Of a DNA stretch of 64,000 nt, positions 1 to 64,000 are shown piece after piece (positions within the stretch are counted from its first letter, which is position 1; each line of letters opens with the position of its first letter). Below the pieces are notes generated by a model. The model did no database searches. It was not told the DNA's origin and worked only from the letters and a program-made list of their open reading frames with translations. Position numbers and translations under genes: made by a program. Source of the stretch: Lunularia cruciata (taxonomy: Eukaryota; Streptophyta; Marchantiopsida; Lunulariales; Lunulariaceae); NCBI GenBank assembly GCA_948567375.1, contig OX419758.1, forward strand, positions 5,399,001 to 5,463,000, given 5' to 3'.

Positions 1-3000
1 TCTGCGCTACTGTTGTCACATGTCAAATATCTTCACGTGTCTATCAATAACATGTACCCAGTAGGCGATGGGCTCTCCACCAACCTTAGATATAGTAGTT
101 ATTGGAGTTATATTTGATTTCATAACATTCAAGTATATTATTCTAGTGATGGGACGTCATAATTATTAAACTCTATTTCTATGAGATTAAATTTAATTTA
201 AATTTAATATTAATATTATGAATTTATTTTTTATAAACATATTAAATTTGATAAATATAGTGGAATTTGCTTCATAATATCTACATTCCACATGAATATT
301 CCATTGTAAAATTTCAGTATTTATTAACTTTAGAGCTCATGTTGTTAGCTTTTTGTTTACGATCTCTTTACTTACTATCTAGACCCTTGTTAAGAAAAGT
401 ATAAAAAAATTATGAATATTATTTGTAGGCAACAGCTAGGTTGACACCATTGCTAAGTTGATTCTGATGGGTTACCTCAGTCCCGCAATTACCATTACTT
501 TACTTTAACAATTACAATCCTATGTTTTGGTCACCTAAACCTCTTTCTATAGAGAGGTCAAATCTATGTCCTTTTCACTTTCATTAGGACCATCTGTCAC
601 AAAAGAGAGAAGTGGCAAATTATCAATAACGGAATTAGGTACATTGCCTTGTATATTCAGCTCAGCATCCTCTCCTCTTGTGCAATTATATGTGCCTTCG
701 ACTCCTGAACTTGGTTCATTGTTGCCACCATTTATGAAGCACATCCTCTGCCGCTGCCATGCACTGTTTATCACTTCAAAAGTTGGGAAATGAAATTTAA
801 TTATCCACCATAACATCTCTAGCTTTAGATCAAAATTTGGGCACTGACAAAGAGGGACCAAGAAGCAAGTAGGTGAATCCTCATGGATAATGCAAATGCT
901 CTAGAGGGAGAAACTGGAGAATAAAGAAAGAATAATTTCCAGGAGATGAGAAGCTCATCTCTTTTAAGCTATGGATACTCTTGAAGTCTTGCATGGTTAT
1001 GTTCTACAACTCTTAGGAACAAAACTCATTTCCATAATGTAGTTCTTTTTGTATGATTAGGAGAACCAAGAATGAGCCATGGCACCCACGACATGAACTC
1101 TCTATGGAACTTATCCCAAGTAGACCATCCATTAGTATTAGCAATCCATAAGCACTATGTGCAATCAATTGGCAAGTGACCTTGTACATTCTATTCTAGA
1201 TTACAAAGGATTGGATTTGGCACATATTCTCTCTATTGTATTTGCACCATCATAGCATTTTACTCTTCCTTGTGTGAAACTTGAAGTAGTAGACCTCACC
1301 AATTGAATTTCCTTTCATGCCTTGTGACTTACATTTGAATTCTTTTGTTTGGCCAAGGTTATTCTAGATTTTCACCCAAGGTTATTCTAGATCTTGTACT
1401 TGCAATGTGTATCATCCAAGTCATTATAACCGTGGCCAAAAGGAAACATATGGAGACCTAAAGATACCATGGGAAGCAACACCTTTCACTCCATCAACCA
1501 TCTGCAAACATAGCAAAGCTTGAAACTTTATACAACCAAAAATGTGAACATCATTCACTAGTAATCAATTCATTGATGAGAAGAGTCTTGTATTGCAATG
1601 CTTAGACATTGCAAACAGAAAGAGAGCATCACATTTCATCTCTTCTTTACATGTACTCAACTAATTATTGGTTGATATATAATTGATCCAACTAATTGAT
1701 GCATCCAACTAACTATTCATGGCTCAACTAAACTATCTATAGCATACGGGCTCCAACTTTTCATCAAAAATCTGAGTGCTGATAGAAGGGATTGGAAAGC
1801 AAGCAAGTGAATCCCCATGAATAATGCAAATGCTCCATAGGCTCTTGTCTTGAAGTCTGAGAATAGATATGTACCAAATTGGTCTTTTGAGCATGATTAC
1901 AAGCTTGTTTCAATCAATCTCCACCTTGATTCTGGGTCAAGTGCATAAAGGTTTTGCATATCAAAGCTTTATTTGCAATTACACAAACTCAATAAACATG
2001 GAGAACTTTATGGCTTGAATTCAACTGACCAATTATGCAAGATTTTTTCACTTCCCTCTGAGTTCAAACTATAATGAACTTTAGGTTCATTTTAGATTCC
2101 CTACACTTGGGTTTCTTCTTGTGCTATTGCTTCCTATTACAACACCTATAGGATAATGATAACACAATATCAATCTACTAGTAGAAAAACAGTAAGGTAG
2201 GTTTTTCACTCAAGGATATATGTTTGAAATGACTAGAAGGGAGGAGAAATGTCACATTCTATGGTTCTTTATCATTTTCTATTGACCTCTTGGGCAAACT
2301 ACTCCTAGAAGAGTGTAGTGTCATCCTTTGTGGTGCACTACCAAAAAGGAAAAAACAAAAAATTATTCTATATTATTCTTGAAGGTGATGACTCACTCCA
2401 AAAGGATACTTCACTCCAAAGACTACCACTCTAAAGGCTATGTACTAACCTTCCCAAAATGCCCAACTCTAAAGGAGTCTTTATATTGAATTGATTGACT
2501 TGCTTTTTTATGGTTTTCTCAATCCTCCAAATTACCCTTAACCATTCAATGCATTGCCTTGCTCCTGCAAAACCCCATAGATCAAACACCTCAAATAGGT
2601 GCAAATGTCTACTTAGACTCAAGTGCATGCATTTCATCTACTAGGTTACTCACAATTACTCAACAAAATCATTCAATCAATTACTCAATATGTAAATAAA
2701 CAATGATAGAGGGTTGGAAAATCTCTTTGCTAATTCTTTGATTATCAAAAAGAAAACCTGAATCACATGGGACAAAGCCCTATATACATTTTTCCTACTT
2801 CTTACCAAAGAGTTCCAATGGCTAAGTGAAACGTTTGAAATCTCCTAAGTGCATCTGCATCATCCATCCTACCTACTTATCTCATCTTATCCTAGTGGGG
2901 TTTAATTAAGTATCCTCCACATATTATAGAATGTATCAAATCTTCCCTAATTACAAATTGCAAAATTATCCACCTTTGGACTTGTGATTCCAAAGGTCTT

Positions 3001-3480
3001 TGGCTATAAAAGGCTTCCTATCACTACAAAAAAATTCTATGCTGAAGGTCTTTGGCACCAAAGGTGTCTTCTATTACAAGTTCCTTTTAAGCTGAAGGTC
3101 ACATATACTTAGAATATTTATATTTATCAAAGTCTTTGGCTACAAGTAGCCTACAACTTGAAGGTTTTCTACTACAAAGAGCTTTGGCTATACTCTTGTG
3201 AAGAGCTACCTTTGCCTCTACATATCCTAATTAGTATATATATCTTCCTCTTGTAGGTTGCAAATTTGAGAAGTAGAGAATTGGTCAATTTGGAGAACTT
3301 CTTGTTTGTATTCTCCTTCCATCAAACCACTAGATGATCCAATTGTGTCCAAGTACACCTTCACTTCTAGAATCTAAAACCATAACTTTAGCTTGTGGAG
3401 TTTAGTGCAGTATGACCTTACTTGTACTACCTTCTTTGCAAGACCTACCAACTGATCTTTTGTCTCCTCAATCCATTGGA
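1..3480. other. No recognisable gene; AT-rich anonymous DNA
   Basis: All reading frames are short and none resembles a family I know. The only structure I see is a diverged dispersed repeat (listed separately), a short 26-bp tandem duplication near 1356-1400, and partly repeated phrases around 3000-3200. I cannot assign the DNA to a specific element. Confidence 0.6.
839..1837 (+). repeat. Diverged dispersed 60-bp direct repeat (839-901 and 1773-1837)
   Basis: Two stretches share the same order of words: a CTGA(C/T)..A-GGGA core, AAGCAAG, GTGAATCC, CATG-ATAATGCAAATGCTC. They lie about 935 bp apart. The sequence between them is not obviously repeated. They may be remnants of one element family or of a local duplication. 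Confidence 0.5.
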
Positions 3481-5000
3481 GTATCTTCATCTTCTCCTCT
3501 TCTAGGCTGATGGGAATTACTTGTACTTTGGTAAGCAATTATTCTCTTGATCAACCTCCTTTTTTTTCCTCCTTCTTCTTCAATTTTTCTTATACCTTGT
3601 TGAGTTGAAGATTTATTGTGGTGTGATAGTCATTATATTATACCTCCATTATTACCGCACTCACATTAGGTGCAATCACTTGAATGCTAGCTACTTCTTC
3701 ATCTCAAGCTCTCACTCAACCGGTCTTCAAACTCCTGCTGCTTTTGATTTTGCTCAAGCCAAAGGACCCTCAATTCCCCTTGTAGCCTCTTGATTTTTTT
3801 CCTCTTGCTCCTTCCACTTTGCAAGAAGCAAAGTAGTCTATGTCTTCACCTTGAATTTCTCTTGCACTAGAGCATTGCATTCTTGGCTCCCATCTTATAC
3901 CAATTCCATAACTTCTCCCTTTCCTCCTTCACCTTGGCTTGCTCTACCCATATTGAGTAGGAATTCTTGTGCAGCTTTTGGACAAGGGAGGTGTGTAGTT
4001 GGTAATATCTTGGTAGGCGTCTTGGTATATTGGTAAAATCTGCTCCATCAATTCCAAGACTAGCCCCACCAAATGTATCAAAAACTTTGATACTTCTAGT
4101 ATTGAGGCTTTGCTCTCTTGAAATTTGAAGAGTAGTATATGCTCCATTGCTAGTGTTGCCTCCAATGGCTATTTGTCTTTGTCTTTGATGTCAATCCTAT
4201 TTTCTATTTGACCTTTAAGTGGCATAGGTTCTTCTTCTACTACCTACTTCTTCCTCTCCAAAGGCCTTCCTTCTACCTTCTCAATCTTTGCTTGTTCTTT
4301 GCCCTTGAGTAATTAACCTTTTTCTTTGGGTACTTGATCTTTGGCTTTTTTTGTTCTTTTTGCTTAGGCTTTTCTTCTTACTTGCCCTTTGTACCTAAAG
4401 GTCCCATTTCTTCTTATTTGTTTATTTGGTGTGGACTACACTTCTAGCCAAATGTCTTCTTCCTTATTTGATTGGGGCTGCTGAAGTTCTTTACTACTTG
4501 ATTCCTTTTTCTTTTGTGCAGATTATGCTCTTTATGCTACACATTTTCCTCTTCCTCTATTGCAGACTATCCAACAAATGTGAAAGAGTGTTCCCTTTCT
4601 TTTTCTCCTTAATTGTAAGTATCTTTAGCCTTATTTTCCAAATATACATTGATCACATGAATGTTCTTCCTAGCACTCTTCACCTTTGTTTTCCATCTTG
4701 GCAAGTGCTGCTATTTTCTTCTAGTTAAAGCTATGGGTCTTACTTGCTTCTTCTACAAACACAAATTTACTTATTTTTTCATATTCCTCATCAAACACTT
4801 TGTATTTTTGGTACATTGCCTTCCTTCCAACTATGAACTCAAAGTACTCCTTTGGATGGAAGTAACCAAGAACTTCTTCTTTCATCCTTGGTAAGGAGAT
4901 TCACTCCCAAATATATATGCAACATAAATAGGGATAGATGAATCACTTCTCCACCTTCTATCACCTTCTCCACCTCCTACCTTCTATCTCTACTTTCTAT
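3480..5000 (-). pseudogene. Relic of a Lys/Glu-rich reading frame, probably retroelement-derived
   Basis: On the minus strand, several short frames read as lysine- and glutamate-rich, coiled-coil-like protein with frequent stops. The clearest piece is 3944-4165, a hydrophobic/heptad-like stretch ending in LPIYQDAYQDITNY. The plus strand is correspondingly rich in CTTCTTCC. The style resembles the extra coiled-coil frame found in the family B insertion at 16867-20587, but I see no clear sequence match. No catalytic motif is visible and no function can be assigned. It could equally be a decayed host gene. Confidence 0.3.
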
Positions 5001-5604
5001 CACCTTCCACACATGTCCTAAGTCAAAGTAGAAAACATGTACACCCAATCAAATAGCTACCCTTTGTGCATGAATTCAAAGAAGATTGCTTGGCTAGTGT
5101 GGAGGTAGGTCATTCTCTTTGACTTGAATAACTACATGACCACGTCAAAAATAACCCTTTGAGTAGAATCATGTTAACTTTGTACTCTCCACCCATTATT
5201 AGTCTTTGTTTCATTAAATAAGGCCTTTAAAACCTTCTCCAAGTTCTTGTCTAGTTGATGCCATTGGGTTTCTAGGATAATCATTCTTGGTGGGGAATTT
5301 TTTTATGGCAAGGACCTCTCTCCATTGCTCCTCGGTCCAAGAAAACAACACTTTTTTCTAAGGTTGCTACTATTGTGATCCTTATCTCTCTAATTTCTTA
5401 GATTGTCCATGGGTGGTTCAATTCATAGTTCTATCGCAAGAAGCACAATTTCTTGCTACAAATCACATTTTCTATACAATGCAATGCCCATTTTCTTACA
5501 ACTTATGGTCTAAGAATTATCTTAGGCACTCTCTTAGGGTACCTTGATCCTCTTACCATGTTGCTTCTCTCTTTGGACAAATGCAAAGAGAAATTTCCAC
5601 CACA

Positions 5605-5936
5605 AAGGCCTATGAAAACTCAATGCCAAAGGTGAGAGAAACTCTTGATTTCTCTATGCTCATAACTAACTTTGATATACAAAATGTGAAGAATTTCTAA
5701 CAAGGCCCTGATTTTTTTAGCCCTAGCATATTTGTTACCCACCTTCATCAATTGAGTTGTGGTTGACCAAAAGGCTTATAAAAATTCAATGCCAAAGTTG
5801 AGAGAACTCTTGATTGCTCTAGGCTCATATCCAACTTTGATCTAAAAAATGTGATGAATCTCTAACAAGCCCTAATTTTATAGCCTTAGCTTATTTGTTA
5901 CCCACCTCCATTAATTGAAGTGATCTTTCAACATGC
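5605..5936. repeat. Two-copy tandem repeat, period about 166 bp
   Basis: Unit 1 begins at 5605 (AAGGCCTATGAAAA) and unit 2 at 5771 (AAGGCTTATAAAAA). Both then run through CTCTTGAT, AACTTTGAT, TCTAACAAG and TATTTGTTACCCACCT in the same order. Divergence is roughly 15 percent, so the duplication is old. Confidence 0.8.
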
Positions 5937-6980
5937 CAAAAACATGCCACATAGCTAGCAAGGAGTAATAATGCAGATGATATTCTCTAAGCGCAGACCC
6001 TCATTCTAACATTCTATCAAAGCACCTTTCATTTGTCCCATACTCCCTTATCTATGTTGGTGTCACAAACATGTCACCATTTCTAGAGATCAAGTTGCCT
6101 TGGTAGTTGTAGACTTAAATGTAGTGGTGGTTAGAAGATTTGATTTAAAATGAGGAGTGCAACATCGGATGAAGTTATCATGGAAGCGGATGACTTAAAT
6201 TCAAGTGGAGGTTGATATTTTTCAATTAAAATTAGGACTGAATCATCTTGTAATTTTCAAGTGGATATGAAGGAACATAAAGACCATTAACACATATTCT
6301 CTTTATCATCAAATTGATGGGGTCTTCCTATCATTATTTTTCTCTACACGGTTGCCTTTTTCTCTTTATCATCAAATTGGCCATTCTTATTTACCAAAGC
6401 TTGTAATGCCTTAGTCTATGACAAATTTGGCCTCTCAACTGCTTTTTGTTGATGCATGTATGCGGTAAAATCTCACCCCAACTCTCCTTGGGATGATTAC
6501 CTTGCACATTGATCACTCCATGGACAAAACTAGTAGCTATACTCCTATAGAAAATTTCATGTTGATTTCACCAAAGTTTTTATGGAGTTTATTTCCAACT
6601 ACCAAAAGACCAAAATCCTTGCAAAATAGACCCAGGTCTATTTGGATATAAGTGCTAATTTGGTGTGACAACCTCTCAACACTCTTTTTTCCAAATAAAA
6701 AGATTTAGAAATCATTGGAATACCCATAGTTCATAGAATTATTATACTTGAAGATATATTCAAAGAATTTAGAGACTGTAGAATTCATCATGACTATATG
6801 AAAATTATTGTGAATTTACACAAATTTTAACAATCTTAAATCTACTTCCTAACTATCATAATTGCCAAATGAGTTCTTCTTCTTGAAAAACCTGAAATCT
6901 TGGTCACTCAATCAATTCAATACATTCAAGAAAATTGAATCTCAAAACCTTCTCTCAATCTCCAATCTTGTTTCACTCTC
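5937..6980. other. No recognisable feature
   Basis: AT-rich DNA with short frames only, and no motif that I can tie to a family. Confidence 0.5.
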
Positions 6981-7455
6981 ATGCACTTTGTCTCAATTTA
7001 AAATCAACTTATTAAGATTCCCCAATCACTATAATCAGAATTCCCTAATGTCCTCAATCCTTTATCTCCAATATCCCTAATCCCAAAAGCCTAATGCTTA
7101 TAATCACAACTTCATCCACTCCTTAAAATTTGATATACTTCAAAAATTGTAATGTAGAATAAATTTGTCAATAGCTACACTACTTGAAAACACCCACCTT
7201 CTTGAGCTATGCTCCATCAAAAACATGCACTTTGTCTCAATCTAAAATCCAATTATTGAGAATCCGCAATCACCATGATCAGAATTCCCTAATGTCCTTA
7301 ATCTATTATCTCCATCATCCTTAATCCCAAAAGCCTGATCACCATAATAAAAACTTCATCCACTCCTTAAAATCTCATAATTCTTCAACAATTGTAGAGT
7401 AGAATAAATTCCTAAATAGTTGCACCACTTGATAACACCCACCTATTGAGCCATG
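6981..7455. repeat. Two-copy tandem repeat, period 244 bp
   Basis: ATGCACTTTGTCTCAAT occurs at 6981 and again at 7225. Both copies continue through AGAATTCCCTAATGTCCT, ATCCCAAAAGCCT, ACTTCATCCACTCCTTAAAAT and AACACCCACCT. The match runs to about 7455 with scattered changes and small indels. Confidence 0.85.
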
Positions 7456-7596
7456 CTCCTAAAGAAAAATAAAGAACCATCAACAACTCCCCATTGTATA
7501 AGATGTGTCACTAGAATTAAAGACCATAAAATCCAACACAAGTGAACATGCCGCACCACTTCAAAATCAAGAACCACCAATCCTTCACAATTAACA

Positions 7597-7688
7597 ACAT
7601 AGATGCCCAATGACATGCTAGACGGCACATAGATGCCAAATAACATACAAGTGGACACGTACATGCCAAGTGACATGCAAGTAGGTAC
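7597..7688. repeat. 30-bp minisatellite, split by a solo LTR
   Basis: Units start at 7597, 7627 and 7657, each about 30 bp with the core ACATAGATGCC-A-TGACATGC. A fourth unit begins at 7687, is interrupted by the LTR at 7689-8377, and resumes at about 8378 with ACATAGATGCCAAGTGACA. Thirty bases is ten codons, so the minus strand reads as a ten-residue periodic peptide (MSLGMYV, MLFGIYV, MSLGIYV). I regard that as incidental. Confidence 0.8.
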
Positions 7689-8377
7689 TGTGAGCCAGCC
7701 TATCTCTCACTCAGGATGAACCTCTGATGGCTATTATGGTAGTGCACCATGGACTAAGAAGGCAAAGAATCCCACTCCATCATACTCATCCAAGGCTAAG
7801 ACTCCAAGACTCAAGACATTGCTCACTAGAGAACTCGATGAGAGAGATAGTTGCAAATGAAAAGATGATGAGTACCTCCTCACTCCTTGTTTATATACTT
7901 ATGAAATAGTTATGCACCAAAAATTACTAATTATTGGAGTAACTCAAGTTACTAGGCTAAAAGTCAAGTAAAGTCAAAAAGTAGAAAGGAATATCCATTC
8001 ACATGGGCATATTTCACTAAGCATGTGATCTTATCTTGACCCAACCACTAAGTCAAGGATTCCTTCACATTGGCTATCCTTGGACTATATAAGAATCCAA
8101 AACAAAAAGGCTTACGGCCCATGAGTTCTCAACTCTTTCTTCAAAACCAAACACCTAGGAATAATACTAAGTCAACACACTAGAATCCAAAATAGTGGTG
8201 CTCATCTTTTCTACTTCCTCTAAAGTAAGGTCCCCTTTATCTTAGCTATGACTAACTTTAGCTAATCATGACTAATGTAGAACCGTCCTTTATCTCTATA
8301 TAAATAATATCTCTCAAGTACTAGTAATACCAAACTAAATATCACAATACTACATACATGCACAAATAGGTGTTACA
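7689..8377 (-). mobile_element. Solo LTR, family C, copy 1
   Basis: The 689-bp block begins TGTGAGCCAGCC and ends GGTGTTACA. The same block recurs at 33737-34428 and, more decayed, at 58913-59531. On the minus strand it begins TGTAACACC, the usual start of plant Ty3/gypsy LTRs, so I place it on that strand. A TATATAAAC box is visible on the minus strand near 7893. GTAC flanks both ends, a 4-bp target duplication inside a minisatellite unit. No internal region is attached, which fits LTR-LTR recombination. Confidence 0.85.
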
Positions 8378-8499
8378 GTACATAGATGCCAAGTGACAAG
8401 GATGGTTAACCAATAGTATAGGAAGTCTGCAAAAAATCAATCAAATATGAGAAATTCATAGTCCAGAAATAGTGAAATGTAATGGTTATAAATTCTTTT

Positions 8500-9235
8500 C
8501 TAGACCAACATTTGGCATGATCTTTGTGTTTATACCAAGCTCTTGACAAGTTGCTTCCAACAATAGGAACCACATCCCATTTGGACTAATATCCACAAAT
8601 AAATCAGCCCCAATGTGAACTGCATGAATTCCACTCTAAGAATTGCGTACGAGAATCAAATTTGAGAAGCACAAAAAATCAAATCTGAAATCTGACAACC
8701 TCAATTTGTTATCATTTCGATATCCATAAGGAGTTCTTGAGAAGGCAATTGAAACAAAAATGAAGCATGATCTTTTTGGACATTATCCCTAGAGAAATTG
8801 GACCCGACATGAACTACAAGAATTACACTTCAGAAAATTTGAGTATGATAATCAAAATGGGAATCAAATCCTAGAAACAAAGAAACTATGATATGAGATA
8901 CAATGATCTTGGAGTCCATAGAAAGCTCTTTGAGAATGTGCTTCTAACAAGATGAATCATGCACTATTTGAACAAGTTTCCATGGAGAAATGAATGAACC
9001 ATGGGAATTCAACTACAAGAATTAGGCAACAAGAACAACAAGAACTAGGGTATAGGGAAATAGGAAAAATAAAATGGTTGTGAATTTTCATCAAGCCCTT
9101 TATTTTGTTTTATCTTGGTGTCTACAAAAAGCTCTTGAGAAGGGGCTTCCAGTGAGATGAAGCATGCACTATTTGGACCAATATTCATGGAGAAAGTAGC
9201 CCTAATGCAAACTACCCCTACCTTAGCTAGTAGAT
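8500..9235. repeat. Satellite-like tandem repeat, about 195 bp period, four diverged copies
   Basis: A word of the form AAGCTCTTGA(G/C)AA...GCTTCCAAC recurs at about 8532, 8726, 8918 and 9121. A second word, TTTGGAC-A-TATCCAT-GAGA, recurs about 45 bp after each (8580, 8776, 8966, 9172). The order and spacing are conserved while the sequence has drifted strongly. No coding potential is visible. Confidence 0.65.
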
Positions 9236-9425
9236 CAAATAACAAATGATAGAAGTAGATTATCCCATATATAAGCCTATAGTAGATCCACCCATAAATA
9301 AACTTGTACTTCATCCCGTAGATCAACCTATAATAGATTTTCATGTAGATAAGCCCATAGATTGGCCTATAGAAGATCAATCTATAGATAAGCCCTAGAT
9401 CAGCCCATGTGAGTTAATCTTAACA
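9228..9425. repeat. Short-period minisatellite built on TAGATCAACCTATAGATAAGCC
   Basis: Variants of GATCAACCTATAG and GATAAGCCCATAG alternate across about 200 bp. The minus strand therefore reads as a Tyr/Ile-rich periodic peptide with repeated LIYG and PIYG words inside 9045-9380. The peptide periodicity follows from the DNA repeat, and I do not treat it as a gene. Confidence 0.7.
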
Positions 9426-10438
9426 TAACATGCATTGTAGAACTTCAAAGACATTATATTGAAACAAATTGAATTTTTTTTGTTTACGAGGCAGTCCATT
9501 TCATCATAGTGTGAGGTAACCAAGTGCCCAAGATGTAAGACTTAGCCCAATCTTTAATAAATGCTTTTTGTGAGCAATCCATATATTATTAATGTACAAA
9601 ATTATTTGACCAAACTTTAGTTGCATACCATACCAACTTTCTACAAAAACATTTTTTTAAGACCTAAAACTAATTCATTTCAATCTTCAATGAATTATGT
9701 CCATTTTCCTTGCACATAACAATTATAGTTCCATTGTCATTTTCATTGTCAATGACAATGACCTATGGAACCAACTAGGATGAAAGAATATTCTTTATGT
9801 TTTCTCAATCCCACATGTAATTTTCTTTGGTTTCTCATCTCATGAGAAAAAATTTAAGCAAAACTGTTATGTTGGTTAGTAAAATATGGAGAAGAGGTAT
9901 TCCAAATGTGTTTATCTCATAAGTTAACCTATAAGAAGAACATCTAGAAACTATTTGGCCAAATCAATTTCTGGGAGTAGTGCAAAAAAAGAATAGTCAT
10001 GTGTCCATGCATGTCATACCTATGATTATGAAAAATGCCATACCCTTGGGGATATCAAGTAAGGCTTCAATTTGCATTCTCCCTACCAATTGAATATTTT
10101 GTTCCATTGTCTTTGCATTATATATGCCTTTGGCCATCAAGCAAATATTGGGCCCTTATTGACAAGAAGTTATCAACACTACCTATGAGGAGGCTATTAT
10201 GCTTGACATCTCCTTAATTGTTGCAAGGCTTGCTTTTGATAAACATAAATTAGGGGTTACACTACAACATCTTCAATGGCCTCATGGTTGTGCAAGCTGT
10301 TCTTGACTCAAATAGCCCACTATTGGCCACTTATTTCTCATTGAACAACAACAGCCCATGGATAGTTAAGGGTTGTATGCTTAATTGCCACTTTCTATTG
10401 TTTTTTGTGAGGTACACATTGTTGTTCTTGTAATCTCC
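9426..10438. other. No recognisable feature
   Basis: AT-rich DNA with only short frames, lying immediately left of the chromovirus array. I saw nothing I can assign. Confidence 0.5.
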
Positions 10439-10547
10439 TATAAAAGACCAAGGAGAGAATATGAGAATGAATGATCATATTGGGATACTTGAATGAAGGA
10501 AAAATCCAAATCCTAATGTGAGCTTTGGCTTTCTTATTTATAGAGAG
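10439..10547 (-). repeat. 109-bp duplication of the R/U5 end of the family A LTR
   Basis: The block TATAAAAGACCAAGGAGAG...TTATTTATAGAGAG directly precedes the full LTR, which restarts at 10548 with TGTAAAAGACCAA. It matches the first ~110 bp (plus-strand sense) of the other LTRs, that is, the sequence from the LTR end to just past the TATA box. Confidence 0.75.
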
Positions 10548-11078
10548 TGTAAAAGACCAAATCCGAGGAGAGAAATAGGAGAATGGAAACTCACATTGGG
10601 ACACTTGAATGCGGGAAAACTCTAAATGCCTAGCATGAGTTTGGCTTTGGTATTTATAGGTAGCATACAAGGCCTTTGAGAAACTTCTCAAGAAGCTTCC
10701 TCAAACCATTTTCTTAGAGTGCAAGCCAAGTTAACTAGGAAGCTTCTCAAGAAGCCACCTACTTGGCGTGCAAGCTAAGATAGCTGGAAGCTTCTAGAAA
10801 CTTCCTTCTAGAAGCTACTTACTTGAGGTGCAAGCTAAGCTTCTTGGGAAGCTTCCCAAGAAGCTTCTTAGGTACTTTTGGAATATTCTAGGCTAATTTG
10901 TCTTATGTGCTACTTTGTAAGCTTCCTTCTAGAAGCTACCTACTTAAGGCGTAAGTTAACTAGTTGGGAAGCTTCCCAAGAAGCTTCTTAGATGCTTCTA
11001 GAATATTCTTGGCTATTTTGTCTTATTCTCTACTTTGTAAGCCTGACTAACTTCGTCGCTAAACTCCATATTGTTACA
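10548..11078 (-). mobile_element. Family A LTR 1 (3' LTR of the last unit)
   Basis: On the minus strand it starts TGTAACAATATGGAG and ends CTTTTACA, the canonical TG..CA. A TATA box (CTATAAATA) lies at about 10651-10660. The first ~370 bp form a U3 full of GAAGCTTC-type inverted repeats. At 531 bp it is the longest copy of the family here, because it contains an extra GAAGCTTC-rich segment (about 10850-10960). Confidence 0.9.
10681..11010 (-). promoter_or_regulatory. Heat-shock-element array in U3 of LTR 1
   Basis: Heat shock factors bind alternating, contiguous nGAAn pentamers. A perfect four-unit element (GAA, TTC, GAA, TTC at 2-base gaps) lies at 10786-10805. A perfect three-unit element, TTCTAGAATATTC, lies at 10996-11008. 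Further two- and three-unit versions occur at about 10681-10705, 10730-10755, 10800-10820, 10850-10868, 10915-10935 and 10966-10990. The array ends some 20-25 bp upstream of the TATA box. The matches are seen directly. Heat-responsive transcription is inference, by analogy with the copia element ONSEN. Confidence 0.7.
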
Positions 11079-11080
11079 TA

Positions 11081-11092
11081 TTCCTCCGCCGC
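11081..11092 (-). other. Polypurine tract next to LTR 1
   Basis: On the minus strand GCGGCGGAGGAA lies just before the LTR start at 11078, after the pol stop codon. This is where the plus-strand primer of an LTR retrotransposon is expected. The same position in the older unit (25011-25020) has changed to CATGGGAGAA. Confidence 0.65.
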
Positions 11093-11094
11093 TA

Positions 11095-13819
11095 GTTGGT
11101 GACGTCCTCGTCGCAAGTGAAGCTTTGAATTCCTTGATGGCCATTTGTGCATTTTGGAGGTGGGGAAAGAGGTTCCCATGTGGCATCATGAAGGGGATAC
11201 CCTTTCCAAAGGACCTTGTACTCCATATGTTGGTGACGGCCTCATTGAATATGGCAATGTGCAAGGATACGATCAACTTTGTACTCCTCATGATCATTGA
11301 TAGGGATAGGAAGAGTAGGAGGTTGGACTCGAGAGGAAAAGGAAGAGGGGTTAGGAACAAAGGGTTTCAACCTGAAAACATGAAAGATAGGATGGATACG
11401 CATGTGACAAGGCAAGGCAAGTCAATAAGCAACATGAGAGACAATTTGGGTGATATCAAAGGGTCCTATCTAATTAGGGGCAAGTTTACAAACTTGGGTA
11501 TCAAGTGGGAGAGGGAGGTTACTAGAGGATAGCATGACTTTATCACCAACTTCAAAGGTGAGATCACGACAATGGTGGTCCGCATATTGTTTTTGGCAAT
11601 TCTGAGCAACAAGGAGGTGAGACTTGGCTTGTTGGAGAGATTGGGATATAGTGGTCAAGAATGTGGAAGTATGAGGAACCTGCGAGGGAGGGGAAGCAAG
11701 AAGAGAATCTGGAACAAGTGGATCTTGGCCAAAATTGAGAAAGAAAGGAGAAAATTTGGTGCTTGCCTGTTTGGAATTGTTGTAGATAAATTCTGTAGCT
11801 ACAAGACATTCATCCCAGTTGGTATGGTGGACATTGACAAAGGCCCGCAACATATCCTCCAATGTACGATTTGCACATTTGGTTTGTCCATCAGTTTGAG
11901 GATGATAGACAATGGACAAAGCAAGCTTGGTGCCGAGTATCTGGAAGAGTGCTTGCCAAAACTTCTTGGTAAATCAAGGATCACGGTCGGAGATGAGTAC
12001 ACATGGCATCCCATGATGCTTGAAGACATTGTCGAAGTAGATTTATTCTAAGGTTAGAGCATCCACGGTATCACAGGTTGGTGCCAAGTGGATTTGGTTA
12101 CTAAGCTTATCCACAAACACCACGATTGCAGTGTGTCCTTGTTTTGTCTTTGGCAAGGATGTGATAAGATCCAAGCTCACATGCTCTCAGTAAGCGGATG
12201 GAATAGTGAGTGGTTGAAGGAGTCCACGCGGCTTCTGGTTGCTAGCCTTGTTACATTGGTAGCTCTCACATGATTGGATAAATTCTCAAACATCTTGTGT
12301 CATGTTGGGCCACCAACATTGACGTTGGAGGGTACCCAAGGTCTTGTCCACACCCATGTGACCAGCAATGGGTAAATCATGGGCTTCTTGAAGGTGTACA
12401 AGTTGAAGATCACTTTAAGCTGAAACATAGATTCGATCCTCATGGAATAAAAGGCACTCCTTGATGGAGAAGGTGTTGTACTCCTTATTGCATGCCGTAA
12501 GGCAACCATGTACCATTTGGAAGAAGAAATCTTGGTGTAGAGCTAACTGAAACTTGTTTTGGACCTTGGAGTCAATTGACACCGTTGAAATTGCCGTTGT
12601 GATGAGAGGAAGAGACTTCAAATCAGGTCATCATGATAAAGCATCAAGGATGACATGGAACCAACCTGGTTTGTACTCAAGTTTGATGTCATACAGTTGG
12701 AGTTGTTCCTCCTATCAATGATGTCCACTCTTCATGTGTTCCAATTGGAAGGTATGCAACAATGGTTTGTGATCAATTTGCATGATCACTTGTTTCCTCA
12801 AGAGGTAATACCTCCATACCTTGGTGGTGTATACCATTGCAAGTTGTTCTCAATCTTGAGTAGAGTAGTTTTGTTCAGCCATATTGAGTTGGCAAGACAC
12901 AAAGGCAATGGGATGGAATCCATCTAGGAATTCTTGTTGCAACACGGCTCCAATTGCAAAGTTAGAAGCATCAAAATCAACCACATAGGGTAGTTGAGGA
13001 TCATATGGTTGACAAATAGGTCTTGAAGACACCATATGCTTTAACTTTTGGAATGCTTCTTCATGCTTGGTGGTCCATTAGAAGCTTGAGTTCTTTCCCA
13101 AGAGGTCAATCAATGGTGCAGCCACATGAGCATAATAATGGATAAACCGTCAGTAAAAACTGGCCAATCCATTGAATGCCCGTACTTCTGTAGCATCCTT
13201 TGAGGTAGACCAATCAGTAATGGCCTTGATTATCTCTTCTTCCATCTTGATCCCCTTTGATGAGATCTTGTGACCAAAGAAGGTAACCTCCTTCTGCCAA
13301 AAGGCACACTTTGACTTCTTGTAGTAAAATTTCCATTGTCATAGTCGTCTTAGGACTTCTTGCACATGATTCACGTGTTCCACCTTTGTCTTGCTATAGA
13401 TTAAGATATCATCCAAGAACACCACCACGGACTGATCCAATAGTCCATCCAACACCCGATGCATGTGATCCATGAAGATTGTTGGAGCATTAATGAGTCC
13501 GAAAGGTAGAACTCTCCACTCAAAATGCCCATACTTGGTGCAAAAGGCAGTCTTTTGCACATCCTCTCTATCAATAGGAATTTGCCAATAGCCGCAACAA
13601 AGATCCAGCTTGAAAAAGTAGCATGCTCCACTTAGTTGATCAAGCAAGTCATCAATCCAAGGCAAGGGATGTGCATTCTTCATGGTTTGCTTATTCAGCC
13701 CACAATAATCAATACAGAAACGAAGTCCTCCATCCTTCTTTGGAACAAATAGTACCGGTGCTCCACAAGGAGAGGTATTATATCGTCTGAAGTCCTTCTC
13801 CAACAACTCCATAAGTGTA
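11095..13819 (-). pseudogene. Second pol copy: RT-RNase H-integrase-chromodomain (broken)
   Basis: This is the 3' part of a chromovirus pol, joined in direct orientation behind a first pol copy. 13339-13818 carries reverse transcriptase (FCIDYCGLNKQT, KLDL, VVFLDDILIYS). 12850-13035 carries the RNase H start (VVDFDASNFAIGAV). The integrase zinc finger and core follow (12600-11900), then the region with YHPQTDGQT (11470-11919). The reading frame then continues through GPFDI to a chromodomain at about 11310-11130 (EYKVDRIL, YKVLWKGYP, DATWEPL), which would target integration to modified chromatin. Stops and frame changes break it in several places. The expected catalytic Glu of the integrase (QTE) is Lys (QTK) at 11878-11880. 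Confidence 0.9.
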
Positions 13820-13844
13820 CATTGTCGAGTATCCAATGAGTATT
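13820..13844. other. Junction with about 25 bp of filler between the two pol copies
   Basis: Homology to the RT coding region ends near 13819 (CATAAGTGT). Homology to the integrase region, as at 12160-12190, begins near 13845 (TGAGATCCATGCTCACATG). The bases between match neither copy. Such filler is typical of end-joining repair or template switching. Confidence 0.65.
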
Positions 13845-16385
13845 GATGAGATCCATGCTCACATGCTCCCAGCAAGCGGATGTAATGGTGAGTGGTTGAA
13901 GGAGTCCACTCGGCTTCTGGTTGCTGGCCTTGTTATGTTGGCAACTCTCACATGATTGGACAAAGTCTTGAACATCTTGTGTCATGTTGGGCCACCACTA
14001 TTGGTGTTGGAGGGTGCCCAAGGTCTTGTCCACTCCCATGTGACCAGCTATGGTAAATCATGGGCTTCTTGAAGGCGCACAAGTCCAAGATCACCTTTGG
14101 CTGGAACATAGATCTGGTCTGCATGGAATAAAAGGCCTTCCTTGAAGGAGAAGGTGTTGTACTCCTTGTCGCATGCTGTCAGACAACCGTGTACCATTTG
14201 GAAGAAGGGATCTTGTTGTAGAGCTGATTGAAACTCATTATGGACCTTAGGGTCAATGGACACCATTGTAATTGCCGCCGTGATGAGAGGTAGAGCCTTC
14301 AAATCATGTCGTTGTGATAGAGCATCAGGGATGACATGGAACCAACCTGGTTTGTACTCAAGTTTGATGTCAAACAATTGGAGTTGCTCTTCCCATCGAT
14401 GATGTCGACTCTTCATGTACTCCAAGTGTAAGGTCAAAAACAATGGCTTGTGATCCGTTCGCATGATCACTTGTTTCCCCAAGAGATAATGCCTCCATAC
14501 CTTGGTGGCATATACCATTGCAAGTTGTTCCCGATCTCGAGCAGAGTAATTTCTTTCAGCTATATTTAGTTGGCGAGACACAAAAGCAATAAGATGTAGT
14601 CCATCTGGAAATTCTTGTTGCAACACAACTCCAATTGCAAAGTTAGAAGCATCAAAATCAACCACACAAGGTAGTTGAGGATCATATGGTTGAAGAATAG
14701 ATCTTGAAGACACCATATGCTTTAACTTCTGGAATGCTTCTTCATGCTTGGTGGTCCACTGGAAGCTCAAGTTCTTTCCCAAGAGGTCAGTCAATGGTGC
14801 AGCCATGTGAGCATAATAGTGGATGAACCGTCGGTAAACACTGGCCAATCCATTGAATGCTCGTACTTTTGTAGCATCCTTCAGGATAGGCCAATTAATA
14901 ATGGCCTTGATCTTCTCTTCTTCCATCTTGATCCCCTCTAATGAGATCGTATGACCCAAGAAGGTAACCTCTTTCTGCCAAAAAGCACACTTTGACTTCT
15001 TGCAATAAAATTTCCACTGTCGTAGTCGTCTTAGGACTTCTTGCACATGATTCATGTGTTCTGCCTCTGTCTTGCTATAGATTAGGATATCATCTAAGAA
15101 CACCACCACGGACCGATCCAATAGTCCCTCCAACACCCGATACATCTAATCCATGAAGACTGTTGGAGCATTAGTGAGTCCGAAAGGTAGAACTCTCCAC
15201 TCAAAATGTCTATACCTTGTGCGAAAGGCAATCTTTTGCATGTCCTCTCCTTCAATAGGAATTTGCCAATAGCCGCTACGAAGATCCAGCTTGGAAAAGT
15301 AGCATGCTCCACTTAGTTGATCAAGGAGGTCATCAATCCGAGGCAAGGGATATGCATTCTTCATGGTTTGCTTATTGAGTCCATGGTAATCAATACAGAA
15401 ACGAAGTCCTCCATCCTTCTTTGGAACAAATAGTACCGATGCTCCCCAAGGAGAGGTACTATGTTGTATGAAATCCTTCTCCAATAACTCCATAAGTGTT
15501 GTTTGCAACTCCTCCAACTCCTTTGGTGAAAGCCAATAGATTGGTCTACTCATTGGAGTACCCCCTGGCAATAACTCGATCTTGAAGTGCATACCTCGAT
15601 TGGAGGGTAATCCCTTTGGCAAATCATCCAGAAACACATCTGCAAACTCCTGAACTATCCGATCAACCATTGGTTGATGAGGCTCTTGGGCCTCCTGAGA
15701 TTGTTCTTGTGAAATCGGCTTGACCCACACCATAAATACAAACTTATCTTCCTCCAAAGCTTGCTCTATGGCTGCTTCATTAACAAACTTCCCTTCTAGG
15801 GACTCATCTCTCTTCAAAGCTTGCTCCATGGTTGCCTTCTTGGCAAACTTCTCATCTTGGGACTCATCTCCCTTCCAGATTTGCTCTATGGCTACCTTCT
15901 CAACAAACTTCCCATCTTGGGACTGACTATTCTTAGGCGTCTTACTCAAAGGTGCCAGGCAACCTAATTGGAAATTTCTACCTTGGTGTTGTACTTGAAT
16001 TTGTCGTAGGGTCCAATTGAATTCAACCTTATGACGTTCAAGCCAAGGTAGACCTAGAATGATATCATAGTGTAGAGGTGCCACTACAAACCTCATACAC
16101 TCCAAATACTCCTTCCCAATCTTGAAGGTAATAGGATGCGAGGTGCGGAATGTTGAACCCTTTCTACCATCCGCCATCATCAAACTACTTCCAAACACTA
16201 GCTTGATAGGAATACCCAATTCTTTTACTATTTGCATAGACATGCAATTCTTTGAACTTCCAGAATCAACCAAAATCCTACAATGCCAATTAGATATCAT
16301 ACCTTGCAAGTGAAGCAAACTTGCATAGGTCAAGCCTTCAATCTCATTGGAACTAATCAAGCTCCGAGTAGGCGGCTCAAAATCT
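13845..16385 (-). pseudogene. First pol copy: protease-RT-RNase H-integrase zinc finger
   Basis: This is the best-preserved pol. A frame at 15146-16360 carries the retropepsin ([11 protein letters not shown], Asp at 16265-16267) and the N-terminal half of RT ([27 protein letters not shown]). A TAG at 15146-15148 interrupts it, replacing the Gln of FMDQM. The same frame resumes at 15145-14048 with the RT catalytic LDD (VVFLDDILIYS, about 15089-15094), then RNase H (VVDFDASNFAIG, RTDHKPLF). A short frame at 13985-13860 gives the integrase zinc-finger cysteines (CESC) and the start of the core (WEHVSMDLI), then stops at the duplication junction. A single nonsense change in more than 750 codons suggests a fairly recent death. 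Confidence 0.92.
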
Positions 16386-16386
16386 C

Positions 16387-16866
16387 CTAATGGGATTCTT
16401 TGTTTCCGTGATCATTCTGTTCCACAAACTCCATTTGGGCAACTTGTCGAGGTCGCCCATTCTTAAGTGGACATTCAGCAATGAGATGTCCAACTTGGCG
16501 ACAATAAAAGCAACCTATATTTTGTAGTAATCTTTCTCTATCTGTTGTGCCAAGTGGTCTTTGTTGGATAGCATCAATCTCCATTGGTACCGGTTCTTCC
16601 ACTCGTGCGTAGTGTACTGGTAGGCTTTGTGTAGCTCCAGGTTGAGACCAAGTTGTCGCAACCAAGGAATCAAAATGCTCAGCCAATTGCATGGCTTCTT
16701 CTACACTTTGTGGCTCCCGCATGGTCACCTCCAATTTGGTTTGTGACTTCAATCCTTGCACAAATCGATCCAGAACTTCACCTTCTTGGATATATGGAAT
16801 TTGCATGATGATGTTCTAAAATTGTGTGATGTAGCTTCTCACTGAGCAAATCTGCCTCAACTCCAC
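16387..16866 (-). pseudogene. gag, C-terminal part with zinc knuckle (split by insertion)
   Basis: 16806-16387 encodes 139 residues of a Ty3/gypsy gag: a capsid C-terminal region (EGEVLDRFVQGLK, SVEEAMQLAEHFD) and a nucleocapsid knuckle CFYCRQVGHLIAECP, of the form CX2CX4HX4C. The frame stops at 16387 and pol continues in a different frame within about 25 bases, with [17 protein letters not shown] sequence. A frameshift or a small indel therefore separates gag and pol. The N-terminal part of gag lies at 20588-20900, beyond the 3.7-kb insertion. Confidence 0.9.
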
Positions 16867-19800
16867 TATGACAACTTGGCAAATATCACTTTTGCAGTTA
16901 TTGGATAAGTAAAGTTTGTTCCCGCAAAGATACAAGTCAAAAATGTCCAAATACAAAGTCAAATGATAACACTCTAGTTCTTCTTGGTTGCGTCTTTAAT
17001 CTCTCAGGTAGAAACCACACCCAAAAGAGAGTAACAAGCACTGACTCACAGTCTTGTCACGAATTCACACTCCTTAATCACAACTCCATCAAATCTTTCC
17101 AAACAATCTTGATTGTGGAAATTCAAGCTCTCCCAAAAATGGCACTTCACTGCAAAATGACTTTGCCTCAGAATTGTGTTCCACCACTCCATTGAAGGCA
17201 CGACTTCCTCGATCAAAATTGCTTCACATCAACTTCACACTGCACTCACAAATGCAGAATACTACCAACACTCCAATTTCTCTCATTGCTTTCATTGCAC
17301 TTCACTCAGGATCAAACACACAGAATGAAGATCAAGGCTGGGGAATCCAATATCCAACAAGCACACTAACTTGCACTTTGAAATTCTCCACACACTCACA
17401 AACACAATTGCAAAGCTGATACTCAAAATCAAGCTCAAGCAACAAGCACTGCTTCATAGCACTTTGCTTTATCTATTCTCAGAATTATGTGCACTGAACA
17501 ACATCTGAATGCAAATGCCACTCTTAAATAGTGAAGCAATTGACAGTTATCTTCCTAATGCACCTATTCCTTATGACTCTACAAACCTACAGATCCGAAA
17601 TGACAATGCACCTCTTCATATCTGCCTATACAAATCTCAAATCTGTTACTAATCCGATCCAATGTCTACTTCTTCTTCGGCTTTCAAACCCGATCCCAAA
17701 GTAACTGTACTTCCTACTAATCTATCCTCGGGTTTCATATCTCCTACATCTTCTACCAGATCCAACAATTCTCTTTCCGGATCTGAAATTTCACTAGTGG
17801 GTAATCTATCTAACTCCTTATCTCTTGACCCACTCTTCTCTATTGTCTCTAATGGTAACTCCAAAGACATTTGCACTCCTATCTCATCTACTTCGGGTTT
17901 GGCTCTAACATCTTTCCAAAGTTTATCTATCTCCAATTTTACTAAGTCTAATCTAATTGCGATATTGTCTTCTACTTCCAATATCTTCCTATCTACACGA
18001 GTCCTAAGACTAATTAACAATGTGTTCAAATTTGTATCCTTTGCTTGTCTCCTCCTCATCTCTTGCATCAACAACTTCAACTCGTGCAGCCTCGTCTCTT
18101 CAATCCAAATACTAGCCTCTATACTCAACATTGCATTCATCCTGATGACGATCTCCTTTAATGGCTCCAATCTCATCTTCCTTTCATGTTCCCGATCTGC
18201 AAGCCAATCTTCTCTGTACATTGCCAACTCTACCTCAAACTCGGCTTTCACAGTTTCCTTGATTACGAAGTAACTCTCATAATCTCTCTTCTTCTCGATA
18301 TCTTACTGTCAACTCCCGCTGCCACAATTGCTTCTTCTCTTCTACACTTTCCATCACTCTATTGAGTTCTTGTTCCTTTGCTGCTACCCTTTCCATAGCA
18401 TGGATGATTTCTAGTCTTGAATCAACAAATTGCTACTTCAAGATTTCATATTCTGCTACTTGTCCTTCCCTCACTATATCACTCTTCTTCACAAGTTCTT
18501 CTCGATACCTTGCTTCTCTCTTCAAGTCCTCAATAACTTGATTCTGTACTACTGCCTCCCCTTGTAGTACTTCCCTTTCCTCCTTGCTTCGGGTCATACT
18601 CTTCTTCAACTCCGAGTTCCCTTCTTCCAATCTCGCCAATACCTGCAACACAATCTTTACCTCCGGACATGTCGACTACATCTCCTTCTTTTTGTGCTCC
18701 AACTTCACCAACAATGGACACACGATCTTCTGCAGGTAAGTACTTGCTCCTGTGTAGCAATCTCCTTCCTTACTTCTTCACCCGATACTTGCCTCCTTCT
18801 CTGTAGTCTTTGCATTGGAATAGACGCCTCACTTCCCAAGCTAGCATTCGCTTCTTCCTTTGCCTTACTTGGACCCGCTTCACACTTTGCCTTGCGTCTT
18901 GAACAAACTCCCCTCTGGATCATAGACTTCTTCTCCTCAGGCTTGGGTATCTTGTCCTCCAACTTTGCATTATCTTCTTCTTCAAGCTCTACCCAAACTT
19001 CTTCTTCTTCCGCAGCAGCAGCAGCTGGTACCAACGTCATCTCTCCACCTTCATCACTATCGCTACTCGTATTTCCACTTTGCAGCGTGAGCTCTGGTTC
19101 TTCCTCGCATTCTGAGTCTTCGGACTTGCACTCGGCTTTGCCTTCTAAGTCTTTGTCTTTTGACGTGATCACCACCATGCCTCTCCTTGGGTTTTCTCTC
19201 CTTGTCTTCCAAGGTCTTGTTTTATCTTCAGCTTCTCCTTGCCAACTCCGCTTCTTTGACTTTGGAGTACTCACTTCTATCTCCACACTCTTGCCCATCT
19301 TTGCGTAGTACTCATCTGTGCTTTGGATTTGAAGAATGTATTGTTGCTCCTCCACACCGACTTCTCTTCTCAAGTCGGGATGGAAGTGAGACACCATTCG
19401 GTTTTGCTCCGCCAAATTGAGCAAATTCAACCCGAGGTAGAAATGTGTTGCAAATGGCATGATATAGTGTAGAGGCGACTTATCTCACAAATTCCACACC
19501 ATCTGTCTTGTCCTCCCATGGAAGCACCTCGCCCAACTGATAGGTTCTCCTGCAAACAGCTTATGGAAGAACACCGCTTGATGTTTCATCACATAAGTTG
19601 TTCTCTTCAGCTTTAGGATTGCCATGAGAGCAGTCACAATCCCTCTCTTTACTAGATCCTTGTAACTCTCAACCTTATACCCATTCTTTGTTCTCTTTGA
19701 AGAGAAAGCATCTCTCACTTCTTGGGTCTCTTTGGCTACTTCTCCCTTCCCCAAGAATGTGGTACCCTGCTCCACGCTTGCCTCTCTCCCGAGCACTAAT

Positions 19801-20587
19801 CTCCAATCCGACTCTGTCCAGCAAGCCGGATTTCCTCTCTTCCCCACTTCCTCAAGGCCATCAAGACACTTACTCTTGATTATCTCGATCATGAAACCTG
19901 GAAAACTCACATTCCAGTTCCACGCCAAGAAAGTGATCCGAAGTTGGCTCAAGACTTCGATTCTTGCAATCACATCTAACCTCCAAATTGCATGATTTCT
20001 CACTACAAATTTGGAGTTCTTCTTTCCTCCTCCCATCTCTCCTATTTTCTCATTGTCTCTTGGTTTCACTCTCTCAAATTCTCCTCTACACACTAGTGCG
20101 TCTTCAACTCTACTTCCCTTCCCACAATCACCTACAGGACAACTTCTCAACGGAGAAGGAAAATTGCTCGACATTGCTTCATCATTAGCCCAATTTTTAT
20201 AGAGTCACACTTTCTTTGTCTCTCTTCAATTTGAGTTTCTACTGAGAAATCACACCTCTTGCATGCGCCTGACATTGTCAATTGTACTTCATGCATATGG
20301 GCCGTTGGTTTTGAACGGTCCCTTCTTGAATTTCTCACCCCAACAGAAGGTTGTTACACTGTCTTCACCTCAGGTTGAGCTCCTCCCAATACAAAGACTC
20401 CTTACTTTGGGTTGTATGTTGACAGGGCAAATCTGAGTACTTCATCTTATGACCCGAAGCCACTTTACCTCAGGTTTCATCTCAAAGACTCTTTTCTTCA
20501 ACTTCTTCAGCCATACAGGCGCAATCCGACTTCTCTATACACTTCTTCTTCTCTATTTTGAAAAAAACAAAAAATGTGGGCACCACA
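16867..20587 (-). mobile_element. Family B insertion, 3.7 kb, with TG..CA-type ends, inside gag
   Basis: It starts TATGACAACTTGGC and ends GGGCACCACA; the other copies have TGTGA at the left. Flanks are TCCAC and TCCGC, a 5-bp target duplication with one change. Joining the flanks restores the gag sequence seen in the unoccupied copies near 22235 and 29020. I find no internal copy of its own ends, so it is either a very long solo LTR or a short non-autonomous element. Two shorter relatives (23623-24967, 39753-41516) share its ends but lack much of the middle. The minus strand is taken as the coding direction, with a TATA-like CTATAAAAATTG at 20191-20202. Confidence 0.85.
17649..20174 (-). pseudogene. 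Broken ~840-codon frame in the family B insertion: acidic, coiled-coil protein
   Basis: Three blocks read in order. 20174-19485 (229 residues) is a mixed-charge globular-looking N-terminus (WRLDVIARIEVLSQLRITF, KHQAVFFHKLFAGEPISW). After one in-frame TGA, the same frame continues at 19460-18705 with a short conserved-looking stretch and then an acidic Glu/Ser-rich region (EEEEVWVELEEEDN). After frame changes, 18651-18433 and 18251-17649 read as long coiled coils (KKSMTRSKEEREVLQGEAV; DREHERKMRLEPLKEIV). I do not recognise the family. It resembles in layout the accessory proteins carried by some plant LTR elements, without gag, pol or zinc motifs. The opposite strand has a Ser-rich open frame that I take to be a shadow. 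Confidence 0.6.
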
Positions 20588-21275
20588 TCCGCCAATTTAT
20601 CTTGTGCGGCTCAGGTGGCATTTATAGTTTGAAATTGACCAAGTATTGCATCTTTGAATTTTGCCCATGTCAAAATTGGTGTAACAATTTGTTGTTCAGC
20701 TCTTTCTACTCGGAATTGCCACCAAATTTTTGCCACGCCATCCAATTGGCTAGAAGCCAAAAGAATTTGTTTTCGCTTGTCTTGAAGATTGGTGGCTTCA
20801 AAGCAACATTTGCAATCAAACACAAAATTCTCCACTGTACCTAGAAGATTCTTGCCCTCAAACACCTTGGGTTTCAAAAATCGAATGTGATCTTCTCCAT
20901 CTCAAACTGGCGCTCTGTCTATTTGTTCTTGTCGTTGCTGGTCTCGTTCATCCAACAATCGAGTAAGATGCTCGATTTGTTATTGCATTGCAAGGATAAC
21001 ATCCGGTATTGCCATCATTGCTACTACTCTATTCCATTACCCTCAATTTATCTAGTTGATTAACACATAGATACAACATGTCCACCGTTCTCCATAAGTT
21101 ACAATTGGAAGTATCAAGGGTTCCTCTGACACGGTGATCATATGTAGAAAATCTTGCCCAAAGCGTGAGTGATGAATTGTGTGAAATGATGCTTTGGTAA
21201 TATCTAGATATGAAAGTCCCAATGGTTTGGCGGAAGTGGATTTGGTGGTCCATAAATTCCATCCATCGCATTCCT
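20588..21275 (-). pseudogene. gag N-terminal part and 5' leader of the most complete unit
   Basis: 20877-20611 encodes the capsid-type segment of gag (VFEGKNLLGTVENFVFDC, EATNLQDKRKQILLASSQL, VAKIWWQF, TWAKFKDAILGQF). This is the classic Ty3/gypsy retrotransposon gag pattern, with a conserved Trp pair. Upstream, 20900-21275 is the untranslated leader, repeated in the other units. The gene is cut by the family B insertion at 20587. Confidence 0.85.
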
Positions 21276-21288
21276 GCTTTGATACCAA
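21276..21288 (-). other. Primer binding site, tRNA-iMet type
   Basis: TTGGTATCAAAGC directly follows the end of LTR 2 on the minus strand. It matches the usual plant primer site TGGTATCAGAGC, complementary to initiator Met tRNA, with one change. Confidence 0.85.
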
Positions 21289-21710
21289 TGTAAAAGACCA
21301 AAACCAAGGAGAGAAATAGGAGAATGGAAACTCATATTGGGACACTTGAATGAGGGAAAACTCCAAATGCCTAGCATAAGCTTGGCTTTGGTATTTATAG
21401 GTAGCATACAAGACCCTTGAAACTTCTCAAGAAGCTTCCTTGAGCCGCTTTCTTGGAGTGCAAGCCAAGTTAACCAGGAAGCTTCTCAAGAAGCTTTCTT
21501 CTAGAAGCTGCCTACTTGGCGTGCAAGCTAAGCTAGTTAGAAGCTTCTAGAAGCTTCCTTCTAAAAGCTACCTATTTAGGGCGCAAGTTAACTAGTTGGG
21601 AAGCTTCCCAAGAAGCTTCTTAGATGCTTCTATAATATTCTAGGCTATTTTGTCTTATCCTCTACTTTGTAAGCCCAGCTAACTTCCTCGCTAAACTCCA
21701 TATTGTTACA
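21289..21710 (-). mobile_element. Family A LTR 2
   Basis: The 422-bp LTR ends TGTTACA / begins TGTAAAAGACC on the plus strand, so on the minus strand it starts TGTAACAATATGGAG. A TATA box (CTATAAATA) lies at about 21391-21400. It serves as the 5' LTR of the unit to its left and directly abuts truncated gag of the next unit to its right at 21711. Confidence 0.9.
21539..21558 (-). promoter_or_regulatory. Perfect four-unit heat shock element in LTR 2
   Basis: GAA, TTC, GAA and TTC triplets at exact 2-base spacing (21540-21557). More two-unit versions lie at about 21478-21515 and 21600-21622. The distal three-unit element conserved in LTR 1 is mutated here (GAA changed to TAA near 21632). Confidence 0.7.
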
Positions 21711-22929
21711 TTGAGCCTTCAATCCCATTGGAACTAATCAAGCTCCCAGTAGGTGGCTCAAAATCTCCTACTGGGATCTTTTGTTTCCTTGATCATTCCG
21801 CTCCACAACCTCCACCTGGGCAACTTATTGAGGTCGTCCATTCTTGAGTGGACATTCAGCAATGCAATGCCCCAATTGGTGATAATAAAAAAAACCACCA
21901 TTTTGTCATAGTTTCTCTCTATCTGCCATGACAAGTGGTCTTCGTTGAATGACATCAATCTCCATTGGTGTTGGCTCCTCCACTTGTGTGTAGCGTATTG
22001 GTAGGCTCTGTGGAGGTTGAGGTCAAGGCCAAGTTGTTGCCACCAAGGAATCAAAACATTCGGCCAACTGCATGGCTTCCCCCAAGTGTTGTGGCTCTCG
22101 CATGGTTATCTCTAATTTGGTTCTTGCCTTCAACCCCCTCACAAATCAATCTAGAGCTTCACCTTCCAATATATTTGGAACTTGCATGAGGGTGTTTTGG
22201 AACTGCGTGATGTAACTTCTTATAGAGCCAATCTATTTCAACTGTGCCAACTTATCACGGTCAACTTGTGTGGCATTTATAGCTTGGAATTGACTAATTA
22301 TTGTGCTCTTGAATTCTACCCATGTCAAGATTGGTGCAACAATTTGTTGTTTAGCTTGGTCCACTCGGAATCTCTACCATAGCTTTGCTACTCCATCCAA
22401 TTGGCTAGAAGCCAAGAGAATCTATTTTTGCTCGTCTTGTAGATTGGTAGCTTCAAAATAATGTTCACGGTCAAACACAAAATTCTTCACTACACTCGGA
22501 AGATTCTTGCCTTCAAATACCTTGGTTTTAGGGAATCTGATCCAATCTTCTCCTTCTCAAATTGGTACTCTCTCCACCTGCTCTTGTCGTTGAAGATCTT
22601 GTTCATCCAACAATCGAGTAAGGTGCCTAATTTGTTATTGCATAGCAAGGATAACATCGGGTATTGCTGCCATGGTTGCTACTCTATCACACCACCTCTA
22701 ATCCATCTAATTTACTAACTCATAGAAACAACACGTTCACCGTTCTCCATAAGTTACAACCGGAAGCACCAAGGGTTCCTCACATATGGTGATCATATGC
22801 AAAAATCTTGTCCAAAGTGCAAGGTGATGAATTGTGTGAATGATGCTTGAGTAGTATTTGGATGCAAAAATCTCAATGGTTTGATGGAAATGGATTTGGT
22901 GGACCATAAATTCCATCCATCCCATTCTT
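21711..22929 (-). pseudogene. gag-only remnant (middle unit of the array)
   Basis: The sequence matches the leader and gag of the other units throughout (for example 22250-22600 against 20600-20900), including the gag/pol boundary phrase at 21760. It stops exactly where the protease begins and is fused to the outer end of LTR 2. Everything from protease to polypurine tract has been deleted. Many stops break gag. Confidence 0.85.
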
Positions 22930-22942
22930 GCTTTGATACCAA
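22930..22942 (-). other. Primer binding site, tRNA-iMet type
   Basis: TTGGTATCAAAGC follows the LTR 3 end, identical to the site at 21276-21288. Confidence 0.8.
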
Positions 22943-23297
22943 TATAAAAGACCAAATCCAAGGAGAGAAATAGAAGAATGGAAACTCACATTGGGACACT
23001 TGAATGAGGGAAAACTCCAAATGCTTAGCATGAGCTTTGGCTTTGGTATTCATAAGTAGCATACAAGCCCTTTGAGAAGCTTCCTTCTAGAAGCTGCCTA
23101 CTTGGCATGCAAGCTAAGCTAGTTGGAAGCTTCTAGAAGCTTCCTTCTAGAAGCTACTTACTTGAGGTGCAAGCTAAGCTAGCCAAGAAGCTTCCCAAGA
23201 AGCTTCCTAGGTACATCCAAAATATTCTAGGCTAATTTGTCTTATGTGCTTCTTAGTAAGCCCGACTAACTTTGTCGCTAAACTCCATATTGTTACA
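22943..23297 (-). mobile_element. Family A LTR 3, first copy
   Basis: A 355-bp LTR with TATAAAAGACC at its left (TG changed to TA) and ATTGTTACA at its right. The TATA box is degraded (TATTCATAAG near 23048). A perfect four-unit heat shock element lies at 23125-23144. A second, partial LTR follows directly at 23298. Confidence 0.85.
23125..23144 (-). promoter_or_regulatory. Perfect four-unit heat shock element in LTR 3
   Basis: GAA (23126-23128), TTC (23131-23133), GAA (23136-23138) and TTC (23141-23143) are exactly in register. TTCTAGAAG follows at once (23146-23154), extending the array out of phase. Confidence 0.7.
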
Positions 23298-25008
23298 AAG
23301 AGTATACAAGGCTCTTGCAAAGCTTCTCAAGAAGCTTCCTTAAACCGCTTGCTTGGAGTGCAAGCCAAGTTAACTAGAAGTTTCTCAAGAACCTTTCTTC
23401 TAGAAGTTGTCTACTTGGCATGCAAGTTAAGCTAGTTGGAAGCTTCTAGAAGCTATCGACTTGGGGTGCATGCTAAGCTAGTTTGGAAGCTTCCCAAGAA
23501 GTTTTCTCCTAAAAGTCACCACTTGGCATGCATGTTACTCAATACTTGGAAGGTACCAAGTAGCTTCCTAGATACTTCTAGAATATTCTAGGCTAATTTG
23601 GCCTATTTGCTACTATGTTAGCTGTGACAACCCGGCAAATATCACTTTTGCGGTAATCGGGTAAGTAAAGTTTATGTTTGCAGAGATACTAGTCAGAATT
23701 GGTCAAATATGAAGCAAAGTAACACTTTTAGTTCTTCTTGAGTTCTTCTTTAGTCTCTCAGGTAGAAACCACACCCAGAAGAGAGTAACAAGCACTGACT
23801 CGCAGTCTTGTCACGAATTCACACTCCTTAATCACAACTCCATCAATTCTTTCCAAACAATCTTGATTGTGATGATTCAGGCTCTCCCAAAAATAGCACT
23901 TCACTGCAAAACGACTTTGCCTCAGAATTGTGTTCCACCCCTCCACTTAAGGCACAACTTCTTTGATCAAAATTGTTTCACATCAACACTGCACTGCACT
24001 CACAAATGCAGAATACTACCAACACTACAATTCCTCTCAAATCTGTCAAGGCATTGCTTCGATTGCACTTCACTTAGGATCAAACACACAGAATGAAGAT
24101 CAAGGCTATGGAATCCAACATCCAACAAGCACACTGACTTGCACTTCAAAATTCTCCACACACTCTCAATTACAAACACAAAGTTGATACTCGGAATCAA
24201 GCCCAAGCGACGAGCACTGCTTCACAGCACTTCACTTTATCTATTCTCAGAATTATGAGCACCGAACAACATGATACTATGAATGCCGTTCTTAAATAGT
24301 GAACAAATCAATAGTTATCTTCCTACTGTACCTCTTCCTAACAACTCAAAAAATTGCAAATCTGAAATGACAATGCACCTCTTCATATCTGTCTATTCAA
24401 ATCTCAAATCATTTTCTACTCCGATTTGATGTCTACTTCTTCTTCGGCTTTCAAACCCGATCCCGAAGTAACTTCACTTCCTACTACTCTGTCCTCGAGT
24501 TTCACAATTCCTACTTCCTTTACCAAATCTAGCAATTCTCTTTCCTGATCCGACATTCCACTAGAGGGTAATCTATCTAACTCTTTATCTCTTGACCCAC
24601 TCTTCTCTGATGTCTCCACTGGTAATTCTAAAGACATCTGCACTCCTACTTCATCAACTTTGGGTCTAACTACTATCAATTCCTTTACTAATTCTATTGT
24701 GTCATCATCAAGAATTGTAATTGAAAGCATGAATACACTATTTACACCTTCAATTTGTAACCCACTTTCCCCTAATCATTCATGTAACTAACCCAAAGAC
24801 ACTTACTGTCTGATCCTGCACTTCAGGTTTATCACTACTGCTACTTCTCCTTCAATTCATGTTCCATCTTCAATCAGAATTGAAATTGAAGTCATTGGTT
24901 TCAATTTGGTTTCAGCAAGGCACTTCTTCTTCAAAACTCATCCAAAATGAAAAATATGGGTACCACATTAGCATTGACTAACTTGTTGGTAAACTCCATA
25001 TTGTTACA
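23298..25008 (-). mobile_element. Partial second family A LTR, interrupted by a family B solo LTR
   Basis: Starting at AAGAGTATACAAGG, this copy lacks the R/U5 ~110 bp but carries the U3, ending ATTGTTACA at 25008. It is cut by the family B element at 23623-24967. The three-unit heat shock element TTCTAGAATATTC is at 23576-23588. It acts as the 3' LTR of the unit to its right. Confidence 0.8.
23623..24967 (-). mobile_element. Family B solo element, copy 2 (1.35 kb)
   Basis: It begins TGTGACAACCCGGC and ends GGGTACCACA. The flanks are TTAGC (23618-23622) and TTAGC (24968-24972), a perfect 5-bp target duplication. Without it the surrounding LTR reads continuously, as in the sister copy near 30140. 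It matches the left ~1 kb of the 3.7-kb copy, including the C-terminal part of the coiled-coil frame (24416-24730), then jumps to the shared right end. Confidence 0.92.
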
Positions 25009-28000
25009 TATTCTCCCATGGCTAGTTGATGAGGTCCTCATCACCATTGAAGCTTCAAACTCTTGTATTGCAATTTGTGCATTTTGGATATGAGAAATAA
25101 GCTCTCAAGTGGCATCATAAAGGTGATACTCTCTCCAAAGGACTTTATACTTTGTATGTTGTTGATAGTCTTTTTGAATGTGGTGTTGTGCAAGGATACA
25201 ATCAACTTCATACTCCTCATGATCATTAATACGGATGGGAGGAGGAAGAGGAGGAGGAGGAGGTTGGACATGAGAGGAAAAAGAAGATGGATTAGGAACA
25301 AAGAGTCAACTTGGAAACATGAAAGATAGGGTGGATGGGCATATGACAAGGCAAGGCAAGTCTATAAGCAACAAGAGAAATGATTCATGTGACATCAAAG
25401 TGTCCTATCCAATTAGGAGTATGTCTATAAACATAGGTATTAAGTGGGAGGGGTAGCTTACTAGATGAGAGCATGACCTTATCACCAACTTGAAAGATGA
25501 GATCACAACGATGATGGTTTGCATATTGTTTTTGATGATTTGAAGCAACAAGAAGATGAGATTTGGCTTGTTGGAGGGATTAGGATATGGTGGTCAAGAA
25601 GGTGGAAGTATGGGTAACATGAGATGGAGGAGGAGCAAGAAGGGAATCTGAAACAAGTGGATCCTGGCCAAAATTAAAGAAGAAGGGAGAGAATTTGATG
25701 CTTGCCTATTTGGAATTATTGTATGCAAACTCAGCAATTGCAAGACATTCATCCTAATTGGTATGGTAAATGTTGAGGAAGGCACAAAACATATTATCCA
25801 AGGTGCAATTTACACATTCAGTTAATCTATCAATTTGAGGATGATAGGCCATGACAAAGTAAGCTTGGTGTTGAGTATCTGGAAGAGTGCTTGCTAAAAT
25901 TTCTAATGAATCAAGGATCACGGTGAGATATGATTACACAAGGCATCCCATGATGCTTGAAGACATTGTTGAAGTAGATCTACACCAATGTTGGAGCATC
26001 CATAGTATCAAAGTTTGGTGCCAAATAGATTTGATTACAAAGCTTATCTACAAACACCACAAAAGTTGTGTGACCTTGCTTTGTCTTGGGTAAGGATGTG
26101 ATAAGATCTAAGCTCACGTGTTCCCATTGAGCAGATGGAATGGGGAGTGGTTGAAGGATTCCACTCAATTTTTGGTTGTTGGCCTTGTTGGATTGGTAGC
26201 TCTCATTAGATCAAACAAACTCTCAAACATCTCTGGCCATGTTAGGCAACCACCATTGGTATTAGAGGGTACCCAAGGTCTTATCTACACTCATGTGACT
26301 AGCGATTAGTAAGTCATGGACTTCTTGGAGGTGCACAAGTCAAAGATCATCCTTGGTTGGAACATAGATCCAATTCTTACAAAATAAATGGCCTTCATTG
26401 AAGGAGAAGGTTTTTTACTCCTTGTTGCATGCTACAACATGACCTTGTACCATCTGAAATAAAGGATCTTGTTGTAAAGCTGTCCTAAACTAAATTTGGA
26501 CTTTAAAGTCAACTAATACTATTGTAATTGCCATAGTGATGAGAGGAAGAGACTTCAAATCAGGTCTTTGTGATAGGACATCAAGGATGACATGGAACCA
26601 CTCAGGTTTGTACTCAAGTTTAATGTCAAACAATTGTAATTGTTCCTCCCATCAATGATGTTGACTCTTCATGTGTTCCAAATGTAATATTTATAACAAA
26701 GGCTTGTGATCGGTTCACATGATCACTTGTTTCTCCAAGAGATAATGCCTCTATACCTTGGTAGCATATACCATTCCTATTTGTTCTTAATCTTCAGCAG
26801 AGTAGTTCCTTTTTGTTGTATTTAGTTGACAAGACACAAAGGCAATGAGATGTAACCCATTTGGGAATTCTTGCTACAACACAACTCCAATTGCAAAGTT
26901 AGAAGTATCAAAATCAACCACACAAGGTAGTTGAGGATCATATGGTTGAAGAATGGGTCTTGAAGACACCATATGTTTGAGCTTCTAGAATGCTTCTTTG
27001 TGCTTGGTGGTCCATTGAAAGCTCAGTTCTTCTCCAGGAGGTCAATCACTGGTGTGACTACGTGAGCATAGTAGTGGATAAAACATCAATTAAAACTTAC
27101 CAATCCATTGAATGCTTGTACTTTTATAGCATCCTTTGAAATAGGCCAATCAATAATGGCCTTGATTTTCTCCTCTTCTATCTTGATCCCCTTTGATGGG
27201 ATCTTGTGACCAAAGAATGTAACTTCCTTTTGCCAAAAGGCACACTTTGATTTCTTGTAGTAAAACTTCCACTAACTTAGTTGTCATAGGACTTCTTGCA
27301 CATGATTTGTGTATTTTGCCTTTATCTTGTTATAGACTAAAATATCATCCAAAAACACCACCATATACAAATCCAATAGCCCATCCAACACCCAGTGCAT
27401 CTGATCCATAAAGATTGTACTCCACTCAAAATGTCCATACCTTGTGCAAAAGGCAGTCTTTTGTACATCTTCTTTGTCAATGGGAATTTGCCAATAGTAG
27501 CTTTGGAGATCCAACTTGGAGAATTATTTTACACCACTCAATTGATCAAGCATCAATTTGAGGCAAGGGATATGCATTCTTCATTGTTTGTTTATTGAGG
27601 CCACGATAATCAATATAGAAGCAAAGTCTCTCATCCTTCTTTGGAACAAATAGTACCAATGTTCCCCTAGGGATGTACTATATCATATGAAATCCTTTTC
27701 CAACAACTCTATCAGTGTTTTTGGAGCTCATCCAACTCCTTTGGTGAGAGCCTATAAATTGGTCTACTCATTGGAGTACTTCTTGGCAATAACTCAATCT
27801 TGAAAGGCATACCACGATTGGAGGGTAATCCCTTTAGAAAATCATCCAAAAACACATTTGAAAACCTTTAGACTATTTGATTAACCATTGCTTGATGAGA
27901 CTTTTGATCCTCCTTAGATCCTCCATGCAGAATTGACTTGATCCACATTGCAAAAATAGACTTATCTTCCTCTAAAGCTTGCTCTATAGCTTCTTCATGG

Positions 28001-28540
28001 ACAAACTTCCCATCTTGGGCTTTATCTTCCTTCAAAGCTTGCTCTATGGCTACCTTCCCAACAAACTTCCCCTCTTGGGACTAACTATTCTTAGATATCT
28101 TACTCAAAAGTGCTAGACAACCTAATTGGAAATTCTTATCTTGGTGTTGTACTTGAATTTGTTGTCAATTCCAATCAAATTGAACCTTATGATGTTCAAG
28201 CCAAGGTAGACATAGAATGACGTCATAGTGCAGGGGTGCTACTATAACCTCATACACTCTAAATACTCCTTCCCAATCTTTAAGATTACAAGATGTGAGG
28301 GACAGAATGTAAAACACTTTCTACCATCCGCCATCATCAATCTACTTCCAATTATTGGCTTCGTAGGAATACTTAATTCCTTTGCTGATTGTATAAACAT
28401 ACAATTTTTTGAATTTCCAAAATCAACCAAAATCCTACAACCATGATAAGATATAATACCCTGGTCAAGCCTAGTTTTCAAACTTGCATAGGTCAAGCCT
28501 TCAATCCCATTGGAACTAATCAAGTTCTCAATTGATGGCT
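25009..28540 (-). pseudogene. Decayed pol of the third chromovirus unit
   Basis: In minus-strand order: protease (28523-28242, ILVDFGNSKNC, where the active-site DSG has become DFG), RT (27514-27284, DLQSYYWQIPI, VVFLDDILVYN), RNase H (about 26990-26850), integrase core start (26168-25980, WEHVSLDLITSLP, FVVFVDKLCN), and a degraded chromodomain/tail down to 25020. Stops and frameshifts occur every few dozen codons, and several segments are shortened. It is clearly older than the pol at 13845-16385. Confidence 0.88.
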
Positions 28541-29708
28541 CAAAATCTCATATTGGGATTCCTTGTTTCCTTGATCATTTTGCCCCACAAACTCCATTTG
28601 GGTGATTTGTAGGGATTGTCCATTCTTGAGTGAACGTTCAACAATGCAATGTCCAATTTGGTGATAATAAAACAACCCCTATTTTGTCATAATCTTTCTT
28701 TATTTGTTGTGCCAAATGGTCTTATTGAATACTATCAATCTCCACTAGTGCCAGCTCATCCACCCATGTATAATGTGTTGGAAGGTTTTGTGAAGGTCAA
28801 GGTCAAGACCAAGTTGTTGCAACCAAGGAATCAAAGTGCACAACCAATTGCATGGCTTCTTCCAAATGTTTTGGCTCCTGCATATTCACTTCTAATTTGG
28901 TTTGTGATTTCAAGCCCCTCACAAATTGATCTAAAGTTCACCATCCATTATATCCAAAATTTGGATAATGGTGTTCTAGAATTGTGTGATGTACCTTCTT
29001 ATAGAACTAATCTGCTAGAACTCTACCAACTTATCTTGTGCAGCTTGTGTGGTATTTATTGCTTGGAATTGCCTGATTATTGCACCCTTGAATTCTTTCC
29101 ATGTCAAGATTGGTGCAACAAAATATTGTTCAGCTCACTCTACTTAGGATTGCCAACATAGTTTTGTCACTCCATCCAATTGCCTTGAAGCTAAGAGAAT
29201 TCATTTCCGTTCATCTTGAAGATTTGTAGCTTCAAAATTACATTCACAGTCAAATACAAAATTCTCTATTGCACTTAAGACATCATTGCCATCAAATACC
29301 TTATGTTTTGGAAATTGGATTTACTCTTCTCGTTCTCAAAATGGTGCTCTCTCTACATGCTCTTGTCATTGATGGTCTTGTTCATCCAACATTTAATTAA
29401 GGTGCTTGATTTGTTGTTGCATAGCAATGATAACCTCAAGTATTGCCGCCATGGCTACTACTCTATCACACTACTCCTCATTTGTCTAAATTAACACGTA
29501 GATGCAACATCTCCACCGTTCTCTATAAGTTACAAGTGGAAGTACCAAGGGTTCCTTAGACAAGATGATTACATAAAAAAAATTCTGCCCAAAGCGTGAG
29601 GTGATGAATTGTGTGAAATGATGCTTTGGTACTACAAAAACACAAAAATCCCAATGGTTTTGGCAGAAATGGATTTGGTGATCCATAAATTCCATCCATC
29701 CTATTCTT
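28541..29708 (-). pseudogene. Decayed gag and leader of the third chromovirus unit
   Basis: The sequence matches gag of the other units in order: zinc-knuckle region (about 28600-28700), capsid (28950-29300, TTGCACCCTTGAATTC block), and leader (29400-29700). No long frame survives. Confidence 0.8.
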
Positions 29709-29721
29709 GCTCTAATACCAA
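29709..29721 (-). other. Primer binding site, tRNA-iMet type
   Basis: TTGGTATTAGAGC follows LTR 4 on the minus strand and matches TGGTATCAGAGC with one change. Confidence 0.8.
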
Positions 29722-30179
29722 TGTAAAAGACCAAGACCAAGGAGAAAAATAGGAGAATGGAAGATCACATTGGGACACTTGAATGAGTGAAACTCCAAAT
29801 CCTAGCATGAGCTTTAGCTTTGGTATTTATAGAGAGTATACAAGGCTCTTGAGAAGCTTCTCAAGAAGATTCCTTAAACCGCTTTCTTGGAATGCAAGCT
29901 AAGTTAACCAAGAAGCTTCTCAATAAGTTTCCTTCTAGAAACCACCTACTTGCCATGCAAGTTAAGCTAGTTGGAAGCTTCTAGAAGCTACCTATGGGGT
30001 GCAAGGTAAGCTAGCCAAGAAGCTGCTTCCAAGAAATCACCACTTTGCATGCATGTTACTCAATACTTGGAAGGTACCAAGTAGCTTCTTAGATACTTCT
30101 AGAATATTCTAGACTAATTTGGCCTATTTTCTACTTCATTAGCCTTGACTAACTCTTTGGTAAACTCCATATTATTATA
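29722..30179 (-). mobile_element. Family A LTR 4 (outermost 5' LTR)
   Basis: A 458-bp LTR, TGTAAAAGACC at left and ATTATTATA at right (a decayed ATTGTTACA). The TATA box is at about 29823-29832. The three-unit heat shock element TTCTAGAATATTC is intact at 30097-30109, and GAAGCTTC-type pairs occur across 29850-29980. Confidence 0.88.
30097..30109 (-). promoter_or_regulatory. Three-unit heat shock element in LTR 4
   Basis: TTC (30097-30099), GAA (30102-30104) and TTC (30107-30109) are perfectly spaced, as at 10996-11008 and 23576-23588. Confidence 0.65.
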
Positions 30180-33100
30180 GTCCTCCATGCATGCAATATA
30201 ACCACACTTTTTGCATGCCTCCTATTTTCAACACTTTGCTACATAAATGACTTACTATGTATTTATGAGCTATGATGTGTTTTTTAATAATAGCTTGTGC
30301 TTGTAAAATTAAGTTATACACTTATTCTCATGGAGGTTGCAGATCATTGGAAGCCCACAAGGAATATAAGAGTGGTGTAAAGTGGTGGTAATGTAAAGCA
30401 TGTGGTCCTTGTAGTGATTGCATTCTCATGAAAATAAATTTGTTTAGTTTTATGTCCTTTTCTTAAGCTTATGCTAAGTTGTAGGGTTGCCAAGGCTAGT
30501 TTTATACTGCTTGCTTTTGGAAAGGAAGGCAACTGCACAAGTAAAGGAAGAAGTGCATATGGAAGAAGTGAATCCAAAGAGGTTGAGCCCAAAGAAAGGT
30601 CTGTATCAAATAAGTACAAGAACAAAGACCTTCACTATTGCTAAACTTTGGCTAGAGGAATTTTGCCTTGGAAGACCTTCAACCCCAAAGGAAGTACAAT
30701 GGTTTGAATTTACTGCCACCTAGATAAATAACGCCCATCAAGAACCATTGGCATGCACCAAAGAATTTGCATGTATGGATTGAGAATGTTCAACCATGAC
30801 TAGGAGGAGAACATTGGAGGGTGAGTTTATCCAAGAGTTGTAGTAGAATGCAAAAGCTGGAGTGTTGGAAGGTGAGTTTGATTGAGAGATGTTCCTCACT
30901 CTTCATCTACTACTTCCAAATCCTTTTCTCATAAGCGTAAAATTCTACACTATAATCATTTTTAGGTTTGGATGGTACCACATTTTGGGCTTGAGTTCAT
31001 TGGATTGATGATGAAAAACCCAGATTCTATTATCCTTCTTGTACTTACATATAGATAATTTTGAGACTAAAACAGTAATGTGCTTTTGTAGAAAGATAGA
31101 GACTAAATTTTGCTCAAGCCCTCCAAGGTGGAGTTGTAGAGTCAAAAGGAGAAGTTACAAAGTGATAAAAGTGCAAGAGTTGAATTCAAACAAGGAAAAT
31201 CTAGAGTTTTTGTTGTTTGAGAATTAAGGAGTAGCACTTGGGGAGCAAACACCACAATTGGAGAGAAGAGCAAATAGTCTTTTGTCTACAAGCTCAAATC
31301 AGGAGATTTGAGCAACTTATGAGCAAGATGTGATCAATTGAAGCAAAGGGAGTCAAATTCACAAATAAGGGGATTCTAAGTATTTTATGATAGCTTTTCA
31401 TACTATGTCAATAGGATTGGAAAGAAAAAATTGTTGTTGTGTTGAGTCTAATAAATTTTACTTTTGAGTCAATCTAAAATCTAATCTTTTCAATTGAAGT
31501 TGGAGTATTGTAAATTAATTTTTTGGGGAGGAGATTATGACCACATTTGGGGTTTTGGTCACTCTCAAGTTTTGGTTTGAATCAGCATGTGAAACATTTC
31601 AATAATATTGGCAATTAGATCTTGTACCTTGTGAAAAAGTCTCATTTCAATCACTCTAATAGAGAATTCAAAGTCTTGGATCAAGTATATATGGGTCTAT
31701 AGATCTCAAAAGTGAGCACAACTTGGGAATTGCTCCATATTTAGAGATTTTGTTTGGATTCAACCATCAAAATTTACAAAGTTTTAGACAAAAGCATAAC
31801 TAACTATTGTATAAATATAGTTGGTTCAAGGTTTATAGATAGTGAAATTTGGTGCAATAAACATTATTGCAAGTACTCTTTTAAGCTCAATTGAGCAATT
31901 CTCTCTCCAACTACAATTGAATATTAATTATCCAATTCAAATTTATGAGTGAAAGGATTGCATCTTCTATAAGGTGTTCCTTGTTTATTAACATGAATCC
32001 TTGGTCCAAAACTCTAGCAAAAATTGTGTAAGAATCAAGACTAGAGCCTTACTTAGTGTTTTGAAATTAGAGTTTGAACAACAAATTATGCCAAGTTTTG
32101 ACATTGTCAAGAGAATTATAGTGGTAAGATTGAGACTTACTTTATATCGTTGAAAATTTTGTCTTATAATCTTTCCACATAGTTCTAGAATATTTGAGGA
32201 AATAGATATTCCTAATTGCGTCTTGCAAAGATTTCCCCATAAAAGGTAAAGAATTTCCCTATTTGGAGTACAAGTTGATGCAAACTTGGAGTACATATTG
32301 AGAGCAGCTCTAGACAAAGAAAGGAAGCTCTAAAGTACATTTATACCAAAATTATAGAGAATTTCACAAAGTTTCTTGTGTTTAGATCCTCTTCATGCTT
32401 GCATGCTTGATTGTATGCCAAGTTGGTTTGGATTGTTGTACATGCATACATTTATATTCATTCCCTCTAGGTGTGCTATGTATTCTCCTTGGTAGCAGTG
32501 GAAGTAATGACTATCAAACCAAGAGTGCTTGTTATGATGACATGTTAAGTTACTTGTTATTCCCTTACCCGATAGAAGGAACATTACAAATGGAGGTAGG
32601 AGGTTCAAGCGGTTGGGAAAACAAGTAAGCTCAAACTATTAGTGATTGGTCTAAATATGATATCCTATCTATAAGCTCCACAACTAGGCACTTGCTGTAT
32701 TCTCAAAGAGAGTGACAAGCAAAGTACAACAATTGGTAAACTCAACTTGAAACTTCTGAGGTAAAGAGTTGTAAAGAAGGTTGTTGGTGATTATGGAAAG
32801 GAGATCAAACAAGGGTATAGGGGATCAAGGTGTTAGGATCTTTTCTAAGACACCTAGATTATAGCTTGATCTGGATATAATGAAGATTTTTCAAGCATTT
32901 TCACTTTATATGCAACAATAACAAGTTGTAGATTGTAAGGAAGCATTGGCTATTAAAGTCTTGCAATCTGTTGTGTGGATGTTAGATCAATTTGATTGGA
33001 GTATTCTCTCCATATACTTGAATTATGACACTTAGGAAATAGAGCTAAACAAAGTTCTTGAATGGGAGATGATACACATATGAGCTTGTAGTTATTCCAA

Positions 33101-33736
33101 AACTTTGTGCACATGTAAAGGAGTTTATCTGAGCTCATGGAAGCAATTGTGAGATATATCTTCTCATCTAATGAAAAATTATGGATTGGCAAATGTGGAT
33201 AGAGTAACAAAGAATTCATTAATGGAGTGGCTAAACAAATCTACCAAAGGATTGAGTGTGACCAAGCTATCCTAAGAATTTGAGAGACAATTTTCACAAT
33301 TGTTTGGAATGGAGAAATGCACACTTGAGAGGGATAAGGTGGACTTGTTCCTACAATCAACCAATAAAGAGATAAAAAAAAGTACTTGGAGGTCTTGCTA
33401 GAGGGTAGATCAAAGGATATTAGATTGACAATTGATTGGAAGAAAGTCTCAAAAGGTATAGTATTCTTGCTAAGCAATAATACCATAAAGAGAAAGTGGT
33501 GGTATGACCTAAAGCAATACCATTGGTGGTCACAAGGTCCAAGAAAACTAGTGATACCTCTTGCCATAGGCCAATATTTCCTAATCCTATTGTCATCTCT
33601 ATTATAGAAATCTCATAGATGAGAGACTTGCAAATCAATTTGGCAAGGTTGTAGGAGAAAGGAAGAGGTTCTGAAATTAGAACTATGACAAAGCAAGGTC
33701 ATGTGCAAAGGTGTATTTGGTGTGATGGTATTGAAC
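30180..33736. other. Anonymous AT-rich DNA, no assignable gene
   Basis: Short frames only. 30487-30723 (Lys/Glu-rich) and 33386-33607 (Trp-rich, KWWYDLKQYHWW) read like pieces of a decayed coding region on the plus strand. They may belong with the relic at 34437-35700, since the LTR at 33737 is a later insertion. I cannot name the family. Confidence 0.4.
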
Positions 33737-34428
33737 TGTGAGCCGGCCTGTCTCTCACTCAGGATGAACCTCTGATGGCTATTATGGTAGCACACCATGG
33801 ACTAAGAAGGCAAGGAACCCCAACTCCATCATACTCCTCCAAGGCTAACACTCCAAGACTCAAGATATTTCTCACTAGAGAACTCAATGAGAGAGAGATA
33901 GTTGCAAATGAAAGGATGATGAGTACCTCCTCATCCCTTGTTTATATACTTGTGAAATAGTTATGCACCAAAGTTACTAATTACTGGTGTAACTCAAGTT
34001 GCTAGGCTAAAAGTCAAGTAAAGTCAAAAGGTAGAAAGGAATATCCATTCACATGGGCATATTCCCCTAAGCATGTGGTCTTATCTTGACCCAACCACTA
34101 AGTCAAGGATTCCTTCACATGGGCTATCCTTGGACTAAAGAAGAATCCAAAACAAAAAGGCTTGCGGGCCCAAGAGTTCTCAACTCTTTCCTCAAAGCCA
34201 AACACCTAGGAATAATACCAAGTCAACACACTAAAATCCAAAATAGGGGTGCTCATCTTTTCTACTTCCTCTAAAGTAAAGTCCCCTCTATCTTAGCTAT
34301 GACTAAATTTAGCTAACCATGACTAATATAGAACCATCCTTTATCTCTATATAAATAATATCTCTTAAGTACTTGTAATACCAAGCTAAATATCATAATA
34401 CCACACACATGCACAAATGGGTGTTACA
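33737..34428 (-). mobile_element. Solo LTR, family C, copy 2
   Basis: 692 bp, TGTGAGCCGGCC to GGGTGTTACA, very close to copy 1 along its whole length. Flanks are GAAC and AAAC, a 4-bp target duplication with one change. A TATATAAAC box lies on the minus strand near 33945. Confidence 0.88.
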
Positions 34429-34436
34429 AAACACTA

Positions 34437-35700
34437 GGAAGGAGTGTGGAGACTTTGTTGATACTAATTGGCAAGGATTGGTTTTCTAGAGGGATAGGAA
34501 GGTTGTAATGACAGCACAAAGTACTTCATAACAAGCTCAAAAGAAAAATATATATGATTTGAAACATGTTTTGAAAGACATAAGAGAAATCTTGAAAACC
34601 AATTTTGGGAAAGGAGGGATGTGGATGGTGTTGGAGGATTACTTGTCACACTAGGCTATAGCAGGAAATAGAGCTCACTACCTATGGAGTGGAGTTAGTA
34701 TGAGCTAGAGAGGAAGGATATGTAAGCATGTAGATACTAGAAACATGTGGAGCATGTTATGCACACAATGGAGAAGGGGAAAACAACAAGACAAGAATTA
34801 TTGCAAGTTGTTGTAGTAATTGAACATACCATTCAATGGGCTGATCTAGTAGATACTATATCAATTAATGCTTACTTGGCAAGAAGCCATTATGAATCTC
34901 TTGTCAAAGAGAAACAAATGAGAGATGATGTAGAGCTTTGTGAAAGGAGAGCAATTCAAAAGAGATAATTGAGTGGAGATAGACTCCATCAAGAGTGCAC
35001 TCCCCAGAGGCAAGAAGTTGTACCTTTGTAGGAGGAGGTCATGGAGGATGATTTACCTTCTAATTCTGGAAAATCAGTGAAGGGAAAGGGGAAAGAGAAT
35101 GGTTAGTCACATTCTTAAAAGCTTCAATTTGATAATGGAGCATCTACCAACCTAAATGAAATACTAGAAGAAAGAGGACTCAATGCCAAGGTAGAGTTTA
35201 CTCTTTGGGAGAGTCTTGGAATTATAAAGAAGTTCCATGATGTCATTATAAACACCATCAAGTGTATGTGACAATTAACACAAGAAACCGTTCTATCTAA
35301 CGCTCTTGATACTATGGTTATAGAAGAGGAGGAGCTTGAATTGAGCTTAACTTAATTTTGCAACAACCATAAGGTCAAATTTGCAAAGTGTGAGGATAAA
35401 AATGGGATCTCTAGTCCCTTTATTATAGTGCATTGGGCTAGAGCTACCATTGAAACTTTGGTCAAGGTTGGCAACATGATAGATCTTGTGGTTAATCTTC
35501 TTGATCATGGATCTAAAAGTAAGCATTGTTTCCAAGGAGCTCTACAAGCATGGGAAATGGAAAATTGATACTGAGCATGGTTGGGTAATCAAGGCAACAA
35601 ACAACACAAAGGGAGAACTTCCAAAGATTTATCAAAAAGCCATTGAATATGTTTCAAATTCTTGTGTGACTTAAGAGGAATTGATACTCGTCTTTATTCA
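34437..35700 (+). pseudogene. Relic gag/protease-like frame of an LTR retroelement
   Basis: Consecutive plus-strand pieces read like one decayed polyprotein: an N-terminal helical segment (34747-34968, ARSHYESLVKEKQMRD), an acidic/Lys linker (about 35035-35100, SGKSVKGKGKENG), then a conserved-looking block with NHKVKFAKCEDKNGISS and LVVNLLDHGSKSK (about 35490-35520). The last block resembles the retropepsin signature seen in some Ty3/gypsy-like elements (LIDHGSEIN). Stops occur about every 60 codons. Assignment to Ty3/gypsy is tentative. Confidence 0.5.
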
Positions 35701-37479
35701 TTTTCTTGAGGTCCAATAATTCATCAATGATGCCATCACAAATATTTTTGAGCATCATCATTTTGGCCTCAAAGACAATTTTTTGGAGTCAATAATGAAC
35801 TTCTAGCATCAAGTATCTTTTTCTTATTTAGTATTTGCCATTATGATGTGGTAAACCACAATTTTAAGTTTTAAGATATTCTTAAGTTCAATGGGACACA
35901 TTATTTCATATGGAAATTGCAAATGAGCTTGTTTCTTCAAGAAACAAGACTGATGGGTTAGTCAATGGTACTCATTCCCAACCAACTTGGCTTGCCACTA
36001 CTCCTGCTAGGCTACTCAAACATTTACTATTGTTCTTGTAGCTCTGGCTTTGCAATTAATAGGCCCATGCAACATCACTGATTGGGACACAAGTAATGTG
36101 TATGCATTATCTTTCATTATGAATTGACTTGATGATAGTAAAATTCATCACTTCAATTTGGTCCACTATGCCTCCTAAACTTGGACCATTTTTGAACAAT
36201 TGTATGAAGGTCAAGATGCAATTACAAGCATGTACATCCAAGATGAGCTTCAAATGCTAAAAATGAAAGAAAGGTGATAGTGTAACCAAACATATTCATT
36301 GGTTCAAAACTTTAGTTGATCAATTATCATCTATAAGAGTTCAAACTTCTTACAAAACTCAAATGCTAGCAAGCTATGATGCATAGCATGCCTAAAATTT
36401 TCTGAAATTTTAACTTCATTGCAAGATTAAAAAAATTAACCTTACAAAAGCTTAAGAAATATTTCCTAGTGGAGGAGAAAATGTGAAAGACTCAAATGTC
36501 CAAGCCTACAATAGCATTATATACCTTTAAGTGTAATTCCCCTACAAAAGACAAATTTAATACCAATGATTAGAGAATGTGAAATTTAATAAAGCAAAGC
36601 ACATCTTTAATGCTTCTTACAAGAGGCAAATTTAATACTGATGACCAGAAGAATTTGAAATTCAACAAAAGCAAAGCATATCTTTAATGCTTATGCTCTC
36701 AATTTGGTTCCAACAGGACCTTTAACAATAAATTAGAGAAATCCAAAAAAATAATCAATGTTTCTATTTTCATCTTATTGGACACCATTTTAAGGACTAC
36801 AAGAAGCAAATTGCTGATGAATCTATAGCAAATTTTAAAAACGAATGAGTTAAAGCCAATTCAACAATTTATTTATGTTGTAGTAGCTTCAAGTATGACT
36901 TCATGTTCTAACCAAGATCATTCTTGGTATCTTTATTTTGGAGCTACATATAATATGGCTCACTCGTTAAAAAAATTTTTAGCTTGTGAGCCTTGTATTA
37001 CACCACAAAAAGTATAACTTGATGATAATTCTACTCATGAAATACTTGGATCAGGCAAAGTGTTAGTTTGACTTCCCAAGGGCAATTTCAGAATTATTAA
37101 AAACATTCTTCATATTCTTAAACTAAGGAGAAATATTTTCTTTATTACACAATTGGAACTTGATGGTGGATTTGAGTTCATGAGTAAATGATAATATATT
37201 CTCCATGTTCCAAATGGTGATTTACTTACAATTTATCCTTTGACAAATGAACTTTTTCACCTTGGAGTGAATGTTTTCCCCTCTTGAATAAGTGCCTACA
37301 CCATTGTCCATTTTAATCCTTTTGATTTATGGCAAAGTCAATTTTGCCCTATCAACACTACCCAAATTAAGAAGTTAATTTTGAAAAATATAGCTCTACA
37401 TATTGCAAAATATACTCATAAACCTAATAATTTTGACTGCATGCCTATATATATGGGAAGCAAATGAGACAATCTTTTC

Positions 37480-38270
37480 CTATACAAGCCAAATGATTTG
37501 CTCGGCTCTATCCACTCATATATTTGTGGTCCAAATTTTCCTCCTACCCATTCTGCATATTGCTATTTTCTTCTCCTCATTGATGACTTTCCCTAATACC
37601 ATTTCCTTCACCTCATGCAACACAAGTCTAAGGCTTAATTTATTTGTAAAAGTATGACTTGGATTTGTCAATTATGTTATGCTTGGAGTCTTAGTCTCAC
37701 TCAATATTCTACAAGCATTGAAACCCATCATTTTTCTACAAAGATTAAATTGCTATGGTGGGATAATGCTAAAGAATATAAATCTACCACATTCAATGGC
37801 TAATAATCTTTCAAGGATATTAAGTCATAGTTTTCATTATTTTATACTCCTCAATAGAATAGAGTGTTGAAATGCAAGAACTACATATTGCTTAATGTTA
37901 TTCTATGTATACTTTATGAATCAAATCTTCCAAAGACCTACTAGGAAGAAGAAGCTACAATTACAACAAAATATGTATAGCATTGGAGTCCTAGTATAAC
38001 ACTACCTTCTGATCGTACTTCTTATGAATTATGGTTTAGTCATAAGCTTAATTTAAAATAGCTACAAGTGTTTTGCAACCTTGCTTTGTCTCATGTTCAT
38101 GACAATCTGCATTTTAACCTTGAATTTTAAAGAATAAAATATATTTTCTTAGGCTATTGTGAAAAGAGAAAAGGCTATCTATTAGAGCATAAAATTGATC
38201 AAAAGGTAATTATTACTCAAGATGTTGTAATTTTTGAAAATAAAATTGGAATTCGTCATCTTATGAAGAT
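37480..38270 (+). pseudogene. Copia integrase and post-integrase region
   Basis: Recognisable words in order: HSYICGPNFPPTHSAYCYF then LLLIDDFP (core), NAKEYKSTTF, a degraded TPQ-N-V---KN block, TSYELWFSHKLNLK, and FLGYCEKRKGYLL. These follow the copia rve domain and the region after it. Stops and small indels prevent any translation product. Confidence 0.8.
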
Positions 38271-38699
38271 GAATATCTTACCTTTGAGTTTGATCCTCAA
38301 TGTTTCAAAGCATTTCCTAATCCTCTTGTTTATTTATCTTCTCACCCAAATTTCACCTAGTTCAATGGGAGTTCTCCCAAACCTTTCCCATTTAGTGGGA
38401 GTTTCTCCAATTTCTATAATTACTCCATCAAGTGTTAATCTAATTTTTCCTACAATATCAACAACTATATCTACTCCTTCTCTTATGATTGGTTGGACTC
38501 CCTCTTTAGTATCAAAGATGTACTAGACTTCCCTCCATTCATTTTCTTGATCCTCTTGCTCCTACTCCACTCTTTTGCTATGACTGAATCCTCATATTTC
38601 AAAAGCAATAACAAATATAACCTAGTGTTGGAGGCTCAAAAGAACAAAGATAAAAAGTGGGATTTTTTATCTACCTTTCATTTTTTTAAGGATCCTTTG

Positions 38700-39560
38700 A
38701 CTTACAAAGAAGCTTTCTAAGGACATGATGTGGAGCATTGGAAAGATTCTATTAATGTTGATTTACAAAATATGGACACAATGCAAGCATGGACACTTAT
38801 CCCATTACTTGCTAATTGGACTTTTGTTTGTTATTGTTGGTATTCAAAATTAAACTGACTGTTGATGAGTATATACATAAATTTGAAGCTCATTTGGTGG
38901 TTAAGGGATTTATGCAAATCCCTAGATTTTACTATCTTAAAACTTTCTCTCCAATGATTAAACTCCAATCCTTGTGGATTTTGTTTGTCTTGGTAGTACA
39001 TTTTGACTTGGAGCTACATCAAATTGATGTTGTTGTTGCTTTTCTTCATGGAAAACTATATGAAAAATTACATATAAACAAATTATAACTCTTCTTGAAG
39101 GTTTTGCATTATATGATCCTACTTCAATCTACCTTCTTGACCAATGTATTCATGGTTCAAACTACTCAGCAAAAATCTGGAATAAAAAATTAAATTATGC
39201 TCTGTTGGACATTGGATTTATTGGATTTCTCCACATGTGATAAAATATCTATACTTTTCACAAAGATTCAACAATTCTAGTTTTGGCATTATATGTTTAT
39301 GATCTCATCTTAGACACCTCAAGTCTTACATTACTCTAAATTGTTAAGATTTACTCAATTGATTGAGTAAATCTTTACCAATTTGAGATGAAAAACTTAA
39401 TTGAAGCCTACCATATCCTTGGAATGCATCTCCAATGAGTTAGAAAGCAAGGTTAGCTTAAGATCAATCAGAATAGTTTAATGTGTGCAATGTACTATTC
39501 TAGGCCTGATATTGTTTTTTCAATTCATATCAATGCTCAGTTCATGTCCAACCTTAGACT
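38700..39560 (+). pseudogene. Copia reverse transcriptase relic
   Basis: 38816-39088 stays open for 90 codons with KFEAHLVVKGFMQIP, TFSPMIKL and DLELHQIDVVVAFLHGKL, the copia RT fingers and palm with its first catalytic Asp. The YVDD block downstream (about 39295-39310) reads LYVYDLI, so the second Asp pair is lost. Confidence 0.88.
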
Positions 39561-39752
39561 TGCACATTGGATAGTTTTTAAGCAATCTTCCACTATCTAC
39601 TAAGGAATTTACATTTTTCACCAAAGTATTCTTGCTTAGATTCAACGTTGCATCTACAAGGTTTTTTTTATTCAGCTTATAGTGACAATGTGGATTCCCG
39701 TAAGTCTTGAGTAGACTTTGCTTCTTCCTTGCAGGGGGAGCAATAAATTGGA
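39560..39752 (+). pseudogene. Copia RT/RNase H connection, left part
   Basis: Degraded words equivalent to the copia block between RT and RNase H end at CTTGCAGGGGGAGCAATAA (FLAGGAI). The frame is interrupted by the family B insertion at 39753. The remaining RNase H starts at 41522. Confidence 0.7.
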
Positions 39753-41516
39753 TGTGAAAACCCAACAAATATCACTTTTGTGGTAATCTAGTTAGTGAAG
39801 TTCATTCCTATAGAGATACAAGTCAAAAATATCCAAATACAAAGTAAAATGACCGCAATGTAGTTCTTCTTGATTGCAACTTTAATCTCTTAGGTAGAAA
39901 CCACACCCAAAAGAGAGTAACAACCACTAGATTCCAGTCTTCTCACAAATCAACACTTCATAATCACAATACTATCCAATCTTTCCAAACCTTTGATTGT
40001 AATGATTCAGATTCTTCTAGAGATGACTATTTCATTGCAAAATGATTTTGCCTCAGAATTGTGTTCCACCCCTCCACTAAATGCACAACTTCCTTGATCA
40101 AAATTGCTTTACATCAACCTTGTGCTACACAAATGCAGAATACTACCAACACTACAATTCCTCTCAGATCTATCAAGGCATTACATTGATTGCACTTCAC
40201 TCAAGATCATACACAAAATGAACATCATGGTTGTGGAATCCAACATCCAACAAGCACACTGACTTGCACTTCAAATTTCTCCAAACACTCACAAACACAA
40301 ACACAAGATTGATACTTGGAATTAAGCTCAAGCAACAAGCATTGAAAAACATCACTTCACTTTATTTATCTTCAAAAATTATAAATATTTAATAATATAA
40401 CACTGCAAATACCTCCCTTAAATAGTAGAACAATAGATAATTACTAACAACTACACCGTTTTAGAACAACTCTTCCAACCTATTGATCCAAAATGGCAAT
40501 GCACCTCTTCATATCTGTCTCTTTCAATCTCAAAATTGTTACTACTCCAATCCGATATCAACCTCAACTTCAAGCTTCCAAACCTGAAGATCCTTCTATC
40601 ACTTCTCCTTCTTTGGGTCCTTCTTCTTCTGCTAATGCCTTCTTCTCACTATTTCTACTACTTCTTCACACTGAACTACAATTGAACTCACATCTAAACT
40701 ATCTACTTCTTTATCTTCTGACCCACCTTTCTCTAATGTCTCAAATAACTGACCCGAAGACTCTACTGTCTGATCTTGCACTCGGGCTCATCACGACAAC
40801 TATTTTCTCTTCTAATTCTATCATATATTTAATCAAGATTGAAATTAAAATCATGGGTATCCTAACTATCTCTTCTTTCTATGTCTTAACTATTTCAGAC
40901 ACTTCAGATATCTAACCTGAAGACTCTTGCATCCGATGTCTGACTACCTTGGATTGGGTCACCTTTGCCCTGAGGCAAAGTCTCTTGACCGGAAGTCATG
41001 TAAGTTGTGTAAACCCAAAGGCACATAAGTCCGAAGTCGTATAGACCCAAAATCACATAGACCTGAAGATCACCCTAACACCCTAATCACCCTAACCTGA
41101 AGTCACTCAACTACTCCATATATCTACTATAGAAACTTCAAATGCTTATAACTTTTGTTGTAGACCTCCAAACTCTGCAATTTTGGTGAAAATGGAAAAC
41201 CTTGAAGAAGACGCTTTCAGTAAAATATAGCACACACAATTAGGACACGTGGTCACTAAGATACAGGCCCTGCAGTCATCCTGACCTGCACTTTCATTCC
41301 AATACAAAGTAACCCTCCTTCTGGTCCAATCTTCCTTTGGGTCTGCCCTCCGTCGGGTCCAATCCAAGTTCTTCTTCCTTTGACACGAAGTAAATTTCCT
41401 CGGGTTGGATCAAAACATATGTTTCTCCTCGTTTCATCTCTATTTGGGTTCAATTCGTCTTCAATAATGCGCTTCTTCTTCAAAATTTGTCTAAAATGAA
41501 AAATGTGTGTACCACA
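39753..41516 (-). mobile_element. Family B solo element, copy 3 (1.76 kb)
   Basis: TGTGAAAACCCAAC to TGTGTACCACA, flanked by TTGGA (39748-39752) and TTGTA (41517-41521), a 5-bp target duplication with one change. It shares the left ~800 bp and the right end with the other two family B insertions, with a different, decayed middle. It lies between FLAGGAI and the RNase H of the copia element. Confidence 0.88.
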
Positions 41517-41521
41517 TTGTA

Positions 41522-42477
41522 CAAATTAGATGCAAAAGTTGGTTGCTTTAAATAGTGTTGAAGTTGAGTACATGGCTTTAACCAAAGCAAACACTAAAGC
41601 AATTTGGATAAGACTTCTACTTTTAGACCTTGGTTATCCTCAAAAGATAACACAACTCCTGTTATTATACAGATCTTCAACAAGAACAAGAGTGGTATTG
41701 CTTCTATGAGCAAGAATCATGACACGACAAAGTATATTGATATTAATATCATTTTATTAAAGATCAATTTCAGTGGAGAAATAGGCATCAACTATTTACC
41801 TACTAAAGATATTTGTGCTAATATTTTGATAAAGGATTACCTAAGGACTGATTTAGCTTATAATGAGAATGTGGATTATGGGAAGTCTACCGGTGGACTT
41901 TGCTTCCTCCTCGCAGGAGGAGCAGTAAGCTAGGCAAGTAAGAAGCAGAAGTTAGTTGCTTTATCTAGTACTGAAGCTCAGTACATGGCTTTAACGATAG
42001 CCAACACTGAATAAGATTTGGATAAGATTGTCTACTCTAGATAAGATGTCTACTTATCCTATTTGGATAAGATTGTCTACAATTTGGATAAGATGTCTAC
42101 TTTCAGATATTGATTATCAAGTGTATTGATATTCAATATCATTTGGATAATACGTCTACTTTCACATATTGATTATCTCTGGACAAAACAGATCTTGTTT
42201 TGTAATAACAAGAGTAATATTGTTATTGTGTAGAAGCAAGAATCATGATAGGACCAAGTGTATTGATATTCAATGTCACTTTAATAAAATGATTGATTGA
42301 TTTTTAATAAAATCAATTACTCACAGAAGAAATCAGCATCAACTATTTACCTACGGAAGAAGAAGATATATGTGCTGATGTTTGATTTTTACCTAAAAGA
42401 TTACCTAAACGACTTTATCAAAAGCACACTGCTACATTAGGAATAGGAGGATACACAAATTCTCAATTGAGTGGAAA
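41522..42477 (+). pseudogene. Copia RNase H, partly duplicated
   Basis: 41522-41870 reads as a decayed RNase H (AEYMALTKANTKAIW, then the KYIDINIILLK block). At about 41876 the linker GKSTGGLCFLLAGGAVS recurs, followed by KKQKLVALSSTEAQYMAL and a second, more scrambled RNase H ending QKHTATLGI near 42450. The segment from linker to RNase H is therefore present twice. Around 42030-42180 the second copy also contains short repeats of ATTTGGATAAGA-TGTCTAC. Confidence 0.75.
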
Positions 42478-42835
42478 TGTTAGATCTAGAACAATTAGTT
42501 ATTTTAGTGATCTGTGGGCCAATCATCTAATCTAGGATTAAGAGTAACCATAGTAAGTGATGTCTGTTCACAGATTGTCAGGGAACAGTCATCCTGTCAG
42601 TTGTGTCTTATAGTTTCTTGCGTGATGTTTTTATTCAATGTGGTTGTCAATTTGCATTATACCCTAATAGAGCTATTCCCAACACGAAGTACTGTCGATA
42701 GTACTATGAATTTATTTCTTACAGCGTGATTTTTATTTACGTTGCTAATTTGCATTACATCCTAATAGAGTATTCCAGACACGAAGCACTGTCGTTAGTA
42801 CTATCGTCTATGACTTAATTTTCACAGCCTGAACA
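42478..42835 (+). mobile_element. Probable copia 3' LTR (right end uncertain)
   Basis: TGTTAGATCTAG follows GAGTGGAAA, as at the start of many copia LTRs. The end is not certain; TTTTCACA at about 42831 is a candidate. I could not find the matching 5' LTR in the window. Confidence 0.5.
42620..42831 (+). repeat. Two-copy tandem repeat, about 100 bp, in the putative copia LTR
   Basis: GCGTGATGTTTTTATT...TTTGCATTATACCCTAATAGAGCTATTCC...CACGAAGTACTGTCGATAGTACTAT is followed by a second version with GCGTGATTTTTATT, CATCCTAATAGAG, CACGAAGCACTGTCGTTAGTACTAT. Each ends near TTACAGC or TCACAGC. Confidence 0.75.
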
Positions 42836-42839
42836 GATT

Positions 42840-44763
42840 CTTCTCTCGACCTGAAATTTGTGAATGTACAAATGTTTACAATAGTTATCGGAAATCTTTT
42901 CTAAATTAATCTTAAGATTTTTTGATTGCTTTGTAAGGCTGTGGACATATATGCTTAGATGAAAATGGAGATCAGAGCTGTTCCAAAAGCTCCTAGACTG
43001 ACGAAAATAAAAGCTTCAGTGCCTTTTGACACCTTTGCGCAGATTAGAGGTACGACAGCAATAGTGAGAAGGTTACCTGCAAACATCACGATAGCCATAC
43101 ATCGTATCTTCGGAGCGTATTTCCCGATGCCAGAGTATAAGATTTCATGGAGAAATCGGACGATGAAAATGAGGAATACTGATTTCAATACCTGCTACCA
43201 CGCAACATCATCAAAAGGATTTCAGGCGCATAAAACTTGGAGGAGTCAGAAAAAGTAGCTGGGCACAAAGTGAGGAAGAAGAATCTGATGTCATGAACAA
43301 GATCGAGCCAGAATAATTACCCCTCAGTGCTTACTGAATGAGCTGTAAGAACTCTCACAATCCAATTCTAGTTGACAATTTCCTCCTTCCTCTTATGGGT
43401 TAAGGGAGGAAGAAAGCGATCAAAGATCGTAGAAGCAATATCGTTTCCATCACAGAGCTTGTCAAGGTTGAGAAGTGAGAGTTTATCTCAGAACTGCCGG
43501 GATGACCTGCAACTTGGATGAGATCAACTAATGAAGGTGGTCTGAAATTACTGATCCTGAAGTTCAACAGGGGAAATAATTCCACTTCCAAGGAGGAAAA
43601 TTGAGTTACAACCAGATGTCGTCTGATGGCTCACTTTGATTGCTTGGAGGTAGGTAAAGGGTTATTCTTCAAGATCTTACACGTACTGTTGGTGCACAGT
43701 TTGGTCATCTTGGTCGTTGGACGAAGGCTCGGCGACAGAAAGTAGTTGCTGTTATCTGAATGAGAAAAGGGAACTCTCCAAAAATAAATTTTACTACTTG
43801 GCACAAAGGTAATGTTGCGGAGAGGAAGAAAAAATACGCAAAGCAACTACGGAGATAGTTCGGCCATCCTACCGATTTCATCTGGTGGGATTGTAACGCC
43901 TCTGAACCACGGCACGTGATCATCTATTTTCATAGCCTGAAAGAGCCACGTTGAAGAGAGCTGGAAATGGAGGCCGCGAAGAGGAGACTCGGACTCGTGA
44001 CGATCATTGCGGATATCAAATTCTTCCGGTCATACCCCGTCTTTGTCTCTACAGTCGGAAATCCTCAGCCTCCCAACGGCCTTGGAGCGCATGTTTGCGA
44101 CTTCTTCTGAGATCTCCCCGGAACTTTCACCCTGCTGCGAGTGATTTATGAGCTCTGGGTTTGTGTCAGTGGACGCATGGCGGTACTCTGTCCTCTCTAA
44201 CGAGAAACAGACTGTTCCCAAGGGCATAGAGCAAACGTACGGGAGAAACACTGTGAAGAAACTTCCTTGGCCACGGCCCCTCACCAAAGAGAAGACAAAA
44301 TGTCTCAAGAATGTCCAGCAAATCATGGGGGTCTAGCAAACTGAGATGTACTGTTAAGAGGCTTTTCCAGATATGATGGTAGAGAAATAAAATACACGTC
44401 CCTGACCTTTTCTCTCACTGAGCGGATGATTGATCGCCTCCAAATGGAGGTCGCATAGCGTCGATCCTCTGAAGCCCAAACCTGACAACAGGAGGGCAAA
44501 AACAGTGACACATTAGGTGGCGTAGACGACTCCCAATCTGCATCTGGTATGGCTGATATAACAATTAGAAGGTACCTGTAACTAAAGAAAAAAGGCTACC
44601 GCATAGGAAAAATGAAGGAGGGGAAGACCCCATCAAGCCGTACAAGGGAGACAAAAAAGGTAACATGGGGCTAAGCCCCAATAGAGTCTGTATGAGAAAT
44701 CTGCCCTACCGCACCTAAGATATCCGAGCTATGCAAGTCGTACGATCTACACACAACTGGATC
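42840..44763. other. More GC-balanced, apparently low-copy segment, no complete gene
   Basis: Base composition and CpG content differ from the surrounding repeats, and I find no match elsewhere in the window. Minus-strand frames at 42955-43188, 43400-43591, 43631-43846 and 44030-44326 could be exons or decayed exons of one gene. Only the first has a recognisable flavour. I cannot define splice sites with confidence. Confidence 0.4.
42955..43188 (-). pseudogene. Possible C-terminal fragment of a membrane transporter (MFS-like)
   Basis: The 77-residue frame holds two hydrophobic stretches separated by a short charged turn: IRCMAIVMFAGNLLTIAVV and IFVSLGAFGTALISIFI. A segment of the form KYAPKIRCMA precedes them. 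The pattern resembles the last two membrane helices of a major-facilitator sugar or organic-ion carrier (YP-KIR-A, helix 11, helix 12), but no PETKG-type tail follows before the stop. Neighbouring frames on this strand do not join into an obvious transporter. It could be a chance frame. Confidence 0.3.
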
Positions 44764-45089
44764 ATCCGAAGAAACATCACCTAATGTGATTCTCTCCTAT
44801 GGATTGCACCAACCACTGCCCTCTACAGAGCAATGGACACACGCTGTCTAAAGTAAGCTACAAAGTATGAGAGTGAGAGTGGTACCCCCTGACGCCTAAC
44901 ATGATAAGCTCTCGCGCACTCCCTGACAAATGTGTCAAATGCCGTGTCCATCGCTCCATATAACTCCAAGGCTAGAGGAACAAAGAGGTGACCTCGCTGC
45001 ATGCCCCTATACTTGGAGACCTTGCGACCTGCTGCTGCACTCGCCGCCCATCCAGGGGGATGGGTAATCACTCCCTCCAAAACTGTATC

Positions 45090-45335
45090 TCGCGTAGGGT
45101 CCGTGACCACGACATCCGCTACTGTCACCTGATCATCTCGGACCAAGTATAAGTCTGCCCTGACACGTGTCGTCTGCAACGCATACGAACACTCACTCCA
45201 AGCCAAGTATCCACTCTCTCGCGCCATAGCAAACACTATGTCTCTAATGGCATCATGGGTAGCTATCCTCTGTCCTCCAAAAGGACACCGTGTCATGTGG
45301 ACCGCCGCTGCATCTAGTGTAGAACCACACTCACA
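45090..45335 (-). other. CCHC knuckle and restriction-like endonuclease core
   Basis: The knuckle begins at 45335 (CECGSTLDAAAVHMTRC). It is followed by THDAIRDIVF, a helix, RVRADLYLV (the PD-like Asp near 45153-45155) and VTVADVVVTD (second acidic position near 45114-45116). This is the order of the RLE domain in R2-like elements, which nicks the target to prime reverse transcription. Confidence 0.7.
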
Positions 45336-46325
45336 AGTGAGTAGTGAAGATGCAGATGGGTGGACCAAACCTAGGCAAAACCTCATTGTTGTAGAGAAAG
45401 TAGCCGGTGCAAGTCGGAAAGCCCTAATGCATGGTTGAGCTAGGATCCACGAGCCTGCACCCTTGCCGGAGCAAGAGCGTAGACGTGCTCTAGTAGCCTG
45501 AGGAATGGACGAGTCAACTAAGAGAGAATGTAACGTATGCTCACACTGTCGCTCCATCAAGGAAGACTGTAGACCTCTAGTCCAATCTGACGATAGTGAA
45601 GCAAACGGTGGAAAACCCTCTCATGCTCGTGGGGATAGACTATCTCTCGTCTGCCGCAATAACACCTGGAGAGAAAAGGATCCTCCCTCCACCTCTGTCA
45701 CATAAGTCTCCAAAACCGGCCTATCAGCAACCACAAAACGAGAGGCAAGTAGGGGTGCCAAGAGAGCCCAACTACCCAAAAATGCTATAGGTGCCATCTC
45801 CTCCATAGAAAGCAAGCCAACCCCACCACATGAGATCAGTAGAGCCGTCTGTCTACGTGCCAAATCCCCTGTCACACACTCAAAAGTCCCTGGTCCAATA
45901 ATATCACCAAAGACTCCCATAATCCTCCTATCAAATGCTCTCAGACGTGATAGGAAGGACGATGAGGGAGGAACTATACGGATGAGGTAGGATGGTCAAC
46001 GAGCAATACTAGAAGAGAGTATACCAAATGCCACCTATGGATCTCCTAGTAATGGAAGGTCATCCACATGGAGAACATCCTCTGCAAGGGCAGCGTCCAA
46101 GAAGCGTGTGACAAAATCCTCCGATCCTACTGGCACTCCAAGAACACGAAGTCCATATGTGGATGTGATACACCCCTCTGGAAGCTCAAGGTGGGGAGGG
46201 ATACCTAAAGAGGACCATGCCCTACACTTTGACACCTTGACTCTCAAGCCTACTAGATGTAGCTTGGTAGTCAAGTAGTCAAAGGCCTGCCTAATCTGAT
46301 CTACATGGCCTACGATGTGTGTATC

Positions 46326-46328
46326 ATT
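46326..46328 (-). other. Mutated RT active site (ADD to AND)
   Basis: The codon is AAT on the minus strand, where GAT would give the catalytic Asp of the (F/Y)-ADD or L-ADD box. A single G to A change explains it, the type expected from methylcytosine or general deamination. Confidence 0.75.
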
Positions 46329-47757
46329 TGCCAAGGAGGGAAATACACAACCTGGCATGGCCAAAGTAGTAGACATGAGAGCTCTAAAGTGAGCCATGGC
46401 AAATAAGGGCCCTCCCAAAGGATCTCCCTAACGTGTACAAACAGCTGACTCCAAGACGGTGACTCCCTCTTGTGAACCACCATGCTGGTAGTAAAGGGAA
46501 CAAGAGAGCCATAAAAAGACCGCACAAAGGAATGAGACTCGCCAAGGATCCACCAGCCTCCCTAAGCTCTCTAAAGATAGATACACGTGAGACACTATTA
46601 AAAGCATTCTCAACATCCACCTGTAGGACGACCCACTCCGGATGGATATCTAGGAGTGCTCTAATGCTTAAATATATAGCCTCACATCCTCCAGGTGTAG
46701 CTACTCCAAACTGATGTGGACTAAGGTGTTGTCGAAAGTGAGAACGATGCTGAAGGACAATGGTACGACTGAACAAATGCAAAAAGAGCTCTCCAATAGC
46801 AATCGGTCTAATGCCTCCCGTGTCCTTCTCGATTGCGAGAAGTCGACTAGCACCTAAGACCCGACTAACAGACATAGGAATATCTCCTCTTGCTACTGCT
46901 GCAGCTACCTGAAACAACTCGGTAAAACCACTAGAAGGATCATCTTCCTGGAAGCAATCTCTAAGGTGCTCATAAACCATCCCTGACAAGCCTCCTAAGG
47001 AAAGGCGAGGGGCAGTGCACAATGCTTGTGCAAATAGCGACCTATCAAGACATAAAGGCTGCTCAGGCTGATAATCTAAGACCTCTAGTGGTAGTCCCTC
47101 TACTGCTATAGGATGCAATGAGCGTAGGGAAGAGATGGTCTCATCAGTAGGACTCGCTATAGACAAAGGGTGTAGCGCTCGTGCTACTCTACTAAACTCT
47201 CCCGCTTGACCCAATGTCCTACATCGTCGTAATCGAGTGGAATATGTGGTATCCTATGGCGATGCTTGTCTCCTAAATCGTGTAGCCCTAACAGACTCCT
47301 CCTGAAGGGCTGCACAATCCCCCGCTCGGAATCGACAAAATCTAGCCGCCACCTCTCTATGCCCCGCACATCCCCCTCTAGCATAACGAAGACACCATCG
47401 AGGGAGTAGGAGGAATAGGAACCATGCTAACTTGTCCAAGGGATCACGTGCCAAACGATCCAGTGGTAGGCAAAAAGCCTATCTAGCCTCATCATGGAGT
47501 GTGCAGGGTACCCTACGGAATAGACGTGGACATGGAAAACTAGTCTCAAATAACCCCAAAATGCAACCCACCTGAGAAGCTAACCACTCTCATGACTCGA
47601 TCGGTATCCCTGGAACGATCAATGAAGGTATAGAAGAAGTGTGCGTAATCTCGAGTGTCACTACTATCGATGTGGTCGCTCATCTCACATGGGCATTGCA
47701 AGTGGTCCAATCATATTCCTTGTGCATCCTTCCCACATGGGTCTTTACCCCTTGCGA

Positions 47758-47808
47758 GGTAAAGCATCGGTGACACACCGGGCATGGTGTATCTCGACTC
47801 GCTCTAGG
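47758..47808 (-). other. N-terminal C2H2 zinc finger of the non-LTR element
   Basis: Cys-Cys-His-His spacing CX2C-X11-HX4H, about 20 residues from the proposed start. In R2-type proteins such fingers contact the DNA target. Only one is present here. Confidence 0.75.
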
Positions 47809-48300
47809 CGACCCCACTTGGGAAGGTGTAGCCATGGCTAGCACAAGAATAGTGATAGTAACACATGATACTCCTCTCCATATCTCCCTATATTTGCAAA
47901 ACCACAACCCCTCACATCCCAACTCACATAAGAAAACAATCTCTCCAAACCCTAAAATCTATAAACTCTCATAACTTTCAATTTCCATCTCTAAAATTTT
48001 CAAATTAAATTCCAATGGAACTTAATCATGAAAACCCAGAGATTAGAAATGAAAATTCACAACCCATCACTCTCAACCCTAAAAAAGCTAAAAATCTTCA
48101 TAACTTTCTACTCCATTCTCCATAGTCTTCAATCTAGGTGCCAATGGAACCGGAATTGAAAAACAAAGAAAATAGACTATTCACTCGAAGGCTACATGCT
48201 AGAGAGCATTCACAAATTATCAAAATTGTCTCACGTCTCTCCCTCTCCTCTCCCGTCTCCACACTCTCCACACTCTCCCGCAGCTCCTTCGCACCAAAAC

Positions 48301-51300
48301 CTGTAACATAGAAAATGGAAGAGAGTTATATAGATCAATATTTTACGTGTCAAACAATTAGAAGAAATATCCAATGCATGAGTGAACGTATATGTCAGCC
48401 TTCATTGTTGTCATATGCCTTCCTTTCTAGAATTTGGTTCCCGGTAGAGGGATGCAATGCACTAATTTTGGCAATGTTACCATGTTATTCTCGCCATTGA
48501 GAACTAAAGATGTACAATACCGCACGTATGGGACGAAATAGAGGATGTTTACAAATTTCAAGTTCTAGATATTACCAAGTGAAAAATGAGAGGGGAGATA
48601 CCATAGTTCACCAAAGCATGGTCTCCGGGACACAAGTCCTGCTCGAATATATATAGGTAGAGAAGAAGTAAACAAATATGTTGAGTCTCTCTTCTCTCGT
48701 CACAGTAGTTTTAAAGTGGTGACTAATGGGGATTAAAGAATAAACTCTGACTAAAAATTAACTCTTCCGCGTACACTAACCGCTAGGAATATTAGTTTGT
48801 GTACTTCATCAACACTAGAGGTGACAAGCTTACTAGGAACCCGTGGCTCACTAAGGAGCCGGCCATGGAGCTCAAGAACGTTCCGAGAAAGGGCAAGTGC
48901 ACAGCCTCCGTCGCCCTTTTCTCACTAAAATCAAGGTTTCCCGAAAGGAAGATGCCCAAAACTGCAATCAACCTGTGTAAGCTATCATCTCCACAACTTT
49001 CACAAATAAGAGATGTTTTGCAAATCTTTCTCAAATGACATGGCTGGTGCTCCTTCCCCTATACCAGCAGCAGCGGCCGCGCTGAAAATTCATTTCTGCT
49101 TCCATAGCTGAGATAGATTCCTTTCTCTAGAGAGCCAACGAACAGTCAAGTTCCTGCTAAACTTTAGACAATCTCGTTGTTTTTCCTTGAGAAGTGGATG
49201 AAGTAAGCATGGTGAAAGATGAATTCGTGGCCTCATCTAAGAGAAAGGCTCATCAATGAAATGGGTTACCAGAAATAGGTAGCATTGTCCTTCATTTTTT
49301 TCCCATGTTGAATAAACCTTTTGCATTGGACATCAGTGTTTGGCGGGTGGTTCAAATTGAACTCTTAACAACAGCTTGCTACAAAAGATCATCACCACTG
49401 TTGCACGAAGATGGTTAAGTACTGCCTGCTGTTGCTGTCAACAACTAAGCCCAATTTGTGTTGTGTATTAAACTACTGCAGTCTAGGAAATGGGCATCTG
49501 AACGACCGTAGACCACGGTACACCCAACCCTCGTATGCGTGTACAGTACACTTCCGCTGAGTGGATATCGCAGCAGGACGACAGTACAACGCTATAGTGT
49601 GGATAGGTTCATGTAAGTCGTTAAGAAAATGACGAGTTTGGAAAATTGAATTCTTGTAATGCAAATTACGAAGTCACGAAAGCCTTGAAAATGCAAGCCA
49701 CGAACAGAACTCGAGCGTCTGCATATTCGTTTACGGAATGCTTGAGGAGTAATTGTCATGCATACGGAGACGCAAATTGAAGAACACCACTATCAGCAGC
49801 AAGTCGAACTCTTCAGGAACTTGGTCTTGCCCGTGTTTCACTTTTGCTGTTTCGTCTTCTAGAAATCCCAAAAATTTACTAGAACACCAATCAACAGATG
49901 ACAACTCCAACCAAGTGATAACGGCCACCATCTGCAACACAGATTAAAAGGTCATGAATTTATACCTGAATGTAAGGATATGTTTGGCTCTTGGCATTGT
50001 GAGCGGTTGGCTGAACCTGTATTACACTTCTGTAGCACTTGACTGCGTGACCTCCAGAAATACGCTTTGGCACGATTCGACTTGATTCTTGCCTACGCAA
50101 ATGTGCTAAGACAGTATCATGTTGTAGGACATCTCGATTCGTCGCGATAAGTTATAAAATTTTAAACGTACGTGTCAAGAGAATAAGCCTGCAGTTTACG
50201 AGGTTTCCAACGTGGCATATTTGTAGAACCTTAGTGAGAACTAGACATAAGTGGTCCCTGATTCTACGCACTCTACGTGACGCTAAGAGAACTTAATAAG
50301 TTGATCAGATCTGATCTTATGCTTGTCCTATCATTTATCGATCTGTACATCACTAATGGCACTGAAGTAGAAGCCAATTTGGCATCCTCACGCTAACAGT
50401 TCTTAAAAGCGAACAACGAACCTGTTTGCTTACGGCTCATTGCAAATTTCGAATAGATTATATTCCTTGTCACCAGGAGCCCAAAAGAGAAAACTTTCAT
50501 GTGCTCTACGGCGAGGACCTCAGCTACCACATGCACAATCCACTCCCCGGCCTCCTGATCAATGACGCCTCCTCTCGTGATCACAGGGACGATAAACGAA
50601 GACCAGGGACATCAGATCAAGCATCACATGTTGTCAAGTTCCAATCCCTAATTGCCATTGATACAGAGCTTCTTGCAGTGAGTGAATGCAGAATAACAAG
50701 ATCATGATTGCTGTTTCTGAAGTTTTAAAGATTGGTCATTCTGTATATTGCAATGTCAGGTCTTGCTTCTTATGGGCAATATAACTGCTGACGAAGTGCC
50801 TCATCCTGATCGAAACACTGAGGAGCTCCATGAGGGTGAGGCATGTGACCCCGGGGTTGTTATACTCTCTCTTTCCTACTTATCTGTGCGACATCAACCA
50901 GGTCAGCGAAGGGTTACAACATGAAATTCTCAGTTTCCAGACTTTCCGGGGAGTTCCAGGCGCCTCTCGATTGCTTAGCAGAATCATATATGGGAAGAAC
51001 AGTTTCGTGAAGTCTCTGTAACATAGACGAGAAGTTACATTTTGCCCGAATTGCTGTTGTGCATTTCTTTTATGCCTGCATGCCATTGTCTGACCTCTGC
51101 ACATAAAATTCTGGCCAGCTGAAATGCCGTTTACAACGGTCCTGCTCAGAACCGTTTATTGGAGAGCCCACTGCAGATGACGTTTGAACCCCCATAAAAT
51201 ATTGCAACACCCATGTACAGAGATTCCTCAATGTACTTATGGCTCTAGCCGACTTGACTCGGTTTCATTCATCAGCCGCCACAACCTATCTCATTCCTAC

Positions 51301-51509
51301 AAGCGGAGGAAACATGCTGGCGATGACGAAAAGTTTGACGACTTTCAGATAGTTCAAGAAGTTCAGATATTTATCTGAACTTCCCATAAAGCCTCAAGAA
51401 CGCGACACGCGAAGGATGGTCCCCACAAGTTGCAAACGATAAAAATATTATCGGGCTAATGGGGTTTAAAATAGCATGGGAATGAGAATCTGTCACCCAG
51501 GTCTACGAG
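48301..51509. other. Low-copy-looking segment, no confident gene
   Basis: The sequence is less AT-biased than the retroelement regions and not repeated elsewhere here. Frames of 60-95 codons exist on both strands (for example 48792-49034 minus with two hydrophobic stretches, and 50426-50707 plus). None shows a family motif or a convincing exon structure. It may be the continuation of the segment at 42840-44763, separated by the non-LTR element. Confidence 0.4.
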
Positions 51510-52830
51510 CATTCGAGGAAACATCAGCTAATGTGATTATTATTTTTTATGGATAATATAAATTAATTCTATAAAAGAAATCTGTCAAATATTCTGTTTT
51601 TCTATTGGAGTACCCTAAGGAGCTTAACGTATGTGATTATTTTCTTATAGATTGTAAACTACTGCTCCTTTTGGACAAACCTATATAAAGTAAGCTACAA
51701 TTTATAGAGCTTTCATGTAAACCTTGACAAATATCTCGAATGGTGAATCCATAACTCTAACTCTAATACTAGAGGGAGAAATAGATAAACTCAATGCATA
51801 CCATGTTAACTCATTCAAAGGATCATATGTCTATTGATTGAGTAGCAAGTAAAAAACCTATTTAGCTTTATCATGTTATGCACGAGAAAGTCTATGAATA
51901 AACATTAACATAGAAAACTAGTTTGAAAGCCATAAATACATAAAAGCCATAAAATACAACTTGCCTACCGACGATGCTAATCATTCTTACTCCTTGATCG
52001 ATACATCCCAAAATTATAGAAGTAACTATCAATATAAATATATCTAATCCTAAATGCTAGCGAAATCAATATGATTACACTCTTCAAGTGTCTAACATAC
52101 GTAGTCCAATCTACAAATCTCAAGTATGTAACATAAATAGTCTAATTATGTTCTTTATGCATTTTTTCGATATTGTATTTACTCATCGCAAGTTAAAAGT
52201 CTATGCAAGACAAAGAGTCTATGACATACTGAATATGATGTATCTTGTACCATTCTAAGCGGCTTCACATGCGTAAATGAAACCAAAACTAACATAAAAA
52301 TAATGATAATAACAAAAGCATACTCCATCTTGTATCTCTCCATAATTACAAAAGCACAACCTTTTACAGCCAATCTCAAAATAAATAGACAAATATTACT
52401 TCTCAAATCTCAAAAAACTATAAAATCTTTATCTTCTATTTCTCATCTCTGTAATTTATAAATTAACGTCAAATATAATCATAGTATGAAAATCAAATTA
52501 TTTAAAATAAAAAATTTATAATCCATAATTTCCATACTTAAATAATCACTTAAAACACTAAAACTCTAAATACATTCTTTCTTATTACGTAATTTTCTAT
52601 TACCTTCAATTTATATATCAATCAAACCTAAATTAGAAAACAGAAAACATTTTATATTTACTTTTAATCTAATATACACTTGGAAATTGAGGAATCCCTC
52701 TCACTTTCTCTTCTCCCTTTCGCTTCCTCTCCTGATGACCCAAGCTCTAGGAACAAGGATTGTGAACAGTAATCGCCTCCCCTCCTGATGGCCCAAGCCC
52801 TATGAACAAGGTAGTGAACATTAGGCTCTG
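51510..52830 (-). mobile_element. Old, deleted relic of the same non-LTR element
   Basis: Co-linear with the copy at 44764-48300: its left end (GAGGAAACATCAGCTAATGTGATT), the 3' coding end (AAAGTAAGCTACAATTTATAGAG against AAAGTAAGCTACAAAGTATGAG), then a jump to the 5' coding part (CAAGTAAAAAACCTATTTAGC against GGCAAAAAGCCTATCTAGC), the zinc-finger region and the 5' UTR. Most of RT is missing. C and G have been replaced by T and A throughout, CpG being nearly absent. Confidence 0.8.
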
Positions 52831-52999
52831 TTCTCATTAGTCACTAAAACGAACATCCGGGATATATGGATAGACTTCGTCAGGGTCATCGAGGAAGTAG
52901 TTTGATGCCCGGAAGTGTTGTATGATGAAGTAAAACTTTCTTCGAATGAGGCTTACTTCATCAATCTTAAAACAGGAAATTGTACAGGAATAGGGTAAA

Positions 53000-53580
53000 A
53001 GGGCCAAGGATGTTTAGACCAAGTCCGTCAAGAGCCTGTGAGCTCCAGACTTTACAAATCCAAGTCTGGACTCATAAACCCATTATCTCTAAACCAAATA
53101 TATACGTAGATTCTAATTACATATTCCAAAGGATCCAATATAAGAACCAAATGTACATGCAGATTCTAACTACACCTTCCAAAGGGCCGAATATAAGAGT
53201 ATCATTTGAAAATGAAAGACATAATGGAAAAGCCAATACAACCTCTCTCAAAGTTGTAAAATGAACTCCGACAAATGGAGGCACACCTAGAGGATCTCCA
53301 TGTTGTGTGCTCTTAAAAAATACCAATTGTGTAAAATCACTTATAATAGTACGATGGCTATACAATAAAGATGTCTTTTTGCTACAAAAAGTAAACACAA
53401 AAGAGATCAAAGAGTGGATCTGATCCTTATTCAGTGAAGATCACAAAACAAAGCTAGATAACAGATGGTTTCAAAGGCATTTTGAAACATCAACTTGGAC
53501 AATCACGTAACTGAGATAGACATTTAAAGGCACTCAATTGATAGCAATAATAGTCTTGCAACCTTTAGGGTAACCTTGGC
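53000..53580 (-). pseudogene. Third RLE-type element fragment: RT relic
   Basis: The minus strand shows, in order, a degraded GGCEAI-like block (GCKTI), VIVQVDVSKC (compare VVLQVDVENAF), then STQHGDPLGVPPFVGVHF, FSNDTLIFGP (compare ANDTHIVG), and LEIMGL-VQTWICKVWSS (compare LHLVGLRVKVSKCRAWSS). It is too diverged to be the same copy as the neighbouring relic and may be a sister family. The catalytic DD is again replaced. Confidence 0.7.
53092..53199. repeat. 54-bp tandem duplication in the RT relic
   Basis: AACCAAATATATACGTAGATTC and AACCAAATGTACATGCAGATTC start two consecutive 54-bp units, each ending AATATAAG. Confidence 0.8.
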
Positions 53581-53583
53581 AAA

Positions 53584-54065
53584 ATGATGTAGAATCAAAA
53601 AGAATAAAAAAAGAGTATCAAAATTGTAAGCAATAGTACCTCAGACTAAATGTAAGAAAACTTCTCCACTACCAATGGAGCTGATAATTATAGCTGAATG
53701 CTCAAATAAATAAAATAGTCAAACCTTTTTATGAATAATTGACCCTTCTATTTGGCGTTCTACTATCTGAATTCCTACACCCGTGATCTCTTTCTTCTTG
53801 AACAAACATCAAAGCATTAATACATTGATATTTTTGGACATCTAGGGCTAGACTCTACAAATTGATATGGAATCAAAAAGGAATAAAAGAGTATCAAAAT
53901 TATGAACCAATAGTGTGAAACTAAACATAAAATACTTCTCCGGTAAGCAAACAATTGTAAATTGATTGCTCAAACTATTGAAATAGTCAAACATTTTCAT
54001 GTGCAATTCACTTTATCAAGTTGCGTTCTACAGTTCGAGTTCCCATCCTGATGGTGGAGAAATTT
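53584..54065. repeat. Two-copy direct repeat, period about 273 bp
   Basis: GATGTAGAATCAAAAAG-AATAAAA and GATATGGAATCAAAAAGGAATAAAA (53587 and 53860) start blocks that both continue through GAGTATCAAAATT, ACTTCTCC, AAATAGTCAAAC and GCGTTCTAC. Divergence is high. Confidence 0.7.
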
Positions 54066-56570
54066 ATTGTTATAAGTTGCTGAACAAATAATCTTAGATA
54101 GAGACAATAAATTGCGGAGCAAGATATAACAAATGTAGCTATTTCTTAGCAATTTATTCGTATAAGTCTACATATATGTAAAGTATCTCAACGTGCACTC
54201 CATTGTTCTAACTCATACGGGCATTGTATGAGTACACCAAGCAGAGCTATCAAAAAAGCCAGATCTTTGGGAATCTGGACCAAGTGTGGACGAGGACTTA
54301 TCGTGGTTCTTTACTTGCTTTATAATAGTTTTCACCCGATGGCATCAGCAAGTTGTCAACTTGGCATCAACTTTTGTTCTTCTTTTTACGGATTAGCGGT
54401 TGCGTTTAAACTAGATCACCAAGTAGCTCATATCTGTGGTCCCCGGCTTTACTTTTGTGACTTGCAACACTTTATGAACATGTTAAAGATCTGCCGGTGC
54501 TTCCATGAACACGACAAGGTCTCTGCTACAAGAACTTTATTTCGCTTACCGTGTAGTGTCTGTTTCAGGTTTGTCACAACTTCGTTCACTGGTCGGAATT
54601 TCTTTATCAACTTATTCTCTTAAAATTAAGATACGTGACAAGCGTATTTCTGAGTTTCTAGGCATATTTGTGACCACGTCAGACAAACAAAACTTGTTGG
54701 TTGGCAGCGGAAGAGCTAAAGAACACTCCCCATAGGACACACGATTGTCAAAAGTTTTCGAGATGTTTTCTATTTTCTGTTGTCTGTGACGTGTTTGTTC
54801 CTAATTACACCTAATACAGGCGAGAAATCAGCCAGATCTCCGACCAAGTATTGAGATTTTGTTATTGAGTTTAATAGATGTTCAAAGCTTTCATCCACTG
54901 GATAAAATAATTTTAGCCCTATTTACCCCTTGGGCCCTATCTTCATTCTTTTGTATTATTTTAAGTACCTTGCGTTTAATCTTCAATACTTGCTCCAACT
55001 TCCAGAGGTTTATTTCCAAAGGTTACTTTCCCACTTTTCCATCTTCCGAATACAAATTGATAAATACCAAAATTTACATGTAATATTCTGTACTAATATT
55101 ATGTTAAGTTACACCATCACAATACAAATAGTACTTTTCCCCTCAATGTTTATGCGGCATAGCTCTTGCAATTGCATTGCAGCAAAGCGATGCAATTCTC
55201 TATGAAAAGATAAAGACAAGATGACCACGTCGTTATATTTTAGTGAATATAATTTAGTGAATATTATCTGACCTAATCATAGAAATATCTTTTTATATAA
55301 AAATAATTATAACCCCATAGGTGGGTCACTATAAATTTAGACTGGGGAAAAACATTTAAAATTAAAGCTGAGCAGAGGCAACAACTACAAATAATATAAT
55401 ACGGTGGATATTCGTCCGTGGCCATTGGCGAATATGAACTTTGCCGACAATACTTGTCCATAAGTCCAAATGAGGATCTACACTATGACCCAATTTTACG
55501 CCACTTGATCTCAAAGGGTTCACACACATTGGAAGTTTGAAACCGTCAAAGATAATGTTGATCTTTCAGAGCAGGATACTGTATTATATGAGTACAGATC
55601 GATACTTTGGTTCATGCGCGTTCATTAACAACCAAAGACGGTGGCCGCTCAAGATCCTCATCAAAGAAAGAAGGAGGTTCTTTGGTACGATTTACCTGTG
55701 ATGGTGGAACTGGTTGCGTTACTTTTAATGTGCATAAATTTGTGCTATTTCAAACTGTTCAAACCTTTTAGTATATGTTCAGAGTTGTAGTCTTCTTGTC
55801 AGGAGATCCTTAATGAGCTCTATCAAGAGCTCTCGAGAGAAACAGACAATTAGAATGATAGTTCTATCACATTTCGTAGAGTGCATTTGTAGTGAAGTTT
55901 CAACCACAGATTCTAGTGAAGCCAAGATCGGAGTTCAAATTAGGACCAAGGTGAGATTTGGGATTGAGGCAAGCATTGGGCCTGAAGGAGCCAAGACTAT
56001 AGAGCTTCTTTACTTTGTGGAAGGCAATCTCCTTTAACGGTGAGAGTCCCTATTTGTTATTTCTCTCATATTTTCTTTGTTTTGTTTTTTATTCTTACTC
56101 TTTTGTATTTTTTTCTCTTCTTTCTTCGTTATCTTTCTTAGTTCTTTCTTGTATATATTACCTTCATGTTCTCATTTATATATGTTTTTCTTGTCCTACC
56201 TCAATTAATCATTAATATCATTTTTTTTCTTTCTCTTGTATTGAGGAGAAAGAGTCTTGAGGTAGTATTCACCTCTTCAAATTACTCTTTGGTACAAGGA
56301 CTTAGAGGACTCCTATACATTATATACATAGAGTTACCTTTGTCCCATTACATGGTATCTCCAAGGAAAGATGCCAAGAGAAGCTCACTAGTTTGTTTGA
56401 CCATAGAGGATATATTTCATCAATACTTTATATGTTATCTTCAAGCTAGTGAATTTGATACCCAAGGATGAAATTAAGCTTTTTCAAAGAGTGTATCTCT
56501 TGTGCCTTGATTTCAAATTTCTTATTTTGGTCATATTTGCAATGAATGTGCTTGTTACTTTGAATTGGGT
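54066..56570. other. No recognisable gene; pyrimidine-rich tract
   Basis: A plus-strand frame of 131 codons at 54228-54623 is Cys/Phe-rich without a known motif; I do not call it a gene. 56050-56240 is strongly T-rich (runs of TTTTCT). The rest is AT-rich and unassigned. Confidence 0.5.
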
Positions 56571-58912
56571 CATCCAAGATGGACTTAAAGTGCTTTATTC
56601 TTCAACTCACATTTGATATAGAGATACACACCTTGATGAGAGACCATGTGTTTGATAGCTCAATATTAAAGTTCAAGAGAAAGACCTCATCCAAGAGCAA
56701 TGCACTCTTGGATGAACCATCAAAGAGAAAGGGGATAGAAGTGGAGAAGCCAACCAAGAGAGAATTAAGATCATTTTGATTGGTAATTCTCTAAGAGATG
56801 AATTTTCCAAAACATAGGTCAAGAAAAGCCTTTGAGAAAGAAAAGAAGGAAATGAGAGAGCCAAAATGGCTATAGAAGGAGCAAAAAGAGAAATAGAGTT
56901 GAAACAATAATAGAGAAGCAAGTAATTTTATCTATAAGTCAAGAAAAACAAGCTCCCTATACAAGCTTAATAGCCTATAAAAGAAGCAAAGGGAGGGTAA
57001 GCCATTGGCAATTAAGTTATCCAAAAATGTGGAATTTCTATGTCAAATGATCAACATATATATCAAAGTGAATCATGTGCTACATCAAAAAAATCATCTA
57101 ACAATGAATCTTACTTATCCAATGAATTGGGAATAAGAAAGCTTCAAAGACTAAGCAGCAAAAGCCTCCTCCATATTTTGAAGTTGAACCAATAGAGATT
57201 TCAAAAATATTGTCAAGTACCATGAGCAACAAAGAATGAGACTTGCACACATTTTTTCATGTAAAGACATAAATTAGATGGAGTTAATCAACTTGGCTAT
57301 ATATCCCTATATTACCTATGGCTACCAAGGAAGTCTTTTTTTATTCTTATTCTAAAGATAATATTTGACGTCCTTTAGGAGTTCTTTCAATTAGTCTCCA
57401 ACAATACTTGTGTATAGGTCATACAATGTGGCATATTGCCAAGTGTTATTGTAGAGATGATGAAGGAATGCCTACTATTCTTGAAGTTTCAAATTTGATG
57501 CCCTTCAAGATTACCAATATACAATAAATAAAGATGTCAAAGAAGCAACAATAGTGAAGGAGTGCATCATACTTTGTACCAAGGGAGATGCATAGGATGC
57601 AATAAAATATACTTTATTTGTATAACATGTAAGATTTGGTAACCACTCATTAGCAACACTTATGCTAATAGTACTTGTGTATAGTAGAGAACAAGGCAAA
57701 GAAACTCTTGCAATATATTATAGATACCAATAAGACTAGGCTATTTTTAGGATAATAAACAAGAAAACTAAAGCAATGAATATCATTGCAATATCCCGTA
57801 AAATTAACTTCATAAATGAATCTACTAATTTTGCTTCCTATTTTAGCTATTGTATCACTTAAGTATACTAATAATGGATTGTGATTTGGAAACCATTGCC
57901 TACTCCATCTAAGAAGGAAAAATATGCCCATAGGTTTGGCATAGAAGGTAAGTCAAGATATTTTCCTCTCCATGTTTGGTGCTTTGGGGCTTTTGGTTCA
58001 GTTTGGTTATGTACATACTTATGTTCCAAAATTAAGGTCTATAGATGCATATTTTCTTCAACTTAAATTTCTATTTAGGAATCACAATTTTGAACTATTT
58101 TCATTTTGATAATTTTGATTGTTGTCCTTGTAAGCCTTGGAGACAATCACCAAGGTTAAGCTCCAAAGAGGTAACATAAAGGAGATAGATGTATTCTCTA
58201 CTCATCTACTAGCTTGTGAAATTAGTTTCTAGAATTTGCAAAATGTACACAACAAGGGAAAGAGCAAGATGAGTTTAGTTCAAATAGTTAGTGAAATAGA
58301 TCAAAGCAACAAGGAGGCATTCATGAGGATCAGTTTAGTAATAGAGAAGAACACAATAACTAGTGTATACTTCAAGCCTTGACAAGGATTAGATAAGATC
58401 TACATTAGGCTAGCCTTTACAAAGCTTATCAATAAATCTTTCCTCCACAAATCCTCTAAGGTGAAGAAGGAGGAGTACATAGACTGAGGAAATGTTTGCA
58501 TAATTTTGAAGATACAAGATAGGCCTTACAATAACGTAGTGATATATTTTAAGAGGAAATAGGCTCAAACTATTATCAAGGAAGAGTTTAGCAACAACTA
58601 TACTCTTGATCATGAGCAGATTCACCAACTCACTACTAGGCTAAGCAAGCCATCAATCAAGGAGATTAAATTTAAAAAATAGTGGGTATAGGTTCTACAT
58701 ATCTTCACAAGGAGATGATCAATGAAGTGAAGAATAATCAAAAATAAAAAAGGAAAGCTACATCTTATGTTTCTTGAGCTCTATAAAGAACATTTACCAA
58801 CATCTCCATGTTTGTAGATAAGTCCAAACCATCCATTATGATTGTTGATCTTATATATCCTAAATTACCTTATTGGAGAAAACTGATTTTGAATCCGTAT
58901 ACTATGAGCTAG
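56571..58912 (+). other. Anonymous region with a decayed Lys-rich reading frame
   Basis: 56579-56779 (KFKRKTSSKSNALLDEPSKR) and scattered plus-strand pieces up to about 58900 read like one strongly mutated coding region (for example 57215-57300, RMRLAHIFSCKDIN). No catalytic or structural motif is recognisable. A captured or retroelement accessory frame is possible. Confidence 0.35.
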
Positions 58913-59531
58913 CCTATCTCTTGCCGAGTATGAAACTATGATGGTTATTAACATACCATGGATCAAGAAGGCATTGAACCAAACTCAATTTTACTCCTCT
59001 AAGGCTCCAAGATTTAGGACATAGCTCACTAGAGAACCCAATAAGAGAGAAAGATGTAAAATGAAGGAGCATGCATACCTCATCATCCCTTGTGAAATTT
59101 GTGATGGTACCCAAAAGTTGCTAATTTATTGAAATAACCAAAAAGTCATCTAAGTAAAAAGTTTAAGAGAATCTCCAAACTGATGGGAATAATACTCATG
59201 AATATGTGATCTTATCTTGACCCAATAACGAAGTCAAGGATTCTTTCAAAATAGGCTATCCAAAAATCTGCACCAAAAGGTTTGTAGACCTAAGAATAAT
59301 CAACTCATTCCTCAAAGCCATGTATTTACAAATCATAGAAGATCAATATGTTAAAATCCAGATGATTGATACTCACTCCTTTTAACTCCTCTAAAATAGT
59401 ACCATCTCTATCTTGGCTATGACTAACTTTAGCCAATTATAGCTAATTTTGAAATTTGAACAATATCTTTTAATAACTCATAATACCAAACTAGATATAT
59501 GAATATAATATACATGCATCAATGTGAGTAA
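58913..59531 (-). mobile_element. Family C LTR, copy 3 (decayed), next to an integrase relic
   Basis: Co-linear with the solo LTRs at 7689 and 33737 (TATGAGCTAGCC at left, then CTCACTAGAGAACCCAATAAGAGAG, CTTATCTTGACCCAA), with about 20 percent divergence. The right end is near 59531. On the minus strand it lies directly after a Ty3 integrase relic, as a 3' LTR would. Confidence 0.75.
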
Positions 59532-59545
59532 AATTTATCTCAAAA

Positions 59546-60590
59546 CTAAGATTGTATTTTTTCTTTGGAATGAAAATCTCTTAACCTTCTATCACACAAC
59601 TTCAACTTATCATGTTTGATCCTATCAAAATGTATTCCTTCCAACTCCTTAAGATTATAGTTGTAATTGCACCATATCTTCTTCATTATGATTGGTCTAA
59701 AGTACATAGGCCTAAGAATTTTTCTCCACCTTTCAATCAAATTGAATCAAACAGTATTACATAATCACTTTCCTTGAAATGCTCAACCTTCTCCTTGCCT
59801 TACTTCTTGTCAAAGCTCTTCTTTGTTTCCTTTAGGGTAGCTTCACTCACTTCATAACAACTACTTGTGCCTCCTCTAATTTTATGAGTTGATCCTGCTA
59901 TAATTTCTTATATCATCTCCTTGTGCCTTCTTCATTATTTCTAAATGCTTTGGAAGGTAGGAAGATCAAAGTGAATAAGTAAAGCAGACTTGATGTCATA
60001 TACCAAATGAAATTGTGAATATCTTGCAAAAGTTATCTTGTACTCCTATAGATGTCTTGTCTTTGTCCCAATGATGTTTAGCTCCATTTATTTTTATATC
60101 TTTGCCCAATATCATACACAAGGTTTGATTATTTCCCTCTACCAAGCCATTTGAGTTTTGCTTATAAAGTGTAGTTGCTTTATGTGTGATAGAGAATCAT
60201 AGCATGGATATGGTGATGCTTCTTGTAAGCTTTCCTCTACAATAAAAAATAAACTCCAAGAGGTAACCAAATCAATTTGTGATGCATTTATAAAGAAATC
60301 TACTTTATCTTCATTCTTATCTCTTAATGGTCTAGCATCAATCCACTCGGTAAGAAAAAAGTAACCATCAAAATATACCATGTATTCCTTGATGAAGAGA
60401 GGTAGAAAGAAAACTTATAAAGTGAATTCTCTCTTGCTCAAATGGCACCGGTAATGGAATTGATCTAAGAGATGAGGTAGAGGTGGACTTCCTAGTAAAA
60501 GTTTGACAAGCCTTGCAATAACCAAGACAATCCTTGAAAGTACTTCTATGATGGTATCTTGCATTTAGAATCTTGAAAGAAATCACCTTT
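59546..60590 (-). pseudogene. Ty3/gypsy integrase relic (non-chromovirus type)
   Basis: In minus-strand order: NARYHHRSTFKDCLGYCKAC and QTF (zinc-finger end with CX2C), a Gly/Ile-Asp-Phe-like start of the core (FEQERIHFISF), a core block with EWIDARPLRDKNEDKV (60381-60139), a decayed FHLVYDIKSALLIHFDLP block near 59980 (the YG-EAVLP motif of Tat/Athila-like elements), and a Leu-Lys-Glu tail (59740-59546). Stops interrupt it throughout. It is truncated at the right by the inserted family A LTR at 60608. Confidence 0.72.
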
Positions 60591-60607
60591 CTTGCAAAGT
60601 GACCTCT

Positions 60608-61010
60608 TGAAATAATATGGAGTTAGCAAAAGTTTAGAGGCTAATGAGGTAGTAAACTAAGCCAAATATAGCTAGGAATTCTAAGAGTATTCTAGAAATA
60701 TCTAAGATATTTTTTTAAGTAGAATTTTCTTAAAGCATCCAAGAAGCTTCTTGATGGGAAGCTTCTAGGTACCTTCAAAGGATTGGGTAAATTGTACACC
60801 AAGTTTATGGTTACCTTAACTTGTATGTCAAGTAAGTGGCTTCTAGAAGGAAGTTTTCTTAGAAGCTTCTCAAGAGCCTTCTATTGCTTTGCTATAAATA
60901 CCAAATCCCAAGCTCATGCTAGGCAAATGGAGTTTCCTTCACTTGAAAGTTCCAATATGATCTTTCACTTTGATCTTCCATTCTCCTATTTCTCTCCTTG
61001 GGGTTTTATA
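60608..61010 (+). mobile_element. Family A LTR in the opposite orientation
   Basis: On the plus strand it starts TGAAATAATATGGAGTTAGC (compare TGTAACAATATGGAG) and ends GGGTTTTATA. A TATA box, GCTATAAATA, lies at 60891-60900. Remnant heat shock units remain (TTCTAGAAA at 60690-60698, TTCTTAGAAGCTTCT near 60857). It is followed by a primer binding site, so it is a 5' LTR. Confidence 0.85.
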
Positions 61011-61023
61011 TTGGTATCAAATC
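61011..61023 (+). other. Primer binding site of the inverted family A copy
   Basis: TTGGTATCAAATC abuts the LTR end. About 130 bp of family A leader follow (to about 61150), then homology is lost. Confidence 0.8.
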
Positions 61024-61150
61024 AAGAATGGGATGGATAGAATCTATGGACCACCAAATTGATTTCTTCCAAACCATTGGGATTTTTATATCCATGTACT
61101 ACCAAAGGATCATTTCATATTGTTCATCATTTCACACTTTGGGTTAAATA

Positions 61151-61479
61151 CTTCGTGTAACTTATCGCATATTGTGAAATTTGGGCGGTCACTTGAGCAT
61201 ATTTAGATCATTCACATAATAATCAATAAATCTAGGATCCATTGGTAATCTACGATCCATTGCATGGGTACTATAACAATTACATCCATAAACAAAATAG
61301 AATACTATTTCACTCACCTGCTAAACCACCACACTACACTTGCCATTCTTCATTTCCTAATTAATGTTCATTACTCTCAACTTTGAGCTCTCACATCTTC
61401 ATCACAGATTCTAACACTTTAATATTGAATTTGGCTAGCAACAAGATCTCTTCGGCTTCTCACATGTTTGGCACTTCTT
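61151..61479. other. No recognisable feature
   Basis: Unassigned AT-rich DNA between the plus-oriented leader and the minus-oriented gag relic. It includes a diverged gag-like word near 61480. Confidence 0.4.
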
Positions 61480-61950
61480 GTATTGATATTGGAGCAAAAT
61501 CCTACCATTGAGCTTGTTCTACTCAAAATTACCACCATATTTTACCCACTCCATCTAATTGCCTCAAAGCCAAGAGAATCTATCTTTGTTTACCCAAAAG
61601 ATTTGTAGCTTCAAAATAAGATTTGCAATCAAATGCAAAATTCTCTACTACAACCAATATATTCTTGCCTTCAAGTACCTATAGCTTTCAAAATCAAACT
61701 TAATCTTCTCCTTGAAATGGTAATCTCTCTACTTGTTCTTGTCATTGACTATCATAATCTCTCTCTTCCTACAATTGAGTAATATGCTTAATTAAGTGTT
61801 GCATAACAATGATAACTTCATGCATTGCCGCCATGACTACTACTCTAACAAACTACCTACTTGCAATTTTCTAAATTAACATGTAGATACAATACATCCA
61901 CTACTTCATATACTTGCCATTGGAAGGATTAATGGTTCATCAGACAAGGT
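61480..61950 (-). pseudogene. Family A gag and leader relic, minus strand
   Basis: Matches 28990-29560 in order (TTGCCTCAAAGCCAAGAGAATC, GATTTGTAGCTTCAAAAT, CTCTACTTGTTCTTGTCATTGA, GCCGCCATG, GGTTCATCAGACAAGGTGATCAT). It runs opposite to the LTR and leader at 60608-61150, so two family A pieces face each other here. No LTR follows it at the right. Confidence 0.75.
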
Positions 61951-64000
61951 GATCATCAATTGTAAAGGTAATCTGGTGATGTCCATAATGAGAAAAGGGC
62001 CAACAAAGTCCAAGTGGAGACATCTCTGCCATGAGTATTGGCCAAAATAGCATAGAGAGAGAGAGAGTATGTGTGTGTGGAGCCAATGAGAAGACTCAAT
62101 GGCAAGGGGATTGTAGTGTACATCTATGGTCGAGGCAAACCTAGTAGGAATGCCTAGAGGGTCTAACAAGTGTAACAAAGAATACAAGTCTAGGGAAGCC
62201 TAAAGAACCACTACTAGCATACAAATAGGGTCCATAGGTGTAAGATGATTGGTGGTCTCAACTTGCATACACAAGAAACAAGCTCTTTATCTATGTTGGG
62301 CAAGTCCGATCCCTACCCATTGATAATTTAGACAAGATTGACTAGGACGCTGATGGGGCAGGATATATGGACGTGATGATGGCCCTAGTGTAGGAGAATG
62401 ATTATGCATGGGTGGCAAGTGATAGTGGTGGGAGGAGGATTTAAGGTGAGAGGAGGGTGTGGAGGTCCACGGGAGGAGGATCAAGGGTAGGGGAGTCAAG
62501 TGTGGGGTATCCTCAATAGGACTCACCTCTTATTGGGTGCATTGATGGTAAAAACGAAGTATGTGATCTAGGGATTGAAGGGACTCAATCTAGATTAACC
62601 ACAATAACTATGGGTGTATGCTGAAATAGACGAGGTAAGGGTCAAGCCTTAGGTCACACATATGGGGTATGGGGTACCAGATGAGGAGTGACACTTGAGG
62701 TAGTCCTCTCTATGGCCCCATGCCAAGGGAGGCATGAGGAGAGATGCTAAAAATAGTGCATACATCGTAAAGAGGACAAAGAAAATGCCATACTAAAAGA
62801 GCAAGATATAAAAGACAAAGAGTTGATGGCAAAACACAAAAGAGATAAACAAAAGGACAAAAAGAAACAAAGAAGAGAGAGCATGCAAGGGAGTTGAAAG
62901 GGCCTAGTTGTGGACTCTAAAGATCTCCTTCTTCATCCAATGTCCAGTCCCCTGGCGGGTCCAATTGCCCAACTGTGCCAAAAGTGCTATAAACTTGGGT
63001 ACAAGAACACCCAATAGAAGAACCATTTAATACAAGAACTCTTCATGTGGTGAAATCCCTAATTCTCAAATTCCTCCCGTGTACTGAACCAAAAAGGGCT
63101 ATCCTATTGTGCTTCATTGGTCCCCAAATTTCCTAGGCCCAAGGTCTTGATGTAGGCACACCATCCTTGCCGGGTCTGATCACTCTGTCCTTGCTTGCCC
63201 TATACACAAACCTACTCAATCAAGGCAAACCTTTTACTGTGCTCCTATGAAATGGTTTCTCATGTGCTTGGTTCCGCCTCATATAATTCTGATGCTCCAT
63301 GTTGCCACCCTCCTTCTGAAGCTGTCTCCCAAGTAGAAGTTATGTGCGTGTTGAGAACTCGGGGTCCGAAGAACAAGTCTTGCAGATATATGAGGGCCCC
63401 TGCCTCTAAATTTAAATCCCCACTCCAAAGTTCTCTCAATCTTAACCCACGAAGAGCAGTCTCTTTGAGCCCAGCTATATGAAGAAAGTGCTCGTCTGTT
63501 CTAGTAATCTGCTTCAATTGGAAGACCATCTAGCGCACAAAGTCTACTCTAAGTCCGTTCACCACACTATTTGCCTAGAGGTCTTCTTTGAGGTTCAAAC
63601 CACATTGTATCATCTCCATTCCTAGTCTACTTCCATTGTACAAGAAATCAACTTGAATCTTCAAGTCAAGTCCATCCATACGCACTACCATCCGCATGTT
63701 CGCCGATAGCTCAAAATCGATCCTGAGTGCAATTAATTTTGATGTCCATTTCGATAGAGGATGAATCCAGCAACATCACTTAAAAGGGCTTTGGACTTCA
63801 GACTCATTGCTTGTGGTAGAATTTTGGAATTCTCTTTTGAATCACTCAAAGGTTGCTCTAAATGATCTCCAACCTTCTTCTCGCGTGAATTCGCCGCAAT
63901 TCACTTCTCCATCATGTGGCCTCTAGCATGTCACCGCTGCTTCTTCTTCCGTCCCAACGCCTCAACCAATCAATCTCAATTTTCAACAACTACCATCTCT
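61951..64000. other. No assignable gene; short GA/GT microsatellite
   Basis: 62048-62079 holds GAGAGAGAGAGTATGTGTGTGTGG. The minus-strand frame 62287-62526 is Pro/His/Ser-rich, and those at 63260-63529 and beyond contain no known motif. The region 62900-63000 has GC-richer phrases (CCCCTGGCGGGTCCAATTG) that could belong to a retroelement leader, but I cannot show it. Confidence 0.4.

Follow-up and report, generated by a model that had tools for sequence, protein, structure and literature searches.

A decayed LINE copy and its intact relatives

The window (the whole 64,000-nt stretch of DNA that was analysed) carries on its minus strand, at 44588..48295, a near full-length but dead copy of a LINE that is likely of the restriction-like endonuclease (RLE) type. 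These limits come from alignment to a genomic copy, L039. The two sequences are identical at 3557 of 3713 positions over the whole length of a local alignment and at 3569 of 3700 aligned positions in a global one; a second local alignment places the start of the window copy at 48284, and the full-length element measures 3.73 kb. The earlier note on this DNA had set the element at 44764..48300. Its 5′ limit near 48300 stands, but the true 3′ end lies 176 nt further on, at 44588, as the end of the open reading frame, the short 3′ UTR and the T6 tail had been left out.

Mapping from L039 assigns the remains of a single 1,055-codon ORF to 44671..47835 (minus strand) and a short 3′ UTR ending in T6 to 44588..44670 (minus strand). 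A target-site duplication brackets the copy, with GTTACAGGT on the minus strand found on the 5′ side at 48299..48307 and again, after a 5-nt linker, on the 3′ side at 44574..44582. The coding region had been described as one open stretch of ~1000 codons, which is not the case in the window: relative to L039 it contains 9 premature in-frame stops and three 1-nt deletions and is broken over at least five ORFs, and the open 1,055-codon ORFs belong to other copies. The reverse transcriptase (RT) motifs VVLQVDVENAF and GDPLGGPLFA lie in different frames here, and the catalytic ADD box of the RT (46311..46337, minus strand) reads AND (SLADDTHIV in L039, SLANDTHIV in the window). By its stops, its deletions and its damaged ADD box, the window copy is dead.

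Intact relatives were found by searching the genome assembly (565.8 Mb, 74 contigs) with a 245-aa C-terminal piece of the element. The best 150 of 16,088 first-look candidates were all 94–100% identical and lay on eight large contigs, and 34 of these 150 scored places, counted by eye, have an open frame of 1,069 codons or more and a stop-free match. Twenty copies were retrieved from those 34, selected for long open frames; all 20 contain the uninterrupted 1,055-codon ORF, as follows from the selection. The stretch held in common with L039 runs from its position 1749 to ~5477 at 98.5–99.6% identity in 17 of the 19 other copies, a figure that includes small differences in start among copies; the remaining two, L045 and L048, begin 370–420 nt later.

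The 20 copies differ from their majority sequence at only 3–27 of 3,165 positions. Differences common to at least two copies are depleted in amino-acid changes relative to the neutral expectation (13 of 28, p 0.011), while private differences are neutral in this respect (74 of 110, p 0.47); stops are underrepresented in both counts, since the copies were picked for open frames. Therefore the master lineage has been under selection, with individual copies decaying neutrally. The family is read as young, abundant and recently active, and it may be active today.

Domains of the encoded protein

The single protein of the element presents, from N- to C-terminus, a C2H2-like zinc finger, an RT, a Cys/His knuckle and an RLE-like region. 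The RT domain (46131..46833, minus strand; residues 335–569 of the intact ORF) is matched by Pfam RVT_1 at 6.5e-15 over 204 of 205 profile positions in an intact copy, and at 4.1e-6 in the window piece, where 27.1 bits compare with a cut-off of 29.6. An R2 RT profile also matches the element (2.4e-10; best shuffle 2.6), which carries a LINE-type RT. Both RT motifs named in the earlier note are where it had read them, VVLQVDVENAF at 46632-46600 and GDPLGGPLFA inside 46430-46398. The finger it reported is likewise present (47722..47784, minus strand; residues 18–38), with the pattern C-X2-C-X11-H-X4-H, and is matched by Pfam zf-C2H2_4 with E 0.026 and 15.6 bits, under the cut-off of 27. The reported CCHC knuckle can be located at 45285..45335 (minus strand; residues 835–851), but its spacing, CX1CX9HX3C, departs from the usual CX2-3CX7-8HX4C described in PMC5678591. 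These motifs are not chance resemblances, because the window copy aligns over its full length to a genomic copy and because 26-mers from the element recur ~1,800 times genome-wide with reversed-pattern controls at 0.

The putative RLE core occupies 45009..45260 (minus strand), colinear with the RLE region of R2. Its elements are a conserved histidine at 45260, R-A-D-L at 45161-45144, V-A-D-V at 45122-45105 and KVSKY at 45029-45009, so that the motifs first noted as RADLYL and VADVVV fall in place. The aspartates and the lysine expected of an RLE are retained, and alanine stands in place of the PD proline; by eye, no GXW motif was seen after the fourth strand. When three R2 RLE regions are combined into a profile, it matches residues 552–626 of the 770-aa ORF of another copy (L010) with E 0.009, against 1.7 for the best of 2,000 shuffles, a comparison that is mildly circular in that the profile segments are those already aligned to the element protein. 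The same region is aligned by hhalign with E 6e-4 at a probability of only 28%. In a phmmer search of the PDB with the element, a second stretch over the knuckle and RLE is colinear with R2 and is non-significant when taken alone (i-Evalue 66–83); the window RLE piece on its own returned no R2 match, its best match being a glutaminase at E 0.46, and Pfam gave no RLE match in the window pieces or the intact ORF. An AlphaFold model made from the single sequence of the RLE part in the window is of low confidence (mean pLDDT 43), and its secondary structure, helix-strand-strand-strand, follows the order stated for the RLE in PMC5678591. Taken together, the weak colinear match to R2 and the motif positions agree with the earlier reading of an RLE-like C-terminus. 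They suggest that the element likely ends in an RLE of the PD-(D/E)XK type, which would then supply the catalysis of DNA cleavage.

No apurinic-type (APE) endonuclease was detected in front of the RT, as had been claimed from the window, and this extends to intact copies: neither an APE family nor RNase H was matched by Pfam at E <= 10 on the intact 1,055-aa ORF. This bears on whether the element could be an ordinary APE LINE of the L1 or RTE type whose endonuclease was missed or truncated, a reading that would accord with the land-plant LINEs listed in PMC9033089. The intact 1,055-codon ORF has ~330 N-terminal residues ahead of the RT and no APE match among them, whereas the same Pfam library readily recognises the APE domain in the host's own APE LINE (Exo_endo_phos 1.4e-12 and RVT_1 1.8e-28 in the one fetched copy, L061). 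Together with the RLE-like C-terminus, this makes an overlooked APE LINE very improbable.

The missing domains bear equally on a relationship to Dualen/RandI, which is described as carrying both APE and RLE (PMC3636483) and as occurring in green algae (PMC8226300). A relative of such elements that had lost its APE domain would explain why a green-lineage LINE has an RLE. We consider this descent unlikely, as the intact ORF has no match to APE or to RNase H at E <= 10; the element is set apart from Dualen by description of the latter. Our preferred reading, to which we assign a probability of roughly 85%, is that the window holds a dead copy from a non-LTR family that is young and abundant and encodes one protein with a C2H2-like finger, a LINE RT, a Cys/His knuckle and an RLE.

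Copy number, insertion sites and spread

In an assembly-wide count allowing up to 2 mismatches, a 26-mer from the RT occurs 1,835 times, one from the RLE core 1,796 times and one from the 3′ UTR 9,298 times, with 0 occurrences of each reversed control. The genome thus holds about 1,800 element bodies and about 9,300 3′ ends. Copy count is flat across the 1.5 kb between the RT and RLE 26-mers and then jumps fivefold at the 3′ end, so that the length distribution is two-sided, with copies either very short or long.

Matches to the 3′ end only number 23 in the fetched sequence and the window together, two of them (L012 and L020) being identical. One such insertion, of 48 nt, lies in the window itself (6314..6361, plus strand), where it is 88% identical to the 3′ end of the family and is directly bounded by CTCTTTATCATCAAA on both sides. 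A SINE sharing the tail of the element was considered as the source of the short copies. Their starts vary (element positions 3563–3680 for most of the 23) and simple 5′ truncation is for that reason preferred, though a SINE may be present among them.

To score target-site duplications, the 5′ flank (70 nt) of each copy was compared with its 3′ flank (40 nt) and the longest perfectly shared stretch was taken. This stretch reached at least 9 nt in 11 of 21 copies (the 20 selected ones and that of the window), as compared with 6 of 420 mismatched cross-pairs (Fisher p 1e-12); in the other 10 copies no duplication of this length was found. The duplications are 9–16 nt long, and several of them are set off from the T-run by linkers of as many as 16 nt.

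The earlier note had stated that the flanks are not rDNA, and this agrees with our data. No rDNA or other Rfam family was matched beside the element, in the window or in three copies with their flanks (L039, L042, L055), and the flanks of the 20 copies inspected are all different. A target consensus, for which the earlier note proposed comparing the flanks of many copies, did not emerge, in that no fixed target site is present at 62 distinct 3′ junctions. A strict target site is accordingly rejected; at the 47 of these 62 junctions that have 4–6 T, the first non-T base is C in 72% and the next is T in 68%, a bias that may stem from either the target or the template. Element-matching bases make up 5,043 of 73,720 in the flanks of the 20 copies, 0 of 27,864 at eight other RT loci and 80 of 60,249 in the rest of the window.

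The 3′ UTR of the element does not fold more stably than its shuffles (z -0.67). R2 elements carry an HDV-like ribozyme at their 5′ end; no Rfam match to such a ribozyme was obtained at E <= 1 at the 5′ end of three copies of this element. Relatives in the viral_contigs set were found neither by protein search nor by RT motif pattern.

The duplications, the dispersed sites and the 3′-end copies fit target-primed reverse transcription (TPRT) at dispersed sites. In such a scheme, and judging from the anatomy of the element, the protein would recognise the element RNA close to its short 3′ end, and the RLE would nick the chromosome at sites picked with little stringency. From this nick the RT would begin to copy the RNA, and a second, staggered cut would give rise to target-site duplications of ~9–16 nt. 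Halting of the RT, often in the first 50–170 nt, would leave 3′-tail copies, and an RT that passes this stretch would tend to run on and yield long copies.

The distribution of the copies also speaks to their origin. RLE LINEs are described best from hosts other than land plants (PMC4640811), and the element could in principle have come into the assembly from an animal, fungal or protist genome, an outcome for which the earlier note had allowed. Contamination of the contig is extremely unlikely, because element copies lie on all eight chromosome-size contigs (60–85 Mb) of this 566-Mb assembly, which includes a plastome contig; along one of the eight (C1), 58 exact RLE sites are evenly spread (KS p 0.25). 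The plastome contig, C74 (112.5 kb), carries rbcL and a full-length PF00142 match (1.1e-112) that is best read as chlL, consistent with the plant-like genome that had been surmised from the letters alone. As chlL is not known from the plastomes of flowering plants, the host is not an angiosperm; it is probably a bryophyte, to judge by residues of rbcL, a tRNA-like stretch that follows this gene and the number of large chromosomes, eight.

Clade placement and relation to known LINEs

Searched against the PDB by phmmer, the element matches R2 proteins first (8.8e-9, 1.4e-7 and 2.2e-7) and has no match to L1 at E <= 10. The RT of the host APE LINE (L061) served as a control, and it too ranks R2 (6.4e-24) ahead of human L1 (1.4e-17), with a stronger match to R2 than that of the element. 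As the control behaves in the same way, an R2-first ranking says nothing about clade, and R2 membership on this ground was dropped. In a tree of seven RT sequences (the element, three R2s, human L1, the host APE LINE and a group II RT), deep nodes have supports of 50–67, and the element falls outside a weakly supported group of R2s and the APE LINE (support 67) that is itself joined at 50. The labels R2-like, taken as a clade, and early-branching, both applied in the earlier note, thus find no backing at such supports.

The element might still be a member of the R2 clade that has lost its site preference. The best PDB matches are R2s, the element RT is 25–28% identical to R2s as compared with ~21% to L1, to the APE LINE and to the group II RT, and R2-like elements without site specificity are described from the cockroach Blattella germanica (BLAG elements, PMC7650587). 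The organization is also that of R2 (R2Tg 9dou, R2Bm 8gh6, 9nl2, 9nl3), with a single ORF, the finger, RT, knuckle and RLE in the same order and a colinear sequence match. Against membership stand the behaviour of the host APE LINE, the position in the RT tree, a knuckle spacing unlike the CX2-3CX7-8HX4C of the R2 clade and the change of PD to AD. The element also differs from R2 in its low RT identity, its T6 tail and its dispersed insertion with 9–16-nt duplications; no rDNA target was seen, where insertion in 28S rDNA is a trait of the R2 clade. We therefore regard membership of the R2 clade as improbable. By broad kind the element is likely an RLE-bearing LINE, as judged from sequence comparison.

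A bolder extension of this reading is tentative, and we think it rather less probable than its negation. The element would represent a deep RLE-only lineage outside R2, NeSL/Utopia, R4, Hero, CRE and Dualen that survives in a bryophyte-like land plant. There it would have become the main dispersed LINE, and the host APE LINE would be restricted to a single centromere-like cluster on each chromosome. With its T6-ended RNA, the element would be a partner LINE of the kind so far missing for poly(T) plant SINEs.

Several described systems share parts of this picture. The BLAG elements resemble ours as RLE-type LINEs inserted across the genome and not in rDNA, a likeness by description only (PMC7650587), and differ in their animal host. 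Utopia, of the NeSL group, is an RLE-type LINE of wide eukaryotic distribution, given as Amoebozoa, SAR and Opisthokonta (PMC4640811). It targets U2 snRNA genes, unlike the present element, which has no Rfam family beside three copies or in the window; oomycete Utopia moreover has an RNase H domain, for which the element has no match. The L1 and RTE elements of plants belong to the same retrotransposition class and probably use the same TPRT scheme, but with an APE endonuclease (PMC9033089), and their 3′ tails are (A)n or (TTG)n (PMC3747384) in place of T6.

In its passages on the subject, a 2022 review gives the LINEs of land plants as L1 and RTE only (PMC9033089), in line with the earlier note's account of the familiar plant LINEs. 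Among the matches listed in open-access full text, no RLE LINE of a land plant was found, Repbase and most of the subscription literature being outside the scope of that search; within this coverage, the view of a rarely described plant lineage agrees with the literature. If our preferred reading is correct, the LINEs of land plants extend beyond L1 and RTE, and the RLE kind was either retained along the green lineage as far as a non-flowering plant or acquired there by horizontal transfer. With its intact ORFs and ~1,800 bodies, the family would suit as a model for RLE LINEs free of a single target site, and its T-run 3′ end bears on which LINEs move the poly(T)-ending SINEs of plants (PMC3747384).

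The APE LINEs of the host were also surveyed by a genome search with the APE domain, in which the best 146 of 568 candidates were scored. Each of the eight large contigs has one stretch, no longer than 1.2 Mb, in which APE matches gather, and together these stretches take in 105 of the 111 scored on those contigs, a pattern that covers the best candidates only and may describe one family and not all APE LINEs; 35 further scored matches are on small contigs. These clusters resemble the centromeric Zepp elements known from Coccomyxa and Chlamydomonas (PMC8226300).

Copy lengths of the RLE LINE

Across the genome, 3′ ends of the RLE LINE (9,298) are fivefold in excess over the RT (1,835) and RLE (1,796) bodies of the same element. 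Copies are either very short or long, with few of intermediate length. The window itself holds a 48-nt insertion that consists of the RLE LINE 3′ end only (6314-6361) and is bounded on either side by a perfect 15-nt duplication. At another genomic locus carrying the element (L050, 989-1216), a unit of ~70 nt, made up of the RLE LINE 3′ end and a short spacer, is repeated three times in tandem.

Dispersed and clustered LINEs

The RLE LINE is dispersed, in contrast to the APE-type LINE of the same host, one copy of which lies at locus L061. In the host assembly, all eight large contigs have one site each at which scored matches to the latter cluster (C1, 46.28-46.50 Mb; C2, 33.19-34.29 Mb; C6, 25.25-25.64 Mb; C7, 46.54-46.88 Mb; C8, 39.42-39.66 Mb; C10, 20.29-20.76 Mb; C11, 25.27-26.45 Mb; C12, 25.25-25.61 Mb), and 105 of the 111 on these contigs fall inside the sites. 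This one-site-per-contig clustering is similar to that of centromeric Zepp elements.

Sequence upstream of the 5′ end and other window repeats

Immediately upstream of the common 5′ end of the RLE LINE, additional sequence of two types is observed, ..CTGGTCAGGA and ..GGCGGTCCGGCTGGAGGA. The types set the loci L042, L057, L058, and L040 apart from L047, L053, L054, and L055, and perhaps represent two subfamilies. Outside the main window copy, a 32-nt match to the end of the RLE LINE ORF (51507-51538) may be an old fragment. Judged by eye, the window also contains minus-strand ORFs resembling gypsy-type pol/gag (13339-16806) and, within a region at about 40500-42400, repeats resembling Ty1/copia (41500-42400).
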